From positions 3,286,001 to 3,350,000 of the forward strand of contig NZ_CP089293.1 of the NCBI RefSeq assembly GCF_021919345.1: a stretch of 64,000 nt of DNA. Reading direction: 5' to 3'. Positions 1 through 64,000 of this stretch are shown one piece after another (positions within the stretch are counted from its first letter, which is position 1; the number at the start of each line of letters is the position of its first letter). This stretch comes from Paenarthrobacter nicotinovorans (lineage in GTDB: Bacteria > Actinomycetota > Actinomycetes > Actinomycetales > Micrococcaceae). Position numbers and translations under genes: made by a program. The notes under the pieces were generated by a model, which had not been told where the DNA came from, searched no databases, and worked only from the letters and a program-made list of their open reading frames with translations.

Positions 1-2
1 GG

Positions 3-467
3 ACTCCTAAGTTCACCCTCAGTCATGCCCTGCTCTTCTCAGCGGGGCTTTACGCCATGATCATGCTGGCAACAGACGTGGCCTTGAAGGATCCGGAACG
101 TATGCCGTACGTGGTTGCGGACCTTTGGATGCTGCCCGGGTTTGCGGCTATCATCGCTGCTGCTGCTTCGCGCGATATACGAGCCACAGGCGGTCACTTC
201 GCGGCCCGCCCCATAGTCAAGCTTGGCGAGTGGTCATTCGCGCTCTATCTGGTCCACGAGCTGTTCATTCTCAGCGCAGCTCCTGCAATCAATAGGCTTC
301 CGAACGTTGCAGGAATCCTCGCCTCTGGCGTGGTGCTCATTGCTGCGGTTCTTGGATCAGCAGCTTTGCATGAGTGGTTCGAGCGCCCGGTAGAGAAGCA
401 GATTAGGCATTGGGCTGGACGTGGAGCAGTGCGACCGTCCAGGGGCCGCAGGGCCTTTGTCAGGTAG
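3..467 (+). CDS. Acyltransferase family 3 membrane protein, C-terminal part
   Basis: The frame is already open at the left edge, so this is the 3' end (about 154 residues) of a longer gene. It has several hydrophobic spans, the segment GEWSFALYLVHE and, near the end, HEWFERPVEK. This pattern is typical of the last membrane helices of the acyltransferase-3 (OafA/YrhL) family, which O-acetylates or otherwise acylates cell-surface sugars. The tail after the last helix is short and basic (PSRGRRAFVR). It converges with the broken HNH gene that ends 17 bases downstream. Family assignment is fairly firm from the C-terminal pattern; the substrate cannot be told. Confidence 0.75.
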   Translation, partial: TPKFTLSHALLFSAGLYAMIMLATDVALKDPERMPYVVADLWMLPGFAAIIAAAASRDIRATGGHFAARPIVKLGEWSFALYLVHELFILSAAPAINRLPNVAGILASGVVLIAAVLGSAALHEWFERPVEKQIRHWAGRGAVRPSRGRRAFVR

Positions 468-483
468 CACCGAAGTTCACCAC

Positions 484-1339
484 CTAATCGCTCTCGAAGA
501 GCACGCCGAAGCCAGAGAGCGGCGAGGATCTGACAAAATCGGGAGCCAAGTTGTCGAAGGCGATGCCTAGGGGCCCTCCAATTGTCAGCCCCCCCCGAAA
601 GAGAGAGTGGTCCTGTCGTGGTCTTGTTCGGGTGGAACTGCAGCTCGGTGTTGGAGGCCACCTGCGCCAGCTGTACCACTGTCAGGGGATATTCGAACGG
701 AAACTCCGGATCCAGTCGAACTACCGGAACACGCTGTACCAGTTCAGCTTCGTCTCTGATTGTGAGGAATTCCGCCCTAAACATGTCGCCGTTTCCGTAT
801 GTGACGCTAACCAGCCGGCCCATCGGCGGACATTCCACCTTGCAGTCAGCGTCCGGTTCGATTACCCAGCAATTGTCGATAATGGAAGCACGCGGCCTGC
901 CCGACGTGGTCGGCATCTCAAAGTTCAATTGGAGCTCACCGTGCGCGTTTTTGGAGAACCACACTATCTTGCGGTCCCCGGCCTGAATAAGCACGTCAGT
1001 GTCGAGAAAAGCATTACCGCCTACGACCGCGAGGATCGACCTTCGCATCCAATCAAAGCGACCGGACACTGAGAGTCCGCGGCCTTTACCTTCGGCCTTA
1101 TAGCGCCTCAGTTGGTCATCGGTGTAGCTTCCGTTGTCTGCCTTATCTGCATGCTCCCGGCAGAGTGCAATCATCCCTTCAGGACGATGGCGCTTTTCCA
1201 CTCTGAACGGAGGATCAAAGTGATGCCACGTCAAATATGGGCTTCCGCAGACATCCCCATCTACATCGATGGGACAGTGAAACCCCACCTCCTCCCTGAG
1301 GATATCGAGCACCTTGCTAGGAATCTTTCGCGTCACCAT
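484..1339 (-). pseudogene. HNH-type nuclease-like protein, frameshifted in a G8 tract
   Basis: The N-terminal 70 residues carry a zinc/HNH-like pattern: Cys pair (CPIDVDGDVC), then WHHFDPPF, then GMIALCREHADKAD. The middle, to about residue 247, is a beta-rich domain with no family I recognise. At a run of eight C on the plus strand (589-596, G on the coding strand) the uninterrupted frame turns into Arg/Leu-rich sequence and would run to 245, across the acyltransferase gene. Removing one base gives instead LTIGGPLGIAFDNLAPDF and a stop at 484-486, 17 bases from the neighbouring gene. I read the intact product as about 284 residues. The break may be a real mutation, a slippage switch or a sequencing error. 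Confidence 0.7.
589..596. repeat. C8 homopolymer causing the frame break
   Basis: Eight consecutive C on the plus strand lie inside the HNH-like gene. With seven, the conserved-looking reading frame is restored, so this tract decides whether the protein is full length. Confidence 0.85.
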
Positions 1340-1786
1340 GCACCTCAGTAAAGCCCAGGCGTAGCGGATATCAAAAGACCCGGTCCTCGCGTTTCATTCG
1401 GCGTGACGCGGGTCGAGGAAACAGCTAGGTACCCGTGCACTGAAGCTCAATTGGTTTCGACTTTTGGGGGACTCATGCACGCGGAAATGGTCTGGACGCT
1501 GTCTGTCGTTGGTGCCTTCGTTGCTGGTGTTGTCGTGATCATCGTGCGGGAGTCCTCAGAAAAGATGCCATCGCCGGCCACTCAGTGCCCCAGTGCCAGC
1601 ATGAATACTCAGAGCCCGAGACCGGCAACGCCCTGAGACGGAGCGTGGTGGGGCTTCCCCCGCCCGCCCCGCTAGGTGCGCGGACCTGTCGATGGAGCGG
1701 GAAGCCACCGCCTTGGGTAGCCAAGATTGCGCCTGTGAACACCCTTTCCACACCACCCCCGCCACTGACTGGTACGGCCTTACGGC
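1340..1786. other. Sparse intergenic stretch
   Basis: About 450 bases lie between the HNH-like gene and the SGNH remnant. Apart from one candidate small membrane ORF (1475-1636) I see no gene, strong terminator or operator here. Confidence 0.5.
1475..1636 (+). CDS. Possible small single-span membrane protein
   Basis: An ATG preceded by TTGGGGGA at about 4 bases opens a 53-residue frame. It starts MHAEMVWTLSVVGAFVAGV, one clear membrane helix of about 20 residues, followed by a short polar Pro/Ser-rich tail. The frame extends upstream to 1403, but the ribosome binding site favours the later ATG. I recognise no family. The helix and the Shine-Dalgarno sequence are visible; that the gene is real is an inference. 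Confidence 0.35.
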   Translation: MHAEMVWTLSVVGAFVAGVVVIIVRESSEKMPSPATQCPSASMNTQSPRPATP

Positions 1787-3196
1787 TTAGTAGACGTCAT
1801 TGGGGAAGCTTCCCTGTGTGACCACGATCCTGTCGACGTCGACCTCTTCCAGGCTCGCGGTTCCGTTGGGGTCGGTGAACGGGTTCACGGTGAGCCCTGT
1901 TGATGCTGCGGCAACAGTGGTCGTGACGATCTTCCAATGCCACTGATCATAAATCGGCCGGTACTCTGTCGAGTTCATCAGGGCCGAGACGGTGTCAACC
2001 ACGGACACCCGCCCTGCTGTTGCTGGCTTGCCTGATGGGATGTCCATGCGGACCGCCACCGTCACGTCCTTGCCAGCGACGAGCGCGGGCGGGATGGTCT
2101 GGAACAGCTTCGCGGAAGCGTGGGCAGCCGTCTTTGCCACCTTGTAGCTGTATCTCTTGGATTTCTTTATGGCCGTGGACTGCGAGTGGGTCACGTTCTT
2201 TCCGTACCATCCGGCCAGGACGAACCCGCCTGGCACGCTGGTGTCCGTCAAGTCCCCATTGGTGAGCATGTTGCGACGGGACGTGTAGAGGCTAGGTGTC
2301 GTGGAGGTGGCTGGCTGCCCCACTGTGGTGTTCTGGAAGTGCCGCATAACCTCGGCAAGCCACACGAGATGGCCAGCCGCCGTGGGGTGCAAGCCGTCAC
2401 CCTGAACAAGAACGGTGTTGACGTCCCGCCCATCGCGGAGGACCACCATGTGCGCATCAATGAACGCGTAGCCGCGTTCGGCGGCGATCCTGCGGTACAT
2501 GTCTACACGGACGCCGGACTTCTGCGCGGATGCGCTGCTGCCCGGGTTCTGAGACATAAGGACGACTGACGCGGACGGAGCCCAAGTTCGGATGGTTTCG
2601 AGGTTCTGGACGTACCGGTCCCGCATCTGCCGTAACGTGTCTGTCGAGAGCTCGTTGTGGCCGTGGGAAAAGATGATGACGTCCGCGTTTGCCGGGGTGA
2701 CCAGCGTGGCGTAGCCGGTAACCGGGTAGGCAGAATCCTTGCCAGCAACAGAACCCATCCACAGGTTGATGTTGCGCGCACCTGTACCGGTGATGGTGAC
2801 AGGGTTGTTGTAGGCAACGCTCCCGTCGCGGTACCAGCGCGTCACGATGTTGTGCGTAGGAAACAGCGCCGCCAACTCTGCTGGTAGGCCCATGCCCCAC
2901 GTCGTGGTTGCGCCTTGGGCCACGGTTGAATCCGAGATGATCAGGATATTGACATCGCTGGCACCCGTGTAGATGCGACCCAATGCATCCTGGAGCGCGG
3001 AGGTGGTCGGGCCGTACTTCGCCACCGCCTCGGTCTTGTCCAGCTTGGCTGTGACCGAGGAAGTATCAGCCTTCCCCGCGAGGGCAGCAGCGCTGGCATA
3101 AGTGGCATTAAGCGCCGTGGCGCCCGGCTGAGACGGATTGCACCTAGTTACAATCGGGGACCTGTCCTCGCGAAACCTAACGATCCGCCAGTGCAC
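1787..3196 (-). pseudogene. SGNH/GDSL hydrolase, truncated at the N-terminus
   Basis: A clear SGNH hydrolase domain shows the modified block I (ILIISDSTVAQG), the block III-like SHGHNE and the catalytic pair DGLHPTAAGH. It is followed by a roughly 170-residue beta-sandwich-like C-terminal domain ending FPNDVY. Before it lies a segment rich in Ala/Asn/Thr (ALNATYASAAALAGKADTSS) that resembles the shaft of phage tail fibres. Upstream of about position 3139 the same frame turns into Arg-rich sequence in the spacer and over the end of the next gene, without a good start codon or ribosome binding site; GTG at 3196 is only the nearest candidate. I read it as a remnant of a longer secreted or phage-derived carbohydrate esterase. 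The domain is firm, the status as pseudogene less so. Confidence 0.65.
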
Positions 3197-3249
3197 GAGG
3201 CTGCGCCAGCACCGCCGTCGTGCGTTTCTGATCGCTTTCGCGACTGAGC

Positions 3250-4185
3250 CTAACCCCGCCCGACCTCCCAGGCCCGCATTCCATCCGCGAGCTCTCCCGC
3301 GTGCGTGTGGTGGAGGTAGTGCTCGCCGGGGATGGGCACCACGGTGCCGTCGGTGACGCTGGCGGCCTGGCGCCGGTGCAGCTCGAGCCACTCCGGGTTC
3401 TGTTTGTTCTCCGCAACCGCGAACAGCAGCAGCGGCAGATCCTTCGGGAAGCCGGTTCCCAGGGCGCGCTGGAAGTTCGAGCCTATGTGCTCCATCTCGT
3501 TGAGGTACGTGGGCGACATCGAATTCCGGTTGGTGAGCATCTGCATCTGCTCACGCGCGTATTCGGTATAAACGGGGTTGTCGTCGGAGCTGGTCACAGC
3601 TGTGATGAGCCGGAGCAGGCCAAGGTTTTTCGCGACAGACATCAGGCCTGTAGGGAACTCTGTATCCATGCCTGGTTGCCCCGGGACGGAAGTGTCAATG
3701 CCGACAAAGGCGCTGACTTCCTCCGGGTAACGGTTGGCGTAGTCGATGCCGTAGAGACCGGCGATGGAGTGCCCCATCAGGATGTAGCGATTGACGTTGA
3801 GAGCCTGGAGGGCCCCATGAACTTCCTGCACGATGTTTTCGGTAGTCCGGTCCCGGTCAGTGCCATCACTCAATCCGTAGCCCAACGGCTCCACCACAAT
3901 CACCCGGTGGTCCTTGGAAAGATCGCGGACCAGAGGTGCGAAGTCCAGCACCGGCGACGACGTCCCAAAGCCCGGTAACAGGACGACGTCCTTGATGCCG
4001 CTGCCGGTCACCAGGACGTTGATCTTCCTGCCGTCCACCTCCACCCGCTGACCATAGGATTCAATCCTGCTGCTCTCGGAATTGCTCGCCACTACGTTCA
4101 CCACGCTGGTGGTCGCCAACCCCAGCGCCACCACGGCTCCAATCGCAGAGACTGTCACGAGTAGTTTCTTTACTGCCCTCTTCAA
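3250..4185 (-). CDS. Membrane-anchored or secreted alpha/beta hydrolase
   Basis: The product is about 311 residues when started at TTG 4185, which has GGGAAGG five bases upstream; the longer frame to 4446 overlaps trkH and is Arg-rich, so I reject it. The N-terminus is a basic stretch plus one hydrophobic helix (LLVTVSAIGAVVALGLA), a signal anchor. The fold markers follow in order: oxyanion segment VVLLPGFGTSS, nucleophile elbow MGHSIAGLYG, and a late His in PGEHYLHHTHAGEL. The substrate is unknown; esterase or lipase-like activity is the usual guess for this superfamily. It stands alone, convergent to nothing, downstream of trkH on the same strand. Confidence 0.75.
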   Translation of the reverse strand: MKRAVKKLLVTVSAIGAVVALGLATTSVVNVVASNSESSRIESYGQRVEVDGRKINVLVTGSGIKDVVLLPGFGTSSPVLDFAPLVRDLSKDHRVIVVEPLGYGLSDGTDRDRTTENIVQEVHGALQALNVNRYILMGHSIAGLYGIDYANRYPEEVSAFVGIDTSVPGQPGMDTEFPTGLMSVAKNLGLLRLITAVTSSDDNPVYTEYAREQMQMLTNRNSMSPTYLNEMEHIGSNFQRALGTGFPKDLPLLLFAVAENKQNPEWLELHRRQAASVTDGTVVPIPGEHYLHHTHAGELADGMRAWEVGRG

Positions 4186-4372
4186 ACATGCCTTCCCAGT
4201 GCGCGCCGTGCGCCCTGTATCCAGCCTCGCTTGTCCCGGCGGCGAGCGCGTCACCCCAGGGTGCTCACTTGGGTAGTCCGTTCGGGGTACGAGGACTTCC
4301 TCCTTGGGATGACACCCGGCGCAGACCCCACGCAAAAGCCGGCGGTAGCAACGCCGTCGTGATCCCCGGTGC

Positions 4373-5770
4373 CTAACCGATGATCGGCCGTTCCTCGGGG
4401 AGCATGAACAACCTCGGCCGGGATGCCAGCGCGATGGCTGAGGCAACGGTGACGGAGCCGATGCGGCCGGTGAACATCAAGGCCATCAGCACCCATTCTG
4501 CGGTGGGCGGCAGGTGGTAGGTGATTCCTGTACTTAGGCCCACCGTGCCGAACGCGGAGATGGTTTCGAAGAGCACTTTCTCCAGGCTGTAGTCGGTAAC
4601 CATGAGGAGCAGCAGTGTCCCCAGGACAACGGCTCCTACACCCAGCAAGGCCACGGTGAGCGCTTGCCGTTGGGTGGATGAGCTGATGGAGCGGTGCGCG
4701 ATGGTGACCTGCTCGCGTCCGCGAACCTCGTTCCAGATGGCGAAGCCCAGGACCAGGAACGTGGTGATCTTGATACCGCCGGCGGTTCCTGCGCTCCCGC
4801 CGCCGATGAACATCAGAATGTTGGTGACCATCAGCGTTTCCGGGGTGGCTACGCCGTAGTCAATGCTGTTGAAACCGGCCGTCCTGGGAAACACGCCCCC
4901 TGCCAGGGAACCCAACAATTTGCCGGTGAAACTTAGCGGCCCCAGCGTCTCCGGGCGGTTCCATTCGAAGGCCGCGAACAGCACTATGCCCGCGCCCAGC
5001 AGCAGCAAAGAACCGTAGACGGTCAGCCGGAGATGCACGGTCCAGTTCTTGAACTTGAGGCCGGTCCTGAACAGCTGGATGATCACCGGGAAACCCAGTC
5101 CTCCAGCAACGATGGCGGCACAAATGGGGACGATGATCCAGGGGTCTTCAGCGAATCCGATGAGGTTGTCGCTGTACAGGGCAAAGCCTGCGTTATTAAA
5201 GGCGGAAATCGCATGGAAGACCCCATGCCAGAGGGCCGTGCCGGGGTTGTCGTCATAAGCGATCCAGAAACGTACTGTCAGGATGAGCGCCGTGCACGCC
5301 TCGAAAACGGCCATAATTTTGAGGACCTTGAAAAGGACGGACTTCACGTCGCCGAAGTTCAGGGTGTGGGTCTCGGACTGGGCCACCAGCTGGCCACGCA
5401 GGCCAATGGTCTTCCGCACAAACAATGCCAACAGGGTTGCCAGGGACATGATCCCGAAGCCACCCACCTGAATCAGTGCCAGGATCACCCCATGCCCGAA
5501 AGGCGTCCAGTACGTAGCAGTGTCAACGGTGATCAGACCGGTGACGCACACAGACGACACCGCGGTGAAGAACGCTGTGGTGACGATATCGCCGCTGTCG
5601 CCTGTCCTCGATATCGGCAGCATCAGCACGCCCGCGCCGACGATGATCACCGCCAGGAAAGCCAGAGGCACCAGACGGACCGGATGCAGCAGCCCCGACA
5701 CCAAGCGCTGCCCTTGGTCAGCAACAGCCAGTTGCAGCGGGCTGCGGCGGATGAGGGAGCGTTCAGTCAT
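4373..5770 (-). CDS. trkH: Potassium uptake protein TrkH/KtrB family
   Basis: This 465-residue polytopic membrane protein has four repeated membrane-pore-membrane units. The filter segments are visible in order as SSVCVTGL, SAFNNAGF, FPRTAGFN and AFGTVGLS, each with the Gly that lines the K+ path. Length fits TrkH/KtrB-type translocating subunits. The regulatory RCK subunit (TrkA/KtrA) is not in this window, so the partner must be encoded elsewhere. The gene diverges from the kdp operon across about 230 bases, which puts a constitutive-type and an inducible K+ importer side by side. ATG start; the family call is secure, Trk versus Ktr subtype is less so. Confidence 0.9.
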   Translation of the reverse strand: MTERSLIRRSPLQLAVADQGQRLVSGLLHPVRLVPLAFLAVIIVGAGVLMLPISRTGDSGDIVTTAFFTAVSSVCVTGLITVDTATYWTPFGHGVILALIQVGGFGIMSLATLLALFVRKTIGLRGQLVAQSETHTLNFGDVKSVLFKVLKIMAVFEACTALILTVRFWIAYDDNPGTALWHGVFHAISAFNNAGFALYSDNLIGFAEDPWIIVPICAAIVAGGLGFPVIIQLFRTGLKFKNWTVHLRLTVYGSLLLLGAGIVLFAAFEWNRPETLGPLSFTGKLLGSLAGGVFPRTAGFNSIDYGVATPETLMVTNILMFIGGGSAGTAGGIKITTFLVLGFAIWNEVRGREQVTIAHRSISSSTQRQALTVALLGVGAVVLGTLLLLMVTDYSLEKVLFETISAFGTVGLSTGITYHLPPTAEWVLMALMFTGRIGSVTVASAIALASRPRLFMLPEERPIIG

Positions 5771-5859
5771 GCCCGATCTTCCTAATGGGTAGGCTTCCGT
5801 GCCGAAGCTAGCACCGATCAGCTATGGATTGGCGGGAAGCGGGCAGATCTTGACGAATC

Positions 5860-5879
5860 CTTAACGCCCCCGCGTTAAG
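5860..5879. promoter_or_regulatory. Palindrome in the trkH/kdp divergent region
   Basis: CTTAACGC and GCGTTAAG form a perfect 8-base inverted repeat around a CCCC spacer. It lies 90 bases upstream of trkH and about 120 upstream of the first kdp frame, a suitable place for a regulator such as KdpE. The binding protein is inferred only. Confidence 0.5.
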
Positions 5880-5907
5880 AGCGCATCAAGATTTCCCACG
5901 TCCGCAT

Positions 5908-5927
5908 TAAGGAACCGTAAGGAACGT
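5908..5927 (+). promoter_or_regulatory. Tandem 10-base repeats upstream of kdp
   Basis: TAAGGAACCG is followed directly by TAAGGAACGT. Response regulators of the OmpR/KdpE type bind direct repeats one helical turn (10-11 bases) apart, so this is a good KdpE box candidate. No experiment is implied. Confidence 0.5.
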
Positions 5928-5956
5928 CTTTTCAGCACTTTTGCGGGAGTTGACTG

Positions 5957-5986
5957 TCATCAGCCCCGCAATCGGGGCACTGATGA
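5957..5986 (+). promoter_or_regulatory. Hairpin covering the first kdp ribosome binding site
   Basis: TCATCAGCCCCG pairs with CGGGGC plus TGATGA across a CAAT loop, with a two-base bulge (AC). The 3' arm ends in the first two bases of the GAAAGGA ribosome binding site (5985-5991) of the next frame. It could hinder translation initiation or act as an attenuator-like element. The pairing is seen; the role is inferred. Confidence 0.5.
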
Positions 5987-5998
5987 AAGGACGTTCCA

Positions 5999-6112
5999 GT
6001 GGCCGACGTGGCTGTTGTGGTGATTCTTGTGGTGAGCATGGGAATCGTGATGTGGGTGGCCCACCTGTTGGGCATGATGGTGGACGGCGAAGGCCCGGTG
6101 AGTGGGCGATGA
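5999..6112 (+). CDS. Small membrane protein at the head of the kdp operon
   Basis: A GTG seven bases after a good GAAAGGA site opens a 37-codon frame with one hydrophobic helix (VAVVVILVVSMGIVMWVAHL) and a short acidic/Gly tail. Its TGA overlaps the ATG of kdpF as ATGA (6109-6112), the typical sign of translational coupling. It is too short for most gene callers and I know no named family for it. The strong ribosome binding site, the helix and the coupling argue that it is translated as the first cistron. It may assist Kdp assembly as KdpF does, but that is inference. Confidence 0.55.
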   Translation: MADVAVVVILVVSMGIVMWVAHLLGMMVDGEGPVSGR

Positions 6113-6207
6113 ACGCGGACGCGATCATGTGGGTCAGTCTGTTCATCCTTGGCCTGGCCCTTGCAGGGTACCTGCTGGCTGTGCTCCTCAACCCGGAAAA
6201 GTGGTGA
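6109..6207 (+). CDS. kdpF: K+-transporting ATPase subunit KdpF
   Basis: This is a 32-residue single-span protein, MNADAIMWVSLFILGLALAG followed by YLLAVLLNPEKW. The ending L-x-x-P-E-K/R-W/F is the usual KdpF signature. KdpF is a small stabilising subunit of the KdpFABC complex in the cytoplasmic membrane. It starts inside the stop of the preceding small ORF and is followed after six bases by kdpA. Confidence 0.85.
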   Translation: MNADAIMWVSLFILGLALAGYLLAVLLNPEKW

Positions 6208-6213
6208 CCCCGG

Positions 6214-7881
6214 GTGGTCTTCAGTACTGCATCCTTCATCACCCAGATAGCCGTCCTGGTTCTGGTACTGCTTCTCCTTCACAAGCCTTTGGGTGTGTAC
6301 ATGGCCCGGGTCTTCACAGGTACCAAACACTCAAAGCCTGAAAAGGTCCTCTACCGCCTGGCCGGAGTGGACGCCGGGACTGAACAGAGCTGGTCTGTAT
6401 ATCTGCGCAGCGTTCTGCTCTTCTCGTTGATCTCCATTCTTGTGATCTTCGCGTTGCAGCGTCTCCAAGGCGTGCTGCCGGGCAGCAATTCCCTGCCGGG
6501 CGTGGACCCTTGGGTTGCCATGAACACGGCGATCTCGTTCGTCACCAACACCAACTGGCAAACATACGTTCCCGAGGCCACCGTGGGCATCTTCGTCCAG
6601 ATGTGCCTGCTCGCCGTACAGAACTTCCTCTCTGCCGCGGTGGGAATCGTGGTGGTCGTGGCCCTGATCCGCGGCATCGTCAGGACCACAACAGACCGGT
6701 TGGGCAACTTCTGGGTGGACCTCGCCCGCGCTTCGTTCCGCATCCTGTTGCCCATCGCGACCGTAGCGGCCATCGCCTTGGTGATTGGCGGCGTCGTGCA
6801 GAACTTCTGGTCCACCGACGTCACGAACGCCGCCACCGGCGCCGCGCAGACCATTCCCGGCGGTCCCGTGGCCTCACAGGAAGCCATCAAAGTCCTGGGC
6901 ACCAACGGAGGCGGCTACTTCAACGCCAACTCAGCCCACCCCTTTGAAAACCCGAGCGTCTTCACCAGTCTGTTCCAGGTTTTCCTCATTCTCCTCATCC
7001 CTTCCGCACTGCCGTACATGTACGGGCGGATGGTGGGAGACCAGCGCCAGGGCTACACCGTCGCCGCCGTCATGGGTGCCCTCTGGTTGACCTCGACGTG
7101 CCTGATGGCTTGGGCCGTCTCCTCCGCACAAGGAACGGCGACGGCGGCAGCCGGCGGCCTGGGTGAAGGCTTCGAACAGCGCCTGGGTCCGGCGGCCAGT
7201 TCCATCTTCGCCGCGTCCACAACCCTGACCTCCACCGGAGCGGTGAACGTCGCCCACGACTCGCTGCCTCCCTTGGCCGGCGGCGTCGCGATGCTGAACA
7301 TGATGCTCGGCGAAGTGGCACCCGGCGGAACAGGATCCGGGCTCTACGGCATGCTGGTCCTGGCCATCATCGCTGTCTTCATCGCAGGGCTGATGGTGGG
7401 GCGGACCCCGGAATTCCTGGGCAAGAAGATCAGCCCCCGCGAAATGAAAATCGCGGCCCTCTACATCCTGGTAACCCCCACCCTGGTGCTGGTACTCGCT
7501 GCTGTCTCGGCACTCCTGCCGGAGGTGATGGCCAATGCCCCGGCATCAGGACCGCACCAGTTCAGTGAACTGCTTTACGCCTTCACCTCCGGTGCCAACA
7601 ACAATGGTTCAGCCTTCGGCGGCATCACCAGCTCCGGCCCCTACCTCTCCACCCTGTTGGGGCTCGCCATGCTGTTGGGCCGGTTCCTTCCCATCGCCTT
7701 GGTCCTTGCGCTCGCAGGTTCCCTGGCACGGCAAAGGAAAATCCCGGTCTCCTCCGGCACGGTACCAACCCACGGCCCGCTGTTCGGCTCCCTGCTGCTG
7801 GGCGTGACCGTGATCCTCACCGCGCTCAGCTACTTCCCCGCCCTGGCTCTGGGCCCCCTCGCAGAAGGACTTATCAAATGA
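6214..7881 (+). CDS. kdpA: K+-transporting ATPase potassium-binding subunit KdpA
   Basis: KdpA is the channel-like, K+-selecting subunit of the Kdp P-type ATPase and is related to TrkH. This 555-residue protein has the family length and about ten membrane spans. Filter-like segments are visible: [38 protein letters not shown] and [11 protein letters not shown]. It starts with GTG at 6214, six bases after kdpF, without a strong ribosome binding site, so coupled translation is likely. Its stop overlaps the kdpB start as ATGA. Confidence 0.95.
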
Positions 7882-10013
7882 CCAACTCCAGCACGGCTCC
7901 GGCCGCGGAGACCGAAAAACCCGGCCACCCCGTTGACGCTCCGCCCGTTCCACCGGAACATAAGCACCACACCAAGGCGCCGGCCAAGCTCAATGCCGCC
8001 GCGCTTCGGGCTGCCCTCCCGGTCGCGTTCAAGAAGCTCGATCCCCGGCAGATGATCCACTCCCCCGTCATGTTCGTCGTGCTGGTGGGAGCAGCGGCCT
8101 GTACCGTGATCAGCGCCGTGAAGCCGGACATTTTCGGCATCGCAGTCACCGCGTGGCTGTGGTTGACGGTGCTGTTCGGAACACTCTCCGAAGCCATCGC
8201 CGAAGGCCGCGGAAAGGCCCAGGCGGACAGCCTCCGGGCAAGCCGCCAGGGTGTCACGGCACGGCTGCGCCAGGACGATGGAAGCACCAAAGTGGTGGCC
8301 GGCACTGACCTGAAGCTCAACGACGTCGTCATCTGCGAAGCCGGGGACGTCATCCCCTCCGACGGCGAAATCATCGAAGGCCTGGCCAGCGTGGACGAGT
8401 CCACCATCACCGGCGAATCAGCACCGGTCATCAGGGAGTCCGGCGGCGACAGGTCTTCGGTGACCGGCGGGACCAAGGTCCTCTCCGACAGGATCGTCGT
8501 GCGCATCACCGCCGAGCCCGGAGAGACGTTCATCGACAGAATGATCAAGCTGGTGGAGGGCGCCGTCCGGCAAAAGACCCCCAACGAGATCGCCCTTCAC
8601 GTCCTGCTCGTCTCACTGACCATCGTGTTCCTGGTAGTGACCATGGCCCTGGCGCCCTTCGCATCACTGGCGAACGCCACTCCGTCTCCCATCGTGCTGG
8701 TTGCGCTGCTGGTCTGCCTCATCCCCACCACCATTGGTGCGTTGGTTCCGGCCATCGGCATCGCGGGCATGGACCGGCTGGTGCAGCACAACGTACTGGC
8801 AACATCCGGCCGAGCAGTGGAAACAGCCGGCGACATCACCACGCTGCTGCTCGACAAGACCGGCACCATCACCTACGGGAACCGGCGTGCCGTGAACTTC
8901 TTCCCGGCCAACGACGTCGAACTCGATGAACTCACCGCCGCCGCCCGGCTCTCCAGCCTGGCCGACGAAACACCGGAAGGCCGGTCCATCGTGGAGCTTG
9001 CCGATGCCCGCGGTATCGGCGGTCCCGACCTCGCCGGACTGCGCACCGCCTACTCGGACATCACGGTTGTGGAGTTCACCGCCAGCACCCGGATGAGCGG
9101 GCTGGACCTGGACGGTCGCCTCATCCGCAAAGGCGCCGCGTCCGCCGTCGGGCATTTTGTCACCGACGCCGGCGGTCGCCTCCCGGCTGAAGTCCAGCGC
9201 CGCGTCCAGGAGATTTCCGCCCAAGGCGGCACACCGCTGCTGGTAGCCGAAAGCACGCACGACGGCGGCGCACGGGTTCTGGGAACAGTTCACCTTGCCG
9301 ATGTGGTCAAGCCGGGCATGAGAGCCCGCTTCGCCGAGCTGCGCGCCATGGGAATCCGAACGGTGATGATCACCGGCGACAACCCGGTGACGGCCAAAGC
9401 GATCGCGGCGGAGGCCGGCGTCGACGACTTCGTTGCCGAAGCCACGCCCGAGGACAAACTCGACGTCATCCGCCGGGAGCAAAGTGAAGGACGCCTGGTG
9501 GCCATGACCGGAGACGGCACCAACGATGCTCCGGCGCTGGCGGCAGCGGATGTGGGGGTCGCCATGAATTCCGGTACACCGGCGGCCAAAGAAGCAGCCA
9601 ACATGGTGGACCTCGACTCGGACCCCACCAAACTGATCAACATTGTGGGCATCGGCAAGCAGCTGCTCATTACCCGGGGAGCTTTGACAACGTTCTCCGT
9701 GGCCAATGATGTTGCCAAGTACTTCGCCATTGTCCCGGCGCTGTTCACGGCAGCCTTCCCCGGGCTCGGACTGCTGAACATCATGGGGCTGGCCAGTCCG
9801 GCGTCGGCGATTCTGTCAGCCGTGATCTTCAACGCCCTCATCATCATTGTCCTGGTCCCCTTGGCATTGCGGGGCGTGAAGTACAGGGCAGTGTCAGCCA
9901 ACCAGGCCCTGGGCCGGAATCTGCTGCTCTACGGATTGGGCGGTCTGGTTGCCCCGTTCCTCGGAATCAAACTCATTGACCTGGTCTTGTCCCTCATCCC
10001 AGGCATCGGCTAG
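7878..10013 (+). CDS. kdpB: K+-transporting ATPase ATP-binding subunit KdpB
   Basis: KdpB is the P-type ATPase subunit that hydrolyses ATP and is phosphorylated on Asp. The motifs are complete: TGES at residues 178-181, DKTGT with the phosphorylated Asp at 326, the TGDN hinge segment ([12 protein letters not shown]) and GDGTNDAP at about 545. At 711 residues it is some 30 longer than the E. coli protein, mainly through a polar N-terminal tail rich in Pro, His and Lys (for example [16 protein letters not shown]) before the first helix. It overlaps kdpA by four bases; kdpC follows after nine. Confidence 0.96.
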
Positions 10014-10022
10014 GAGCCACCC

Positions 10023-10634
10023 ATGAATACCATTTCCGGATACCTTCGCCAAGCAGGCACCGCAGCCAGGTTCCTGCTGCTGGCAACCATCGTGCTGGGT
10101 TTGCTCTACCCCCTGGCGGTCTTCGGCGCAGGGCAGCTGGTTGCGCCGTTCCAGGCCAACGGATCCATCGTGAAAGACTCCGCCGGGCGGCCGGCAGCAT
10201 CAGCGCTCATAGCCCAGACCATGGCGGACGAGTCAGGAACGCAGAGCCCCCAGTGGTTCCACGCCCGGCCGTCCGCCGTCATGTGGGACCCGGCGTCGTC
10301 CTCGGCCAGCAACCTTGGACCCAACGATCCCAAACTCCTGGACGCCGTGAACAGCAACCGTGCAGCTATCGCGGCAGCGGAGGGCGCCAACCCAGCCGAC
10401 ATTCCGGCGGATGCCCTCACGGCCAGCGGATCAGGGCTGGACCCGCACATTTCAAAGGCCTACGCGGATCTCCAGGTCCAGCGGGTTGCCAAAGCCCACG
10501 GACTCGAAGCCGGCGACGTTCAGACCTTGGTGGACCAGCAGACCAGCAGCGGGCTCGAGGCCTTCCTCAGCCAGCCGTCGGTCAACGTGACCCTGCTGAA
10601 TCTGGACGTCGCCCGGCTGGCCGCGAACCCGTGA
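10023..10634 (+). CDS. kdpC: K+-transporting ATPase subunit KdpC
   Basis: This is a 203-residue protein with one N-terminal membrane span (FLLLATIVLGLLYPLAVFGAGQL) and an extracytoplasmic domain. Family markers are WFHARPSA, the Ser/Asn-rich SSSASNLGPNDP and the segment ASGSGLDPHIS. KdpC sits outside the membrane and raises the ATP affinity of the complex. ATG start nine bases after kdpB with AGGAG upstream. kdpD follows after 33 bases, so pump and sensor are probably on one transcript. Confidence 0.95.
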   Translation: MNTISGYLRQAGTAARFLLLATIVLGLLYPLAVFGAGQLVAPFQANGSIVKDSAGRPAASALIAQTMADESGTQSPQWFHARPSAVMWDPASSSASNLGPNDPKLLDAVNSNRAAIAAAEGANPADIPADALTASGSGLDPHISKAYADLQVQRVAKAHGLEAGDVQTLVDQQTSSGLEAFLSQPSVNVTLLNLDVARLAANP

Positions 10635-10667
10635 GTAGCTTCGGTTCCCGAGTGGAAGAATGAGGAC

Positions 10668-13271
10668 ATGGCGCGGGCAACACTGAGGATTTTTCTGGGA
10701 GCAGCACCGGGCGTCGGCAAAACTTACGCAATGCTCGAAGAAGCCCACAGACTGCTGGGCCGCGGCGAAGACGTGGTGGTGGCCTTCGCCATGCACCACG
10801 GACGCGCCGATACCCAAGCGCTCACCCAGGGGCTGGAGATCGTGCCGACCCGGTCCATCGAGTACCGGGGAAGCACCTTCGAAGAGATGGACCTGGACGC
10901 GGTCCTGGCCCGGCGCCCACACACCGCGGTCGTGGACGAGTATGCCCACACCAACATTCCCGGGAGCCGGAACCAGAAGCGCTGGCAGGACATTGAGGAA
11001 TTGCTGGACGCCGGCATCAATGTCCTGTCCACGGTGAACGTGCAACACCTGGCCTCCTTGGGCGATGTTGTCAGCGCCATCACCGACGTCAAGCAGGCCG
11101 AAACCGTCCCGGACGACGTCGTGCGCCGCGCTGACCAGATCCATCTGGTGGACATTTCGCCCGAGCTGCTCCGGCAGCGCCTGGGCGATGGCAAGATCTA
11201 CGATGCCGACAAGATCGACGCTGCCCTGTCCAATTACTTCCGGGTGGGCAACCTGACAGCACTGCGGGAATTGGCGCTGCTCTGGCTCGCTGACCGTGTG
11301 GACGAAGGATTGGCGCGCTACCGGGCAGAGAACCAGATCGAGGAAAGTTGGCCTGCCCGCGAGCGCATCGTCATTGGACTGACCGGGGGCGCCGAAGGCG
11401 AAGTACTGATCCGGCGTGCCGCGCGGATCCTCAAGAGGGTAAACGGCGGTGACCTCCTGGCCGTCCACGTCCGGGCCGCTGACGGTGTGGCCGCCGAGTC
11501 CCCCCAGGACCTGGAAGCCCAACGCACCCTGATCAAGGACCTCGGCGGCAGCTACCACACCGTCTCCGGAGAAGACCCTGCCAAGGCACTGCTGGACTTC
11601 GCCCGGAGTGTGAACGCCACCCAGATCGTGGTGGGAGTATCACGCCGCAAATTCCCCGCGAACCTCCTCAGCGGTGGCGTGGGAAGCCGAGTCGTCAGAG
11701 GATCCGGCGACATCGACGTCCACATGGTCTCCCACCCCCTGGGAGGCCGCGGCCTGGAGCGCACCCGCAAACGCGACCTCGGGCGTGTGCGTGTAGCCGT
11801 CGGTTTTGCCATGGCCGTGATCGTTCCGGTGCTGCTGCAGCTGGTGCTTGCTGCGGCCCCAACCCACAACATTGCCACGGCAGTGCTGATCCAGCTCAGC
11901 GGCTCGGTAGCCGTTGCCCTGGTGGGTGGCTTGTGGCCCGCCCTTCTGGGTGCGCTCTGGAGCAGCGTCCTGGTGAACTACTTCTCCATCCCGCCGATGG
12001 GGACACTGACCATCAGTGACCCACAGAACCTCCTGGCCCTCCTGGTGTTCGCCGGAGTTTCTTCCGCGGTGGCTGTGGTGGTGGACCTCTCCGCTCGGCG
12101 CTCGAAGGAGGCAGCACGCGCACGCTCTGAAGCAGCCACCCTGGCAGACCTCACCCGCGGGGCAACCACCGCAGAAGACCCCGTGCAGGATCTCCTGGAA
12201 CAAGCACTGGAAGTCTTCCAGGTCCACGGCGCGGCACTGTACGTTTCCTCTGCCGGGGACAACCGGCAGCTCCGGCCGTCCCCAGCAGAGCCGGAATGGC
12301 GCCGCATCGCAGCAGCGGGCAGCACCCAAGGTGACCAGGACGACGTCGACAACATTGAACAGGTGGACAGCACCACCAGGCTGGTCCTCAGCGGCAGGAT
12401 ACTGCCCGCCAGCGACCGTCGGCTCCTCGGAGCCTTCGGCGCGCATCTGTCCGCTTTGCTCGAACGTGGCCAGCTCGCCGCCACCCGCCGGGAAGTGACG
12501 CGGCTGGCCGAAAGCAACACCATGCGGACCTCCATCCTCAGGGCCGTTTCGCATGACCTCCGCACACCCCTGGCGGGCATCAAGCTCGCTGTTGGAGGGC
12601 TGCGCCAGCCTGGCGTGCAGTACACCGAGGACGAAGAGCAGGAACTGCTGGCAACCATCGACGAATGCTCGGACCGCTTGGACGGGTTGGTCGGCAATCT
12701 GCTGGACATGTCCCGCATCACTTCAGATTCCGTCAATGCCCTCATCAAGCCCCTGCGCTGGTACGACGTGATCCCCGCAGCCCTGCATGGCATCGCACCT
12801 GGACGGGTCCGGGTGGACCTGCCACCCAACATGCCCGAAGTGGACGCCGGCATGCTGGAACGGGTCATCGCGAACATCGTGGAAAATGCCGTGAAATACG
12901 CCCCTGACTCCGAGGTGGTCATCGCCGGCGCCGCGGGAGGGTTCAGCACCACAACCTTGGACGGCAGGCCCGCCGGCGAACTGCGCATCATTGACCACGG
13001 CCAAGGCGTCCCGGCCAGCAACGTCCTGAAAATGTTCCAGCCCTTCCAACGGCTGGACGATGTTCCTGCGACCACGGGAGTGGGCCTGGGCCTTGCCGTA
13101 GCCCAAGGATTCACCGAGGCCATGGGTGGCACACTCACCGCCGAAGAAACACCCGGAGGCGGACTCACCATGCTCATCAGGCTCCCCCTCTCCACAGGCC
13201 CCGCCCCGGACCTGCCGCAACGCCCCGCGGCTCCCCCTGTTACCGCACTGCCTGCCCCGAAAGGCCCCTAG
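10668..13271 (+). CDS. kdpD: Osmosensitive K+ channel sensor histidine kinase KdpD
   Basis: This 867-residue sensor kinase has the classic KdpD layout. The N-terminal KdpD domain has a Walker A (GAAPGVGKT, residues 11-19) and VVDEYAHTNIPG. A universal-stress-like domain follows (about 225-360), then four close membrane spans (about 375-480), a GAF-like segment, the dimerisation domain with His629 in AVSHDLRTPLAG, and an ATPase domain with NIVENAVKYAP and GVGLGLAVAQGF. It senses K+ limitation or turgor and phosphorylates KdpE. The gene overlaps kdpE by one base (TAGTG). Confidence 0.96.
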   Translation: MARATLRIFLGAAPGVGKTYAMLEEAHRLLGRGEDVVVAFAMHHGRADTQALTQGLEIVPTRSIEYRGSTFEEMDLDAVLARRPHTAVVDEYAHTNIPGSRNQKRWQDIEELLDAGINVLSTVNVQHLASLGDVVSAITDVKQAETVPDDVVRRADQIHLVDISPELLRQRLGDGKIYDADKIDAALSNYFRVGNLTALRELALLWLADRVDEGLARYRAENQIEESWPARERIVIGLTGGAEGEVLIRRAARILKRVNGGDLLAVHVRAADGVAAESPQDLEAQRTLIKDLGGSYHTVSGEDPAKALLDFARSVNATQIVVGVSRRKFPANLLSGGVGSRVVRGSGDIDVHMVSHPLGGRGLERTRKRDLGRVRVAVGFAMAVIVPVLLQLVLAAAPTHNIATAVLIQLSGSVAVALVGGLWPALLGALWSSVLVNYFSIPPMGTLTISDPQNLLALLVFAGVSSAVAVVVDLSARRSKEAARARSEAATLADLTRGATTAEDPVQDLLEQALEVFQVHGAALYVSSAGDNRQLRPSPAEPEWRRIAAAGSTQGDQDDVDNIEQVDSTTRLVLSGRILPASDRRLLGAFGAHLSALLERGQLAATRREVTRLAESNTMRTSILRAVSHDLRTPLAGIKLAVGGLRQPGVQYTEDEEQELLATIDECSDRLDGLVGNLLDMSRITSDSVNALIKPLRWYDVIPAALHGIAPGRVRVDLPPNMPEVDAGMLERVIANIVENAVKYAPDSEVVIAGAAGGFSTTTLDGRPAGELRIIDHGQGVPASNVLKMFQPFQRLDDVPATTGVGLGLAVAQGFTEAMGGTLTAEETPGGGLTMLIRLPLSTGPAPDLPQRPAAPPVTALPAPKGP

Positions 13272-13945
13272 TGAACATTCTGGTCGTGGACGACGACCCC
13301 CACATTGTCAGGGCGCTCGCCATCACCTTGAAAGGCCAGGGATACACGGTGGTGACCGCCACCGATGGAGAGTCCGCCCTTCGCGCCGCCGCCCAACGGC
13401 CCATCGCGGTGATGATCCTGGACCTCGGCCTGCCCGACATGGACGGGAACGCCGTCATCGCTGCAGTGCGTGAATGGAGTGCTGTACCGATTCTGGTGCT
13501 CTCCGCCCGGCACGGCTCCAACGACAAAGTGGAAGCCCTGGACGCAGGGGCTGACGATTACATCACCAAGCCCTTCGGGTTGGAGGAACTCCTGGCAAGG
13601 CTGCGGGCGTTGTTGCGCCGAAGCACCGAACCCAGCGAAGAGATCACCAGGGTTGAGACCAGCTCCTTCACAGTGGACCTGGGCAAGAGGCAAATCACCA
13701 AGGCCGGCCAGGACGTCCGTATGACACCCACGGAATGGAACATCCTGGACATCCTGGTCAGGAACCCGGACAAGCTCATCACCCAGCAGCAACTCCTCAC
13801 GGAAGTCTGGGGCCCTGCCTACGCCAAGGAAGCCAACTACCTCCGCGTCTACATGGCCCAGCTCCGCCGAAAACTCGAAAAGGAACCGGGGAGCCCCCGG
13901 CACCTGATCACCGAGCCAGGGATGGGCTACAGGTTTGTCCCCTGA
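13271..13945 (+). CDS. kdpE: Response regulator KdpE (OmpR family)
   Basis: The receiver domain has acidic residues in VVDDDPH, the phospho-acceptor Asp51 in MILDLGLPDMDG and Lys100 in DYITKPFG. The winged-helix output domain (about 130-224) has PTEWNILDILVRNPDKLIT and a typical OmpR ending GMGYRFVP. It activates the kdp genes after phosphorylation by KdpD. The GTG start shares a base with the kdpD stop. The palindrome and tandem repeats at 5860-5927 are plausible targets. Confidence 0.95.
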   Translation: MNILVVDDDPHIVRALAITLKGQGYTVVTATDGESALRAAAQRPIAVMILDLGLPDMDGNAVIAAVREWSAVPILVLSARHGSNDKVEALDAGADDYITKPFGLEELLARLRALLRRSTEPSEEITRVETSSFTVDLGKRQITKAGQDVRMTPTEWNILDILVRNPDKLITQQQLLTEVWGPAYAKEANYLRVYMAQLRRKLEKEPGSPRHLITEPGMGYRFVP

Positions 13946-13979
13946 GTCCGGCAGGTGCCCCGCACCGCCGTCGTCATTC

Positions 13980-14432
13980 TCAAGCTTTTTCGGCAGCCGC
14001 TTTCAGGTCTGCGGCGAACTGGGTGAAACTGGCGTCGAAGGACGGAATCTTATTGGCGAAGAGCGGGAAGACGGGCCCGCCTATCTTCTCCGCCATCTCG
14101 AAGCGGGACCGGCCGTCGTTGGTCTCGGTGATGGTGTAAGTCCGGGTTCCCAGAGCGTCACCCCAGGCGAGCTTGGCAGGCGCTTGGAATTCCTTGACTT
14201 TGAGTTTGAACGTGCGGCTGGGGTCCAACGTGGACACCAAGGCGATCTTCGATCCCGGGGCAATCTCACCGTCCACTGACACCACCGTGGAATTCCACGT
14301 GGGGTAATTCCCGGCGTCGGTCAACAGCCGCCACACCTTGGAGGGAGGCGCGTCGATGAGAGTGGCTACCCGCGTCTCACGACTGAATGTCTTGCTGGTA
14401 GTGGTGGCAGTTCCATCGGATATCTCAGACAT
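13980..14432 (-). CDS. SRPBCC-family protein (polyketide cyclase/dehydrase-like)
   Basis: This 150-residue single-domain protein has the START-like pattern: ATLIDAPPSKVWRLLTDAGNYPTWN at the beginning, a central TRTYTITETNDGRSRFEMAE, and a long C-terminal amphipathic helix (FDASFTQFAADLKAAAEKA). Such proteins bind hydrophobic ligands in a deep cavity; the ligand here is unknown. ATG start with GAGGAG and GGAAG upstream. It converges with kdpE, leaving 34 bases between them. Confidence 0.75.
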   Translation of the reverse strand: MSEISDGTATTTSKTFSRETRVATLIDAPPSKVWRLLTDAGNYPTWNSTVVSVDGEIAPGSKIALVSTLDPSRTFKLKVKEFQAPAKLAWGDALGTRTYTITETNDGRSRFEMAEKIGGPVFPLFANKIPSFDASFTQFAADLKAAAEKA

Positions 14433-14495
14433 GGCTTCCGGCTCCTCTACGCGGGAATGCGGTGATGATGATGATGCTACAGGTGCGCTGCTACA

Positions 14496-15704
14496 TTGAA
14501 AGCCATGATTTGGGGAGCCCGTAAATTATTTGCTGCTGTCACTGGCGCGGCCCTGCTGGGGAGTTCCCTGAGCGCTTGCGTTGGACCACAGCCAGGCTCC
14601 ACCACTTCGCCGCTCCCCACGTGCCGGGCCGCCTTTCCTTCGGCACCACCTGAAGGCATCCTGGCGGGCGTGAATCTGGACTGGGAGCACGAAACCCTTG
14701 AGCAATACGCGGCGAACCTTGGGCAACGGCCCGCTGTCACGGTGACGTTCACCGACTTTCCCATGTCGGGGACAGATAGAGGCAACGTTGAAGCCGCGTT
14801 CGAGCAGATCCGTGCCAACGGCGGGACGATGCTGCTCACCCTCGAGCCCAAGCAAGGGTTGGCTTCCGTCACACCGGAGGTTGCCGTCGATTTGTCAACC
14901 ATGCTGGCCCGCTTCAACAACGCGGGCGTTCCCGTGATCGTCCGGTTCGCCCACGAGATGAATGGGTCCTGGTATGCCTGGGGCCAGCAACCCACGGCCT
15001 ACGTGGCCGCCTATCAGCGCGTGGCCACAGCGATTCATGCAAAGGCGGCAGGAAGCGCCATGATGTGGGCGCCGAACTATGGCGGCGGATACCCCTTTAG
15101 CGGCGGTAAGTATCAAGCCGTAGCCGGAACACCGGAGTTCGCTGCGTTGGACACCAACAAAGATGGCGAAGTCACCGGCGTTGACGATCCCTACGCCCCC
15201 TACTACCCCGGGGATGATGCAGTGGATTGGGTGGGCATGTCCCTCTACCACTGGGGCAATACCTACCCTTGGGGTGCCAACGTCATTCCCGAACAGGGCA
15301 AATTCCTTCAGCAACTGACCGGCAACTACAACGGTGCCGGCGGCGACGATCTCGCCGTCCCGGACTTCTATACCGAGTACGGGACCGCCCGGAACAAACC
15401 CGTGGCCATTCCTGAGACTGCGGCCCTCACGGTCGCATCAGGCGAGGGTGCCGACGCTTTGGCCATTAAAGAGGCCTGGTGGGGTCAGCTCTTCGATCCG
15501 GCCATCCCCACGGACTACCCCGCACTGAAAATGATCAACTGGTTCGAATGGGACAAGAACGAGGTTGAGGTGAAGGCCACCGTGGACTGGACGGCAACCA
15601 AAAATCCCCAGGTGCGCGAGGCGTACACGGCGGCCCTCCCGGACTGGTTCACCTTCGCCGACGCTCCCGCAGCATGTTCGCCCGCCGGAGACGCACCATC
15701 CTGA
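14496..15704 (+). CDS. Glycoside hydrolase family 26-like lipoprotein
   Basis: A lipoprotein signal ends in LSAC (GSSLSACVGPQPG), so the protein should be anchored outside the membrane. The mature part matches GH26-type mannanase or glucanase folds: RFAHEMNGSWYAWG carries the likely acid/base Glu154, and DFYTEYGTA the likely nucleophile Glu294 (numbered from TTG 14496). TMMLTLEP-like core strands and MMWAPNYGGGYPF fit the barrel. The TTG start at 14496 and the ATG at 14505 are both possible; neither has a strong ribosome binding site. Its target is probably a beta-mannan or beta-glucan, or a cell-envelope polysaccharide. Confidence 0.75.
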   Translation: MKAMIWGARKLFAAVTGAALLGSSLSACVGPQPGSTTSPLPTCRAAFPSAPPEGILAGVNLDWEHETLEQYAANLGQRPAVTVTFTDFPMSGTDRGNVEAAFEQIRANGGTMLLTLEPKQGLASVTPEVAVDLSTMLARFNNAGVPVIVRFAHEMNGSWYAWGQQPTAYVAAYQRVATAIHAKAAGSAMMWAPNYGGGYPFSGGKYQAVAGTPEFAALDTNKDGEVTGVDDPYAPYYPGDDAVDWVGMSLYHWGNTYPWGANVIPEQGKFLQQLTGNYNGAGGDDLAVPDFYTEYGTARNKPVAIPETAALTVASGEGADALAIKEAWWGQLFDPAIPTDYPALKMINWFEWDKNEVEVKATVDWTATKNPQVREAYTAALPDWFTFADAPAACSPAGDAPS

Positions 15705-15726
15705 GCCCCTGCGCGCACACCAGCAT

Positions 15727-15768
15727 TAGGGGGCCAGAGCAGGGAGATAGGGGGCTGCGGCAGGGAGC
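15727..15768. repeat. Imperfect 21-base direct repeat
   Basis: TAGGGGGC plus a conserved GCAGGGAG recur with a 21-base period in the spacer before the GAF-ANTAR gene. Copies differ at several bases. Confidence 0.4.
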
Positions 15769-15800
15769 AGGCGCGGCTGGAGTGGCCTACCATTAGGCGC

Positions 15801-16538
15801 ATGGAGACCTTTGACCCTACCGAGCACATCCGCGGGCTCCACGAGCTGGTGGCTGGCTCCGCGGACATCAAGGCTATCCTCGATGGCCTGACCCGGTTCG
15901 CATCAACTGCCATCAGCCAAGCCAGCGGAGCCCGTATCGATTGTGCCGTGACACTTCGCCGGCGCAAACGCACAGCCACCGTTGCGGGCAGCAGTGAGAA
16001 GGCTGTGCACCTGGACCATATTGAACAAACCCTCAAGGAGGGTCCCTGCCTGGAAGCCCTGGACAAGGGGCGCCCGGTGCTGCTGGCCGACGTCGAAACT
16101 GACATCGACTGGCCCGAGTACAGCCGGCTCCTTGCAGCAGAAGGCGTCCACAGCGCCCTCGGGGTGCCTATGATGCTGGGCGAAACCTCGGAGGCAGTTC
16201 TGAACTTCTTCGCGCCGGCGCCGGGACTCTTCACCGAGGACGTCATCAGGGAGGCCACCGATTTCGCGGACGTTGCCGGAAGCACGTTGCGCCTTGCTAT
16301 CCGGATCGAAGCCACAGAGCAGCTGAACACGGACCTGAAGGCCGCCATGGCCAGCAGAACAGTGATTGACCTTGCCTGCGGCGTGATCATGGCCCAGAAC
16401 CGCTGTGGACACGACGAGGCGTTCCAGCTGTTGACCACCGCCTCCAGCCACCGAAACCAGAAACTCCGCGTCGTGGCCGAAGAGATTGTTGAAAGAGTAA
16501 CCGGGAGCAGCGACGGAAAGCTCAACTTCGAGGACTAG
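15801..16538 (+). CDS. GAF and ANTAR domain transcription antiterminator
   Basis: This 245-residue protein has an N-terminal GAF domain (about 15-165; HIEQTLKEGPCLEAL and GVHSALGVPMML are typical) and a C-terminal ANTAR domain (about 180-238; SRTVIDLACGVIMAQNRCG, then a helix with alternating small residues). ANTAR proteins bind paired hexaloop hairpins in nascent RNA and block terminators. In actinobacteria the GAF half senses an unknown small signal. No classic tandem-hexaloop target is obvious next to it. ATG start without a clear ribosome binding site. Confidence 0.9.
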   Translation: METFDPTEHIRGLHELVAGSADIKAILDGLTRFASTAISQASGARIDCAVTLRRRKRTATVAGSSEKAVHLDHIEQTLKEGPCLEALDKGRPVLLADVETDIDWPEYSRLLAAEGVHSALGVPMMLGETSEAVLNFFAPAPGLFTEDVIREATDFADVAGSTLRLAIRIEATEQLNTDLKAAMASRTVIDLACGVIMAQNRCGHDEAFQLLTTASSHRNQKLRVVAEEIVERVTGSSDGKLNFED

Positions 16539-16574
16539 TTGCAGTAACCCGAAAGAGCCGCGTAACGGCCTTAT

Positions 16575-16608
16575 GTACATCATTGGATGAATACACTCAT
16601 CGATGTAC
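16575..16608 (+). promoter_or_regulatory. Operator of the CmtR-like repressor
   Basis: GTACATC ... GATGA, six bases, TCATC then GATGTAC form a nested inverted repeat ending ten bases before the chosen start of the ArsR-type gene. ArsR/SmtB proteins usually repress their own genes through such 12-2-12-like sites. That this one is used by the adjacent gene is inferred. Confidence 0.6.
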
Positions 16609-16617
16609 TCTAAAATT

Positions 16618-16944
16618 ATGCAGGTTCTCTCCAACGCACCGGTCCTCGCCAGATTTGGCTACGCGATCTCGGACGCCACCCGAGCCAAGGTTCTGTTGGC
16701 CCTTGCCGAGGCTCCGTCCTTCCCGTCCGACTTGGCAGACGCGATTGGCGTATCACGGCAAAGCATGTCCAATCACCTGACGTGCTTGAGAGGGTGCGGA
16801 CTGGTGGTCGCGATCCCCGACGGCCGCCGTACCCGCTATGAACTCGCCGATCCCCGGCTGGGCCATGCCATCAAGGACCTGATGAGCGTCGTCCTCTCCG
16901 TCGATCCCGCCTGCTGCGCACCCGACGGGAGCTGCATCGCATGA
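16618..16944 (+). CDS. CmtR-like ArsR-family metal-sensing repressor
   Basis: This 108-residue winged-helix protein is closely patterned on Mycobacterium CmtR, the Cd(II)/Pb(II) sensor. The recognition region SNHLTCLRGCGLVVA has Cys56 and Cys60, matching CmtR Cys57 and Cys61, and the tail DPACCAPDGSC offers Cys99/100/106 for the third ligand. I use ATG 16618 because the alternative ATG at 16603 lies within the inverted repeat and adds residues not seen in CmtR. There is no ribosome binding site, so a leaderless transcript is possible. It overlaps the transporter as ATGA. Confidence 0.85.
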   Translation: MQVLSNAPVLARFGYAISDATRAKVLLALAEAPSFPSDLADAIGVSRQSMSNHLTCLRGCGLVVAIPDGRRTRYELADPRLGHAIKDLMSVVLSVDPACCAPDGSCIA

Positions 16945-17699
16945 GCACATTCCAAGGAACAATGCACCCCGCGCGCCGGCTCACCTTGATGCGCCGCATT
17001 CGGATTTTCGCTGCAGCCACCATCAGCTACAACGTCATCGAGGCCGCCGTGGCGCTGTGGGCCGGCGGCGTAGCGGATTCCTCGGCGCTGGTCGGCTTCG
17101 GTCTCGACTCAATCATCGAAGTCACGTCCGCCTTGGCATTGTCCTGGCAGTTCTCCAGCAAGGATCCGGAACGGCGTGAACATCTCACCCTCCGGGTGAT
17201 CGCGCTTTCCTTCTTTGCCTTGGCCGCGTTCGTGGCCCTCGACGCCGTCCGCTCGCTGACAGGGGCCGGAGAAGCCCGGCACTCCACCGCAGGCATCATC
17301 ATTGCCGCCCTTAGCCTGGCCATCATGCCGGTACTGTCCTGGGCACAGCGCACCGCGGGCCGGGAGCTCGGCTCAAGGACCGCCGTCGCCGATTCGAAAC
17401 AGACGCTCCTGTGCACGTACCTTTCTGCTGTCCTGCTGATCGGACTGGTGCTCAACAGCACCCTGGGGTGGTGGTGGGCGGACGCCGGCGCCGCACTGGT
17501 CATAGCCGGTATCGCCGTCAGGGAAGGCATCAACGCCTGGCAGGGGGACAGCTGTTGCGCACCTGTGGTGCAGCGCCCGAAAGGCACGGGTGAATCGGTC
17601 ACTATCGGCACCAAGGAAACGGAAGCAACAGATTCCTGCTGTGCCGGGTGTGCACCTTCGGCAACCCCGCTCCCGGGGATCTCTATCGAAAGCCGGTAG
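16941..17699 (+). CDS. Cation transporter with Cys-rich tail (CDF-like)
   Basis: This is a 252-residue membrane protein with about six spans. DSSALVGFGLDSIIEV carries acidic residues typical of the cation-diffusion-type family found beside CmtR-like regulators. After the last span a cytoplasmic tail has two cysteine groups, DSCCAPVVQ and DSCCAGCAPSA, likely to bind soft metals. Its ATG overlaps the stop of the repressor, so the two form a metal-inducible efflux operon. Substrate Cd2+ or Pb2+ is inferred from the sensor. The last 17 bases overlap the convergent gene. Confidence 0.8.
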   Translation: MSTFQGTMHPARRLTLMRRIRIFAAATISYNVIEAAVALWAGGVADSSALVGFGLDSIIEVTSALALSWQFSSKDPERREHLTLRVIALSFFALAAFVALDAVRSLTGAGEARHSTAGIIIAALSLAIMPVLSWAQRTAGRELGSRTAVADSKQTLLCTYLSAVLLIGLVLNSTLGWWWADAGAALVIAGIAVREGINAWQGDSCCAPVVQRPKGTGESVTIGTKETEATDSCCAGCAPSATPLPGISIESR

Positions 17700-18096
17700 G
17701 CCGCCCGGCAGAAACAGACGCACCCTCAGCAGTGGAAGCTTCAGCCAGCCATCCCAACGCCTCCAGTCGCGACGTGAAAAACATCGTGGGGCATGGAACC
17801 TTGCTGGTGTGAAGCTGGTACTGGACCACGGTGCGGTCCACCGGGCTCTCTCCCAGTAACGCGATCCTGGACGCGGCGCACGGTTCCTCGAAGACTTCCC
17901 GCGCCCGACGGCTCAGGAACCCAGTGGCAGCCATGTCCACCAGCAGCGGGAGTTTCCGACCGTCCGCAAGTCTATTGACGGCATCCACGGCCGCACGGGC
18001 GTTCCCCGCTTCGATGCGCACGCCGTGGTTCCACACCAGATGCAGGACACCCTTTTCCAGACGGAGGACGCTGTCGTCCAACTCAATCTGTTCCAT
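17683..18096 (-). CDS. DUF7793-like (STAS-like) protein, first copy
   Basis: This is a 137-residue cytoplasmic protein starting at ATG 18096 after GGAGGTGCAGG; the longer frame upstream is Arg-rich and unsupported. Core pattern: a short beta start, HLVWNHGVRIEAGNARAAV, then LPLLVDMAATGFLSRRAREVF, then SRIALLGESPVDRTVVQYQL and a C-terminal FFTSRLEALGWL. A second protein with the same pattern lies at 62353-62736. The fold resembles STAS/SpoIIAA modules and the function is unknown. It converges with the cation transporter, overlapping by 17 bases. Confidence 0.75.
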   Translation of the reverse strand: MEQIELDDSVLRLEKGVLHLVWNHGVRIEAGNARAAVDAVNRLADGRKLPLLVDMAATGFLSRRAREVFEEPCAASRIALLGESPVDRTVVQYQLHTSKVPCPTMFFTSRLEALGWLAEASTAEGASVSAGRPTGFR

Positions 18097-18301
18097 CCTG
18101 CACCTCCTACGTAACCGTCTCCTGCCCCTGCGGTGATCCGCTGGACTTAGTAAAGAACAATTATCTGCCCTGCGCCCGAGTAATCGGTACTTGCCTTTTG
18201 CCTCCGTCGACACTAGGAGATACCTACCCGTACGCGCGCAATTGGCACTGTCGTGCCATGTGTCAGAGTGGAGTCACTGATCGCGGGAAACAAGGAGCAC
18301 T

Positions 18302-18883
18302 GTGAGTACGGAACTAGCGTGGAGCCGCGGCGAGTGGACCAACCAGCCGGCCGCCGTCGTCGAGCATGGAACCGACCTGCTGGTCACCGCAGCCGAAGGC
18401 AGCGACGCCTGGCGCGTCACCTCCTACGGTTTCGTGCACGACACCGAACACGCGCTGCTTGCCCCGTTTCCGCTGGACAGCGCCATGGAGGTTGAGTTCA
18501 CCGCCGCGTTCTCGCAGCAGTTCGACCAGGCGGGGATTTTCGTCCGCGTCAGCGCCGGGCATTGGGTCAAGGCGGGCGTCGAATTCGCCGACGGCGCCGC
18601 TCAACTGGGCGCAGTGGTCACCGACCGTTTCTCGGACTGGTCTTTGGCACCGGTCCCGGAATGGAACGGCGGCCGGGTCCGTGTGCGCATCAGCCGCTCG
18701 GGCGACGCACTGACCATCCGGGCCGCGGCAGGGACCGGCCCGCTGCAGCTGGTGCGCGTGGTTCCTTTCTCCCCGGAGCTTGCCGCCTTCGCCGGCCCAT
18801 TCACCTGCGCCCCCACCCGCGCCGGACTCACCGTTCCGTTCCACTCCTGGCGGGTTACTCCCCCTGACAGCCAGCTCCACTGA
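18302..18883 (+). CDS. DUF1349 (YesU-like) concanavalin-fold protein
   Basis: This 193-residue single-domain protein has the hallmarks of DUF1349: an N-terminal W-x-N segment (SRGEWTNQP), FDQAGIFVRVSAGHWVKAGVEF in the middle, and SVVTDRFSDWS-like strands. These beta-sandwich proteins are related to concanavalin-like lectins; some sit in sugar-utilisation loci, but their activity is unclear. GTG start with CAAGGAG eight bases upstream. It has no signal peptide. A short spacer separates it from the TPR protein downstream. Confidence 0.8.
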   Translation: MSTELAWSRGEWTNQPAAVVEHGTDLLVTAAEGSDAWRVTSYGFVHDTEHALLAPFPLDSAMEVEFTAAFSQQFDQAGIFVRVSAGHWVKAGVEFADGAAQLGAVVTDRFSDWSLAPVPEWNGGRVRVRISRSGDALTIRAAAGTGPLQLVRVVPFSPELAAFAGPFTCAPTRAGLTVPFHSWRVTPPDSQLH

Positions 18884-18997
18884 CGATTGGCTTGCGGGGT
18901 GGTCACTTCATGAGATTATGGAGACTTCCGCAGCTTGCCATCGACGGCGGCTGCAACACAGTCGGCTCCGTAACAGTCCTATGGGGGGCACATCACG

Positions 18998-19513
18998 GTG
19001 GAAGATACTGCAAGTCTTTGGCGTACTGACCCTTCGACATTCCGCGACGTGGTGATCGACCGCGCCGCAGTGGTGGAAGCTGCACTGGCCGGCGATTGTC
19101 CGCCCACGGAGCGCGTAAGGTACCTGGGCTTGCTCCGCCGGGACACTGAAGCCCTGGACGAAGGCTTCAAGCTTCTACCCGACTCCCCCGACCGCCGCGA
19201 GTTGCTGCTGATTCTCGCCCAGGTCTACCAACGGCAATACCGCTGGCACGATGCCGCAGTTCTTCACGAAAAGGCGCTCCGGACCGTTCGGACACCCGAC
19301 GAGGAAGCCTACGTCCGCCACCACATTGGCCGCCGCCTGTTCGACGAAGCCCGTTTCCGTGCCGCTGCAGACGAGTTCCAGTGGGCCGCGGACCTCTACC
19401 GGGTGGCCGGCAACCTCGAAGCGGTGGAAGAAAACCGCCAGGCCATGCGCCGGGCCTTGCAAGTGCACAGCGACGAGCGAAGCGGCGGACGTCCGGCGTT
19501 CGAGCTCTCCTGA
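18998..19513 (+). CDS. TPR-like helical protein
   Basis: This 171-residue all-helical soluble protein contains a tetratricopeptide-like pattern: RRELLLILAQVYQRQYRWHD, EEAYVRHHIGRRLFDEARFR and FQWAADLYRVAGNLEAVEEN are three successive repeat-like hairpins. TPR proteins act as protein-binding scaffolds; no partner is suggested by the neighbours. GTG start with GGGGGGC about nine bases upstream. A family name beyond TPR-like is not possible here. Confidence 0.65.
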   Translation: MEDTASLWRTDPSTFRDVVIDRAAVVEAALAGDCPPTERVRYLGLLRRDTEALDEGFKLLPDSPDRRELLLILAQVYQRQYRWHDAAVLHEKALRTVRTPDEEAYVRHHIGRRLFDEARFRAAADEFQWAADLYRVAGNLEAVEENRQAMRRALQVHSDERSGGRPAFELS

Positions 19514-19533
19514 CTTAGTGATTAGCTGTTCGT

Positions 19534-19941
19534 ATGCATGAACAGCTCCCCATCGTTGAATTCGCCTTCCCCGGGCCACTTCGCGATCGCTTGGTCAGTG
19601 CGATCCTGGCTGGCCGCAAGACTGCTACAACTTCCCTTCTCCACGAATACGAGGTCGGCAACGAACCGCTGCCCGTTGTCGGAAACAGGGGTGCGGTCAT
19701 CGATTCGGATGGACAGAGGGTGGCGGTGATTCACACTACCGCGGTCCGGATCGTCCCACTCCGCGATGTTCCGTTGGATCACGTGCTGGCCGAAGGAGAG
19801 GGGTACGTTACGGTCACAGATTGGCTGGTCGGCCACACCGAATTCTGGTCATCAGAGCCAATGAAGGCGGAGCTTGGCGAGGATTTCACCATCACCGACT
19901 CATCACTTGTTGTACTTGAACAATTCAGGGTCGCCGGTTGA
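19534..19941 (+). CDS. ASCH domain protein
   Basis: This is a 135-residue ASCH (PUA-like) domain protein. Characteristic pieces are EFAFPGPLRDRLVSAILAG, then GRKTATTSLLHEYE, then a strand pair around VAVIHTTAVRIVPLRDV and GYVTVTDWLVGHTEFW. ASCH proteins are thought to bind RNA or modified nucleosides; some hydrolyse N4-acetylcytidine. The exact role here is unknown. ATG start without a clear ribosome binding site, 21 bases after the TPR gene. Confidence 0.8.
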   Translation: MHEQLPIVEFAFPGPLRDRLVSAILAGRKTATTSLLHEYEVGNEPLPVVGNRGAVIDSDGQRVAVIHTTAVRIVPLRDVPLDHVLAEGEGYVTVTDWLVGHTEFWSSEPMKAELGEDFTITDSSLVVLEQFRVAG

Positions 19942-19973
19942 CCACCGCCCTTACGTCCAACGGCTGATGTAGC

Positions 19974-19993
19974 ATAGTAAGCAAGCTGACTAT
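19974..19993 (+). promoter_or_regulatory. Palindromic operator before the MarR gene
   Basis: ATAGTAAGCAAGCTGACTAT reads as ATAGT-n-AGC-nn-GCT-n-ACTAT, an almost complete 20-base palindrome 24 bases upstream of the MarR start. Size and place fit autorepression by a MarR dimer. Confidence 0.65.
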
Positions 19994-20017
19994 TTGCGAT
20001 AGGCCGGGGGTGCCTGA

Positions 20018-20434
20018 ATGCCTGATATGGACCGTTGGCCAACCAGCCGGTTGCTGTCTACGGCAGCGAGACTGGTGGAGCTGGCATGGAACGAAAAACT
20101 GCGCCCACTTGGCCTCACCTATCCGGCAGTGCTCACCCTCGATGCCGTGGCAACGGGTGGGCCCATCACCCCTGGAAAACTGGCCCAGAACGTCCGTGTG
20201 CAGGCGCAGACCATGGGCCCGCTCCTCAACAGACTCGAAGCCCGCGGATACATCCTCAAAGAACCCAACCGCTTTGACCGACGCAGCCAACTGGTGTCGA
20301 TCACCCCATTGGGCCTTGACCTGTTGGAACAGTCCCACGGCCAGGAAAACTCGGTGCTCTCCACCATCAATCTGGACTCCGAGGGCCTGCGCGACGAACT
20401 CATGGCCATCGTGCGGGACACCCCCTTCCACTAG
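20018..20434 (+). CDS. MarR-family transcriptional regulator
   Basis: This 138-residue winged-helix protein shows the MarR layout: N-terminal dimerisation helix (RLLSTAARLVELAWNEKL), helix-turn-helix around TPGKLAQNVRVQAQTMGPLL with NRLEARGYI, wing EPNRFDRRSQLVSITPLGL with the typical D-x-R-S, and a C-terminal helix. It is probably autoregulated through the palindrome at 19974-19993. No transporter or enzyme lies directly beside it, so its other targets are elsewhere. Ligand unknown. Confidence 0.88.
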   Translation: MPDMDRWPTSRLLSTAARLVELAWNEKLRPLGLTYPAVLTLDAVATGGPITPGKLAQNVRVQAQTMGPLLNRLEARGYILKEPNRFDRRSQLVSITPLGLDLLEQSHGQENSVLSTINLDSEGLRDELMAIVRDTPFH

Positions 20435-20579
20435 CTCTCAGGGGCCTGCGTAGACGGAACCCTCCGCGGCAAGGCAGTATGGAGGTACCGCTGATGAAGT
20501 CCGGCGCTCCAAAAGTCGTATCTCCACACCCCGGGCCAGCGTGACGTACTGCGATGCCCGGACCAAGCAAAAGGGCATC

Positions 20580-20759
20580 ATGAGTGAACTTCGAATAGGC
20601 GACAGCCTCCCCGTAGACCTTCTTAGCTTCAGGGCAGCAGAATGCCTTGTATCAACAGGCGCGCCTGAATCAGAGGATGTCTGTGTTCTGGATGCAGGGC
20701 ACACCGGCAACCACCTGGCTGCCGGTGCAGACATGGTAGTCAGGGCCGTCTGGAGCTAA
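20580..20759 (+). CDS. Small hypothetical protein
   Basis: A 59-residue frame opens at ATG 20580 after AAAAGGG. It starts MSELRIGDSLPVDLLSFRA and contains two cysteines and a His in CVLDAGHTGNHLA, which could hold a metal but matches no family I know. A longer frame to 20541 has no ribosome binding site. A perfect 21-base stem follows its stop after 11 bases, which supports a transcription unit ending here. Confidence 0.5.
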   Translation: MSELRIGDSLPVDLLSFRAAECLVSTGAPESEDVCVLDAGHTGNHLAAGADMVVRAVWS

Positions 20760-20770
20760 AGGCAAAGGAC

Positions 20771-20816
20771 AATGCCAAGGGGAAGCGACCCAGCCGGGTC
20801 GCTTCCCCTTGGCATT
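20771..20816. terminator. Bidirectional terminator, perfect 21-base stem
   Basis: Arms 20771-20791 and 20796-20816 are exact inverted copies around an AGCC loop; the outer bases AAT/ATT give short A and T runs on both sides. It lies between the stops of two convergent genes, so it can serve both. Confidence 0.85.
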
Positions 20817-20820
20817 TAAC

Positions 20821-22284
20821 CTACGTGCCGCAGAAAGTCCGGTACGGGCCGAAACTCTCAGGCGCCGGAACCGCGAACTTCTCCAGCCCGGGGCGTTCCG
20901 AATAAGGCGAACCGAGCGCCTCCAGCAGTTCCGCCGTCGGGCCGGTGTCCCCGTTCGTCGCAGCCGCGAGTGCCTCTTCCACAAGATGGTTCCGCGGGAT
21001 GTAGATCGGGTTGACCCTGTCCATGGCATCAGCGTCGGGCTTCTGGGCCCGCCACCGCTCCAGCCAGTCGTCAAACGCCGGGAGGTCGAGAAGCACGCCG
21101 CGGACGAGTTCGGCATTCCCGCGGGCAGCTTCGCCGAGGTTGCGGAAGAACGAGGTGTAATCGGCGCGCGCCTCCTGGACCAGCCCAAGGAGGTCATCCA
21201 CCAAAGGCGAGGCAACGGCGTCGTCGATTCCCTCCGGAAGCCCCAGCTTGGCTTGCAGGCCACTGAACCAGGCAGCGCTGTACTGCTGCCGGAAACCGCC
21301 CAGTGCTTCGACGGCGAGCGCCACCGCCTGCTCCTCGTCATCATGGATCAAGGGCGCCAGCGATTCCGCGAACCGGGCCAGGTTCCACTCGGCCACCACC
21401 GGCTGGTTGCGGTAGGCGTACCGGCCCTGCTCATCGATGGAGCTGTACACCGCACCGGGATCGAACCCGTCCATGAAGGCGCATGGACCGTAGTCGATGG
21501 TTTCGCCGGACACCGTCATGTTGTCCGTGTTCATGACGCCGTGGACGAAGCCCACCAGCATCCACTGGGCTACAAGCCGCGCCTGGACCGCTATGACGCC
21601 CTTGAGCAGGGCGAGGTACGGATTGTCTTCAGTGCTCGACGACGGGTGGTGGCGTTCGATTGCATGGTCGGCCAGGCGGCGCAACAGTTCGATGTCGTTG
21701 CCGGCCCTCGCGTACTGGAAGCTGCCCACCCGGATGTGGCTGCTCGCCACGCGGGTGAGGACCGCGCCCGGGAGGACCGTCTCGCGCTGGACCGATAGGC
21801 CCGTGGCGACGACCGCCAAGGACCTGGTGGTCGGAATATTCAGGGCGTGCATCGCTTCGCTGACGATGTACTCGCGCAGCATGGGTCCGACGACGGCCCG
21901 GCCATCGCCGTTCCGCGCGAATGGCGTCCGGCCGGAACCCTTCAAATGGATGTCGCGTAGCTTCCCGTCAGCGTCGGCGACCTCACCCAAAAGCAGCGCG
22001 CGCCCGTCCCCCAACCGCGGCGAATAAAAACCGAACTGGTGCCCGGAATAGCCCTGTGCCACCGGGGTTGCATCCTCCGGCAGGGCGTTGCCGATCAGCA
22101 GCCGCACGCCCTCCGGGCTCCGCAGGAAACCAGGGTCAAAGCCAAGTTCGACGGCGAGTGGTTCATTGACCAGCAGAAGCTGCGGATCCGGGGCCTCCTC
22201 CGCCCGCCACGGAACAGCCAGCTCGGGGAAGTCGCGGGCGAAGTGGCCCTCGAAGGCAATGGTCGATTCGGCGGAGTGGCTCAT
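20821..22284 (-). CDS. selO: SelO-family protein adenylyltransferase (YdiU)
   Basis: SelO is a kinase-fold protein that transfers AMP to Ser, Thr or Tyr of target proteins in redox control. This 487-residue protein has the family segments [57 protein letters not shown] and, in the metal-binding loop, [13 protein letters not shown]. Near the end YRTFCGT places Cys where some eukaryotic homologues have selenocysteine. I start at ATG 22284 rather than the TTG just before it. It converges on the perfect terminator. Confidence 0.92.
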
Positions 22285-22379
22285 CAATTAAGGATAGGGC
22301 GGTTTTGGGCGGGGGTGGTAAGGATGCTGAGGGACGCGGACTGCAAGACTCAGGGTGTCCGCAGGTTATCCTTCAAACC

Positions 22380-22631
22380 GTGACTACTACAACCGACACC
22401 ACCGAGACCGAGATTCAACGAAGGCTCGGCCAGTCGTATAAGAAGACCTCAATCATCCTGGGCGTCATCGGCATGTTCATCCTGGGAATTCCCTTGGGCA
22501 TCGCGGCCTTTATCTTTGCCCGCAAAGCCGAGACCCAAGGCGTCAAGGCCACTGCTGGGATCGTGCTGGCTGTCCTTGATATCGTCCTGGCGATCGTGGT
22601 CATGGTAGTGCTCAAGCCGTTCAACATTTAG
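22380..22631 (+). CDS. Small two-span membrane protein (DUF4190-like)
   Basis: This 83-residue protein has a Thr-rich soluble N-terminus (TTTTDTTETEIQRRL), then two hydrophobic helices (SIILGVIGMFILGIPLGIAAF and a second near the C-terminus) joined by a basic loop RKAETQGVKATAG. Such two-helix proteins are abundant in actinobacteria; no activity is known. GTG at 22380 is chosen because the upstream part of the frame is not protein-like. It diverges from selO. Confidence 0.6.
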   Translation: MTTTTDTTETEIQRRLGQSYKKTSIILGVIGMFILGIPLGIAAFIFARKAETQGVKATAGIVLAVLDIVLAIVVMVVLKPFNI

Positions 22632-22710
22632 GCGGGGCGCATTCCCCTCTTTTCCGGCCTTTACGGCTGAAAGAGCTAGCCAACAGGGATTAACACCCGC
22701 CAGGTCCGGC

Positions 22711-23133
22711 TCAAGGAATGGTGACATGCTCGTCGACCCGCTCCGTGAACGGGAGCCTGTCCGGACAGACCACGGATGCCATCACCGGCCCTCCGGGTTT
22801 TGCTGTGTATCGCACACACGCGCTGACGGTTCGCTGTTCAGCCCACCAACCCCCACTGGTGGTTAGGTGTTCGCGGAAGTACCGGTCGGCATGGAAGTTG
22901 CCGTCGGCCTCCCAACCGAACGAGTAAGTGACGCTGGTTCCCTGCAACTTTGAGCGCACGGCGTCCCTGTCGGACGTATCCGTGGCCGCGGTAAACCCGA
23001 TGAACCAGTCCATACCCTCTGCAGCGCGGTCCCGGATGGCGCTTCGTCCCAGTTCCTCGATGCCGGGCCGGGCACATGAGGACAAGGCCAACAGGATGAC
23101 CATTGCGCAGCAAAGCGTCCAGCCACGTCTCAT
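22711..23133 (-). CDS. Putative lipoprotein
   Basis: A 140-residue protein has a type II signal: basic start, hydrophobic helix, and LLALSSCARPG with the lipobox Cys at about residue 21. The mature domain has aromatic-rich strands (TYSFGWEADGNFHADRYF, GGWWAEQRTVSACVRYTA) and two further cysteines, probably a disulfide (ACVRY and VVCPD). No family is recognised. ATG start with GGGGGGAATGA directly upstream. Confidence 0.65.
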   Translation of the reverse strand: MRRGWTLCCAMVILLALSSCARPGIEELGRSAIRDRAAEGMDWFIGFTAATDTSDRDAVRSKLQGTSVTYSFGWEADGNFHADRYFREHLTTSGGWWAEQRTVSACVRYTAKPGGPVMASVVCPDRLPFTERVDEHVTIP

Positions 23134-23432
23134 TCATTCCCCCCAAAACTTATGAAACCCCAGCCTAACCCTGGGCGGGCACCAGCGGACGGTGACGCGT
23201 CCGCCGTCGTACATCGCCACCATCGATCGCTCCCCCGCCAGTCCCCTGGAACGTCGAGCGCCTGACCACGAAGCTGAAGAGCGAATACTCCGTTGTTGGA
23301 GGGTAGTTTTCACCCCCAACGTCCCGTGTAACCCTCTTGTAACCCCCTCCGCCCTTTACTTGTGACGTGGGCCACTTTCCAACGAATGATGTGCCGGATG
23401 GTGTCCACTCGCAAGCAACGGAAAGAGGAATC

Positions 23433-25223
23433 ATGCCTGACACACCCAACGGTGCTATGGAAACCTGGCTGGCGCAGTTCGACGCAGCCCTGCGCAGCCG
23501 GGACATCGAAGCAGCACTGGCGCTGTTTGATGACGAATCGTATTGGCGCGACTTCGTCTCCTTCACCTGGAACCTCAAGACCCTTGAGGGCAAGGCCGGG
23601 ATCAAGGACATGCTGGAGGCCGTGCTCGGCGATGTCCAGCCATCCAACTGGGCCTTGGCCGAGGACGCCGCGGGCGACGCCATGAACCCCGAATCCTGGG
23701 TCAATTTCGAGACCCTGCAAGGAAAGGGCTACGCACACCTGCGGCTCCGCAACGGAAAGTGCTGGACACTGCTGACAACCATGCAGGAGCTCAAAGGATA
23801 CGAAGAAAGGAAGGGTCCCCACCGCGAACAAGGAGTGGCCCACAGTATCGAAAAAGGCCGGAAGTCCTGGCTGGAACGCAAAGAGGAAGAAGCTGCCAGG
23901 CTCGGCTATGAGGACCAGCCCTACGCCCTGGTCATTGGCGGCGGGCAGGGCGGCATCGGCCTCGGTGCACGGCTCCGGAGACTGGGCGTGCCCACCATCA
24001 TTGTGGACAAGAACGCCCGTCCCGGTGACGCCTGGCGCAACCGGTACAAGTCCCTCCACCTGCACGACCCCGTCTGGTACGACCACCTGCCGTATCTGAA
24101 CTTCCCCGACGACTGGCCGGTCTTCGCAGCCAAGGACAAGATCGGCGACTGGCTCGAGCACTACACCAGCATCATGGAGCTCAACTACTGGTCCAATACC
24201 GAATGCACCAAAGCTCGGTGGGATGAGGAAAGCGGTACGTGGGAGGTCACCGTCATCCGCGACGGCGAACGGGTCACCTTGCGTCCCCGGCAGCTTGTCT
24301 TCGCCTTGGGCGTTTCCGGCTACCCCAACATCCCGGTCTTTGACGGCGCCGACTCCTTCCTTGGGGAGCAATACCACTCCTCCAAGCACCCCGGCGGTGG
24401 GGACTGGACCGGCAAGAAAGCAGTAGTGATCGGCTCCAACAATTCCGCCCACGATATCTGCGCGGACCTCTGGGAGCACGGAGCGGACGTGACCATGGTC
24501 CAACGTTCATCCACCCACATCGCCCGGAGCGAATCCCTGATGGACCTGGCCCTCGGCGATCTCTATTCCGAAAAGGCACTGGCCAACGGAGTGACCACCG
24601 AAAAGGCCGACCTCCTCTTCGCTTCCCTGCCCTACCGCATCCTTCCGGAGGCCCAGGTGCCGGTGTACCAGAAGATGGCAAAGCGCGACGCCGGGTTCTA
24701 CTCCCAGCTCGAAGCCGCCGGATTTGAGCTGGACTTCGGAGTGGACGGTTCCGGCCTGTTCCTCAAGTACCTCAGGCGCGGCTCCGGCTACTACATCGAC
24801 GTCGGCGCATCGCAGCTGATCATCGACGGCCGCGTGAAGCTCGCCAACGGCCAGGTCAGCAAAATTACCGGCAACGCCGTGATCATGGACAACGGCGACG
24901 AACTCGAAGCCGACGTGATCATCTACGCAACCGGTTACGGCTCCATGAACGGCTGGCTCGCCGACCTCGTCTCACCCGAAGTGGCAGACCAAGTGGGCAA
25001 GTGCTGGGGGTACGGCTCCGACACCCCCAAAGACCCCGGGCCCTGGGAAGGAGAACTGCGCAATATGTGGAAACCCACCAACGTGGAGAACCTCTGGATC
25101 CACGGCGGAAACCTGCACCAAAGCCGGCACTACTCCAAGTACCTCGCCCTGCAGCTCAAGGCCCGGATGGAAGGGCTCCCCACCCCCGTGTACAGCCTGC
25201 AGCCATCCCACCACACCCGCTGA
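23433..25223 (+). CDS. Flavin-dependent monooxygenase with N-terminal NTF2-like domain
   Basis: This 596-residue protein starts at ATG 23433 after AAAGAGGA. Residues 1-150 look like a SnoaL/NTF2-type cone domain (ETWLAQFDAALRSRDIEAAL). From about 165 comes a flavin-monooxygenase core: FAD fingerprint LVIGGGQGGIGLGARLRRLG, a Baeyer-Villiger/FMO-like FLGEQYHSSKHPGGG, and a second nucleotide site VVIGSNNSAHDICADLWEHG with the Gly partly replaced. A late ATG segment (DVIIYATGYGSMNG) completes it. It likely oxidises a ketone, amine or sulfide with NADPH and O2. The dehydrogenase 11 bases downstream probably works with it. Confidence 0.82.
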   Translation: MPDTPNGAMETWLAQFDAALRSRDIEAALALFDDESYWRDFVSFTWNLKTLEGKAGIKDMLEAVLGDVQPSNWALAEDAAGDAMNPESWVNFETLQGKGYAHLRLRNGKCWTLLTTMQELKGYEERKGPHREQGVAHSIEKGRKSWLERKEEEAARLGYEDQPYALVIGGGQGGIGLGARLRRLGVPTIIVDKNARPGDAWRNRYKSLHLHDPVWYDHLPYLNFPDDWPVFAAKDKIGDWLEHYTSIMELNYWSNTECTKARWDEESGTWEVTVIRDGERVTLRPRQLVFALGVSGYPNIPVFDGADSFLGEQYHSSKHPGGGDWTGKKAVVIGSNNSAHDICADLWEHGADVTMVQRSSTHIARSESLMDLALGDLYSEKALANGVTTEKADLLFASLPYRILPEAQVPVYQKMAKRDAGFYSQLEAAGFELDFGVDGSGLFLKYLRRGSGYYIDVGASQLIIDGRVKLANGQVSKITGNAVIMDNGDELEADVIIYATGYGSMNGWLADLVSPEVADQVGKCWGYGSDTPKDPGPWEGELRNMWKPTNVENLWIHGGNLHQSRHYSKYLALQLKARMEGLPTPVYSLQPSHHTR

Positions 25224-25234
25224 AGGAGCCGATT

Positions 25235-26290
25235 GTGAAAGCAGCAAGATTCCACGGACGCAACGACATCAGGATCGACGACGTCCCGGAGCCGGAGGTA
25301 CGACCCGGCACCGTCAAGATCCAGGTGGCGTGGTGCGGCATCTGCGGAACCGATCTCCACGAGTACTTGGAAGGGCCCATCTTTGTCCCGGCCCCCGGAC
25401 ACCCTCATCCCCTCTCGGGGGAAGAAGCCCCGGTGACCATGGGCCACGAATTCTCCGGAACAATCGTGGACGTTGGCGAGGGTGTCCAGGCGCTCTCGGT
25501 GGGCGACAACGTAGTCGTGGAACCCTATTTCGTGTGCGACGAGTGTCCGCCCTGCAAGGCGGGGAACTATCACCTCTGCACCAAAATGGGCTTCATTGGG
25601 CTCTCCGGCGGAGGTGGAGGCCTGGGCGGCATGGTGGTTGTGGACACCAGGTGGGTCCACAAAGTCGGCAACATCCCGCTGGATCAAGCCGCCTTGATCG
25701 AGCCCCTGTCCGTGGCCCACCATGCGGTCGCCCGCAGCGGTGCCAAGCCCGGAGACGTTGCCTTGGTGGGTGGCTCAGGACCCATCGGGCTGCTGACGGC
25801 CGCTGTATTGAAGAGCCAGGGGGTCACCACGGTGATCAGCGAACTCAGTGCGGCCCGGAAAGACAAAGCCATCTCCAGCGGGGTGGCCGACTATGTCATC
25901 GACCCCGGCCAGGAGGATCTGCAGGCACGGCTGTTGGAGCTGACAGACGGCGTGGGCGCGGACGTGGCTTTCGAGTGCGCCGGAGTCAACGCGGTGCTGG
26001 ATACGCTCCTGACGGCGGTGAAACCCGCAGGTGTGGTGGTGAACGTTTCCATTTGGGGCCGGCCGGCGACAGTGGACATGCAGAAGATCGTGCTGAAGGA
26101 GATCGATCTGCGCGGCACCATAGCCTACGTCCGGGACCATGCCGAGGCCATCAAGCTGGTCCAGGAGGGAAAGGTAAATCTGGAGCCCTTCATCACGGCG
26201 AGGATTGCGTTGGAAGACCTGGTGGAGCAAGGCTTCAATACGCTCATCCACCACAATGACACCGCGGTGAAGATCCTCGTCCATCCCTAG
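25235..26290 (+). CDS. Zinc alcohol dehydrogenase, 2,3-butanediol dehydrogenase-like
   Basis: This 351-residue medium-chain dehydrogenase starts at GTG 25235 after GAAGGA. Catalytic zinc ligands are in WCGICGTDLHEY and TMGHEFSG; the structural zinc loop is CDECPPCKAGNYHLC; the NAD site is ALVGGSGPIGLLTAAVL. The segment PIFVPAPGHPHPLSGEEAPV between the first two zinc regions is typical of (R,R)-butanediol dehydrogenases. It oxidises a secondary alcohol or diol to a ketone. Operon partner of the upstream monooxygenase. Confidence 0.85.
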   Translation: MKAARFHGRNDIRIDDVPEPEVRPGTVKIQVAWCGICGTDLHEYLEGPIFVPAPGHPHPLSGEEAPVTMGHEFSGTIVDVGEGVQALSVGDNVVVEPYFVCDECPPCKAGNYHLCTKMGFIGLSGGGGGLGGMVVVDTRWVHKVGNIPLDQAALIEPLSVAHHAVARSGAKPGDVALVGGSGPIGLLTAAVLKSQGVTTVISELSAARKDKAISSGVADYVIDPGQEDLQARLLELTDGVGADVAFECAGVNAVLDTLLTAVKPAGVVVNVSIWGRPATVDMQKIVLKEIDLRGTIAYVRDHAEAIKLVQEGKVNLEPFITARIALEDLVEQGFNTLIHHNDTAVKILVHP

Positions 26291-26332
26291 GTAGGTCCAC
26301 CCCTAGGTAGGTCCATCCCTAGGAACCTCCAT
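26285..26332. repeat. Three tandem 16-base repeats
   Basis: Units CCCTAGGTAGGTCCAC, CCCTAGGTAGGTCCAT and CCCTAGGAACCTCCAT follow head to tail, with a partial fourth (CCTTGG). The stop codon of the dehydrogenase lies in the first unit. Confidence 0.85.
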
Positions 26333-26344
26333 CCTTGGGCATAT

Positions 26345-26369
26345 CCGCCGGCGCCAGGAGCGCCGGCGG
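26345..26369. terminator. Stem-loop between convergent genes
   Basis: CCGCCGGCGC and GCGCCGGCGG form a perfect 10-base stem around CAGGA, directly before the stop of the XRE gene and after the dehydrogenase. There is no long U run, so efficiency is uncertain. Confidence 0.65.
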
Positions 26370-26370
26370 A

Positions 26371-27252
26371 TTACTGCTCCTCGTTGACAGCCGCCTTGGT
26401 CGTTTCACGCTGGGTGGCGACCCAGCTGGCAAGTACTTTCAGCGCATCGGCGGAGGGCGTGTCTTCCTCGGCGGTGTAGACATTGATCCGCAGCCCTGGA
26501 TCTGCCGCCAGTTCCAGGGCCTCGTAGCTGAGGTCCAGATCGCCCACGATGGGATGGTGAAGACGCTTGCGTCCGGTCCGGTGGTACTTCACATCGTGCC
26601 GGGCCCACCGCGTGCCGAACTCCTCACTGCGGGTCGAAAGCTCACCGACGAGATCGCTGAGGTCTTTGTCGTAGGGGTTCCTGCCCGCGGCCGAGCGCAG
26701 TGCCGCGACGATGTCGTCAGCACTGCGCTCCCAATCGATGAAGAACTCACGGGCCTTCGGATTGAGGAACGTAAACCGGGCACTGTTCGGCGGACCGGGA
26801 CGCTCAGCCATCATGTCCATGTAGAGAGCGCGGCCCAGTTCGTTGGACGCAAGGACATCACCGCGATCATTGCGGACCCAAGCCGGTGCCGAACTGATGG
26901 CATCAATGACGCGCTGCACGCTGGGACGCACCGTCCGGGGACTGCTCTTGCGGCGAACCCGCGGCGACGCCGCGGTGGAGCGGGCCAGGTCAAAAAGGTG
27001 GGCCGTCTCGGCGTCGTCAAGCTTCAAGGCCCGGGCGAGCGCCTCCAGGACGTTGTCCGAGGCGCCCGAGAGATTACCGCGCTCAAGCCTGATGTAGTAG
27101 TCAACGCTCATGCCGGCGAGCATCGCCACCTCTTCGCGGCGCAGTCCGGTCACCCGGCGCTTGCCTCCGTATGCGGGCAGGCCGGCCTCTTCCGGCGTGA
27201 TCCGTGCACGGCGGGAGGTCAGGAATTTGCGAACGTCGTCGCTGAGTGTCAT
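26371..27252 (-). CDS. XRE-family regulator with MmyB-like ligand domain
   Basis: The 293-residue protein has an N-terminal helix-turn-helix (about 30-85: GLRREEVAMLAGMSVDYYIR, then LERGNLSGASDNVLEALARA) and a C-terminal MmyB-like domain (about 110-270) with APAWVRNDRGDVLASNELGRA and LVGELSTRSEEFGTRWARHD. In actinobacteria such regulators often sit divergent from, and control, an oxidoreductase; the ligand domain is thought to bind fatty acid-like molecules. Here it diverges from two aldo/keto reductases across 101 bases. Confidence 0.88.
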   Translation of the reverse strand: MTLSDDVRKFLTSRRARITPEEAGLPAYGGKRRVTGLRREEVAMLAGMSVDYYIRLERGNLSGASDNVLEALARALKLDDAETAHLFDLARSTAASPRVRRKSSPRTVRPSVQRVIDAISSAPAWVRNDRGDVLASNELGRALYMDMMAERPGPPNSARFTFLNPKAREFFIDWERSADDIVAALRSAAGRNPYDKDLSDLVGELSTRSEEFGTRWARHDVKYHRTGRKRLHHPIVGDLDLSYEALELAADPGLRINVYTAEEDTPSADALKVLASWVATQRETTKAAVNEEQ

Positions 27253-27353
27253 GGCTCTACGCTACGCGGGGCCAGCCCGGGGTGGGAGGCACTGACATTA
27301 CCCTGAACAAGAGTTACTCCCGGAGTGCTTGGAAGTGCTGTTCCATGGGAAAC

Positions 27354-28241
27354 ATGAATACCGAACTTACTCTCAACAACGGCGTCACGATGCCCGCCCT
27401 GGGCCTGGGTGTCTTCCAAAGTCCCCCTGAGCAGACAACAGCGGCGGTGGAAGCTGCACTGGCCACCGGCTACCGGCACATCGACACGGCCGCTGCCTAC
27501 GGCAACGAGCGGGAAGTCGGCGAAGGCATCCGCAACAGCGGCCTGGACCGGTCCGAGGTGTTCATCGAAACCAAGGTCTGGGTCAGCGACTACGGCTACG
27601 AGCAGACACGGCACGCCTGGGAGAAGGCTGCGGCCAAACTGGGCGTTGATCACCTGGACCTGCTGATCCTGCACCAGCCCGCTCCGGACCGCTTCGACAA
27701 GGTCATCGCCGCCTACAAAGCACTGGAGAGCCTGCTCGCCGAAGGAAAGGTGCGTGCCATCGGCGTCAGCAACTTCATGCCCCACCACCTGAAGCAGCTC
27801 CTGGCCGCAACGGACATCGTCCCCGCACTCAACCAGGTGGAGCTGCACCCGTACTTCATCCAAAGGGACGTCCAGGAAGCGGACGCGGAGCACGGCATAC
27901 TCACCCAGGCCTGGTCACCGATCGGTGGGATCACGTTCTACCCCGGCTGGGGCGAAGCCCGCCGGAACGTCATGGAAGACCCCACCATTGCCGATGTTGC
28001 CCGCAAGCATGGCAAGAGTCCTGCCCAGGTCATGCTTCGCTGGCACCTGCAGCAGGGCCGGTCAGCCATTCCGAAATCGACCAACCCTGCACGCATCGCC
28101 GAGAACTTCGACGTCTTCGACTTCGAACTCAGCCCGGAAGAACTTGCCGCCATCGATGCCCTGGACACGGGCGTCCGCAATGGACCGGACCCTGACGTAG
28201 CCCGCGAAGAGCGCTTCGCCATGGTCATCCCCGAAGCCTAG
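27354..28241 (+). CDS. Aldo/keto reductase (2,5-diketogluconate reductase-like)
   Basis: This 295-residue TIM-barrel oxidoreductase has the catalytic tetrad Asp and Tyr in DTAAAYGNEREVGE, Lys in FIETKVWVSDYG, and His in LLILHQPAP. IPKSTNPARIAENFDVFDF binds the NADPH phosphate end. It reduces aldehydes or ketones, substrate unknown. I start at ATG 27354 (MNTELTLNNGV), which matches the family; a frame reaching 27246 runs through the intergenic region. A second aldo/keto reductase follows after 20 bases, so both are probably co-transcribed and controlled by the divergent XRE protein. Confidence 0.88.
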   Translation: MNTELTLNNGVTMPALGLGVFQSPPEQTTAAVEAALATGYRHIDTAAAYGNEREVGEGIRNSGLDRSEVFIETKVWVSDYGYEQTRHAWEKAAAKLGVDHLDLLILHQPAPDRFDKVIAAYKALESLLAEGKVRAIGVSNFMPHHLKQLLAATDIVPALNQVELHPYFIQRDVQEADAEHGILTQAWSPIGGITFYPGWGEARRNVMEDPTIADVARKHGKSPAQVMLRWHLQQGRSAIPKSTNPARIAENFDVFDFELSPEELAAIDALDTGVRNGPDPDVAREERFAMVIPEA

Positions 28242-28261
28242 AACCGAGCAAAGGAACCGCT

Positions 28262-29284
28262 ATGGAATACCGTCTTCTGGGACGCACCGGCGTCAGGGTC
28301 AGCCCCCTGTGCCTGGGTGCCATGATGTTCGGTCCCTGGGGCAACAATGACCACGCCGACGCCACCCGCATCATTCACCGGGCCTTGGACGCCGGCATCA
28401 ACTTCATCGACACCGCTGACGTCTATTCCGGTGGCACCTCTGAAGAAATCGTGGGGAAGGCAATCGAGGGCAGGCGGGACGACGTTTTTCTCGCCACCAA
28501 GTTCTTCATGCCCATGAACCCTGACGATCCCAACCAGAGTGGCGGTTCCCGCCGGTGGATCATCCGTGAGGTGGAGAACTCCCTGCGCCGCCTCAACACC
28601 GATTACATCGACCTGTACCAGGTCCATCGCCCCAGTCCCGACACCGATGTGGAGGAAACGCTGGGTGCCCTCACGGACCTGGTCCGCCAGGGCAAGGTCC
28701 GTTACATCGGCTCCTCGTCCTACTCAGGATCCCAAATCGTGGAGGCACAATGGGCGGCGCGGGAACGGAACCTGGAGCGCTTCGTCACCGAGCAACCGCC
28801 TTACTCGATTCTTGCGCGCGGGATAGAAGAAGACGTCCTTCCCACCGTCCAGCGCCATGGGATGGGCACCCTCAGCTACAGTCCCCTTGCCGGCGGTTGG
28901 CTTTCGGGTCGATGGCGGAAAGATTCAGCATCTTCGCCCACATCAAGTGCGCGTCCGAGCGCCAGGTTCGACATGACGAGGTTCGCGAACCAGCGCAAAC
29001 TCGATCTCGTTGAAGACCTGGCGCAACTGGCCGAAGAGTCCGGGCTTAGCCTCATAGAGCTCGCCATTGCCTTTGTCATCAATCATCCCGGCATCACCTC
29101 CGCGATTGTTGGCCCGCGGACCATGGCACAGCTGGAGTCCTATCTTCCGGCGGCCTCAGTCGCTCTCACCGCAGACGTCCTGGACCGCATCGACGAGATC
29201 GTGGAACCCGGCGTCACGGTCAACCCGGACGACAACAGCTACGGCGCGCACGAACTCACACCCCGGGCGCGCAGGCGCCGCTGA
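28262..29284 (+). CDS. Aldo/keto reductase (YajO/Tas-like)
   Basis: This 340-residue protein comes from the other large aldo/keto reductase branch. It starts EYRLLGRTGVRVSPLCLG; the tetrad shows in FIDTADVYSGGTSE, ATKFFM and LYQVHRPSP; SAIVGPRTMAQLESYLPA is the cofactor-binding end. The start has AAAGGA eight bases upstream. It is only distantly related to its neighbour, so the pair is not a recent duplication. A strong stem-loop follows its stop. Confidence 0.88.
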   Translation: MEYRLLGRTGVRVSPLCLGAMMFGPWGNNDHADATRIIHRALDAGINFIDTADVYSGGTSEEIVGKAIEGRRDDVFLATKFFMPMNPDDPNQSGGSRRWIIREVENSLRRLNTDYIDLYQVHRPSPDTDVEETLGALTDLVRQGKVRYIGSSSYSGSQIVEAQWAARERNLERFVTEQPPYSILARGIEEDVLPTVQRHGMGTLSYSPLAGGWLSGRWRKDSASSPTSSARPSARFDMTRFANQRKLDLVEDLAQLAEESGLSLIELAIAFVINHPGITSAIVGPRTMAQLESYLPAASVALTADVLDRIDEIVEPGVTVNPDDNSYGAHELTPRARRRR

Positions 29285-29295
29285 CAGGAACACAT

Positions 29296-29338
29296 CGACG
29301 ACGGCGCTGCCCGCCTCACCCGGCGGGCGGCGTCGTCG
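29296..29338. terminator. Stem-loop after the aldo/keto reductase pair
   Basis: CGACGACGGCGCTGCCCGCC pairs imperfectly with GGCGGGCGGCGTCGTCG across a TCACCC loop. It separates two convergent units. Confidence 0.65.
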
Positions 29339-29356
29339 TGCATTTTCAGGGTCCCG

Positions 29357-30661
29357 CTACGCCCGGAATTCGCGGTCGCGCCTGGCCATCCTCGCCTGCA
29401 GCATTCCAAGGCGGGGATCATTGCCGGCCGCTGCCTGCGCGGCCGCCAACGCTTCGAAATCATCGGCCCCCATGTCGCTGGAGCCCCATTGCAGGATGAG
29501 GTCCTGGTCGCCGGTGGCCCGCACCGATGCGCTGATCGCTGCGTTGAGTTCGTCGCGGAGGAGCTCGATGGCGAGGTTTCCTGAGCGGGCAAGGAGCGGA
29601 GCGTTGTAAGCCTGGAGAGCTTCGGCGATGCGGGCCTTCCGCAGATGTTCGGTCACGGTGGAGACGTCGGTTATCACCGTCAGTCCGGCCGCAAAGCGAT
29701 AGGGGTTGGCCTCCAGGACCTTTCCCAGGACGGCGCGGATCCGGTGCATCTCGGTGCGGACGGAAGCTGCGGCACCATCCTCGCCATGCACCTGGTAGGC
29801 CAACTCGTCAGCGCTCCAACCACCCGAACGTGAGGCAAGCAAAGCCAGGATTTCAGCACGCCGGAGCGTCAGCGGCAGCCGCACACCGCCGTCGACCTCT
29901 GCTGTCGGGGCGTCCCCCAACAAGTTCAGTTTCAGCGTTGCGGGTGTTCTTTTGTCTGCACGGGTGGGAGCCGCATGAGGTGTGCGCGGACCGGCGGTAC
30001 GCAAAAGCTCCTCGGCCAGCCGGACGGCGCAACGCACCATGCGCAGGCTGTCCGGAGTTACCGAGTCGATGGGCCCGGATACATCCAGGATTCCGAGGAT
30101 CCGGTTGCTGTGCGGGTCACGGATGGGAGACGCGGTGCAGGCCCACTCGTGATGGGAACGCACGAGGTGCTCGGCTGAAAGGAGCTGGGCCGGTGCCCCT
30201 GTAATCAGGGCCTCACTGATGGCATTGGTGCCGATCCCGGACTCTGACCAGTCCGCCCCTTCAACGAACTCCAATGAATCGGCCTGTCGAAGCGCATGGC
30301 TGCTGCCCACCCGCCACAGCACCTCACCCAGCTGGTCCGTGACGATCAGGAGGTGCCGGCCGTCAGCGGATTCGTCCGCAAGAAGTTGCGTGAGCGCCGG
30401 CATGACAGGGGCCAAGGGATGGCCGGCGCCGAGCTTGCGGGCATCCTCCACCTCGTGGCGACGGAGCGGACTGTGCCGCTCAGGATTGATCCCCAACGCC
30501 AAGGAGCGCTGCCAGGACTCCAGGAGGGACTGCGGGATGCGGGGATCAGGACGCCCGGAAATCGTGGCTTCGTGGGCTTTGCGAAGGATGCGGGCGTACT
30601 CCGACGGCGCGGAAAGCCTCAGACCATCCATGCGCGCTGCAGCGGCAGTGACACTTGGCAT
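29357..30661 (-). CDS. AcoR-like GAF regulator with winged-helix output
   Basis: The 434-residue protein has the N-terminal half of AcoR-type activators: SLLESWQRSLALGINPERHS, then a GAF domain (about 90-230) with DWSESGIGTNAISEAL and HEWACTASPIRDPHSNRILG. It lacks the sigma-54 AAA+ domain. Instead residues about 270-360 form a winged-helix-like unit (LTLRRAEILALLASRSGGWS, SVRTEMHRIRAVLGKVLEAN). Actinobacterial relatives activate alcohol, aldehyde or monooxygenase genes. The butanediol-type dehydrogenase at 25.2 kb is a reasonable target. ATG with GGAGGAAA upstream. Confidence 0.82.
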   Translation of the reverse strand: MPSVTAAAARMDGLRLSAPSEYARILRKAHEATISGRPDPRIPQSLLESWQRSLALGINPERHSPLRRHEVEDARKLGAGHPLAPVMPALTQLLADESADGRHLLIVTDQLGEVLWRVGSSHALRQADSLEFVEGADWSESGIGTNAISEALITGAPAQLLSAEHLVRSHHEWACTASPIRDPHSNRILGILDVSGPIDSVTPDSLRMVRCAVRLAEELLRTAGPRTPHAAPTRADKRTPATLKLNLLGDAPTAEVDGGVRLPLTLRRAEILALLASRSGGWSADELAYQVHGEDGAAASVRTEMHRIRAVLGKVLEANPYRFAAGLTVITDVSTVTEHLRKARIAEALQAYNAPLLARSGNLAIELLRDELNAAISASVRATGDQDLILQWGSSDMGADDFEALAAAQAAAGNDPRLGMLQARMARRDREFRA

Positions 30662-31033
30662 GCAGTTTCCTCCAATTCACCATCGAATTGCCCGGACCAC
30701 GTTCCAGGAGCGTGCGCCGCCTTCCCAGTGTAGACCGGGCAAGCCCCGGATGTGGTGCGGGTCACCACGCCGACCGTCCGGACATCACCATCTCCCCGGA
30801 GTCCGGTCCGTTGCGTAATTCGGCCCAATTTCGCATTCATGCTTCTCGTATAGGATGCAGGAAGAACGGCTACGCGTCAGCGGGCAGAAGAGCCTGGAGG
30901 GGTCCAAACGGCTCGCCAATAACCATGCCAGGAATCCCATTGATGGGAAACGCGCTGTCGTGTCCGGAAACAGGCGCAATTGCCGTTTCCGCTAAAGCCG
31001 GTTTTGAAAACGCTATGGGGGCGATACAGAACG
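30662..31033. other. Divergent intergenic region before the sigma factor
   Basis: About 370 bases hold the promoters of the GAF regulator and of the sigma gene. The visible structures are a hairpin at 30965-30991 and, after it, a short upstream ORF. I could not place a convincing -35/-10 pair. Confidence 0.5.
30965..30991 (+). promoter_or_regulatory. Hairpin in the sigma-factor leader
   Basis: CGGAAAC-A-GGC pairs with GCC-GTTTCCG across GCAATT, a ten-pair stem with one bulged A, 43 bases before the upstream ORF. Role unknown. Confidence 0.45.
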
Positions 31034-31108
31034 ATGAAAAACACACGCAAGCACCTTTTAGTGCCTTCGGGCAGGCCCAGCCAGGCTTTCACCGGTAAAA
31101 AGCCATGA
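31034..31108 (+). CDS. Possible 24-residue upstream peptide coupled to the sigma factor
   Basis: ATG 31034 opens a basic peptide MKNTRKHLLVPSGRPSQAF followed by TGKKP. Its TGA overlaps the sigma start as ATGA. The sigma start itself has only a weak ribosome binding site, so re-initiation after this peptide would make sense. The peptide has no strong ribosome binding site either, hence the low confidence. Confidence 0.35.
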   Translation: MKNTRKHLLVPSGRPSQAFTGKKP

Positions 31109-32616
31109 CCGGGCATACCGGGAAAACACCGGAGAACCCATCGGACGAAGAACTGATCTCTTCCGTCCAGGGCCAGGACGCCGCGGCCATCGAAGAGCTT
31201 TACCGGCGCCATGCCGCTGCCGGGCTTTCCTACGCCAAGAAGCTATTGGGCAACGGCTTCGACGCCGATGACGTCAGCTCCGAGGCCTTCCTCAAGGTCA
31301 TTCATGCCATCCAGCGGGGAAACGGACCGGATGGCCCCTTCCGTCCCTATCTCCTGCGGGCCATCAAGACCTCAGCTGCGGATCATTGGACAGCACGCTC
31401 ACGCCACGAACTCGTGGAGGAGCCGATGGAGTTGCCCCACGACGAGGACGGCTACGAGGACATCCTGCACGAGAAGGACCGGGAACTGGCCGGCGCTGCT
31501 TTCGCGTCCTTGCCGGCCCGTTGGCAGACCGTGTTGTGGCATGTGGACGTCGAAGGCGAACGGCCCCGCCAGGTAGGGCCGCTGCTGGGCCTCGAACCCA
31601 ACGCCGTTTCAGCCATTGCAGCCCGGGCCCGAAAGGGACTCCGGTTGGCTTATCTGGAGGCCTACGTGGATTCCTCCCTCGATGAGACGTGCAAGCCGTA
31701 TGTGCCGCTGCTGGCCAAGTCGGTAGTCGACGGATTGTCTCCGTTTGAAGACGTGCGGCTGCAGAAGCACCTCGCAAAATGCCTCGCCTGCACCTCAGCT
31801 GCCACGGCCCTGATGGATGTTCGGTCCACGATGCGGCGGGCTGTCGCGCCCTGGCTGGTGGGACCGGCCGCCGTGCCCGTGATGATTGGTTCCGGAGCCG
31901 TAGCCTTGCCCGCCACGACAGGCACACAACTTCCCGGAGCCCAAGCCACCACCGGTTCCGCAGCGCACTCCGCTGGAATGGGAATCGGAGCGTGGGCCGC
32001 CGCCATCGCCGTGGTTGCCTGCGTGGCAACCGGCGCTATCGCCGTCGCGACAGGCTTGGGTTCAACCCCGTCAGCTACGGATGCGGCGAATTCTCCGGCC
32101 GAAGCGGGACCCCTTGGCGCGCCGCCGGCAGGAGGCACCCCAGCGGACGGCGGCCCGGGTCCGGGCAGCGCCGGGGTGCCGCCGGCAGGGGTCAGTCCGG
32201 ATTACGCCGTGATCTCACTGGACCAGCCACGTGCCGAAGCACTCCAAGTCCCGCTGCCTGTATCCATCCGCCCGATTCCAACGGACTCCCCCGCCGGTTC
32301 GACGCCGGAGACCACCCCCAGGGAGGAACCCAGGTTCCCACAACAAGGCACCACGGCAGCGCCGACCATCGCCGGTCCCACGCCGGGCTTCTCCCCGACA
32401 TCCCTGCCGACGAGCACACCCCTGCCTACAAACGCCACTCCTGGGCCGAGCCCCAGCGAAACGCACCAGCCAAGCCCCACGGCAACGCCAACGCAAACAC
32501 CCACTGTGGCACCCACCCCCACGCCGACCAGCACAAGTGTGCCAACACCCACGCCCACTCCTACCGTCACACCAGGGGAACCCTGCCCCTGGTGGTGGTG
32601 GTTCTGCACTCCGTAG
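31105..32616 (+). CDS. ECF sigma factor fused to zinc-finger, membrane span and Pro/Thr-rich tail
   Basis: Residues 1-175 are an ECF-type sigma-70 factor: region 2 (ELISSVQGQDAAAIEELYRR, KLLGNGFDADDVSSEAFLKV) and region 4 (LPARWQTVLWHVDVEGERPR, GLEPNAVSAIAARARKGLR). The chain goes on into an anti-sigma-like zinc motif with His222, Cys226 and Cys229 (HLAKCLAC), a membrane helix at about 293-319 (AWAAAIAVVACVATGAIAVA), and about 180 residues rich in Pro, Thr and Ser ending EPCPWWWWFCTP. Sigma and a membrane tether are thus one polypeptide, which probably needs cleavage or a shape change to act. The DUF11 surface protein downstream is a likely target. Confidence 0.85.
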   Translation: MTGHTGKTPENPSDEELISSVQGQDAAAIEELYRRHAAAGLSYAKKLLGNGFDADDVSSEAFLKVIHAIQRGNGPDGPFRPYLLRAIKTSAADHWTARSRHELVEEPMELPHDEDGYEDILHEKDRELAGAAFASLPARWQTVLWHVDVEGERPRQVGPLLGLEPNAVSAIAARARKGLRLAYLEAYVDSSLDETCKPYVPLLAKSVVDGLSPFEDVRLQKHLAKCLACTSAATALMDVRSTMRRAVAPWLVGPAAVPVMIGSGAVALPATTGTQLPGAQATTGSAAHSAGMGIGAWAAAIAVVACVATGAIAVATGLGSTPSATDAANSPAEAGPLGAPPAGGTPADGGPGPGSAGVPPAGVSPDYAVISLDQPRAEALQVPLPVSIRPIPTDSPAGSTPETTPREEPRFPQQGTTAAPTIAGPTPGFSPTSLPTSTPLPTNATPGPSPSETHQPSPTATPTQTPTVAPTPTPTSTSVPTPTPTPTVTPGEPCPWWWWFCTP

Positions 32617-33038
32617 CTTCCACTCCGAAACTGCCCGTGGTCCCCGGACAAGGACTGAATAAAAAAACTTTCGAATTCCCGCGTCACGTTTTTAAGTGAC
32701 AGCCGTATACATCTTGAAGGGCTTGTGCCCTGACTCCGTTTCATCGGCGAACCGTTCATCGTAACGGCGCTGACTCCTGTGTGCCTGCCGGTTAGCCGGA
32801 CGCATCACAGTTGTGCCGAAACGGCATCAAAGAGGCTTTGGGAGGCAAACCAGACCGAATTGTTGATGGCGCGCGCCCAGACGCGGGCTACGGAAGTAGA
32901 AGTTTACGGCCCGGTGATGCCCATCGCCGGGTCATGGGGGGTGGCTCTTGCGTGCAGGATCTAACGGCTACGGAGCGCCCGAATCTCTGGGAGCGGAAGG
33001 CTCTGCTCCCACCGGACACCTTAAAAGGGGTGCAGTAA
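32617..33038 (+). promoter_or_regulatory. Long structured leader before the DUF11 gene
   Basis: This 420-base gap has no gene I trust. It has a strong hairpin at 32910-32931 (CCCGGTGA loop TCGCCGGG) and another at 32989-33010 (GGGAGC and GCTCCC), just upstream of the AAAGGGG ribosome binding site. I compared it by eye with c-di-GMP, c-di-AMP, TPP and cobalamin riboswitch cores and found no match. Confidence 0.45.
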
Positions 33039-36000
33039 TTGGCTGACGGCACTAACCGACTCAGCGGCGGGACGACAGGTCCCGCCGTCGGTGCAGATCA
33101 ACGACATATACACAGGCCGGCCGGGCTTCCCGCCCAACGCCGGCCACGGACCGGTAAAGGCAGGCGCGGCGGCAGGCAGGCTTTGGCGCTCCTGGCGAGC
33201 AGCGCCGTCGTCGCCGGTTTGTTTACCGGAGGTGCGCTGACATTGTCGGCAGGCCCGGCCACAGCGGCAGATGCTTTGAGCTGTGGGGCCGTGTACTCGG
33301 TCCAGGGCAGCGGCAACCGCAACTTGTGGCTCGTCAACACCGCGACAGGGACGCAGACCAGCGTCGGGAACTTCACCATTGCCGGGTCCAACCAAAACCT
33401 CAATGGTCTGGGCATCGCAGCCGATGGCAGTGCTGCCATCGGCGTCCTGCCCAACAGCAACGACACCGGCCGGACCATCTACCGCCACGACCGGGCGTCC
33501 AACACCACCTCGGTACTGGGCGCGGGCGAAGCAGGAACTCCCGTCACCCACGGCGCCATCAATCCTGACAACGGCTTCTACTACTACGGCGGATTCACCG
33601 GAAATACGATCCGCGTTTACGGGTTCGACACCGTCAACAATGTCTCAATCGGCCTGGTGGCCAGCGGTGACATCCCCAACGCCGGAGCCAACGGCGACTG
33701 GGCTTTCGACAAACAGGGCCGCTTGTATGTGATGGGCGGTGGGTCAACCCACAGCATCCTCTCTGTCATCCAGCAGGAGATACCCACGGCCGCCGGCGCA
33801 CCCGTTGCCGTGACGGCCAACCAGCTGGTCTCCATCGCCACCCCGCAGCCCATCAACGGCATCGCGTTTGGTGGTGACGGCCTGGTCTACCTGGGCAGCT
33901 CGGACACGCTCCGCCAAGTGGACCCCATCTCCGGCGAAGTCCTGAGTTCCAAGCCCTTCTCCCAGGCCGGTTCCGTGGACCTGGGCTCCTGTGCGACCCC
34001 CAACACCATCACGGTCAAGAAGGACTTCCCGCACGGCCGCGTCACCCCTGCCGACCAGGCCACGCTCACCCTGAAGGGTGACGGTCTACCGGTAACCGGC
34101 GTTCAAGCCACCACCGCCGGCACAGAGAACGGACTCCAGGACCAGCCCGGCGAGGTAGTAGGCCCGGTCTTCGGCCGCACAGGCACCACGTATGCCATTT
34201 CCGAGTCCGGCAGCACGGGCGTGGGATACGCCTCGAGCTGGTCGTGCATCAATGAAAACAACGGTGCTCCGATCTCCAGCGGCACAGGAACCAGCGGCAG
34301 CTTCACCATGCCGGCAGCTGGATCCGATGGAATTGCTGTGCTCTGCACGTTCACGAACGCCGCACGAATCACGGATCTGGTCCTCGACAAGAAGGCCGGT
34401 GCCCCCAGCGGGAACACAGCCGGCTCAACTGTCCCTTACACCTTTGACGTCACCAACACCGGAACCGTCCCGCTGGAAACAGTCAGCGTAAACGATCCCC
34501 TGGTGGGAGCAGTCACATGCCCTCCCGGTCCCCTGGCCGTCGGAGCGACCGTCACCTGCACGGCTCCGCCCTACAAACTCACCCAGGACGATGTCACTGC
34601 GGGCCAAGTGATCAACAAGGCCACAGCCACCGGGACAGTAGCCGGATTGCCTGACGCTACGGACGACGATTCCACCACGACGCCGATTGCGTCCTCACCG
34701 GCGCTAACCCTGAAGAAGAGCGCCGGAACGCCGGTTGATGTCAACAATTCGGGTCTTACCGACGCCGGGGACACCATCGCGTACACGTTCCTGGTGACCA
34801 ACAGCGGCAACTTGCCCGTCTCCGGCGTCGTCATCAATGACAAGCTGCTGAGCGGCCAGAACCCGGCAATTGCAGTAAGCTGCGAGGCCACATCACTTGC
34901 CCCTGGCGCCTCCACGAACTGCAAAGCTGATCAGCCCTACACCATCACCGAAGCAGACGAGACAGCCGGCAAGGTGCTCAATACTGCCACGGCCCAGGGC
35001 ACCGATCCCCGCAACCAGCCTGTAGTTTCCAACGAAGACAGCACCGAAACCCCGGTCAGCGCTCCCGCGCCGTCGCTGTCCATCGAGAAGACTGCCGGCA
35101 CACCGGTGGACAAGAACAACTCGGGTATCACGGACGCCGGCGACACCATTGCCTACACCTTCGTGGTCACCAACACCGGCAATATCCCGTTGCATGACGT
35201 GAAGGTCAACGATGCAAAAATCGGTTCCGTCACCTGCGAAAAGAACGCTCTTTCACCTGGCGAGAGCATCAGCTGCACGGGCGATGCCCCGTACGTTGTA
35301 ACCGACATGGATGAGCTTCACGGTTCGGTGGACAACACCGCCACGTCTACCGGCACGGATCCCGACGGCGACCCCGTCACATCCCCTCCGGACACCACCA
35401 CCACCAAGGTCACGGTTCCCGCCCCGTCCCTGTCCTTGGAGAAGTTCGCCGCCGCTCCGGTGGATGTGAACAATTCCGGGATCACTGACGCCGGAGACAC
35501 CATCGCGTACACGTTCACGGTCACCAACACCGGCAACGTCCCGGTAACCGCCGTTGAAGTGGTGGATCCGCTTGCGGGCGCCGTCACGTGCAAAGTCACG
35601 GAGCTTGCTCCCGGCGCAACAACCAACTGTGCCGCCGATGCACCGTACGTTGTGACGTCAGCCGATGAAGCAGCACACGTAGTGCGTAACACCGCCCACG
35701 CCGAGGGCATGGACCCCGACACTGACAAGGTTGTCTCCGACCCGGATACCACCAACACTCCAGTCACCGAGCAGGCCCCGGCCCTGACCCTTGAGAAATC
35801 AGCAGGGGCCATCAAGGACGCCAACGCCTCGGGCATCATCGACGCCGGAGACACCATCGACTACACCTTCGTGGTCACCAACGATGGCAATGTGCCGGTT
35901 CGCCGGATCACGGTCAACGATCCCCTGGCCGGTGCGGTGACCTGCGAAGCCGCCGATCTCGCTGTGGGTGCATCCACTCACTGCAGGGCAACTGCACCCT

Positions 36001-36602
36001 ATGTGCTCACCCAGGCTGATGTGGATGCGGGCAAGGTCCACAACGTGGCCACGGCCACTGGAACCGACCCCGACAACCAGCCCACCACCTCGAATGAAGA
36101 CTCGACCACCACCAACGTGCCGCACGCTGCTGCACTGGTGATCGACAAGTCTGCTGCACTGGTTGATGCCGACGGCGACAACCTCGCCGACGCCGGGGAA
36201 ACGGTCAACTACACGTTCGCGGTGACCAACACCGGGACCGTGACGCTGAATGACGTCGTGGTTGATGATCCGATGCTTGGCAACGCCGGCGTCACCATCG
36301 AATGCCCGACGACGAGCCTCGCCCCGGGAGAAACGGTAACCTGCACCGCTGCCTACAAGGTGCAGGCCAAGGACGTGGAGTCCGGTCAGCCGATCCGGAA
36401 CGTGGCCGGGGCCAAAGCAGTCAGCCCCGATGGCGACGTTTCCTCACCCACGGACTCGGCTGAAACCCCGGTTGGTCCCAAGGCCCAGCCGGCACCGCTG
36501 GCCGTCACCGGAGGAGTTCCGTTCCTGGTGGCCGGCATCGGCGCAGTACTCCTGGCCGCAGGCGTCGGGCTGGCTTTGATGACCCGCCGGCGTCGTGCAT
36601 GA
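33039..36602 (+). CDS. Surface protein with six DUF11 repeats and LAVTG sorting signal
   Basis: This 1187-residue secreted protein starts at TTG 33039 after AAAGGGG. A basic N-terminus and helix (QALALLASSAVVAGLFTGGA) end near PATAADA. Residues about 85-325 resemble the beta-propeller DUF6923 (CGAVYSVQGSGNRNLWLVN). Six DUF11-type Ig-like repeats of about 117 residues begin near 34370, 34694, 35068, 35419, 35776 and 36128; several share DAGDTIAYTF and VVTNTGN. The end has LAVTG (1154-1158), a hydrophobic helix and TRRRRA, a cell-wall signal of the LAxTG type used by class E sortases. It is probably a wall-attached stalk or adhesin. The sortase is not in this window. Confidence 0.88.
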   Translation: MADGTNRLSGGTTGPAVGADQRHIHRPAGLPAQRRPRTGKGRRGGRQALALLASSAVVAGLFTGGALTLSAGPATAADALSCGAVYSVQGSGNRNLWLVNTATGTQTSVGNFTIAGSNQNLNGLGIAADGSAAIGVLPNSNDTGRTIYRHDRASNTTSVLGAGEAGTPVTHGAINPDNGFYYYGGFTGNTIRVYGFDTVNNVSIGLVASGDIPNAGANGDWAFDKQGRLYVMGGGSTHSILSVIQQEIPTAAGAPVAVTANQLVSIATPQPINGIAFGGDGLVYLGSSDTLRQVDPISGEVLSSKPFSQAGSVDLGSCATPNTITVKKDFPHGRVTPADQATLTLKGDGLPVTGVQATTAGTENGLQDQPGEVVGPVFGRTGTTYAISESGSTGVGYASSWSCINENNGAPISSGTGTSGSFTMPAAGSDGIAVLCTFTNAARITDLVLDKKAGAPSGNTAGSTVPYTFDVTNTGTVPLETVSVNDPLVGAVTCPPGPLAVGATVTCTAPPYKLTQDDVTAGQVINKATATGTVAGLPDATDDDSTTTPIASSPALTLKKSAGTPVDVNNSGLTDAGDTIAYTFLVTNSGNLPVSGVVINDKLLSGQNPAIAVSCEATSLAPGASTNCKADQPYTITEADETAGKVLNTATAQGTDPRNQPVVSNEDSTETPVSAPAPSLSIEKTAGTPVDKNNSGITDAGDTIAYTFVVTNTGNIPLHDVKVNDAKIGSVTCEKNALSPGESISCTGDAPYVVTDMDELHGSVDNTATSTGTDPDGDPVTSPPDTTTTKVTVPAPSLSLEKFAAAPVDVNNSGITDAGDTIAYTFTVTNTGNVPVTAVEVVDPLAGAVTCKVTELAPGATTNCAADAPYVVTSADEAAHVVRNTAHAEGMDPDTDKVVSDPDTTNTPVTEQAPALTLEKSAGAIKDANASGIIDAGDTIDYTFVVTNDGNVPVRRITVNDPLAGAVTCEAADLAVGASTHCRATAPYVLTQADVDAGKVHNVATATGTDPDNQPTTSNEDSTTTNVPHAAALVIDKSAALVDADGDNLADAGETVNYTFAVTNTGTVTLNDVVVDDPMLGNAGVTIECPTTSLAPGETVTCTAAYKVQAKDVESGQPIRNVAGAKAVSPDGDVSSPTDSAETPVGPKAQPAPLAVTGGVPFLVAGIGAVLLAAGVGLALMTRRRRA

Positions 36603-36668
36603 CAGAAAGCTGATGCTCGCTCAATGAGCTGAAGCCGAACACTTCCCGGGTGCCCGCCGGGAACACGA

Positions 36669-36713
36669 AGCGACGGCCGGATCACGTCCCCCCGACTCCC
36701 GGCCGTCGCTTTT
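36669..36713 (+). terminator. Rho-independent terminator
   Basis: AGCGACGGCCGG (36669-36680) and CCGGCCGTCGCT (36699-36710) form a perfect 12-base stem followed by TTT, downstream of the DUF11 gene. Confidence 0.85.
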
Positions 36714-36739
36714 GTGCATCAACTTCGAACGAGGAAAAG

Positions 36740-37051
36740 ATGGCCATCACCACCCATACACCTGCCTCGCTTGCCGCGTGGGAGTCCGCGTTGGCTGCCC
36801 GGACCGAGCTTTGCCTCTCCGTAGCGGGGATTCACCGGGGAAAGCTGACCCTTTACGCAGGCCCCCATCACACCGGCCGCAGCCCCGTGGCCATCCTGGA
36901 TCTGCCCGGCACCGGCACCTATATCAGCCGCCCGGCCAACGGCGGAATAGAGCACTGGATTGCAGGCATTCTGGAAGCTGCCCAATCCGTTACGAATAGG
37001 ACCCCGGAATCACGACACGTTCCGGCAGTTCTTCCCACTCAATTGATGTGA
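36740..37051 (+). CDS. Small hypothetical protein
   Basis: This 103-residue protein starts at ATG 36740 after GAGGAAAAG. It contains ELCLSVAGIHRGKLTLYAGP and GTGTYISRPANGGIEHWIAG, a compact beta-then-helix pattern without signal peptide. I recognise no family. It is bracketed by terminators (36669-36713 and a weaker stem at 37052-37080), so it is likely its own transcript; the upstream extension of the frame would cross the terminator and is rejected. Confidence 0.55.
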   Translation: MAITTHTPASLAAWESALAARTELCLSVAGIHRGKLTLYAGPHHTGRSPVAILDLPGTGTYISRPANGGIEHWIAGILEAAQSVTNRTPESRHVPAVLPTQLM

Positions 37052-37080
37052 GGCTGTCCAATGGGGGACGAGAGACAGCC
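37052..37080 (+). terminator. Weak stem-loop right after the small gene
   Basis: GGCTGTC and GACAGCC form a 7-base stem with a 15-base loop starting directly behind the stop codon. No U run. Confidence 0.4.
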
Positions 37081-37252
37081 GTAGTCGGAGGGCAACGCCC
37101 TTGCTGACCAATCACCGAGCACCGACTGGCCTTTGGACGACGAAGCCGGCGGCGCCTTTGGCTGCTTTCCCCCCTTCCCCGGCAGCAGCCAGTGTGGCCG
37201 GCCTGACTATTAACGCCCTCAGGTCCGGCCACACAACCTTTGCCATGGGATG

Positions 37253-37286
37253 TTGACTTGACTCCGGTGGCTGTATTCTCTATTTG
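37253..37286 (+). promoter_or_regulatory. Candidate promoter of the propeller lipoprotein
   Basis: TTGACTTGACT contains two overlapping -35 matches. The second (37258-37263) is 17 bases from TATTTG (37281-37286); TATTCT at 37274 is an alternative -10 for the first. The gene starts at 37322. Confidence 0.45.
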
Positions 37287-37321
37287 AGCCACGTCTGGAT
37301 GGCCTTTTTTCTGGGGGAATT

Positions 37322-38881
37322 TTGACTCATTCTCGACCCGCGATGCTGCGCGCCCACCTCACGTCCTGGGGGCTCGGTGCGCTGGCACTCGGGACCGCCG
37401 TCCTGCTTTCGGCGTGCACCATGCTCCCGCTGCCACGTTCGGCCGAACCCTCGCCGAGCAAATCTCCCGCGTCAGCGGAGGCGCCCCCGCGCAACAAGGA
37501 AACCGCGACGGCGGCCTGGGAAGTTGCGCTCGATCCCATCGGTCAGCCGGTGGTCGCCGACGGGGTAGCACTGGTCTACACCCGGGGCAGTGCCGGTGTG
37601 GAAGCCCACGCGCTTTCCGTGGCTACGGGCAAGGAGTTGTGGAAGCAGCCGGTTCATCCGGGATACGACGCTCCGGGGAACCCGTTGAAGCCTGCGCTGA
37701 CAAGGACTGCTTCGGGGAAAAGCGCCGCAATCTTCCTGCAGGCCGCTGCCGCTCCGGCGGGCATCGACAGTGACGTCGTCTGGTGGACTTCGCCTGTCGC
37801 CTTTGATCTGGGCACAGGCAAAGAGCTCTACCGGGGAAGGCCTGAACTGGTCAGTACGCGCCCCTTCGCCTGTGACGAACTCTTCGACATGTGCTTTATC
37901 GCCTTTGACGACTCAGCGCAGTCAGTTGAACACTGGGTGGACTTGGAAACCGGAGATGAGTCCGGAGGCGCCGACATCAACGAGCTCACCGGATTCTTCC
38001 AGCCGGTGGGCAAAGAACTGTATGCGGTGGAAAAAGACGGTGTCGAAAAACTGGCTCACGTCTCCTACGGCGAGGTTAAGTGGCAGATCGAAGTAGAGAA
38101 GGTTTTTGGAAAAGGTGCTTCCACCGATTTGGGGTGGCATTTCACTTACTCTGAGAAGCTTGACCTCTATGTGGGCTCGGTCGGAATCAATCCGACGGGT
38201 GTCGACCCCGAGAAATTCCCGGAAAAATCCTTATCGCTGAATCTTCGCGAAAGCACTAAGACCGTCGGTTTCCGAGCCTCGAGCGGGCGGGTTTTATGGA
38301 CAGCGGATGCCTCCACACTCGAATGCTCAAAGACAATGAGTGCCGGTGACACCAAGATGGGCACTGGAACCGCATTGCCCATACGGTGCGAATACGTGGA
38401 CGGCTACATCGAGTTTCCCGCGGGCAAATACCGGGGCGCCCGATCCAAAGTAGTGGGCTACGATCCCCTGACCGGCGAAGCATCCTGGGAGAGCGAACCT
38501 GTCTATGTGTACAGCTGGGACGAGTACGGCCTCATCCCTTCAGCAAGCCACGGTGAGTTCCTGATTGCAGGCACGTTCTGGGACTCAAACCTGGTAGACA
38601 CCCACACCGGAAAGCCCCGCGGAGCAAGTTTCGACGACGGCTTCATCTGTTGGAAGCAGGCAACATATACCGCTCCACCGAACGGTCCCTACAAGGACCG
38701 GCCGGGAGGCGACATAGGTGCCGGCACTCAAACGGCGTTCCCGTGCCTGAAGGGTGGCTCGGCCACCCTGGCCTTTACCTACGGCGCCCTGACAGATGTA
38801 ACAACCACGGATCAGGACATGGCCGTCATCTCCCTGGAAGGGAAAGTGGCCGGCTACAAGCTCCTCAAGGAGTTCGTCTAG
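37322..38881 (+). CDS. PQQ-binding-like beta-propeller lipoprotein
   Basis: The 519-residue protein starts at TTG 37322 four bases after CTGGGGGAA. A lipoprotein signal ends LLSACTMLP. After a Pro/Ser-rich linker, repeated beta-propeller strands of the PQQ/pyrrolo-quinoline type appear (ALSVATGKELWKQPV, FDLGTGKELYRG, VVGYDPLTGEASWES). Such lipoproteins are usually scaffolds rather than quinone enzymes, and nothing here shows a catalytic site. Its TAG and the stop of the opposite gene share the CTAG at 38878-38881. Confidence 0.72.
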   Translation: MTHSRPAMLRAHLTSWGLGALALGTAVLLSACTMLPLPRSAEPSPSKSPASAEAPPRNKETATAAWEVALDPIGQPVVADGVALVYTRGSAGVEAHALSVATGKELWKQPVHPGYDAPGNPLKPALTRTASGKSAAIFLQAAAAPAGIDSDVVWWTSPVAFDLGTGKELYRGRPELVSTRPFACDELFDMCFIAFDDSAQSVEHWVDLETGDESGGADINELTGFFQPVGKELYAVEKDGVEKLAHVSYGEVKWQIEVEKVFGKGASTDLGWHFTYSEKLDLYVGSVGINPTGVDPEKFPEKSLSLNLRESTKTVGFRASSGRVLWTADASTLECSKTMSAGDTKMGTGTALPIRCEYVDGYIEFPAGKYRGARSKVVGYDPLTGEASWESEPVYVYSWDEYGLIPSASHGEFLIAGTFWDSNLVDTHTGKPRGASFDDGFICWKQATYTAPPNGPYKDRPGGDIGAGTQTAFPCLKGGSATLAFTYGALTDVTTTDQDMAVISLEGKVAGYKLLKEFV

Positions 38882-39657
38882 CCCTTGAAAACGGGCGCCC
38901 GCTTCTCCTGGAAAGCCCGGAAACCCTCGGCGTAGTCGTCGGTCTTGCACAGGCGTGCCTGCTCTGCGTTCTCCTCCACCATGGAATCCCACAGGCCCAG
39001 GCGCTGGTCGCGGATGTGTGCCACGAGCTCCTTGGACGCAACAAACGCCTGGGTCGCGCCCGCGGCGACCCGCGCAACAATCGCCCGGGTCTCATCGAGC
39101 AGGACATCAGCAGGCATTGCCCGGCTGAACATCCCCTGGGCCACGGCTTCGGCCCCGGAGATCAGATCAGCGGTGTAGATCAGGTCCAGGGTGCGGTGCA
39201 TGCCCAGGCGTTCGGTGAAGTACCAGTGCCCACCAGAGTCCAGGGTCGCCCCGAGCTTGGCAAAGGGCGATCCGAACTTGGCGTTCTCCGCCACGTACAC
39301 CACGTCGGTGGCCAGGAGCAGCCCCAGCCCGACTCCCAGGCAAGCACCATGCGCGGAGGCAAACGTGGGCGCCGGGAACGCAGCCATCTTCTTCAACAGC
39401 GGCTCCACGAGTCCGCCAAGATACGCCTGTGCATCATCGGTTTCAGGAGTCACGGCCGCGATGTCGCGGCCGGCGCAGAAGGCACGGCCCTCGCCGCGAA
39501 GCAGCAGCGCCCGCACTTCGCCGCGCGAGGCGGCGGCAGCAGCGTCGTCGTACGCCTTATCCAGTTCCGCCAGGGCGTCCTCGTTGAGGGAGTTCAGCTT
39601 TTCGGGGGCATTGAGGACAATTTCGGCAATGCCGTTGGCAATGGAGAGCTCGATCAT
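38878..39657 (-). CDS. Enoyl-CoA hydratase/isomerase of the paa operon
   Basis: This 259-residue crotonase-fold protein starts at ATG 39657 after AAGGAG; the longer frame upstream is Arg-rich. Oxyanion and catalytic regions: LLRGEGRAFCAGRDI, FASAHGACLGVGLGLLLATD and FGSPFAKLGATLDSGGHWYF. As the last gene of the paa operon it could be the ring-1,2-epoxyphenylacetyl-CoA isomerase (PaaG role) or the hydratase PaaF; the Asp-containing DSGGHWY segment in the position of PaaG's catalytic Asp leans to the former. paaE ends eight bases before its start. Confidence 0.82.
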   Translation of the reverse strand: MIELSIANGIAEIVLNAPEKLNSLNEDALAELDKAYDDAAAAASRGEVRALLLRGEGRAFCAGRDIAAVTPETDDAQAYLGGLVEPLLKKMAAFPAPTFASAHGACLGVGLGLLLATDVVYVAENAKFGSPFAKLGATLDSGGHWYFTERLGMHRTLDLIYTADLISGAEAVAQGMFSRAMPADVLLDETRAIVARVAAGATQAFVASKELVAHIRDQRLGLWDSMVEENAEQARLCKTDDYAEGFRAFQEKRAPVFKG

Positions 39658-39665
39658 GGGACTCC

Positions 39666-40871
39666 TTAGACGTCGAAGTCGACGGTAACTTCTTCGCTGG
39701 TGGGGTGGGACTGGCAAGTGAGGACGTAGCCCTTGTCCAGCTCGTCCTGTTCAAGGGCGTAGTTCTCATCCATGGTCACGGTACCGGTGATCAGCTTGGC
39801 GCGGCAGGTGCCGCACACGCCGCCGGCGCAGGCGAACGGAACGTCAGGGCGGACGCGCAGCGCTGCGTTGAGGATGGATTCGCGGGCGTGCGTGGGGCTG
39901 GCGACGTCGCCGGTGAGGCCGTCCAGCGTGAACGTGATCTTGTAGGTGTCCTGCGACTCGTCCTCCACAACAGGACGGCCGGCGTTGCCTTCAGGGCGGT
40001 CCGGTCGGCCGGTGGTGAACAGCTCAAAACGGACGTGTTCCGGCTCCACGCCGCGGGCGGCGAGGGTATCCCGGCACAACTGGACCAGCTCGAACGGCCC
40101 GCACAGGAACCATTCATCAACGTCCTCGGCGTGAATCGCCGAAGACAACAGGGCCTGCAGCTTCTCCGAGTCGATGCGGCCGGTCATCAGCGGCGCGATC
40201 CGCTGCTCCCGGGACAGCACATGGTGCAGGGCCAGGCGAGTGGGGTACTTGTCTTTCAGGTCCGCCAGTTCCTCCAGGAACATGACATCCATGGCGGCCT
40301 TGTTGGCGTACACGAGGTCGAAGGTGGTTTCCGGGTTGGCCGCCAGCAGCGTGCGCGCAATCGCGATGACCGGCGTGATGCCCGAACCCGCGGCGATCGC
40401 CACGAAGTTGCCCGGCTCCCCCGCCAGTTCCTCCGGGTGGTTCATGGAGTTCATGACGTTGTGCTGGACCGGTGAACCGTCCTTGCCGTGCCGCGAAATG
40501 AACGCACCCTGCGGGCTCATCACATCCAGTACGTCCCCGGCCTTCAGTTCGGCATTCGCCCACGTGGAGAACAGCCCGCCCAGGTCCTTCTTGATGGCCA
40601 CCCGGATCTCGCTGCTGCCGTCCTCGAAGCTGCGCGGCTCTGCGCAAATCGAGTAACTGCGCCGGACCTCGTGCGGCTCACCGTTCTCGTCCGGAAGCGT
40701 CGTGCGCAGGGCGACGTACTGGCCCGGGAGGTAGTCATACTGGCCGGCAAGTTCCGCCGGGACACCGAACGTGACCTCAATGGCATCGTCCGTGAGGCGC
40801 CGGACTTCCGCGACGGTCAGGTTGTGGAAAGACGCACGACGGCGGCTGGCCGTCTGTGTTTCGGTGGTCAT
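39666..40871 (-). CDS. paaE: Phenylacetyl-CoA epoxidase reductase subunit PaaE
   Basis: The 401-residue reductase passes electrons from NADPH to the PaaABCD oxygenase. The N-terminal FAD domain has RRSYSICAEP; the NAD part has VAIAAGSGITPVIAIARTLL; the C-terminal plant-type 2Fe-2S ferredoxin has CAGGVCGTCRAKL and a later VLTCQSHP, giving the four Cys. The start at ATG 40871 (MTTETQTASRRRASFHNL) has AAGGAAG upstream. It is about 45 residues longer than E. coli PaaE. Ten bases separate it from paaD. Confidence 0.95.
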   Translation of the reverse strand: MTTETQTASRRRASFHNLTVAEVRRLTDDAIEVTFGVPAELAGQYDYLPGQYVALRTTLPDENGEPHEVRRSYSICAEPRSFEDGSSEIRVAIKKDLGGLFSTWANAELKAGDVLDVMSPQGAFISRHGKDGSPVQHNVMNSMNHPEELAGEPGNFVAIAAGSGITPVIAIARTLLAANPETTFDLVYANKAAMDVMFLEELADLKDKYPTRLALHHVLSREQRIAPLMTGRIDSEKLQALLSSAIHAEDVDEWFLCGPFELVQLCRDTLAARGVEPEHVRFELFTTGRPDRPEGNAGRPVVEDESQDTYKITFTLDGLTGDVASPTHARESILNAALRVRPDVPFACAGGVCGTCRAKLITGTVTMDENYALEQDELDKGYVLTCQSHPTSEEVTVDFDV

Positions 40872-40881
40872 GGCTGCTTCC

Positions 40882-41478
40882 TTAAAGGACTTTGAAGTAG
40901 TCGAACGGTTCCTTGCAGTCCTGGCAGACAAACAGCGCCTTGCAGGAGGTGGAACCAAAGCGGGTGAGTTCCTTGGTATTGAGCGAGGAACACTGGGGGC
41001 ATTTCACGGCCAGGCTCAGGCGGACGGGACCGGAATGGCCGCCGGCGGCAGCCCTGCCGCTGGGCGGAGCAATCCCGTACTCCTCCAGCTTGGCCTTGCC
41101 GGATTCGGTCATCCAGTCAGTGGTCCACGCCGGCGACAACACCAGGTTGATGTGGACGCCCGCGTAGCCTTCCTTCTCAAAAGCCTTGCGGAGATCGTCG
41201 CCAATGGCGTCCATCGCGGGGCAACCCGAGTACGTGGGCGTGATGGTGACCTCGACGGCGGTACTTGCCGGGCCGCCGTCGGGAGCGCCCTCATGGTGGG
41301 GTGCCTCCGTAACGCGGACGCCGCGCAGGATCCCCAGGTCCTCGATGGTGAGGACCGGGATCTCCGGATCGCAGACCGTGGACGCGATGTTCCAGGCCTG
41401 CTGCTCAGCCTTGCTGAGCGGCTGCGTTTGCGCCTGCGTTTGCGCCTGCGTTTGCGAGGGGGTTGCCACGCTGGTCAC
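40882..41478 (-). CDS. paaD: Phenylacetate degradation protein PaaD
   Basis: This is a 198-residue DUF59/MIP18-type protein needed for maturation of the epoxidase iron centres. Motifs: DPEIPVLTIEDLGILRGV, TPTYSGCPAMDAIG and a C-terminal zinc ribbon KCPQCSSLNTKELTRFGST with CKALFVCQDC. The N-terminus has a Gln-Thr-Gln-Ala run encoded by three 12-base repeats. The GTG start overlaps the paaC stop as GTGA. Confidence 0.95.
   Translation of the reverse strand: MTSVATPSQTQAQTQAQTQPLSKAEQQAWNIASTVCDPEIPVLTIEDLGILRGVRVTEAPHHEGAPDGGPASTAVEVTITPTYSGCPAMDAIGDDLRKAFEKEGYAGVHINLVLSPAWTTDWMTESGKAKLEEYGIAPPSGRAAAGGHSGPVRLSLAVKCPQCSSLNTKELTRFGSTSCKALFVCQDCKEPFDYFKVL
41422..41457. repeat. Three 12-base tandem repeats in the paaD start
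   Basis: CTGCGTTTGCGC occurs three times head to tail on the plus strand, the last copy ending in A. It encodes the QAQT repeat of PaaD and can change in number without breaking the frame. Confidence 0.85.
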
Positions 41479-42407
41479 CAGCTCGCGCCGGGGTGCTCGC
41501 GGGCCAGGACCTGCATTTCGGCAAGGATGTAGCCCATGAACTCGGAGTGCTTTCCACGCCGTCCTCCGCCGGGTGCCTGCGGGACACCTGGAATGTCCAG
41601 TTCAGCCTCCGTCATGATCTGCCCCGTGAGGCGATCGAATTCGGCACGGAGGGAGGAAGGCTGGACTGTCACACCGGCTTCGGACAGGCGGGTGGTGAGT
41701 TCATCGTCCTCGAAGAGTTCGTCCACGTACGGCCACACGAGCTTGAAGCCCTGGATGATGCGGGCGCGGGACTCATCCGTGCCGCCGGCAAGACGCAGCA
41801 CCCACTGGGCACTGTGGTCGCGGTGGTAATCCACTTCCTTGACAGCCTTGGCAGAGATGGCGGCGATCGTGGCGTCCGTGGACTCCACCAGCCGGCTGTA
41901 CAGCCCGTACTGGTAGAAGCTCACGATGAACTGGCGGGCGATGGTGACAGCGAAGTCACCGTTGGGCTGCTCAAACAGGTGCGCCGAACGGAACTCGTGC
42001 TCGCGGCGGAAGTAGGCGAGGTCGTCCTCCGACTTGCCCCATGCGGCTCCGGCGTAGGTCAGGAAAGAGCGTGCGTGGCCCAACTGGTCCAAGGCGATGT
42101 TACCCAGGGCGATGTCTTCCTCGAGCTCCGGGGCACGGGAAATCCAATGGCCCAGTCGCTGGGCGAGGATCAGGCCGTCGTCGCCCAGGCGAAGGGCAAA
42201 CTCAGCCACATCCTCGTCGGGCTTGACCTGGCCGCGGCTGATTTCCAGCGCGATGTCCTCAGGACGCAGGGCGTTGCCCGGCGTGATACGCGTTGCGCTG
42301 GCCGAACCGTCACCGGAAGCTCCGGCTCCGTGAACGCCGACGGAGATATCGCCGTGGCCTTCGATTGCGAAGTCAGTGTCTTTGGTGGTCACGTCTTTAG
42401 TGGTCAC
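41475..42407 (-). CDS. paaC: Phenylacetyl-CoA epoxidase structural subunit PaaC
   Basis: The 310-residue ferritin-like helical protein pairs with PaaA in the epoxidase core and lacks a working di-iron site in the known enzymes. Segments: ALRLGDDGLILAQRLGHWIS, IALGNIALDQLGHARSFL and KEVDYHRDHSAQWVLRLAGG. An extended, Asp/Thr-rich N-terminal tail (TTKDVTTKDTDFAIEGHGDI) precedes the core. The GTG start overlaps the paaB stop as GTGA, and the stop overlaps paaD. Confidence 0.94.
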   Translation of the reverse strand: MTTKDVTTKDTDFAIEGHGDISVGVHGAGASGDGSASATRITPGNALRPEDIALEISRGQVKPDEDVAEFALRLGDDGLILAQRLGHWISRAPELEEDIALGNIALDQLGHARSFLTYAGAAWGKSEDDLAYFRREHEFRSAHLFEQPNGDFAVTIARQFIVSFYQYGLYSRLVESTDATIAAISAKAVKEVDYHRDHSAQWVLRLAGGTDESRARIIQGFKLVWPYVDELFEDDELTTRLSEAGVTVQPSSLRAEFDRLTGQIMTEAELDIPGVPQAPGGGRRGKHSEFMGYILAEMQVLAREHPGASW

Positions 42408-42832
42408 AGGTGCTTCACGCCTTCGCTCTTGGTGTAGTAGGTGGCGTGGCGGTAATCCTTGCCCTGCGGGGACTCGAAGAAGGCACCCTTGGCATCGGGA
42501 TCACTGGAGGAAATCGCCTCGGCCGGGACAACCCAAATGGAGACGCCCTCGTTCCGGCGGGTGTAGAGGTCGCGGGCGTTCCGGAGGGCCATCGCCGCAT
42601 CCGGAGCGTGCAGGGAACCTGCGTGCACGTGGGACAGGCCGCGGCTTGAACGCACGAAGACCTCCCACAAGGACCACGGGTGCTCTTCCTTGGCGCCGCC
42701 GGGGGTGCCGGCCGGGCGCGCGGCGGGGGCCGTCGTCGTGCTTTCTGCGTTCGTAGCCGCCACCTTGGGGGCTTCGCGCTTGATCTCGCTGGCGGCGCTT
42801 GCCGGTTCTTCCGGGTTACCGTGGGGAGCCAT
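42404..42832 (-). CDS. paaB: Phenylacetyl-CoA epoxidase subunit PaaB, with long N-terminal extension
   Basis: The C-terminal 95 residues match PaaB, the small subunit that bridges PaaAC dimers: WSLWEVFVRSSRGLSHVHAG, LHAPDAAMALRNARDLYTRR and WVVPAEAISSSDP. About 45 extra residues rich in Ala, Pro, Glu and Thr come first (starting [19 protein letters not shown]). ATG 42832 overlaps the paaA stop by one base (TAATG). A later start is not obvious, so the extension is probably real. Confidence 0.92.
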   Translation of the reverse strand: MAPHGNPEEPASAASEIKREAPKVAATNAESTTTAPAARPAGTPGGAKEEHPWSLWEVFVRSSRGLSHVHAGSLHAPDAAMALRNARDLYTRRNEGVSIWVVPAEAISSSDPDAKGAFFESPQGKDYRHATYYTKSEGVKHL

Positions 42833-43827
42833 TATGCTGCGTTCACTTTCTCTGCTTGCTTGCGGGCGTACGCCACTGCTGCTTCCCGAACCCAGGCACC
42901 ATTTTCGTGTGCCTCGCGGCGGCGCTCGATGCGCTGCGAGTTGCAGGGACCGCGGCCGGCCAGGACTTCCTTGAACTCGTTCCAGTCCAGGGGTCCGTGC
43001 TCCCACTTCCTGGTTTCTTCGTTGAAACGGATGTCTTTGTCCGGGAGGGTCAGGCCCAGGACCTTGACCTGCTCCACCATCATGCCGACGAAGCGGCTGC
43101 GAAGCTCGTCGTTGCTGAAGCGCTTGATGTTCCATGCCATGGACTGCTTGGAGTTCGGTGAATCATCATCCGGCGGGCCGAACATCATCAGAGACGGCGC
43201 GTACCAGCGGTTCACGGCGTCCTGGGCCATCTGCTTCTGCGCAGGCGTGCCGTTGGAGAGCTCAAGCAGGATCTCGAAACCCTGGCGCTGGTGGAATGAC
43301 TCTTCCTTGCAGATGCGCACCATTGCGCGTCCGTAAGGACCGTACGAAGCCCGGCACAGGGGCACCTGGTTGCAGATGGCGGCGCCATCGACGAGCCATC
43401 CGATGGCCCCCATGTCCGCCCAGGAAACCGTGGGGTAGTTGAAGATGGAGGAGTACCGGGCCTTGCCGGCAATCAGGTCTTCCATCATCTGGTCCCTGCT
43501 CTGCCCCAGCGTCTCTGCTGCGGAGTACAGGTACAGGCCGTGGCCTGCCTCATCCTGGACCTTGGCCATGAGGATGGACTTGCGCTTCAGGCTGGGCGCG
43601 CGCGTGATCCAGTTGGCTTCCGGCTGCATGCCGATGATTTCCGAGTGTGCGTGCTGCGAGATCTGGCGCAGCAAAGTCTTGCGGTAAGCCGCCGGCATCC
43701 AGTCGCGCGGTTCGATGCGCGAGTCCTCCGAAATGATGCGCTCAAAATACGCCTGTCCGGCTGCCTCCCGCTCCTGCTCTTCCGGGGACAGCTCAGCGGG
43801 CACTGACTGCAGATTCTGCGATGCCAT
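42832..43827 (-). CDS. paaA: Phenylacetyl-CoA epoxidase catalytic subunit PaaA
   Basis: The 331-residue di-iron subunit forms the 1,2-epoxide of phenylacetyl-CoA. The iron-binding E-x-x-H pairs appear in [15 protein letters not shown] and [13 protein letters not shown]. The start ATG 43827 has TTAGGAG upstream, and the upstream frame to 44034 is not protein-like. As first gene of paaABCDE-ech it follows a candidate operator at 43846-43862. Ligase PaaK, PaaZ and the beta-oxidation genes are not in this window. Confidence 0.96.
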
Positions 43828-43845
43828 GGTTGCTCCTAATAAATT

Positions 43846-43862
43846 ACCGACCGTTCGTTCAG
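43846..43862 (-). promoter_or_regulatory. Candidate TetR-type operator of the paa operon
   Basis: On the coding strand GAACGAAC is followed by GGTCGGTA, an imperfect inverted repeat 20 bases before the paaA start. TetR-family PaaR repressors control paa genes in many actinobacteria; its use here is inferred. Confidence 0.45.
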
Positions 43863-44028
43863 AATATGCGGAGCGGATGATCTCAGTCAAGCGTTCACCG
43901 GAAGGCAGCGTCAGCGGTTTATGACTGTTCCCGTGGCCTGGCGTTGTTGACAAGGCTCCTGAGATTCCCCGTGTTAACTTGGGGTGGGGCCTCAACCGCC
44001 CCACGCCAACGCAAGAAAAGAGCCCTAC

Positions 44029-44625
44029 GTGCAATCGCCCCAGCCCTTCCGAATCCTCACCGTCTGCACCGGAAACATCTGCCGCTCCCCCGTGGCCGAG
44101 AGGTTGCTCCAGGCTGGGCTCAACCAGGTAAGTCCGGGATCATTCGAGGTCCGCAGCGCCGGCACGCGGGCCATGGTGGGCGAACCCATCCAGCCCCTTT
44201 CGGCACAGATCATCAGCACCTTCCGCGGAACTCCGGACGATTTTGCGGCCCGGCAGCTCACCCAGAAGATCCTCCGGGAAACGGATCTGGTGCTGGCCAT
44301 GACGTCCAAACACCGCGGCGAAGTACTCCAATTGGACGCATCGCTGCTGAAACGCACGTTTACGGTCCGCGAATTTGCGCGCATGTTGTCCGTCCTGGAG
44401 ACCCGCGACGGCGCTCCCGCCACCGGGAATATCGTGGACTTCTGGCGCGACCTCCCCGCCCGCGCAGCATCTGTCCGGCACCTCGCGCTCCCGTCCGATC
44501 CTGCCGACAACGACGTGGTAGACCCCTACCGACGAGCGGAAGAGGTCTACCACCAGATGGAGGATCAGTTGGCCCCGGCCATCCTGGGTATCCTCCGGTT
44601 CGCGCGCCTTACGGCGCCGGCCTAG
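44029..44625 (+). CDS. Low-molecular-weight protein-tyrosine phosphatase
   Basis: This is a 198-residue phosphatase. The P-loop [15 protein letters not shown] at residues 13-27 has Cys13 and Arg19 (C-x5-R), and the general acid is in [15 protein letters not shown]. It is some 40 residues longer than typical Wzb/PtpA, with extra sequence between P-loop and acid. GTG 44029 is taken as start since the frame upstream lacks a family match. Such enzymes often control exopolysaccharide tyrosine kinases; no kinase is adjacent. It converges with the LysM gene, 10 bases apart. Confidence 0.85.
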
Positions 44626-44635
44626 TTATCAGCTG

Positions 44636-45655
44636 CTAGTTGAGGGCGATCACCAGCATCTGGTTGGTTCCGGGGATGCAGGTCTGCAAGACCACCGCTG
44701 GGAATCCGCCGAACACTGCTGCCACATCATTGGTGGTGCCTGGGTTGGGCACTTGGCCCCTGCCCGTGGCCGTGAAGGTCCCGTACCCCGGAATGGAAAC
44801 CGTCTCACCAACACCGATCCCCGAGAACCGGGCCCATCCTCCGCAGAAGTCGTGCTCGGTGATGAACACGGCGTAGGCGTTGGTTGGCGTGTAGTTGATC
44901 GGGCCGATGCACGCATCCACCAGTGATTGTCCACCGGCACCGGCCACGTAGATGGTACGCACAGCAGGGGCAGGAGCAGGTGCCGGTGCCGGCGCTGCCA
45001 CGACGGCAGGGGCGGCTGCGGCCTGGGCCTGCGCAACCGGGGCCTGCGCAACCGGGGCCTGCACTGCCGCCGGCGGGGCGACGGGCGCAACAGGCGGTCC
45101 AGTGAGCTTCAGGACCTGGCCCGGCACGATTACCGAATAGGCACCCAGGCCGTTCGCAGCCAGCATGGCGTTGACGTCCACACCGAACCTTGCGGCAATG
45201 GAGCCCACCGTGTCACCGGATGCCACCGTGTAGAGGTTGGGGTCACCGGCCGGAGGGGCGGGTGCAGCTTCGGCGGCCGGCGCGGGCTCGGCAACAACCG
45301 CGGGGACGGCGGCCGGTGCGGCCTCTGCGGGAGGTGCCGCAGCCGGTACCTCTGCGGCCGGTGCCGCCGCTGCGGGAGCTGCCTGGGCGGCCGGTGCGGC
45401 GTCCGCGGATGGTGTCGAAGCTGCGTCGGACGACGGCGACGCCGCCGGCGCCGCCGCTTGTTCATTCGACACTGATTGTTCGACACTGGCCGGTTGCGTG
45501 GCCCAATTGACCACCCCGAAAAGCAGCGGGATCAATGCCAGTAATGCAAGAACGGCGCCGGCAATCATGAGCTTGGATTTACTGAACGGCGTATGCCGGA
45601 CAACGCCATTGTTCTTACTAAGGGAAGTTTGAAGATCTACATCATTCATGTTCAT
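44636..45655 (-). CDS. LysM-domain membrane-anchored cell-wall protein
   Basis: The 339-residue protein has a short cytoplasmic start, one membrane helix (LMIAGAVLALLALIPLLFG), a long Ala/Pro-rich linker (about 55-145), one LysM domain (YTVASGDTVGSIAARFGVDV, to VIVPGQVLKL), a second Ala/Pro linker and a C-terminal domain of about 105 residues with Cys residues (DACIGPINY, HDFCGGW, LQTCIPG). That domain resembles a small extracytoplasmic fold with disulfides; I do not know its function. LysM binds peptidoglycan. ATG with GGAG upstream. Confidence 0.82.
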   Translation of the reverse strand: MNMNDVDLQTSLSKNNGVVRHTPFSKSKLMIAGAVLALLALIPLLFGVVNWATQPASVEQSVSNEQAAAPAASPSSDAASTPSADAAPAAQAAPAAAAPAAEVPAAAPPAEAAPAAVPAVVAEPAPAAEAAPAPPAGDPNLYTVASGDTVGSIAARFGVDVNAMLAANGLGAYSVIVPGQVLKLTGPPVAPVAPPAAVQAPVAQAPVAQAQAAAAPAVVAAPAPAPAPAPAVRTIYVAGAGGQSLVDACIGPINYTPTNAYAVFITEHDFCGGWARFSGIGVGETVSIPGYGTFTATGRGQVPNPGTTNDVAAVFGGFPAVVLQTCIPGTNQMLVIALN

Positions 45656-46100
45656 GGGAACTCCGGGACTCCATGGCTTGGACCGCGCGTGGGAGCCGTT
45701 GTGGCCCAGGTGCAGAAAGCGCAGCTATGTATAGGGAGGAGCACCGCCGCACTACGGCGGGGTGCGGTCCACCGCTGAGCCGGAGGAACGGAATTGCAAT
45801 AAACCCCTGCGAATTCAAATATAGGAATTGGGCATTGCCGGCTGCACGAGTAGGAGATACTCGACTTTCCCTGCAAGGGAAGCGCGGCGCTGTCAGGTAT
45901 TACGCAGTTTCCGGGAACGGACTACTTGGCAGTACTCAGGTCCCGGTTGATGGGACGTTGGCGGGGAGAGCTGCAGCCTTGCGCGCTTCACAGGACATTT
46001 ATTGTGCCCTGAACGGGTGTTTTCAGCGTATGCTCTCCTCAGCGCAGCTAAGACGGCGTCGTTCGCTTTTGGTGGGGCCACTTTTGAAGGCAGGGGTTCA
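45656..46100. other. Divergent intergenic region with hairpins
   Basis: About 445 bases lie between the LysM gene and the hybrid kinase. Two inverted repeats stand out: GCACCGCCGC-ACTA-CGGCGGGGTGC (45750-45775 area) and CGAGTA/TACTCG (about 45849-45865). The promoters of both genes must be here; I could not fix their -10 boxes. Confidence 0.45.
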
Positions 46101-49100
46101 GTGGCGGGAGTGAAGCACGAGGTTCTTTCGAAGCGCTCGTGGTCGGGACGCGGAATGCCGTTCTTCCTGATTGCGGTTGCCTTCTGCGCAGTACTGCTGG
46201 CCGTTGGCCTGGCAAGCGGAACCGGCACCAATACAGCCCAGCTCGCAGGTGACCTGGCGATCCTCACAGCCGTCCTGACGGCACTGACGACCCATACACG
46301 CGCAGCCCTCAAACAGCCGGTCAACGCTACGGGCCGCTGGTTCGTTGTGGCGGGACTGGCGCTCTGGTCTGTCGGCCAAGGCATCTGGACTTTCAACGGC
46401 ATCACCCTCGACCACGACTACCCTTTTCCGTCGTTCGCCGACTTCGGTTTTGTTTGGTACGCGGTACCGGCCTCCATTGGCTTGGTCCTGCTTTTGCGCG
46501 GACAGGGTTTGCGGCTGCCTTTGCGCCGGGCCATCCTCGACACGGGGGTAGTGGCAAGCTCCACGTTCTTCATCGCATGGAGTTCTGTCCTGGGTCCGCT
46601 GGCCGGTGCCAAGGACAGTGACGCCTTTGCCCGGATAACACAGATGGCCTACCCCATCGCAGACGTCCTTATGGTCTCCGTGGTCATCGTCCTCACCATG
46701 CGTGCGGCCCGGGGGCGCAGACTGCCGTGGCTAAGCCTTGGCATCGGTTTCTGGATCCTTGCCCTAACGGACCTCGCCTACATGCGGCTCACCCTGGAAG
46801 GCATTTCAGGTGTCACAGGATCGCCCTTGGCGCTGGGGTGGGTAGTAGCCTTCCTGCTGGTGGGCATAAGCCCGCTGGTGCCGGAAACCGGCAGCAATCG
46901 CAAGGACGGCCGCGGTTATGCCGCCGCCCTTGAGCTGCTCCCCTACCTCCCCGTTTTCAGTGCCGTGTTCTTCTCCCGGACCGGCCCCATCGGCGCCGAC
47001 CCCGTCCTGCTAGTCACCGGCCTGGTGGTCCTGGGGTTCGTCATCGTGCGCCAGGTGCTGATCGTCGTCGAAAATGTGACGCTCACACGCGACCTCGAGT
47101 CGAAAGTGGCCGAACGCACGGCCGAACTTGAGGGGCTGGGGGCGATCGTCAATTCCTCCGGCGACGCCATCGTCGGCGAAAGCCTGGACGGTGTCATCAC
47201 CAGTTGGAACCCCGGGGCCGAAAAAATCTTCGGGTATCCGGCCTCGGAGGTGATCGGCAGGAAGGGCGACTTCTTCATTCCGGCAGCTGCGCAGGAGGAA
47301 GAACGCCGGGCAATGGACGTCACAGCCCGGACCGGGGACGTGCAGAACTACGAAACGCAACGCCTTCGCGGTGATGGAACCACCATCCCTGTTTCCGTCA
47401 CTCTCTCCCCTGTACGGAACGCGTCCGGGATACGCGGAGTGGCCTTCATTTCGCGTGATATCACTGAACGCAAAGCCGCCGAATCCGAACTTATGGCCGC
47501 GCGGGAAGCCGCGTTGGAAGCAAGCAGACTCAAATCCGAATTCCTGGCCACCATGAGCCACGAGATCCGGACACCACTGAACGCCGTGATCGGGCTGACC
47601 TCATTGATGATGGACACGCCGCTCAGCGAAGGCCAACGGCAGTACGCCCAAGGTGTGAAGGGAGCCGGCGAAGTCCTCCTCACGCTGATCAACGACATCC
47701 TGGATTTCTCCAAACTCGAAGCCGGGAAAGTGGATCTGGAAGTCACCGCCTTCGACCCCCGGGCACTCGTGGAAGAAGTCGCCGGACTCGTGGCCGAGGC
47801 CGCACAAGGCAAAAATCTGGAACTCATCTCCTACTGCCATCCCGATGTTCCGGGACGGCTCATGGGCGACTCCGGCCGCATCAGGCAGATCCTGGTGAAC
47901 CTCTCCTCCAACGCCGTGAAATTCACCCCGTCCGGAGAAGTCGAAATCAAAGTCTCCGTGCTGGGGACAGATGCCGGTAACGCCTCGCTGCGCTTTGAAG
48001 TCCGTGACACGGGAATCGGCATCAGTGCCACCGACCACCACCGCCTGTTCGATTCCTTCGCCCAGGCAGATGCTTCAACTACGCGCCGCTACGGTGGAAC
48101 CGGGTTGGGGCTGGCCATATCCCGGCGGCTCACGGAAGCCATGGGCGGCCGCATCGGTGTGGACAGTGAGCTGGGCAACGGCAGCAAATTCTGGTTCGAA
48201 CTGGAACTGCCCATCGGACCGCCGGCCTCGGAAACTCTCACCCTGCCTGCTTCCCTGGCGGGCAAGAGGGTGCTGGTGGTGGACGACAACGCCACCAACC
48301 GCCTCGTGCTGGAGACCCAGCTGGACAGCTGGGGTATGACGCCGGTGGCTGTGGCCGATGCGTCCTCCGCGATGACCGAATACCGCAACGCCGTCCTGGA
48401 AGGCCACCCCTACGACATCGCCGTGGTGGACATGTGCATGCCGGACACCGACGGTCTGGAGCTGGCACGCCTCATCAACCATGAAAGCACCAACCCCGGA
48501 ACACCCGGGATCATCCTGCTGACCTCCACCATGTTGGTGGACAAAGTCGATCTGGCAGCAGCCGGGATCCGCGAGTACCTCACCAAACCCGTCCGCAGTT
48601 CCGAGTTCTACAACCGGCTCCTTCGCCTCATGGCCACCAGAACCATGCGTGCCCCCGCAGCACCGGCACCCTCAGCGGCCGCTCCGTCCGCCGAGCCGGT
48701 AGCACGGCTGGGAAAACTGCTCGTGGCAGAGGACAACGAGGTCAACCAGCTGGTGGCACGCGGCATGGCGAACCGCCTCGGTTACGGCGTGGACATCGTC
48801 GAAGACGGCGCACAAGCCGTGACGGCGGCCCTCACCGGGAACTACGCGGCGGTACTCATGGACTGCCACATGCCGGTCATGGACGGCTTCGACGCCACCC
48901 GCGCCATACGCGCCCGCAACGGGCATTCGGCCCGGATCCCCATCATCGCCATGACGGCCGGAGCCCTCAACGAGGACCGCGAGCGCTGCTTCGCTGCCGG
49001 CATGGACGACTACATCAGCAAACCCGTCGACCTCACTACTCTGGGAACCGTACTGGCGCGTTGGGTGCCGCAGTTGGAAGAACCGACGACGGCGGAAGCC

Positions 49101-49529
49101 GCCGCTGCTCCCACACCGCCCGCCGCCGGGGTGCCGCAGCCGGCGGAAGCACCGCCGTCGGACGCGGTTGTTCTCGACACCGGGAGGCTCCAGATCCTCC
49201 GCGAACTAGGACCCGACGACGGCGTGGGCCTGCTCCCGGCGGCCATCGAGGCCTTCCGGCAAGATGCCGGCGGCACGGTGGAGACACTGCGGTCAGCCAT
49301 CGACGCCGGGCAACCATCCGCCGTCGAAGCGGCCGCACACAAACTTGCAGGCGCAGCAGCCAACATCGGAGCCGTGGGCGCCGCAGCCTTGTGCCGGGAA
49401 CTGGAAACCCTTGGCCGGGAGAGCAGACCGGAGCTGGTCGCTGATGGAACGCGGCTGCTGGAGCGGCTGACCGCAGAACTGGCAAGGGTTGACCATGCCC
49501 TTGAGCGCATCTTATTGGGAGCCCTATGA
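46101..49529 (+). CDS. Hybrid sensor histidine kinase with two receivers and HPt
   Basis: The 1142-residue kinase starts at GTG 46101 after GAAGGCAGGGG. About 300 N-terminal residues form eight to nine membrane spans (an integral sensory domain). Then come a PAS domain (GAIVNSSGDAIVGESLDGVI), the dimerisation domain with His487 (ATMSHEIRTPLNAVIG), ATPase (SSNAVKF, GTGLGLAISRRL), receiver 1 with Asp777 (VVDMCMPDTDG), receiver 2 with Asp921 (LMDCHMPVMDG) and an HPt domain with His1080 (AAAHKLAGAAANIGA). It is a complete phosphorelay in one chain, whose final acceptor should be the GGDEF response regulator overlapping its stop by four bases. Confidence 0.9.
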   Translation: MAGVKHEVLSKRSWSGRGMPFFLIAVAFCAVLLAVGLASGTGTNTAQLAGDLAILTAVLTALTTHTRAALKQPVNATGRWFVVAGLALWSVGQGIWTFNGITLDHDYPFPSFADFGFVWYAVPASIGLVLLLRGQGLRLPLRRAILDTGVVASSTFFIAWSSVLGPLAGAKDSDAFARITQMAYPIADVLMVSVVIVLTMRAARGRRLPWLSLGIGFWILALTDLAYMRLTLEGISGVTGSPLALGWVVAFLLVGISPLVPETGSNRKDGRGYAAALELLPYLPVFSAVFFSRTGPIGADPVLLVTGLVVLGFVIVRQVLIVVENVTLTRDLESKVAERTAELEGLGAIVNSSGDAIVGESLDGVITSWNPGAEKIFGYPASEVIGRKGDFFIPAAAQEEERRAMDVTARTGDVQNYETQRLRGDGTTIPVSVTLSPVRNASGIRGVAFISRDITERKAAESELMAAREAALEASRLKSEFLATMSHEIRTPLNAVIGLTSLMMDTPLSEGQRQYAQGVKGAGEVLLTLINDILDFSKLEAGKVDLEVTAFDPRALVEEVAGLVAEAAQGKNLELISYCHPDVPGRLMGDSGRIRQILVNLSSNAVKFTPSGEVEIKVSVLGTDAGNASLRFEVRDTGIGISATDHHRLFDSFAQADASTTRRYGGTGLGLAISRRLTEAMGGRIGVDSELGNGSKFWFELELPIGPPASETLTLPASLAGKRVLVVDDNATNRLVLETQLDSWGMTPVAVADASSAMTEYRNAVLEGHPYDIAVVDMCMPDTDGLELARLINHESTNPGTPGIILLTSTMLVDKVDLAAAGIREYLTKPVRSSEFYNRLLRLMATRTMRAPAAPAPSAAAPSAEPVARLGKLLVAEDNEVNQLVARGMANRLGYGVDIVEDGAQAVTAALTGNYAAVLMDCHMPVMDGFDATRAIRARNGHSARIPIIAMTAGALNEDRERCFAAGMDDYISKPVDLTTLGTVLARWVPQLEEPTTAEAAAAPTPPAAGVPQPAEAPPSDAVVLDTGRLQILRELGPDDGVGLLPAAIEAFRQDAGGTVETLRSAIDAGQPSAVEAAAHKLAGAAANIGAVGAAALCRELETLGRESRPELVADGTRLLERLTAELARVDHALERILLGAL

Positions 49530-50437
49530 AGATCCTTATAGCGGACGACGACCAGATCTCCCGCATGATCACCAAAGCGGCCGTGGAACAATCCGGGCAT
49601 GACTGCATCGTGGCCGTGGACGGCGACTCGGCCTGGCAACTCTTCCAGGAGCACAGACCGGAAGCCGTGGTGACGGACCTGATCATGCCCGGGCTCAACG
49701 GGCTGGACCTCTGCCGTGCCATCCGGGCAGCGGAGAAGGACAGGTACACCTACGTCATCCTGGTGACCTCCCATGGCTCGCGGAAGGACGTCCTTGCGGG
49801 AATGGAAGCAGGAGCCGACGACTACGTCACCAAACCCCTGGACCCGTTCAGCCTGCACATCCGGCTCCTGGCCGCCCAGCGCATCACCTCGTTGCATGCG
49901 GACCTGGCCCGTTACCGTTCGGCCCTGACCGAGCAGGCACGCACGGACCCCCTCACCAAGGTGCACAACCGGCTGAAACTCTCCGAGGATCTGGGTGAGC
50001 TGCACGACGGGAGCCACGGCTACTGCCTGGCCATGGTGGATGTTGACAACTTCAAAAGCTACAACGACATCTATGGCCACCAAGCCGGGGATGCCGCGCT
50101 GGTGGCCATCGCCGCCACCCTTTCCGGCGAAATCCGGGCCACGGACGCCGTGTATCGGTTCGGTGGGGAAGAGTTCCTGTTGCTGCTCCGGGAACAGACG
50201 GCCACTACCGCGGAAACGGTCATGGAACGCGTGCGCTCAGCCGTGCACGATCTGCGGATCGAACACTCCGGCGACCCCGACGGCGTACTGACCATCAGCG
50301 CGGGAATCGCCGCTTCCTCGGGGGGCCACCCCGCCGGAACCGAACAGCTCCTGCGGGAGGCCGACCTCGCCTTGTACGCAGCCAAAGCTGCAGGCAGGAA
50401 CAGGGTGGCCCTTGCCCATAACTTCTATGCGGAATGA
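49526..50437 (+). CDS. Response regulator with GGDEF domain (diguanylate cyclase)
   Basis: A 303-residue protein: receiver at 1-120 (IADDDQIS, VVTDLIMPGLNGLDLC, YVTKPLDP) and GGDEF domain at about 140-300. The active site is GGEEF (213-217), a functional variant, and RATD ends five residues before it, the classic inhibitory site for product feedback. It makes c-di-GMP from GTP when phosphorylated, most likely by the hybrid kinase whose stop overlaps its ATG. It converges on the beta-helix gene at the end of the glycan locus. Confidence 0.92.
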   Translation: MKILIADDDQISRMITKAAVEQSGHDCIVAVDGDSAWQLFQEHRPEAVVTDLIMPGLNGLDLCRAIRAAEKDRYTYVILVTSHGSRKDVLAGMEAGADDYVTKPLDPFSLHIRLLAAQRITSLHADLARYRSALTEQARTDPLTKVHNRLKLSEDLGELHDGSHGYCLAMVDVDNFKSYNDIYGHQAGDAALVAIAATLSGEIRATDAVYRFGGEEFLLLLREQTATTAETVMERVRSAVHDLRIEHSGDPDGVLTISAGIAASSGGHPAGTEQLLREADLALYAAKAAGRNRVALAHNFYAE

Positions 50438-50498
50438 TCTGTGCGTGGCTGTAGCTGCCGGCTAAATCCGCCGGCCAGGATCCGGTCCTGGCGCAGGG

Positions 50499-51767
50499 TC
50501 AGCATGTTCCTGTTTGTATGGTGTTGTTTCGTTTGATGTTGCTGGTGCCGGGTGCCAAGTGGATATCCCCTGCTGCACACGCCCTGTTGTCGGTGGCGAC
50601 CACGTTGGTGATCGGGCCTTGAGCGCCGAAGTCGCCTATGTGGATGGCGTCGTAGCTGCCTTCGGGGAGCACGTGACCGAATTCCAAATCGTGGATGTAG
50701 TTGCCGCTCAGGATCACCCCAGTGACTGCCCCGGTGCGGTTGTCATAATAGCCGGTACGGATACCGTACGGCGCCCCATAGAACTCGTTATCGGCGACTT
50801 TCAGGTTATAGATCGAGTGGTTGCCGACCGCTAGTTGCATGCTGCTGCCCCGGTGTCCGCCCCGGACCGTGTTCCCGATGTAGTTGATGTCGTGAGTGGT
50901 TCCATCGATGGTGTGGGCTACAAGGCCGTCGTCACCGTCGGTTCCAACGCGCTGGTCGATGGCATTGCTGATGACATCGCCGAAGGATGAGTCCAGGACG
51001 TGAATGCCGTCAAGCTGGTCATATTTGCCGCTCGTGACCACAACGGTGCTGCTGTTCGTAACACAGAACTTCGTGGTCCCGGCGGCGGCGATGGAGTATG
51101 TGAACGGGTTCTTTACATGCACCCCATCCACGAGGTTGTTGGAGCCGCCCCGGATGTCCACGACGTACTCGCTCAAGCGCCCGTCCAAACTGTTACTGGC
51201 TGGGAGGGTGTTGCCTGAATGGTCCGCCGTGAGGTTCGTGATCGTGGTATTCGTGGCGTAGTTGGTGGTGACAATGGGGTAACCACCGTACGGTCCTTTT
51301 GTCGACAGGAAATCCGGGCCTGCTTTGAGGATCGTGGCCGGGCCTGCGCCCTCCAGTTTCACATTGTTCGCCATTCTGAGCTTGCCGTTGATGATGTAGG
51401 TGCCTGCTACAAGTTTGACGACGCCGCCCCCGGCTGCTCCTGCGGCGTTGATGCGGTTTTGGATGGCGCTTGTGTCGTCCCCGGCATCGTTGACGGTAGT
51501 AGTGACTGTGTAGGCTCTGGTGGCGGTGCTGCCTGTCGCACCGCTCTTGGTGCATGCCGCATCCGCAGTTGTGGCCGTGGGAGCTGCTGACAGCGAAAAT
51601 GCCCGACCGGCTGTTGCTGTCGCCGTCGCCGTCGCCGTAGCAACAGGCGCCCCGGCCATGGCGAGTGAGGCAACTGTGGCCGCTACCGCCAAAGCGGTCC
51701 ACCGCCGTCGTGGTTGCGCCCCGGTACGGCGCATCGGCAGTCCCAATTCAATGTCAGCAGTTCCCAC
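50499..51767 (-). CDS. Secreted right-handed beta-helix protein (pectate-lyase-like)
   Basis: The 422-residue protein is taken from GTG 51767, which has GGGGGA five bases upstream; ATG 51734 is the other option. The signal peptide is ALAVAATVASLAMAGAPVA, followed by an Ala-Thr repeat. The mature part starts with TVNDAGDDTSAIQNRINAAG, a pectate-lyase-superfamily entry motif, then coils such as ILSGNYIHDLEFGH and NSLDGRLSEYVVDIRGGSNN. It could be a polysaccharide lyase, hydrolase or epimerase acting on the polymer made by the upstream glycosyltransferases. It lies 114 bases downstream of the PIG-L gene. Confidence 0.78.
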   Translation of the reverse strand: MGTADIELGLPMRRTGAQPRRRWTALAVAATVASLAMAGAPVATATATATATAGRAFSLSAAPTATTADAACTKSGATGSTATRAYTVTTTVNDAGDDTSAIQNRINAAGAAGGGVVKLVAGTYIINGKLRMANNVKLEGAGPATILKAGPDFLSTKGPYGGYPIVTTNYATNTTITNLTADHSGNTLPASNSLDGRLSEYVVDIRGGSNNLVDGVHVKNPFTYSIAAAGTTKFCVTNSSTVVVTSGKYDQLDGIHVLDSSFGDVISNAIDQRVGTDGDDGLVAHTIDGTTHDINYIGNTVRGGHRGSSMQLAVGNHSIYNLKVADNEFYGAPYGIRTGYYDNRTGAVTGVILSGNYIHDLEFGHVLPEGSYDAIHIGDFGAQGPITNVVATDNRACAAGDIHLAPGTSNIKRNNTIQTGTC

Positions 51768-51881
51768 TGCGATCCCCCAAAGTGTCAAGACGCTCCGTCG
51801 GCGCCGTTCGCCGGACTCTGCGTATGGACACACTCGCCGGGCAAAACGATGAACCTCGTCCCGTGGATAACGTCAGTGAAG

Positions 51882-52688
51882 TCACCATCCGGCATCGGCC
51901 CCGGGAACAAAGTAGCTTTCCGGTTTCCGTGGAATCCCGCCGTCGGGAAAGAGCGCCTCTACCTGGGAGGCGTACTGCCTGATCCGACGCTGTTTCCCGG
52001 CAAGCCCGTCGTCCCAGGACCAGGGCTCGTATCCCAGCTGGTTCATGAACCGTGAATCGTGTCCGGCCTGGAGGTCGTAGGGGAAATCCGAGTACATCAC
52101 CAGCCTGTCCCGATGGTCCGTCCCCAGTTGGCGGGTAATCAGATGGTCCACGTGTTTCCCCACGCCAGCCGGGCAGAAGAGCAGCTCCGCCTGAGTCTCC
52201 GCCAGCAGCGTGGCGACGGTGGCTCCGAGCGAGCGGATGAGCCCCTTGTCCCCACGCGAAACCCTGCCCTGGGCGATGTCGAAGCGGTAGGTGGGGTAAC
52301 GGTGGGTGAACTCCGGAAGGAGCCGGTCCCATGCGCTGCTCCCCCACCGCGCCGGCCGCCGTCGACGCCGGAAGAGGGCATCCACGGCCCCGAGGTGAAG
52401 GGACTGAACGCCCATGTCCGTCAGGACCTCCCGGTCCTCACTTTGCCGGGCCCTGTAAAGGCCACCGGCGTCCCCCACCACGCATTGGCGCAGGAACGAC
52501 CCCGCAGCCCTGGTGTGCGGGCCGGGATCTGCGTCGGAGAACAGCGTGGCCACCACTATTTGGCGGCCACGGGCCTGGGCTTCCATCAGCGCTCCGCAGG
52601 ACAACACGGCATCGTCGAGGTGAGGGGAAAGGACCAGCCAGGGCGCATCCCCGGCCATGGACCGTTCGATCCTGTTAAGGAGTTGCAC
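51882..52688 (-). CDS. PIG-L family deacetylase
   Basis: The 268-residue zinc-dependent N-deacetylase fold has SPHLDDAVLSCG with the zinc-binding H-x-D-D and a late HVDHLI giving the third ligand His. Family members remove acetyl from N-acetylglucosamine lipids or thiol precursors; in a glycosyltransferase operon it is best seen as a glycan or lipid-sugar deacetylase. GTG 52688 has GGAAGGGG upstream and begins one base after the stop of the preceding GT4. Confidence 0.85.
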   Translation of the reverse strand: MQLLNRIERSMAGDAPWLVLSPHLDDAVLSCGALMEAQARGRQIVVATLFSDADPGPHTRAAGSFLRQCVVGDAGGLYRARQSEDREVLTDMGVQSLHLGAVDALFRRRRRPARWGSSAWDRLLPEFTHRYPTYRFDIAQGRVSRGDKGLIRSLGATVATLLAETQAELLFCPAGVGKHVDHLITRQLGTDHRDRLVMYSDFPYDLQAGHDSRFMNQLGYEPWSWDDGLAGKQRRIRQYASQVEALFPDGGIPRKPESYFVPGADAGW

Positions 52689-52689
52689 G

Positions 52690-53814
52690 TCAAGCCCCTT
52701 CCCCGGATGCGGTCGGTTTCAGGGTTGCCACCGCGTCCTTGTACGCTGCAGCCTGGCGCTCGGCCAACACGTCCCAGTCATACGCAGCGGCGAACCGGCG
52801 TCCCTCTGCTGCCACCCCGTCAAGCGCCGGCTCCGTGTATCGGAGGGCGATCTCATCAGCCAGCTTGGCGACGTTCAGCGCTTCGACCAGCCAGCCGACA
52901 CCCGTCGGGACGATCTCACGGAGGCAGGGGATGTCGAAGGCAATCACGGGGGTCCCCACCGCCAAGGCGTCGATGGCAACCAATCCGAAGGTTTCGTGCC
53001 GGGACGGCACCACCACGAGCCGCGCATCGCTCAGCGCCTGGAACTTTTCGTCACCTGACAACCATCCGAGCATCCGCACGCGTCCACACAGTCCCGTCTC
53101 CCGGATGCCTTCGCGGAACCTGGCTTCATCCGGACCCGTGCCGGCCACCAGCAGGTCGCCATCCACCCGGTCACAGCATTGCGCCCAGGCTTCCAGGAGG
53201 AGGTCCAGGCCTTTGTGGCCGTACTCCAGGCGGCCAATGAACATGACGTCCTTCCCCCGATGTGGAATGGGTTTCCACGCGGCCGGGTCCACGCCATTTC
53301 CGATCACGTCCACGTGGAGGCGCGGATTCAGCTGCGTCAACCGCTCCGCGATTCCCTGCGAAACAGAGATGAGCCTCCGGTGCGAGCGCACCCCCAGCCG
53401 CTCGAGCCAGTGCAAGGGGAGTTTGTACTGCCGCGCCTTCTCCCTGGCATGGAGCCACTGGACAACCCCGATGGTGGGGCGCCGGGTCCAGAGCGGTGCG
53501 GCCATCGTTGAGAAGGGGGCAAAAAAGTCCTCCACCACCAGGTCTGTCTTCCCGTGCCTCCTGAGGGTTTCAAACGGCAAACACAGAACATACGCCAGGA
53601 GCCTGGACAGCCGGTTGCGGCCTTCCCCGAGGCCAATGGGGACGTAGTGGACCCCGTCCTGGACACGCTCTTCCCATCCTGGATACCGGGTGGTGAGGAC
53701 CGTTACGTCGAAACCCCTCGCCGCCAGCCGTTGGTTTATCTCGTGGGTCCTCACGGATCCTCCGCCGGCTCCTGGCATGCGTGGATCTTCGAAGCCCAGA
53801 TGCAGTACTCTCAT
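52690..53814 (-). CDS. Glycosyltransferase family 4
   Basis: This 374-residue GT-B enzyme has an N-terminal acceptor domain that opens with a Gly-rich loop (FEDPRMPGAGGGSVRTHEIN). The C-terminal donor domain shows MFIGRLEYGHKGLDLLLEAW, VAGTGPDEARFREGI and the E-x7-E region VPSRHETFGLVAIDALAVGT. It adds a sugar from a nucleotide donor on the cytoplasmic face. Its ATG directly abuts the stop of the flippase fusion (TAGATG), so translation is probably coupled. Confidence 0.9.
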   Translation of the reverse strand: MRVLHLGFEDPRMPGAGGGSVRTHEINQRLAARGFDVTVLTTRYPGWEERVQDGVHYVPIGLGEGRNRLSRLLAYVLCLPFETLRRHGKTDLVVEDFFAPFSTMAAPLWTRRPTIGVVQWLHAREKARQYKLPLHWLERLGVRSHRRLISVSQGIAERLTQLNPRLHVDVIGNGVDPAAWKPIPHRGKDVMFIGRLEYGHKGLDLLLEAWAQCCDRVDGDLLVAGTGPDEARFREGIRETGLCGRVRMLGWLSGDEKFQALSDARLVVVPSRHETFGLVAIDALAVGTPVIAFDIPCLREIVPTGVGWLVEALNVAKLADEIALRYTEPALDGVAAEGRRFAAAYDWDVLAERQAAAYKDAVATLKPTASGEGA

Positions 53815-56800
53815 CTATTTTTCCGTTCCGTAGCTTTTGGAGGGCTCACCGATGTTGGTCATCGCCGCCTGTTCGAGATCAGCCGGTTCGACAAACCAGA
53901 TGGTCGTTTCGCCGTTGGTCGGGCCCGGCGTCGAGACCAAGGGCCTTGCATGCTCCTTCAACCAGGCGAGCATGGTGGGATTGGCATAGCCGTAGCCTTG
54001 GCTGGTGGGTTTGGATTGGGTCAGGATGTAGCTGGCCCCGTTCTGCTTCATCAGGGGCGCCGAAGGCCAGATACCAAACCGCGGGTCATCCAGATAGGCG
54101 AAGTGGCCTGTGCTGTTGGTGACGCTGATCCGTGCGTCCGCTGGCAGGTTCGCCTGCACCCAGTCGTTGGACCGGACGAAGCCGTTGTCCACCGTCAATT
54201 CAGTCCGAAGACCCAGCACCACGGTCAACGCCACGAAACAGACGCTGACGACGCCAAGGGTTCTGCGTGCGCGGTGGTATCTCTCTTTGAGCTCCACCAC
54301 CACAATGACCGAACACAACGCGCCGGCCACCATGACGCCGTACCCGTACTGTTCCTCAAAGGTGCCAAACCCCGCGCTGTAGACGCCGGCGGCTCCCAGG
54401 GCCAAGCCGCCCAGCCCGACCAGTCGCCTCCCGGCATGATGGCTGAAGCACAGGACGAGTCCCACCAGCGGGCACAGGCCCAGCAGAAGATAGCTCGTGC
54501 CGAAATGCCCGCTTTGCTCAATAAGGCGCGACACCAAGCTCGGTGATCCCTCAGAAGTGAAGCCGGTGGTCTTCTCCACACCGGACATGCGCACCAGCCC
54601 GTGGGTCTTTGCCCACACCCAATCGGAAAAATGACCGCCGGCGGCAACCACCAGCAAGTAGCTTGCATAAGGCAGTACGCCGAAGACTGTCAGCACCAGC
54701 GCTTCCCGCCACGGAAGGGTCTTCTTCCACACAACGGCGGCCAGCACGGGAGCCAGCGTGCAAATGAAGAAGAAGTCCTTGCACAGGATGGAGTACCCGA
54801 ACAACAATCCGGCAGCCATCAATCTGAGGAACCATCGCGCCCTGCTCCCAGGCTCGCGGGCGCCCACAAGCAACAACATCCCGGCCAGCGCGGGAACCAT
54901 GGCAGATGTCTCAAGGAAGGCGTGGCTGTTGTTGCGCAGGATGAACGGTTCAAAGGCCAGGAGCACGGCGGTAAGCCAGGCAGCGGTCTTCGTGGCCAGA
55001 TGGCCGACCAACAAGAATCCGAGCCCCACGGTGACAGCCCCCAGAACGCCGTTGAGCCACCGTAGCTGCAGCGTCACATCGATGATGTCCCCGAAAATGC
55101 CTAACACCTTGATGACTCCCGCTTCAAGCAGGAAATATCCGGGCGGATGCAGGAAGAACGGCCCGTCCGGCAGCGTGGGAAACATGCCGTTGCTGACCGA
55201 CTCCCCCAGCCGCACATACAACATTTCATCCACCCACAACTCGAAGCCGCGCTCCAGCCCCAGCGCCCGGACACCGAACGCTGCGACAACAACCCAGCCG
55301 ACTGCCAGTGATTTATTGGACGCTCCTCTTCTGATCCAGGCCGGCAGGCGCCCCGCGCGCCGGGATCCCGTGTGGTTGGACCGACGGCCGGAACTCCTTC
55401 TACGGGCACCCTGAGTGCGGCGGCGGAAAAACTTGAAGTCGTTCCTGTGGGGCAGCAAACCGCGCTGGTGTGCCAACACAGCGACCCCGCTGATCATGGC
55501 GGGCAGAAGCCAAAGCAGTGGCTGCAGGTGGGCGGCCACGCCGAGGACCACGATCAGGGCGACCGCCAGGATGGCAAAACGGCCTGCTCCCTTTCCGGGG
55601 TTGGCGTTGGCCAGCACAGGGCGGGCCAGAACAGCCATGACCAAGGCCGCCGACACTGCCCCGGCCGCGGCACCTGCCGCCATGCCCGGTACCCTGTTCA
55701 ACTCCCATCCAACCCAAAGCCCGCCAACCAGCAAGAGGCATGCACATGCGAGGCCCAGTTGGCATCGGCGATAGGCGCGCACAGCCAGAAGGATCGTGGA
55801 AAGCACCATCAGGACGGCATAACCGAGACCTGATGCGGCCAGCCACGGGAGGAGGTCAATGGAACCGTGGTACTTCCGGGGAATCACCAGGCCGGCCAGC
55901 AGAGGCGGTGCCGTGGCAATGATGGCAAAGGCCACCACGGCCAACTGCCCGAACGAGGAAAAGGCTCCGGCAAGAATCCGGCCAACATCAGCGCCAGGGC
56001 TCCGCAACAAGGGGAATGCCACCAGCGCGGTTCCGGCCGCCACATAGACGGGCCCCTTGGCCAAGGTGGAGAGGGCCTGGAACCCAGCCGCTGCCACCGA
56101 TCCCTGGTCCAGGAAACCAACCACCACCACGTCCATGCCCACCAGCACAGACACGACGCAGAGAACTGAGGCGATGTCGCTGGTTTCCGCCCAACGCCAT
56201 TTCTCACGCAGCACCCTGGGACGCCAGCGCAGGTCACGGTAGAAAGCCGGCGGTACCACCAAACCCGCCAAGGCCCCCACCGCGAAGCCCGTCACCGCGC
56301 CCCCGGCACCCCAAGCCAGCACGGCCACCACCAGGCTGACAAGCAGCCTGACCACAACCTCGGCCACGGTTCCCACGGCGTACCACGTAAAGCGCAATTC
56401 GCCCTGGAGCCATCCGGCAGGCACCGCCACCACAAAAATCGTGAAGGAGGCCAAGCCGACAGCAAGAGCCATGGAGGGAGTACCAATGACGAGAGTGAGG
56501 CAGCCTGTCACGATGGCTGCCACCAGCCCTGCCAGACACGACACAAAGACCGAGAACGACAAACCATCCCGCCGCCCCTCCGAGCCCTCCGCGTGAACAG
56601 CCACGGTGTGGGAAAGAGGAAGGGGAACCAACGCAGCGGCGACGATGCCCACAATGCCTACCAGCATCGCGGCCGCTGCGAACAGGCTGTAATCAGTGGT
56701 TGGAAGCAGGGCCGCCATCAGCAACGTGCAGGCGTAGCTGACCACCCCGACTACACCGGCCGAGACCGCAAGAAGGCCACTGTTCTGCGATACATTCGTG

Positions 56801-56892
56801 CCTTGGTCCGGCGTTCGGTTGGCGCGGCCGCCTGTGTCCGCCTCCCGGGAAGGGAAAGGTGCGGTGTCCGCGTCCACGGAGCTATTGGCCAT
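53815..56892 (-). CDS. Fusion of polysaccharide flippase-like and GT-C (GT39-like) glycosyltransferase
   Basis: This is one uninterrupted frame of 1025 residues. Residues about 38-490 have 12-14 membrane spans in the pattern of MOP/Wzx-type flippases (LLAVSAGVVGVVSYACTLLM near the start). Residues about 490-540 are a very basic linker (RRRTQGARRRSSGRRSNHTG). From about 540 a GT-C transferase begins: FELWVDEMLYVRLGES carries the Asp-Glu of the first outer loop typical of GT39/ArnT enzymes, then LHPPGYFLLE and further spans, ending in a soluble domain with VTNSTGHFAYLDD. One chain could thus flip a lipid-linked glycan and transfer a polyprenyl-phosphate sugar outside. Confidence 0.82.
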   Translation of the reverse strand: MANSSVDADTAPFPSREADTGGRANRTPDQGTNVSQNSGLLAVSAGVVGVVSYACTLLMAALLPTTDYSLFAAAAMLVGIVGIVAAALVPLPLSHTVAVHAEGSEGRRDGLSFSVFVSCLAGLVAAIVTGCLTLVIGTPSMALAVGLASFTIFVVAVPAGWLQGELRFTWYAVGTVAEVVVRLLVSLVVAVLAWGAGGAVTGFAVGALAGLVVPPAFYRDLRWRPRVLREKWRWAETSDIASVLCVVSVLVGMDVVVVGFLDQGSVAAAGFQALSTLAKGPVYVAAGTALVAFPLLRSPGADVGRILAGAFSSFGQLAVVAFAIIATAPPLLAGLVIPRKYHGSIDLLPWLAASGLGYAVLMVLSTILLAVRAYRRCQLGLACACLLLVGGLWVGWELNRVPGMAAGAAAGAVSAALVMAVLARPVLANANPGKGAGRFAILAVALIVVLGVAAHLQPLLWLLPAMISGVAVLAHQRGLLPHRNDFKFFRRRTQGARRRSSGRRSNHTGSRRAGRLPAWIRRGASNKSLAVGWVVVAAFGVRALGLERGFELWVDEMLYVRLGESVSNGMFPTLPDGPFFLHPPGYFLLEAGVIKVLGIFGDIIDVTLQLRWLNGVLGAVTVGLGFLLVGHLATKTAAWLTAVLLAFEPFILRNNSHAFLETSAMVPALAGMLLLVGAREPGSRARWFLRLMAAGLLFGYSILCKDFFFICTLAPVLAAVVWKKTLPWREALVLTVFGVLPYASYLLVVAAGGHFSDWVWAKTHGLVRMSGVEKTTGFTSEGSPSLVSRLIEQSGHFGTSYLLLGLCPLVGLVLCFSHHAGRRLVGLGGLALGAAGVYSAGFGTFEEQYGYGVMVAGALCSVIVVVELKERYHRARRTLGVVSVCFVALTVVLGLRTELTVDNGFVRSNDWVQANLPADARISVTNSTGHFAYLDDPRFGIWPSAPLMKQNGASYILTQSKPTSQGYGYANPTMLAWLKEHARPLVSTPGPTNGETTIWFVEPADLEQAAMTNIGEPSKSYGTEK

Positions 56893-58324
56893 CGATTACA
56901 TCAGCCGGAGCAAACAGGCTTTCGGGTCCGGCAAGAAGCGTGTAGCGGCCCGCCTGGCGAAGTTCCGGATTGGCAACGCCAATGCTCTGTGCTGCAGCGA
57001 AAGCCTCGAATTCGTCGCGTCCCTTCATCAGGATCGCCACGCGCCCGTCACTGCTCAGGGCTACTTCATCGGTAGGCCGCAGAATCGACTTGAGGGATGC
57101 TCCGTGCGGCAGTTCGAAACGAACCAGGGTGGAGAGATCCGAGTGACAGGCCCGGGGATCTCCACCGTCCCGCCGCAACTTCTCCTCTTCCAGCAGCACC
57201 CCCGTGAGCAACCTGGTGCTGCGCTCCCAAGTGAAACAACGGGCCCACTCACGGCACTCATCCGCAATGTCCGTGAAACTGCCCGGCTGGGACAACGTGG
57301 CCATGACTTGAACCATGGTGCGGCCAATATCTGCAGGGTTGTCCACCAGCCAGCCTGTCCTGCCATCAACCACCGAGTCCCGTATTCCGGGCACGCGAAG
57401 CGCCAGGCAGGGAACTCCCCAGGCCGCGGCCTCAACCACCGAACAACCCCAGCCTTCGGAGGCCGAGGTGGAAGCTGTCAGCCAGGCCCTGCCCAGCAGT
57501 TCGTCGCGGACGCCGTCGGGCTGATAACCATGGAATGTCACTGCATGATCCAGGCCAAGATCCATCGCGATCTGCTGCAAACGTGCCCGTTCCGGCCCGT
57601 CCCCAACGATGTCCATCCTCAGGTTCGGAACGCTTCGTGCGGCAACGGCGAACTGGCCCAGCAGCAGATCCAGCCGCTTATGCGGCACCAAACGGCTGAC
57701 GACGGCGACGGTTGGCTCAGTTGCCCGTGTGGCCACTGCCTTGGGGATGTCGATGGTGCCGTTCGGAACCACGTGGATGGGGCTTCCAAAGCCAAGCTTC
57801 CGCAATTCCAGCCGCGTTGACGGTGACACCGCAACCATCGAGCGCCGCCCGTAGACCCTCTTGGCTCCTGCACTCTCCAGGAACCTGCCCACGGCAGCCA
57901 ACGGTGGAGAGAACCTGCTGCGGAACTGCTCCTGATGGACGTGGTGCACCAGCTGGATGATCGGAACATCCTTGGGCAGGAACAGCGGGGAAAAGAACGG
58001 AATCCCGTTCTGGCAATCCACCACGGCGTCAAACTGTCCGGCGCTGCGCAGGAGTCTGGCTGCGGTCTTTCCGTAGATGGACAGCGGTCCGCCGGCACGG
58101 AGTATCCGGATGCCGTCGATTGCATCCTCCGGCAACTGACCGGCGTCGCGCGCTGTGAACCAGGTGACCTTTACGCCGCTGTCCACCCACCTCTTGGATA
58201 TCTGGTGCATGTATTGCTCGGCACCGCCGGCAAGGGAGTGCCGGATATCGCGCCAGTTGAGCACCAGCACCCGCTTTCCAGCAAGCCTCGCGGGAGAGTT
58301 CATGTCGGGCAGGGCAAAGGTCAT
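56882..58324 (-). CDS. Glycosyltransferase family 4 with C-terminal extension
   Basis: A 480-residue GT-B enzyme. Acceptor side: LNWRDIRHSLAGGAEQYMHQ; donor side: VAVVSRLVPHKRLDLLLGQF, MDIVGDGPERARLQQIA, and the E-x7-E region STSASEGWGCSVVEAAAWGV. The catalytic part ends near residue 385. An extra domain of about 85 residues follows (LVRFELPHGASLKSILRPTD, VAILMKGRDEFEAFAAA) of unknown role. It overlaps the flippase fusion by 11 bases and starts inside the GT2 stop (ATGA). Confidence 0.88.
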   Translation of the reverse strand: MTFALPDMNSPARLAGKRVLVLNWRDIRHSLAGGAEQYMHQISKRWVDSGVKVTWFTARDAGQLPEDAIDGIRILRAGGPLSIYGKTAARLLRSAGQFDAVVDCQNGIPFFSPLFLPKDVPIIQLVHHVHQEQFRSRFSPPLAAVGRFLESAGAKRVYGRRSMVAVSPSTRLELRKLGFGSPIHVVPNGTIDIPKAVATRATEPTVAVVSRLVPHKRLDLLLGQFAVAARSVPNLRMDIVGDGPERARLQQIAMDLGLDHAVTFHGYQPDGVRDELLGRAWLTASTSASEGWGCSVVEAAAWGVPCLALRVPGIRDSVVDGRTGWLVDNPADIGRTMVQVMATLSQPGSFTDIADECREWARCFTWERSTRLLTGVLLEEEKLRRDGGDPRACHSDLSTLVRFELPHGASLKSILRPTDEVALSSDGRVAILMKGRDEFEAFAAAQSIGVANPELRQAGRYTLLAGPESLFAPADVIDGQ

Positions 58325-59118
58325 GATGTTGCTTTCTGAAGTTGGATCACTGATGCGAAGCTGGCAACGCCATCGTGGAAGGGACGGAAAGTGGACTCAG
58401 CACCATCCGTCCAGGCCACGGGGAGTTCGATGATCCTCGCGCCGTTGTTCTGTAGCCGCAGGAGGAGTTCGACATCGAAGGCGAAGCCCGTGCTCCGGCA
58501 CTGCACCATGGCCGCGGTGAGCGCGTCGCGTTCGAAGAACTTGAAACCGCACTGGGTGTCCTGGATCCCCTTGACCTTGGAGCGCGTCAATACCCGGAAG
58601 GCTGTGCCTCCCATCCGGCGTCCCAAATGCTGGGGCCGCACAAAGGTGGAACCGGGCGAATGGCGCGAGGCAATGACGGCGGCTGCGCCGCGCGAGAGAT
58701 GGGCCATGGTCTTGCTGAGTGTTTCCAGCGGAGTGGCGAGATCGGCATCGAAGAAGCCGGTGAATTTCGATGTTCCGCTCAGCAGGCCACGGCGGACTGC
58801 CGCCCCCTTGCCCCGGCGGGCGCAGCCCACCACGGACACCGGCACGATGCCGCGCTGTTCACGGGAGATCCGGCGCACCACGGCGGCTGTCTCATCCACA
58901 CTGCCGTTGTCCACCACCACGATGCGCGACGACCATGCCTGGCCGGCCAGGAAGTCGATGGTTTGGTGCAGGGTGTGGGGAATCCTGGCGGCCTCGTTGT
59001 AGGCAGGAATGATGACCTCAAGGTCCACGACGGACCGGCGCATGGATTCGGAGGGCCACCGGGGATGAGGATTCCCTCTCTTGCCGGGGTGAAAACTTTG
59101 CGGGTAAAGCGTGAACAT
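58321..59118 (-). CDS. Glycosyltransferase family 2, polyprenyl-phosphate sugar synthase-like
   Basis: This 265-residue GT-A enzyme starts at ATG 59118 with GGAGG five bases upstream; the longer frame upstream is unsupported. Motifs: EVIIPAYNEAARIP, IVVVDNGSVDETAAVV, FFDADLATPLETL (DxD-type metal site) and the dolichyl-phosphate-glucose-synthase-like GIQDTQCGFKFFERDA. It has no C-terminal membrane spans, like Alg5/GtrB cores. It probably loads a sugar onto polyprenyl phosphate as donor for the GT-C half of the fusion protein. First gene of the operon. Confidence 0.88.
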   Translation of the reverse strand: MFTLYPQSFHPGKRGNPHPRWPSESMRRSVVDLEVIIPAYNEAARIPHTLHQTIDFLAGQAWSSRIVVVDNGSVDETAAVVRRISREQRGIVPVSVVGCARRGKGAAVRRGLLSGTSKFTGFFDADLATPLETLSKTMAHLSRGAAAVIASRHSPGSTFVRPQHLGRRMGGTAFRVLTRSKVKGIQDTQCGFKFFERDALTAAMVQCRSTGFAFDVELLLRLQNNGARIIELPVAWTDGAESTFRPFHDGVASFASVIQLQKATS

Positions 59119-59311
59119 CCGAACCTCCAACTTTCCGGGCACCGTACGAAATCGTGCTCGCCTATAAGCAGTGGGGGTGCTGCGCGAGTCATGACGCAGA
59201 TCCGCGAGGATCTCCCGGGAGATGGGGTCGCTCCCGGCTTCCCCGGGACGTGCCCGGCGCTCTGAGCGAAATTGCTGGTTCAGTGTCGGAGCGCGTCTAT
59301 AGAGTGGCCCC

Positions 59312-61531
59312 ATGAGCCACATTTCTTCTGCATCCCCGGTAACCCGCGAAACTGTTCCGGAGCCGCCCGTTGCCAAGCGGGTTCCCACCCGGCGGGAACA
59401 TCACGGCGATGTTTTCGTGGACCAGTACGAGTGGCTCCGGGACAAGGAATCACCGGAAGTCGTGGAGCACCTGAAAGCGGAGAACGCCTACCAGGAGGCC
59501 GTGACTGCGCACCAGGAGCCATTGCGCGAAGCGATGTTCCAGGAGATCAAGGGCCGCACCCAGGAAACGGATCTTTCGGTCCCCAGCCGCAAGGATGGCT
59601 GGTGGTACTACAGCCGCTCGGTGGAGGGCAAGGAGTACAGCATCCAGTGCCGCGTCCTGGCCCGGAACACGGGCGATCCCGTGGCGGACTGGACTCCCCC
59701 GGCCGTGGAGGCCGGCGTGGAACTGCCCGGCGAGGAAGTGCTCCTTGACGGCAACATCGAAGCCGAGGGCCAGCCGTTCTTCAGCGTCGGCGGCGCTGCC
59801 GTGACCGTGGATGGCAACCTCTACGCCTACGCAGTGGACAACTCCGGGGACGAACGATTCACTCTGCGGATCAAGGACCTGCGCACAGGCGAACTCCTTC
59901 CGGATGTCATTGAGGACATTTTCTACGGGGTTGCCTTCTCCCCGGACGGCACCAGGCTCTTCTACACAGTGGTGGACGAGTCGTGGCGGCCCTACCAGGT
60001 CAAGGCCCACGTCCTGGGCACGCCCGTCACCGAGGATGAGGTTCTCTACCAGGAGGACGACGTCGCCATGTGGCTGGGCTTCGACCTCGCCTCCGACCGT
60101 CGCCACCTCGTGCTCAGCATCGGCTGCTCGGAGTTCAGCGAAACCCGCCTGCTTCGTTTCGACGACTACGAATCCGGCCTCAGCACCGTCATTCCACGTG
60201 AAGAGCACATTCTCTACGAGGCCGAGCCCTTCCTCCTGGACGGCCGGGAAACCCTGCTCCTGACCCACAACAAGGACGCCATCAACTCGATGGTCAGCCT
60301 GGTGGACCCGGCGGAGCTCACCAAGCCCATCGCCGCGCAGAACTGGCGTACCGTCGTCGCGCATTCGGACGACGTCAGGGTCAACGGCGCAGGCGTGACC
60401 TCCACCCATCTGGTTCTTTCCATCCGCAAAGACACCATCGAAAGGGTGCAGGTGCTGCCGTTGGCAGGGCTGGGCACCCCGGCTCAGGGCGCACCCGTGG
60501 AGCCGGCCTTCGACGAAGAGCTCTACACGGCAGGCGTTTCGGGCTCGGATTATGAAGCCCCCGTGATCCGGATGGGCTACACCTCCTACTTCACACCGTC
60601 ACGGGTGTACGACTTCGTCCTCCCCACTCCCGGGCTGCCCGATGGCCAGCTTCTGCTCCGCAAGCAAAGCCCCGTCCTGGGCGGCTACTCCTCTTCCGAC
60701 TACGTGGCGACGCGCGAATGGGCAACGGCCGACGACGGCACCCGGGTCCCGTTGTCGGTACTGCGTCACGCTTCGGTACAGCCTGACGGCACTGCGGCGG
60801 GTCTCGTCTACGGATATGGCTCGTACGAGGTCAGCATGGACCCCGGATTCGGCGTGGCGCGGTTGTCACTCCTGGACCGCGGCATCGTCATGGTCATCGC
60901 CCATATCCGGGGCGGCGGCGAACTGGGACGCCACTGGTACGAGGACGGGAAGAAGCTCAACAAGAAGAACACCTTCACGGACTTCATTGCCGCAACGGAC
61001 TGGCTGGCATCCTCGGGCTTGGTCGACCCCTCGCGTATTGCCGCAATGGGCGGCTCCGCAGGCGGACTGCTGATGGGCGCCGTCGCCAACATGGCCCCCG
61101 AAAAGTACGCTGCGGTGGTGGCGCAGGTCCCGTTCGTGGACGCCCTGACCACCATCCTGGACCCCGAGCTGCCTTTGTCCGCCCTCGAATGGGAGGAATG
61201 GGGAAACCCGATTACCGATCCCCAGGCGTATGCGTACATGAAGTCCTACACTCCCTACGAGAATGTGGGAGCCACGGCCTATCCAAAGATCGCCGCTGTG
61301 ACGTCCTTCAATGACACCCGTGTGCTTTACGTTGAACCGGCCAAGTGGGTCCAGGCTCTACGCGCCACCTCCACTGGGACGGAGCCGATCGTCATGAAGA
61401 TCGAGATGGACGGCGGCCACGGTGGCGCGTCTGGCCGCTACGTGCAGTGGCGCGAGCGTGCCTGGGACTACGCCTTCGTGGCCGACTCCCTGGGCGCCAC
61501 GAAACTGCTTCCGGGAGCCGGCCTCAAGTAG
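59312..61531 (+). CDS. ptrB: Oligopeptidase B (S9A prolyl oligopeptidase family)
   Basis: This 739-residue serine peptidase cleaves short peptides after basic residues. A beta-propeller fills about 80-430 and the alpha/beta hydrolase domain the rest. The triad is Ser582 in MGGSAGGLLMG, Asp668 in SFNDTRVLY and His703 in MDGGHGGASGRY. HIRGGGELGRHWYEDGKKLN is a strong family marker. No signal peptide, so cytoplasmic. It diverges from the glycan operon over about 190 bases and overlaps the methyltransferase by eight bases at its end. Confidence 0.95.
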   Translation: MSHISSASPVTRETVPEPPVAKRVPTRREHHGDVFVDQYEWLRDKESPEVVEHLKAENAYQEAVTAHQEPLREAMFQEIKGRTQETDLSVPSRKDGWWYYSRSVEGKEYSIQCRVLARNTGDPVADWTPPAVEAGVELPGEEVLLDGNIEAEGQPFFSVGGAAVTVDGNLYAYAVDNSGDERFTLRIKDLRTGELLPDVIEDIFYGVAFSPDGTRLFYTVVDESWRPYQVKAHVLGTPVTEDEVLYQEDDVAMWLGFDLASDRRHLVLSIGCSEFSETRLLRFDDYESGLSTVIPREEHILYEAEPFLLDGRETLLLTHNKDAINSMVSLVDPAELTKPIAAQNWRTVVAHSDDVRVNGAGVTSTHLVLSIRKDTIERVQVLPLAGLGTPAQGAPVEPAFDEELYTAGVSGSDYEAPVIRMGYTSYFTPSRVYDFVLPTPGLPDGQLLLRKQSPVLGGYSSSDYVATREWATADDGTRVPLSVLRHASVQPDGTAAGLVYGYGSYEVSMDPGFGVARLSLLDRGIVMVIAHIRGGGELGRHWYEDGKKLNKKNTFTDFIAATDWLASSGLVDPSRIAAMGGSAGGLLMGAVANMAPEKYAAVVAQVPFVDALTTILDPELPLSALEWEEWGNPITDPQAYAYMKSYTPYENVGATAYPKIAAVTSFNDTRVLYVEPAKWVQALRATSTGTEPIVMKIEMDGGHGGASGRYVQWRERAWDYAFVADSLGATKLLPGAGLK

Positions 61532-62333
61532 CCCTTGAGCGGAGGATGGCGTAATACCCCGGGATCACATCCGGAACCGATGGGTTGCTCAACGGGCGGG
61601 TTTCGATGTTCGTCGCGCCGTCCTCCACAAGGTTCCAGTCCGCCGTCGGAAAGGCCTTGGCGCGCTGCGCCGCGCCGAAGCGGCCCGGCATTGGCAATCC
61701 GCGGATGGCCCATTCAAGCGGTGCAGGGATCGACTTGCGGGTAGCGCCGAGGTGGCTGACGTAGTCCACGGGGGTGCCGGGAAAGTTGGTCTCTGCCAGG
61801 AACACGCCGCCATGGCGTCCGACGACGGGCAGCAGGTTTGCCGCCAAGGCTGCACGTCCTTTGCGGTCCAGCACGTGCAGCACGCCTCGGATGAAGACGT
61901 TGGCGTCGCCGGTCCAGCCCGCCTTTTCCAGCGCCGTTGCGACAGTCTGCGCAGCGTCCGGTGCCGTCATGTCGCACACGGCGAATGCCGCCGTCGTGAT
62001 GCCGGCTGACTCCTGCCGGGCGCGGTCGATGGCGTTGGCGGAGTAGTCGAGCCCCAGGGCCAGGGGGAAGTGCCCTGCGAGGAGCCGGGTGAAACTGCCG
62101 TTGCCGCATCCAACGTCCACCACAGCGAGGGCCGGGTCAAGTTTCGCCAGCTTGGGAAGGTAGCCGTTCAGTTCATGGTCGCTTCCCGAGTCCCAGAGGA
62201 CATCGCCGCTGGCTCCCGTCGATCGCACGTTGCCCCAGTATTGGTCCCAGGCGGTCAGCGGATCCTTGGGCGCCGAAGAGGAGAGCCTGATGAGGCGTGG
62301 GATCAGCAGGTACTTCCTCAGCGCAGAGAGCAT
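61524..62333 (-). CDS. Class I SAM-dependent methyltransferase
   Basis: The 269-residue protein has the SAM-binding motif VVDVGCGNGSFTRLLAG, the acidic residue after strand 2 in LGLDYSANAIDRA, and an AAFAVCDMT segment for the adenine side. A downstream segment (FLAETNFPGTPVDYVSHLGA) forms the substrate part. The substrate is not predictable. It is followed on the same strand by nothing and preceded 19 bases upstream by the DUF7793-like gene, so the two may be co-transcribed. Confidence 0.85.
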   Translation of the reverse strand: MLSALRKYLLIPRLIRLSSSAPKDPLTAWDQYWGNVRSTGASGDVLWDSGSDHELNGYLPKLAKLDPALAVVDVGCGNGSFTRLLAGHFPLALGLDYSANAIDRARQESAGITTAAFAVCDMTAPDAAQTVATALEKAGWTGDANVFIRGVLHVLDRKGRAALAANLLPVVGRHGGVFLAETNFPGTPVDYVSHLGATRKSIPAPLEWAIRGLPMPGRFGAAQRAKAFPTADWNLVEDGATNIETRPLSNPSVPDVIPGYYAILRSRAT

Positions 62334-62352
62334 GCTCCAAATATAGGGTGCC

Positions 62353-62736
62353 TTATCCCTGCACCAGCCACTCCAGCGCTTCTGTTTCGGAGGTGAAGAA
62401 TTTGGTGGGACACGGCGGCTTCATGATGCCCAGGAAGAAATTGGCAATGACCCGGTCCACCGGCGACGAACCCCAAAGGGCGATCCTGTTGGCTTGGCAG
62501 GGTTTGGCGAAGACGGAGCGGGCGCCGCGCGTGACGTCGTCCGTGGTTGCCATGTCCACAATCATGGGGTGGCGTTCCTGGCCGCACAGCTCGTTGACCC
62601 GGTCCATGGCCCGCTGTGCGTCCCCTTCCTTGATCCTGGCGCCGCGAGGCCAGGTAAGACGCAGAATTCCGGACTCTTCAAGCTCCAGCTCAAACATCAC
62701 CTGCTGGTGTTCCGGCGGTGTGGCGGGTTGGTCCAC
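62353..62736 (-). CDS. DUF7793-like (STAS-like) protein, second copy
   Basis: This 127-residue relative of the protein at 17683-18096 has the same order of motifs: LTWPRGARIKEGDAQRAMDR, HPMIVDMATTDDVTRGARSV, FAKPCQANRIALWGSSPVDR and FFTSETEALEWL. I place the start at GTG 62736, four bases after GAGGAG; ATG 62748 lacks a ribosome binding site. Function unknown. It diverges from the GAF histidine kinase. Confidence 0.75.
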   Translation of the reverse strand: MDQPATPPEHQQVMFELELEESGILRLTWPRGARIKEGDAQRAMDRVNELCGQERHPMIVDMATTDDVTRGARSVFAKPCQANRIALWGSSPVDRVIANFFLGIMKPPCPTKFFTSETEALEWLVQG

Positions 62737-62938
62737 GATGCTCCTCATCCGATTCTGTGCCACAGGCAGTGGGCTTCGGTGCTTCTTCAAGGCTGTCGAA
62801 TCCGGAGGACAATGTAAAGGCGTGATCCACGACTCATCCAGCCCGTTTGCTGCGTGGCGTCCGTACGCCCCCACGCCGCTGATAGGGTGTTGCCACATCC
62901 GGAATTTACGTGGTTAAGCGTTGAAGGGAAGGGGCTCA

Positions 62939-64000
62939 GTGGGCCAGGACAATGCCGAAGTACAGCATTCCCTTTCCGCCGTGGTCGCAGATTCCGATGC
63001 GGACCGCCTGGCCGTGGCATCGGCGGCCCTCGCTGCCGCGGGCTTCCGCGTTCTTCCTGCCAAGGACGCCGGCGAAATCGCTTCGCTCCTCCAGCACGAG
63101 CGCCCCGCGGTAGTGGTAGCGGAAAGCTCGCTCGGGCAGTCCCTCCGCAATCCCGGGGTCCCGGTCCTGCTCCTCCTCGGTGAAGACGAATCGCTGGATG
63201 TGGAAGCCGTGGAGTCATGGCGGGTTGCCGACTACGTCATGAGCCCGGTCCGCGGGGGCGAAATTGTCCATCGGGTGCAGACCCTGATCGGCCGCGCCAG
63301 GGAACGCGCGCGCTCACGGGGCGAGGTCGAGGCCTTGCGCGAGAGCCTGCGGGGAGTTTCGTCAGCGATCCGGGAAACGAACGACCCCCAGCTGATCGCA
63401 GACCACGTCGTCCAGGGTTTCGGCGACGCCCTGGGTGTCGACCACGTCTGGTTCGCGACGTTCCAGGATGAACGGGTCCCCAGCATCCGCGCCCAATGGA
63501 GCCGCCCGGGACGCCAGATGCTTCCGGCAAGGCTGGGCGGCAGTGAGGGCGCCATCATGGAGGTGGCCAACAAACTATGGGCTGCGGCAGATGTGCTGGC
63601 CATTACCGACCACCGTGAGGACCCCGACTCGGCCATCGCCCAGGCCCTGAAAACCTGGTCCAACGAACTCAACCCCGTCTCTACAGTGCTGCTGCCTGTG
63701 GGCGAAGGCGCATCGGCCATGGGCATCATCCTGCTCTCCACAGTGGAGGACCGGCACGAATGGACCCGGCCCGAAATCGCACTCCTGCAGCACGTGGCCG
63801 GAAACGTTGCGCACGGACTCATCCAGGGAAACCTCATCAGCGCACAGCAGCGTGTCCTGCACCAGCTGCGGCAACTGGACAAGGCCAAGACTGACTTCCT
63901 GGCCACCGTGAACCACGAGCTTCGCACCCCGTTGACCTCCATCACTGCCTACCTGGACATGATCCAGGACGGTTCAGGTGGCCCGGTTCCCGAGGGCATC
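62939..64000 (+). CDS. GAF sensor histidine kinase with degenerate receiver domain, 3' part cut off
   Basis: The frame opens at GTG 62939 after AAGGGAAGGGG and is still open at the window edge (354 codons). Residues 1-115 fold like a receiver (SAVVADSDADRLAVASAALA) but lack the phospho-Asp: the strand reads AVVVAESSLGQ, and the conserved Lys is replaced in DYVMSPVRGG. A coiled linker (GRARERARSRGEVEALRE) leads to a GAF domain at about 145-300, then the kinase dimerisation domain with DFLATVNHELRTPLTSITAY. The ATPase domain must lie beyond the window. Confidence 0.88.
   Translation, partial: MGQDNAEVQHSLSAVVADSDADRLAVASAALAAAGFRVLPAKDAGEIASLLQHERPAVVVAESSLGQSLRNPGVPVLLLLGEDESLDVEAVESWRVADYVMSPVRGGEIVHRVQTLIGRARERARSRGEVEALRESLRGVSSAIRETNDPQLIADHVVQGFGDALGVDHVWFATFQDERVPSIRAQWSRPGRQMLPARLGGSEGAIMEVANKLWAAADVLAITDHREDPDSAIAQALKTWSNELNPVSTVLLPVGEGASAMGIILLSTVEDRHEWTRPEIALLQHVAGNVAHGLIQGNLISAQQRVLHQLRQLDKAKTDFLATVNHELRTPLTSITAYLDMIQDGSGGPVPEGI

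Follow-up and report, generated by a model that had tools for sequence, protein, structure and literature searches.

In the described systems closest to the locus reported here, namely Citrobacter ORF15/14/12, streptococcal GacI/J-K-L, lactococcal WpsA/B-G-J and Haloferax AglD-R-S, the flipped lipid is the donor of the GT-C glycosyltransferase, according to the sections of the reports consulted (PMC11127046, PMC10821137, PMC3871713). According to the same sections, these separate-protein systems move a sugar carried on a lipid monophosphate across the membrane; in lactococci, the cargo is an oligosaccharide built up from such a sugar. The consulted part of PMC10821137 covers the lactococcal series WpsA/B, GTs, WpsG (Wzx-like) and WpsJ (GT-C) and the streptococcal GacI/J-K-L: a GT2 loads polyprenyl phosphate, as we propose here, cytosolic GTs may extend the product, a Wzx-type flippase exports it, and a GT-C puts it on the wall glycan. 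The scheme is the same, but unlike the fusion described below, flippase and GT-C are separate proteins. Separate proteins also make up the pentofuranose system of Citrobacter youngae (ORF15 synthase, ORF14 MATE-family flippase, ORF12 GT136 GT-C), which otherwise resembles our locus in its lipid-phosphate donor, its MATE/MOP flippase and its GT-C (PMC11127046, consulted sections). Haloferax AglD, AglR and AglS similarly comprise a synthase, a flippase-type protein for dolichol-phosphate mannose and an outside-acting transferase; unlike our locus, this system is archaeal, consists of separate proteins and has a known product, the final mannose of an N-glycan (PMC3871713, consulted sections).

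How do flippases pass lipid-linked sugars to outward-facing transferases? The answer is uncertain. A natural fusion of the two, together with relatives that carry the flippase alone or with another GT-C, offers matched material for asking whether they act as a unit and whether the flipped lipid is donor or acceptor. The parts and the pathway type are already known; new, as far as searched, is their fusion in flippase-GT-C order, of which we found no description among PMC papers (a scope outside which subscription journals and preprints fall).

The window, by which we mean the whole analysed stretch of 64,000 nucleotides, comes from the soil bacterium Paenarthrobacter nicotinovorans and contains the following fusion gene.

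53815..56892, minus strand: MOP flippase::GT-C fusion gene (P0001), a single open frame of 1025 aa
55465..56796, minus strand: MOP flippase half, residues 33-476, with 14 predicted spans and both ends predicted cytosolic
55315..55464, minus strand: charged cytosolic linker, residues 477-526, with 16 K+R and 1 D+E
53860..55350, minus strand: GT-C half, residues 515-1011, with a C-terminal alpha/beta extracytoplasmic part
55225..55236, minus strand: codons of W553 V554 D555 E556 in outer loop 1, with the presumed catalytic acid pair

An earlier note on this DNA had read the frame as a flippase joined to a GT-C transferase, and this observation is confirmed by an AlphaFold2 model and fold comparison, in which both halves match their families. 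Residues 33-476 have the MOP fold of MurJ and WzxE, with a span number within the 12-14 typical of it, at an identity of no more than 14%; unlike the window protein, MurJ and WzxE have a known diphosphate-linked cargo and no fused enzyme. Residues 515-1011 have the GT-C fold of ArnT and PMT, which share the acid pair in outer loop 1 but are at most 14-15% identical and have no flippase attached. The linker is modelled with pLDDT below 50 at residues 498-523, and the relative placement of the two halves reaches a pTM of only 0.67. Fold comparison was needed because sequence-profile searches of the PDB found no significant relative of the whole fusion, of the GT-C half (best match Pmt4, E 0.2) or of a distant family of fusions, family B, described below. 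It is by fold that both halves match their families, which the earlier note had set as a condition for its reading. In Pfam searches the window protein scores only marginally, a point against our functional reading: PF01943 gives 22.5 bits against a curated cut-off of 28.2 (27.1 in a genome search), with relatives P0003 (34.7) and P0006 (31.2) above the cut-off and P0018 (25.0) below it, and PF02366 matches the relative L065 (44.9 bits) but not the window protein. PF13231 exceeds its cut-off of 26.1 in one search (27.3 bits) and is absent from the hmmscan list. Annotation pipelines name only one half of such fusions: at NCBI they appear as 'oligosaccharide flippase family' in some cases and as 'glycosyltransferase family 39' in others.

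The WVDE motif reported for the first outer loop was located there as W553 V554 D555 E556. Its acidic residues, which we take to be the catalytic pair from what is known of GT39/ArnT enzymes, are kept in 59/60 aligned relatives, lie on the outer side as judged by loop charges, and are invariant in 13/13 GT-C sequences, fused and separate. The alignments further show that the GT-C half keeps its D-E, HPP, K-D and E-Q motifs. In the MOP half, the charged residues D254 and K279 are conserved in 60/60 and 59/60 relatives, respectively. The linker of these 60 relatives varies from 19 to 100 aa (median 47), with a net charge of +1 to +20 (median 8).

Could the frame result from a lost stop or a mis-assembly? 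The marginal sequence-family scores would be compatible with such an artefact, but in a protein search both halves were directly joined, in the same order, in 66/94 homologues from independent named genomes and metagenomes, and 13 of 30 named loci hold an intact fusion. We regard an artefact as practically negligible; the lost stop that the earlier note had considered is rejected, as the same fusion recurs in homologues and named loci. That note had also proposed to look for the same domain order in other actinobacteria, and it indeed recurs in Paenarthrobacter, Arthrobacter and Kocuria, with Pseudonocardia likewise among the named hosts. The 66 joined proteins are 65 classified ones plus P0002, which is 99% identical, and they take in the eroded P0064 and P0067 and the likely fragments P0031 and P0068. 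Four of the remaining homologues have a GT4-like domain between the halves, 17 are flippase::GT4 fusions, and 7 carry a single half or are built otherwise. Because the search admitted lengths of 0.55-1.75 times the query, lone flippases are missing and its counts are not frequencies; scoring covered the 7993 candidates with the most words in common.

The other named loci comprise one eroded fusion (L053), seven flippases alone (L048-L052, L054, L055), two loci whose halves are separated from each other, one on each strand (L059, L060), three with flippase::GT4 and a separate GT-C (L061, L062, L067), and four in Geodermatophilus with all genes separate (L063-L066). The earlier note had named close relatives with two separate genes and a stop in the linker as evidence against its reading. 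Relatives with separate genes do exist, but no stop in the linker was seen: the separation arises by later deletion of the GT-C, by halves lying apart on opposite strands, or is simply there, as in Geodermatophilus. A phylum-wide draw of 396 genomes gave 18 with any match and no full-length fusion besides that of the window's own genome, the longest other frame being one of 848 aa that matches the GT-C half only; the architecture is thus narrow in that draw. Within the family, where two candidates per genome were scored, 19/395 genomes match, with 15 intact fusions, one eroded, one flippase alone and two split. Two copies of the fusion cassette occur in the P. aurescens TC1 record (L041 and L042) and in Arthrobacter sp. 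fls2-241-R2A-200 (L040 and L043).

The fusion gene is the third gene of a six-gene, single-strand operon in the order GT2, GT4, [flippase::GT-C], GT4, PIG-L deacetylase, beta-helix protein, with successive intergenic gaps of -4, -11, 0, 1 and 48 bases. Its partners are as follows.

58321..59388, minus strand: GT2, polyprenyl-phosphate-sugar-synthase-like (PF00535, 71.6 bits), conserved domain from about residue 119
56882..58324, minus strand: GT4 glycosyltransferase a (PF00534, 104.5 bits), overlapping the fusion gene by 11 bases
52690..53814, minus strand: GT4 glycosyltransferase b (PF13692, 100.8 bits), abutting the fusion gene
51882..52688, minus strand: PIG-L family de-N-acetylase (PF02585, 45.3 bits)
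50499..51833, minus strand: right-handed beta-helix / polygalacturonase-like protein, probably exported (weak NCBIfam matches below cut-off, no Pfam match)

The nearest PDB sequences of the GT2 are dolichol-phosphate mannose synthase 5mlz (E 1.9e-10), ArnC and sll0501, and its NCBIfam matches are far under their cut-offs; those of the PIG-L enzyme are glycopeptide pseudoaglycone deacetylases. Homologues of GT4b are fused to the flippase in other actinobacteria. Across the 30 named loci, the gene set is present as GT2 in 29, GT4a in 29, flippase in 30, GT-C in 29, GT4b in 28 and PIG-L in 26; the beta-helix gene is found at 15, its place in the gene order being kept only in part. The GT2 lies close to the flippase at 29/30 of these loci, the exception being L056/G440, where some 26 kb separate it from the fusion. 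Its neighbours on either side are a prolyl oligopeptidase and a GGDEF response regulator on the other strand. Positions 46002-50437, beside the operon and on the plus strand, encode a large hybrid histidine kinase together with a response regulator that has a GGDEF domain, both facing the operon's end. Promoter and terminator scans of the sequence stayed at chance level.

What, then, might such a protein do? At a probability of about 0.55, our preferred reading is that the fusion unites two arms, flippase and GT-C, of a three- or multi-component extracytoplasmic glycosylation system, with the flipped lipid as the donor of the GT-C. For flipping, cargo identity, catalysis, acceptor and any kinetic coupling, we infer the following course. 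The GT2 would load a sugar onto polyprenyl phosphate at the inner face, where extension by the two GT4s and de-N-acetylation by the PIG-L enzyme may follow. The 14-span MOP half would flip this lipid-monophosphate-linked sugar or short glycan, and the GT-C half, with D555/E556 facing outward, would use it as donor and transfer it to an acceptor in the cell envelope. By holding the two membrane domains together, the charged cytosolic linker should favour local hand-over. By homology, a GT2/GT-A-type polyprenyl-phosphate sugar synthase does stand beside flippase and GT-C, as in three-component systems; the GtrA-type flippase of the prototype is absent from the operon, the flippase here being of MOP type. 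The lack of a phosphoglycosyl transferase, Wzz and Wzy among the six operon genes (Pfam), which sets the operon apart from a Wzx/Wzy-pathway cluster, and the presence of a Wzx/Wzy locus elsewhere also count for donor hand-over. That locus is found at 2.18-2.20 Mb, with Wzy_C at 62.3 bits and Wzz at 21.2 bits, the latter below its cut-off. PF02397 occurs at just two places in the genome, 2.185 Mb and 3.277 Mb. The second of these belongs to another glycan cluster, 59 kb from the operon, which combines the phosphoglycosyl transferase with two multi-span proteins that have no Pfam match and look like a flippase and a polymerase.

The earlier note had taken the flipped glycan to be the thing modified. 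Applied to this operon, that idea would have the MOP half flip a lipid-linked oligosaccharide or glycolipid assembled by the two GT4s and the PIG-L enzyme, and the GT-C decorate it from a GT2-made lipid donor flipped by another protein. Two GT4s and a deacetylase do suggest a glycolipid of several sugars and fit an acceptor as well as an elaborated donor, which counts against our preference; three GtrA-type proteins encoded elsewhere in the genome could flip the donor. The operon, however, has no GtrA of its own, and in the consulted sections of the reports cited above the MOP/MATE and GT-C pairs act on the donor. A GT2 of the donor-making type, moreover, co-occurs with the flippase. In a sample of 45 genomes chosen from earlier genome searches, a GT2 orthologue (63-100% identity) was present in 22/22 genomes with this flippase and in 0/23 same-genus genomes without it, where the best listed matches reach no more than 35%. 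It is in one frame in 21/22; in G418 it is split over two frames with the flippase still there, and this break and the distant GT2 of L056/G440 count against donor delivery. Also among the genomes with GT2 are the four that lost the fused GT-C, and in G008, G034 and G387 it is intact at 89-90% identity despite the lost or eroded GT-C. The GT2 stays with the flippase whether the GT-C is lost or exchanged, which suits a donor that is constant and a transferase that can change; exchange of the GT-C beside an unchanged flippase would also suit an acceptor that stays the same. Given the described systems and the co-occurrence of GT2, the cargo of the flippase half is more likely the donor of the GT-C than its acceptor; acceptor hand-over seems to us a lesser prospect, unsupported in the form first proposed, and the earlier reading as a whole is partly supported.

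How did the fusion arise, and how firmly is it kept? Trees were built by quick searches with SH-aLRT only, from rows thinned to 74 for the flippase and 66 for the GT-C; P0002, the fragments P0031 and P0068, P0059, P0061 and most near-identical fusions were dropped from both. In the flippase tree, the fused Micrococcaceae proteins form one clade of 45 rows (SH-aLRT 99), beside P0075 and P0076, in both of which the flippase ends in a truncated GT4; the surrounding branches hold flippase::GT4 proteins and flippases on their own. Nine lone flippases fall inside the fused clade. The trees give one main fusion clade, in which deletion, erosion or separation of the GT-C half came later. Deletion is visible at the DNA level: L050 and L047 align at 88-92% in their flanks, and 1548 bases with the GT-C half are absent from L050, where 96 unmatched bases stand instead and the arginine-rich tail remains.

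In P0064, P0067 and L053 the GT-C half lacks the outer loop bearing the acid pair and HPP; their frames are open and their branches long, and these halves are possibly pseudo-enzymes. Four three-domain proteins of about 1370-1400 aa (P0063, P0069, P0071, P0072) carry a flippase, a GT4-like domain and a GT-C, and may represent steps on the way to the two-domain fusion; in P0063, P0069 and P0072 the GT4-like domain has lost the glutamate expected of the GT4 motif. Such cases would suit a reading in which one half is an inactive scaffold, but the window protein keeps the acid pair, HPP, the other invariant residues and D254 and K279 of the MOP half, and we consider a scaffold very improbable.

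Twice the fused GT-C has been exchanged for one of 40-45% identity with the flippase half unchanged. P0063 and P0069 share 85.7% up to the GT-C and 43.9% within it; P0062 and four Paenarthrobacter/Arthrobacter relatives share 67-70% before the GT-C and 39-41% in it, and in the trees the flippase of P0062 groups with Paenarthrobacter but its GT-C with the other GT-C clade. The control pair P0018/P0026 gave 77.8 and 84.5%. A separate GT-C of this other clade, defined by at least 65% identity to the L050 copy, is found in 4/4 genomes without an intact fused GT-C (G008, G034, G387, G418), in 2/16 with an intact fusion and in 0/2 split ones (one-sided Fisher 0.003, by hand; the genomes are related). 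Arthrobacter sp. 18067 and P. nitroguajacolicus SM1928 have a lone-flippase locus (L051 and L055, respectively) and a further locus where the fusion is intact (L057 and L044), which together with the broken GT2 of G418 argues against a simple replacement story. The window's own genome holds a second GT-C gene of the other clade (G000 C1:2242002-2243447; L095 8000-9649), an orphan among unrelated genes outside any glycan cluster. A plasmid origin was rejected; the GT-C had a single weak match on a replicon from Streptomyces.

The tether is dispensable, as natural variants do without it, and channelling therefore cannot be obligatory; that it speeds transfer is our guess. Does the fusion, then, reflect anything beyond neighbouring genes that became joined, with equal amounts and a shared location as the only consequence? 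Tolerated loss and relocation of the GT-C half and linker lengths of 19-100 aa agree with mere co-expression. Neighbours here also fuse readily, since flippases of the same family are joined to GT4 (17/94), to GT4 plus GT-C (4/94) and to PIG-L (P0093). Against this, the flippase-GT-C order recurs in the main clade, P0062, the three-domain proteins and a distant family, and many lineages retain it, at 49-77% identity. We find uncoupled co-expression unlikely and prefer donor hand-over to it as well as to acceptor hand-over. Similarly doubtful is a far-reaching version of donor hand-over, a flip-and-transfer enzyme that would pass the lipid-linked sugar on directly, with no release into the outer leaflet, its constant flippase and exchangeable GT-C making up a modular writer of surface glycans whose linkage changes by the swap of one domain.

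The distant family B (P0090, P0091 and P0095-P0123; 31 proteins of 1143-1543 aa) has the same domain order as the window family and is collinear with it over 952 columns (hhalign E 2.9e-54), but differs in its identity of 23-26% and an extra C-terminal part, and is uncharacterised. Nearer relatives than family B, in Geodermatophilus and Pseudonocardiales, are not fused in this way. Further combinations occur around the same flippases. P0092 and P0094 are flippase::GT4 proteins fused to an NRPS-like adenylation and carrier domain, in P0092 with a thioesterase as well, and P0093 (757 aa) joins a flippase of the same broad family to a PIG-L deacetylase, a pair of activities also present in the window operon.
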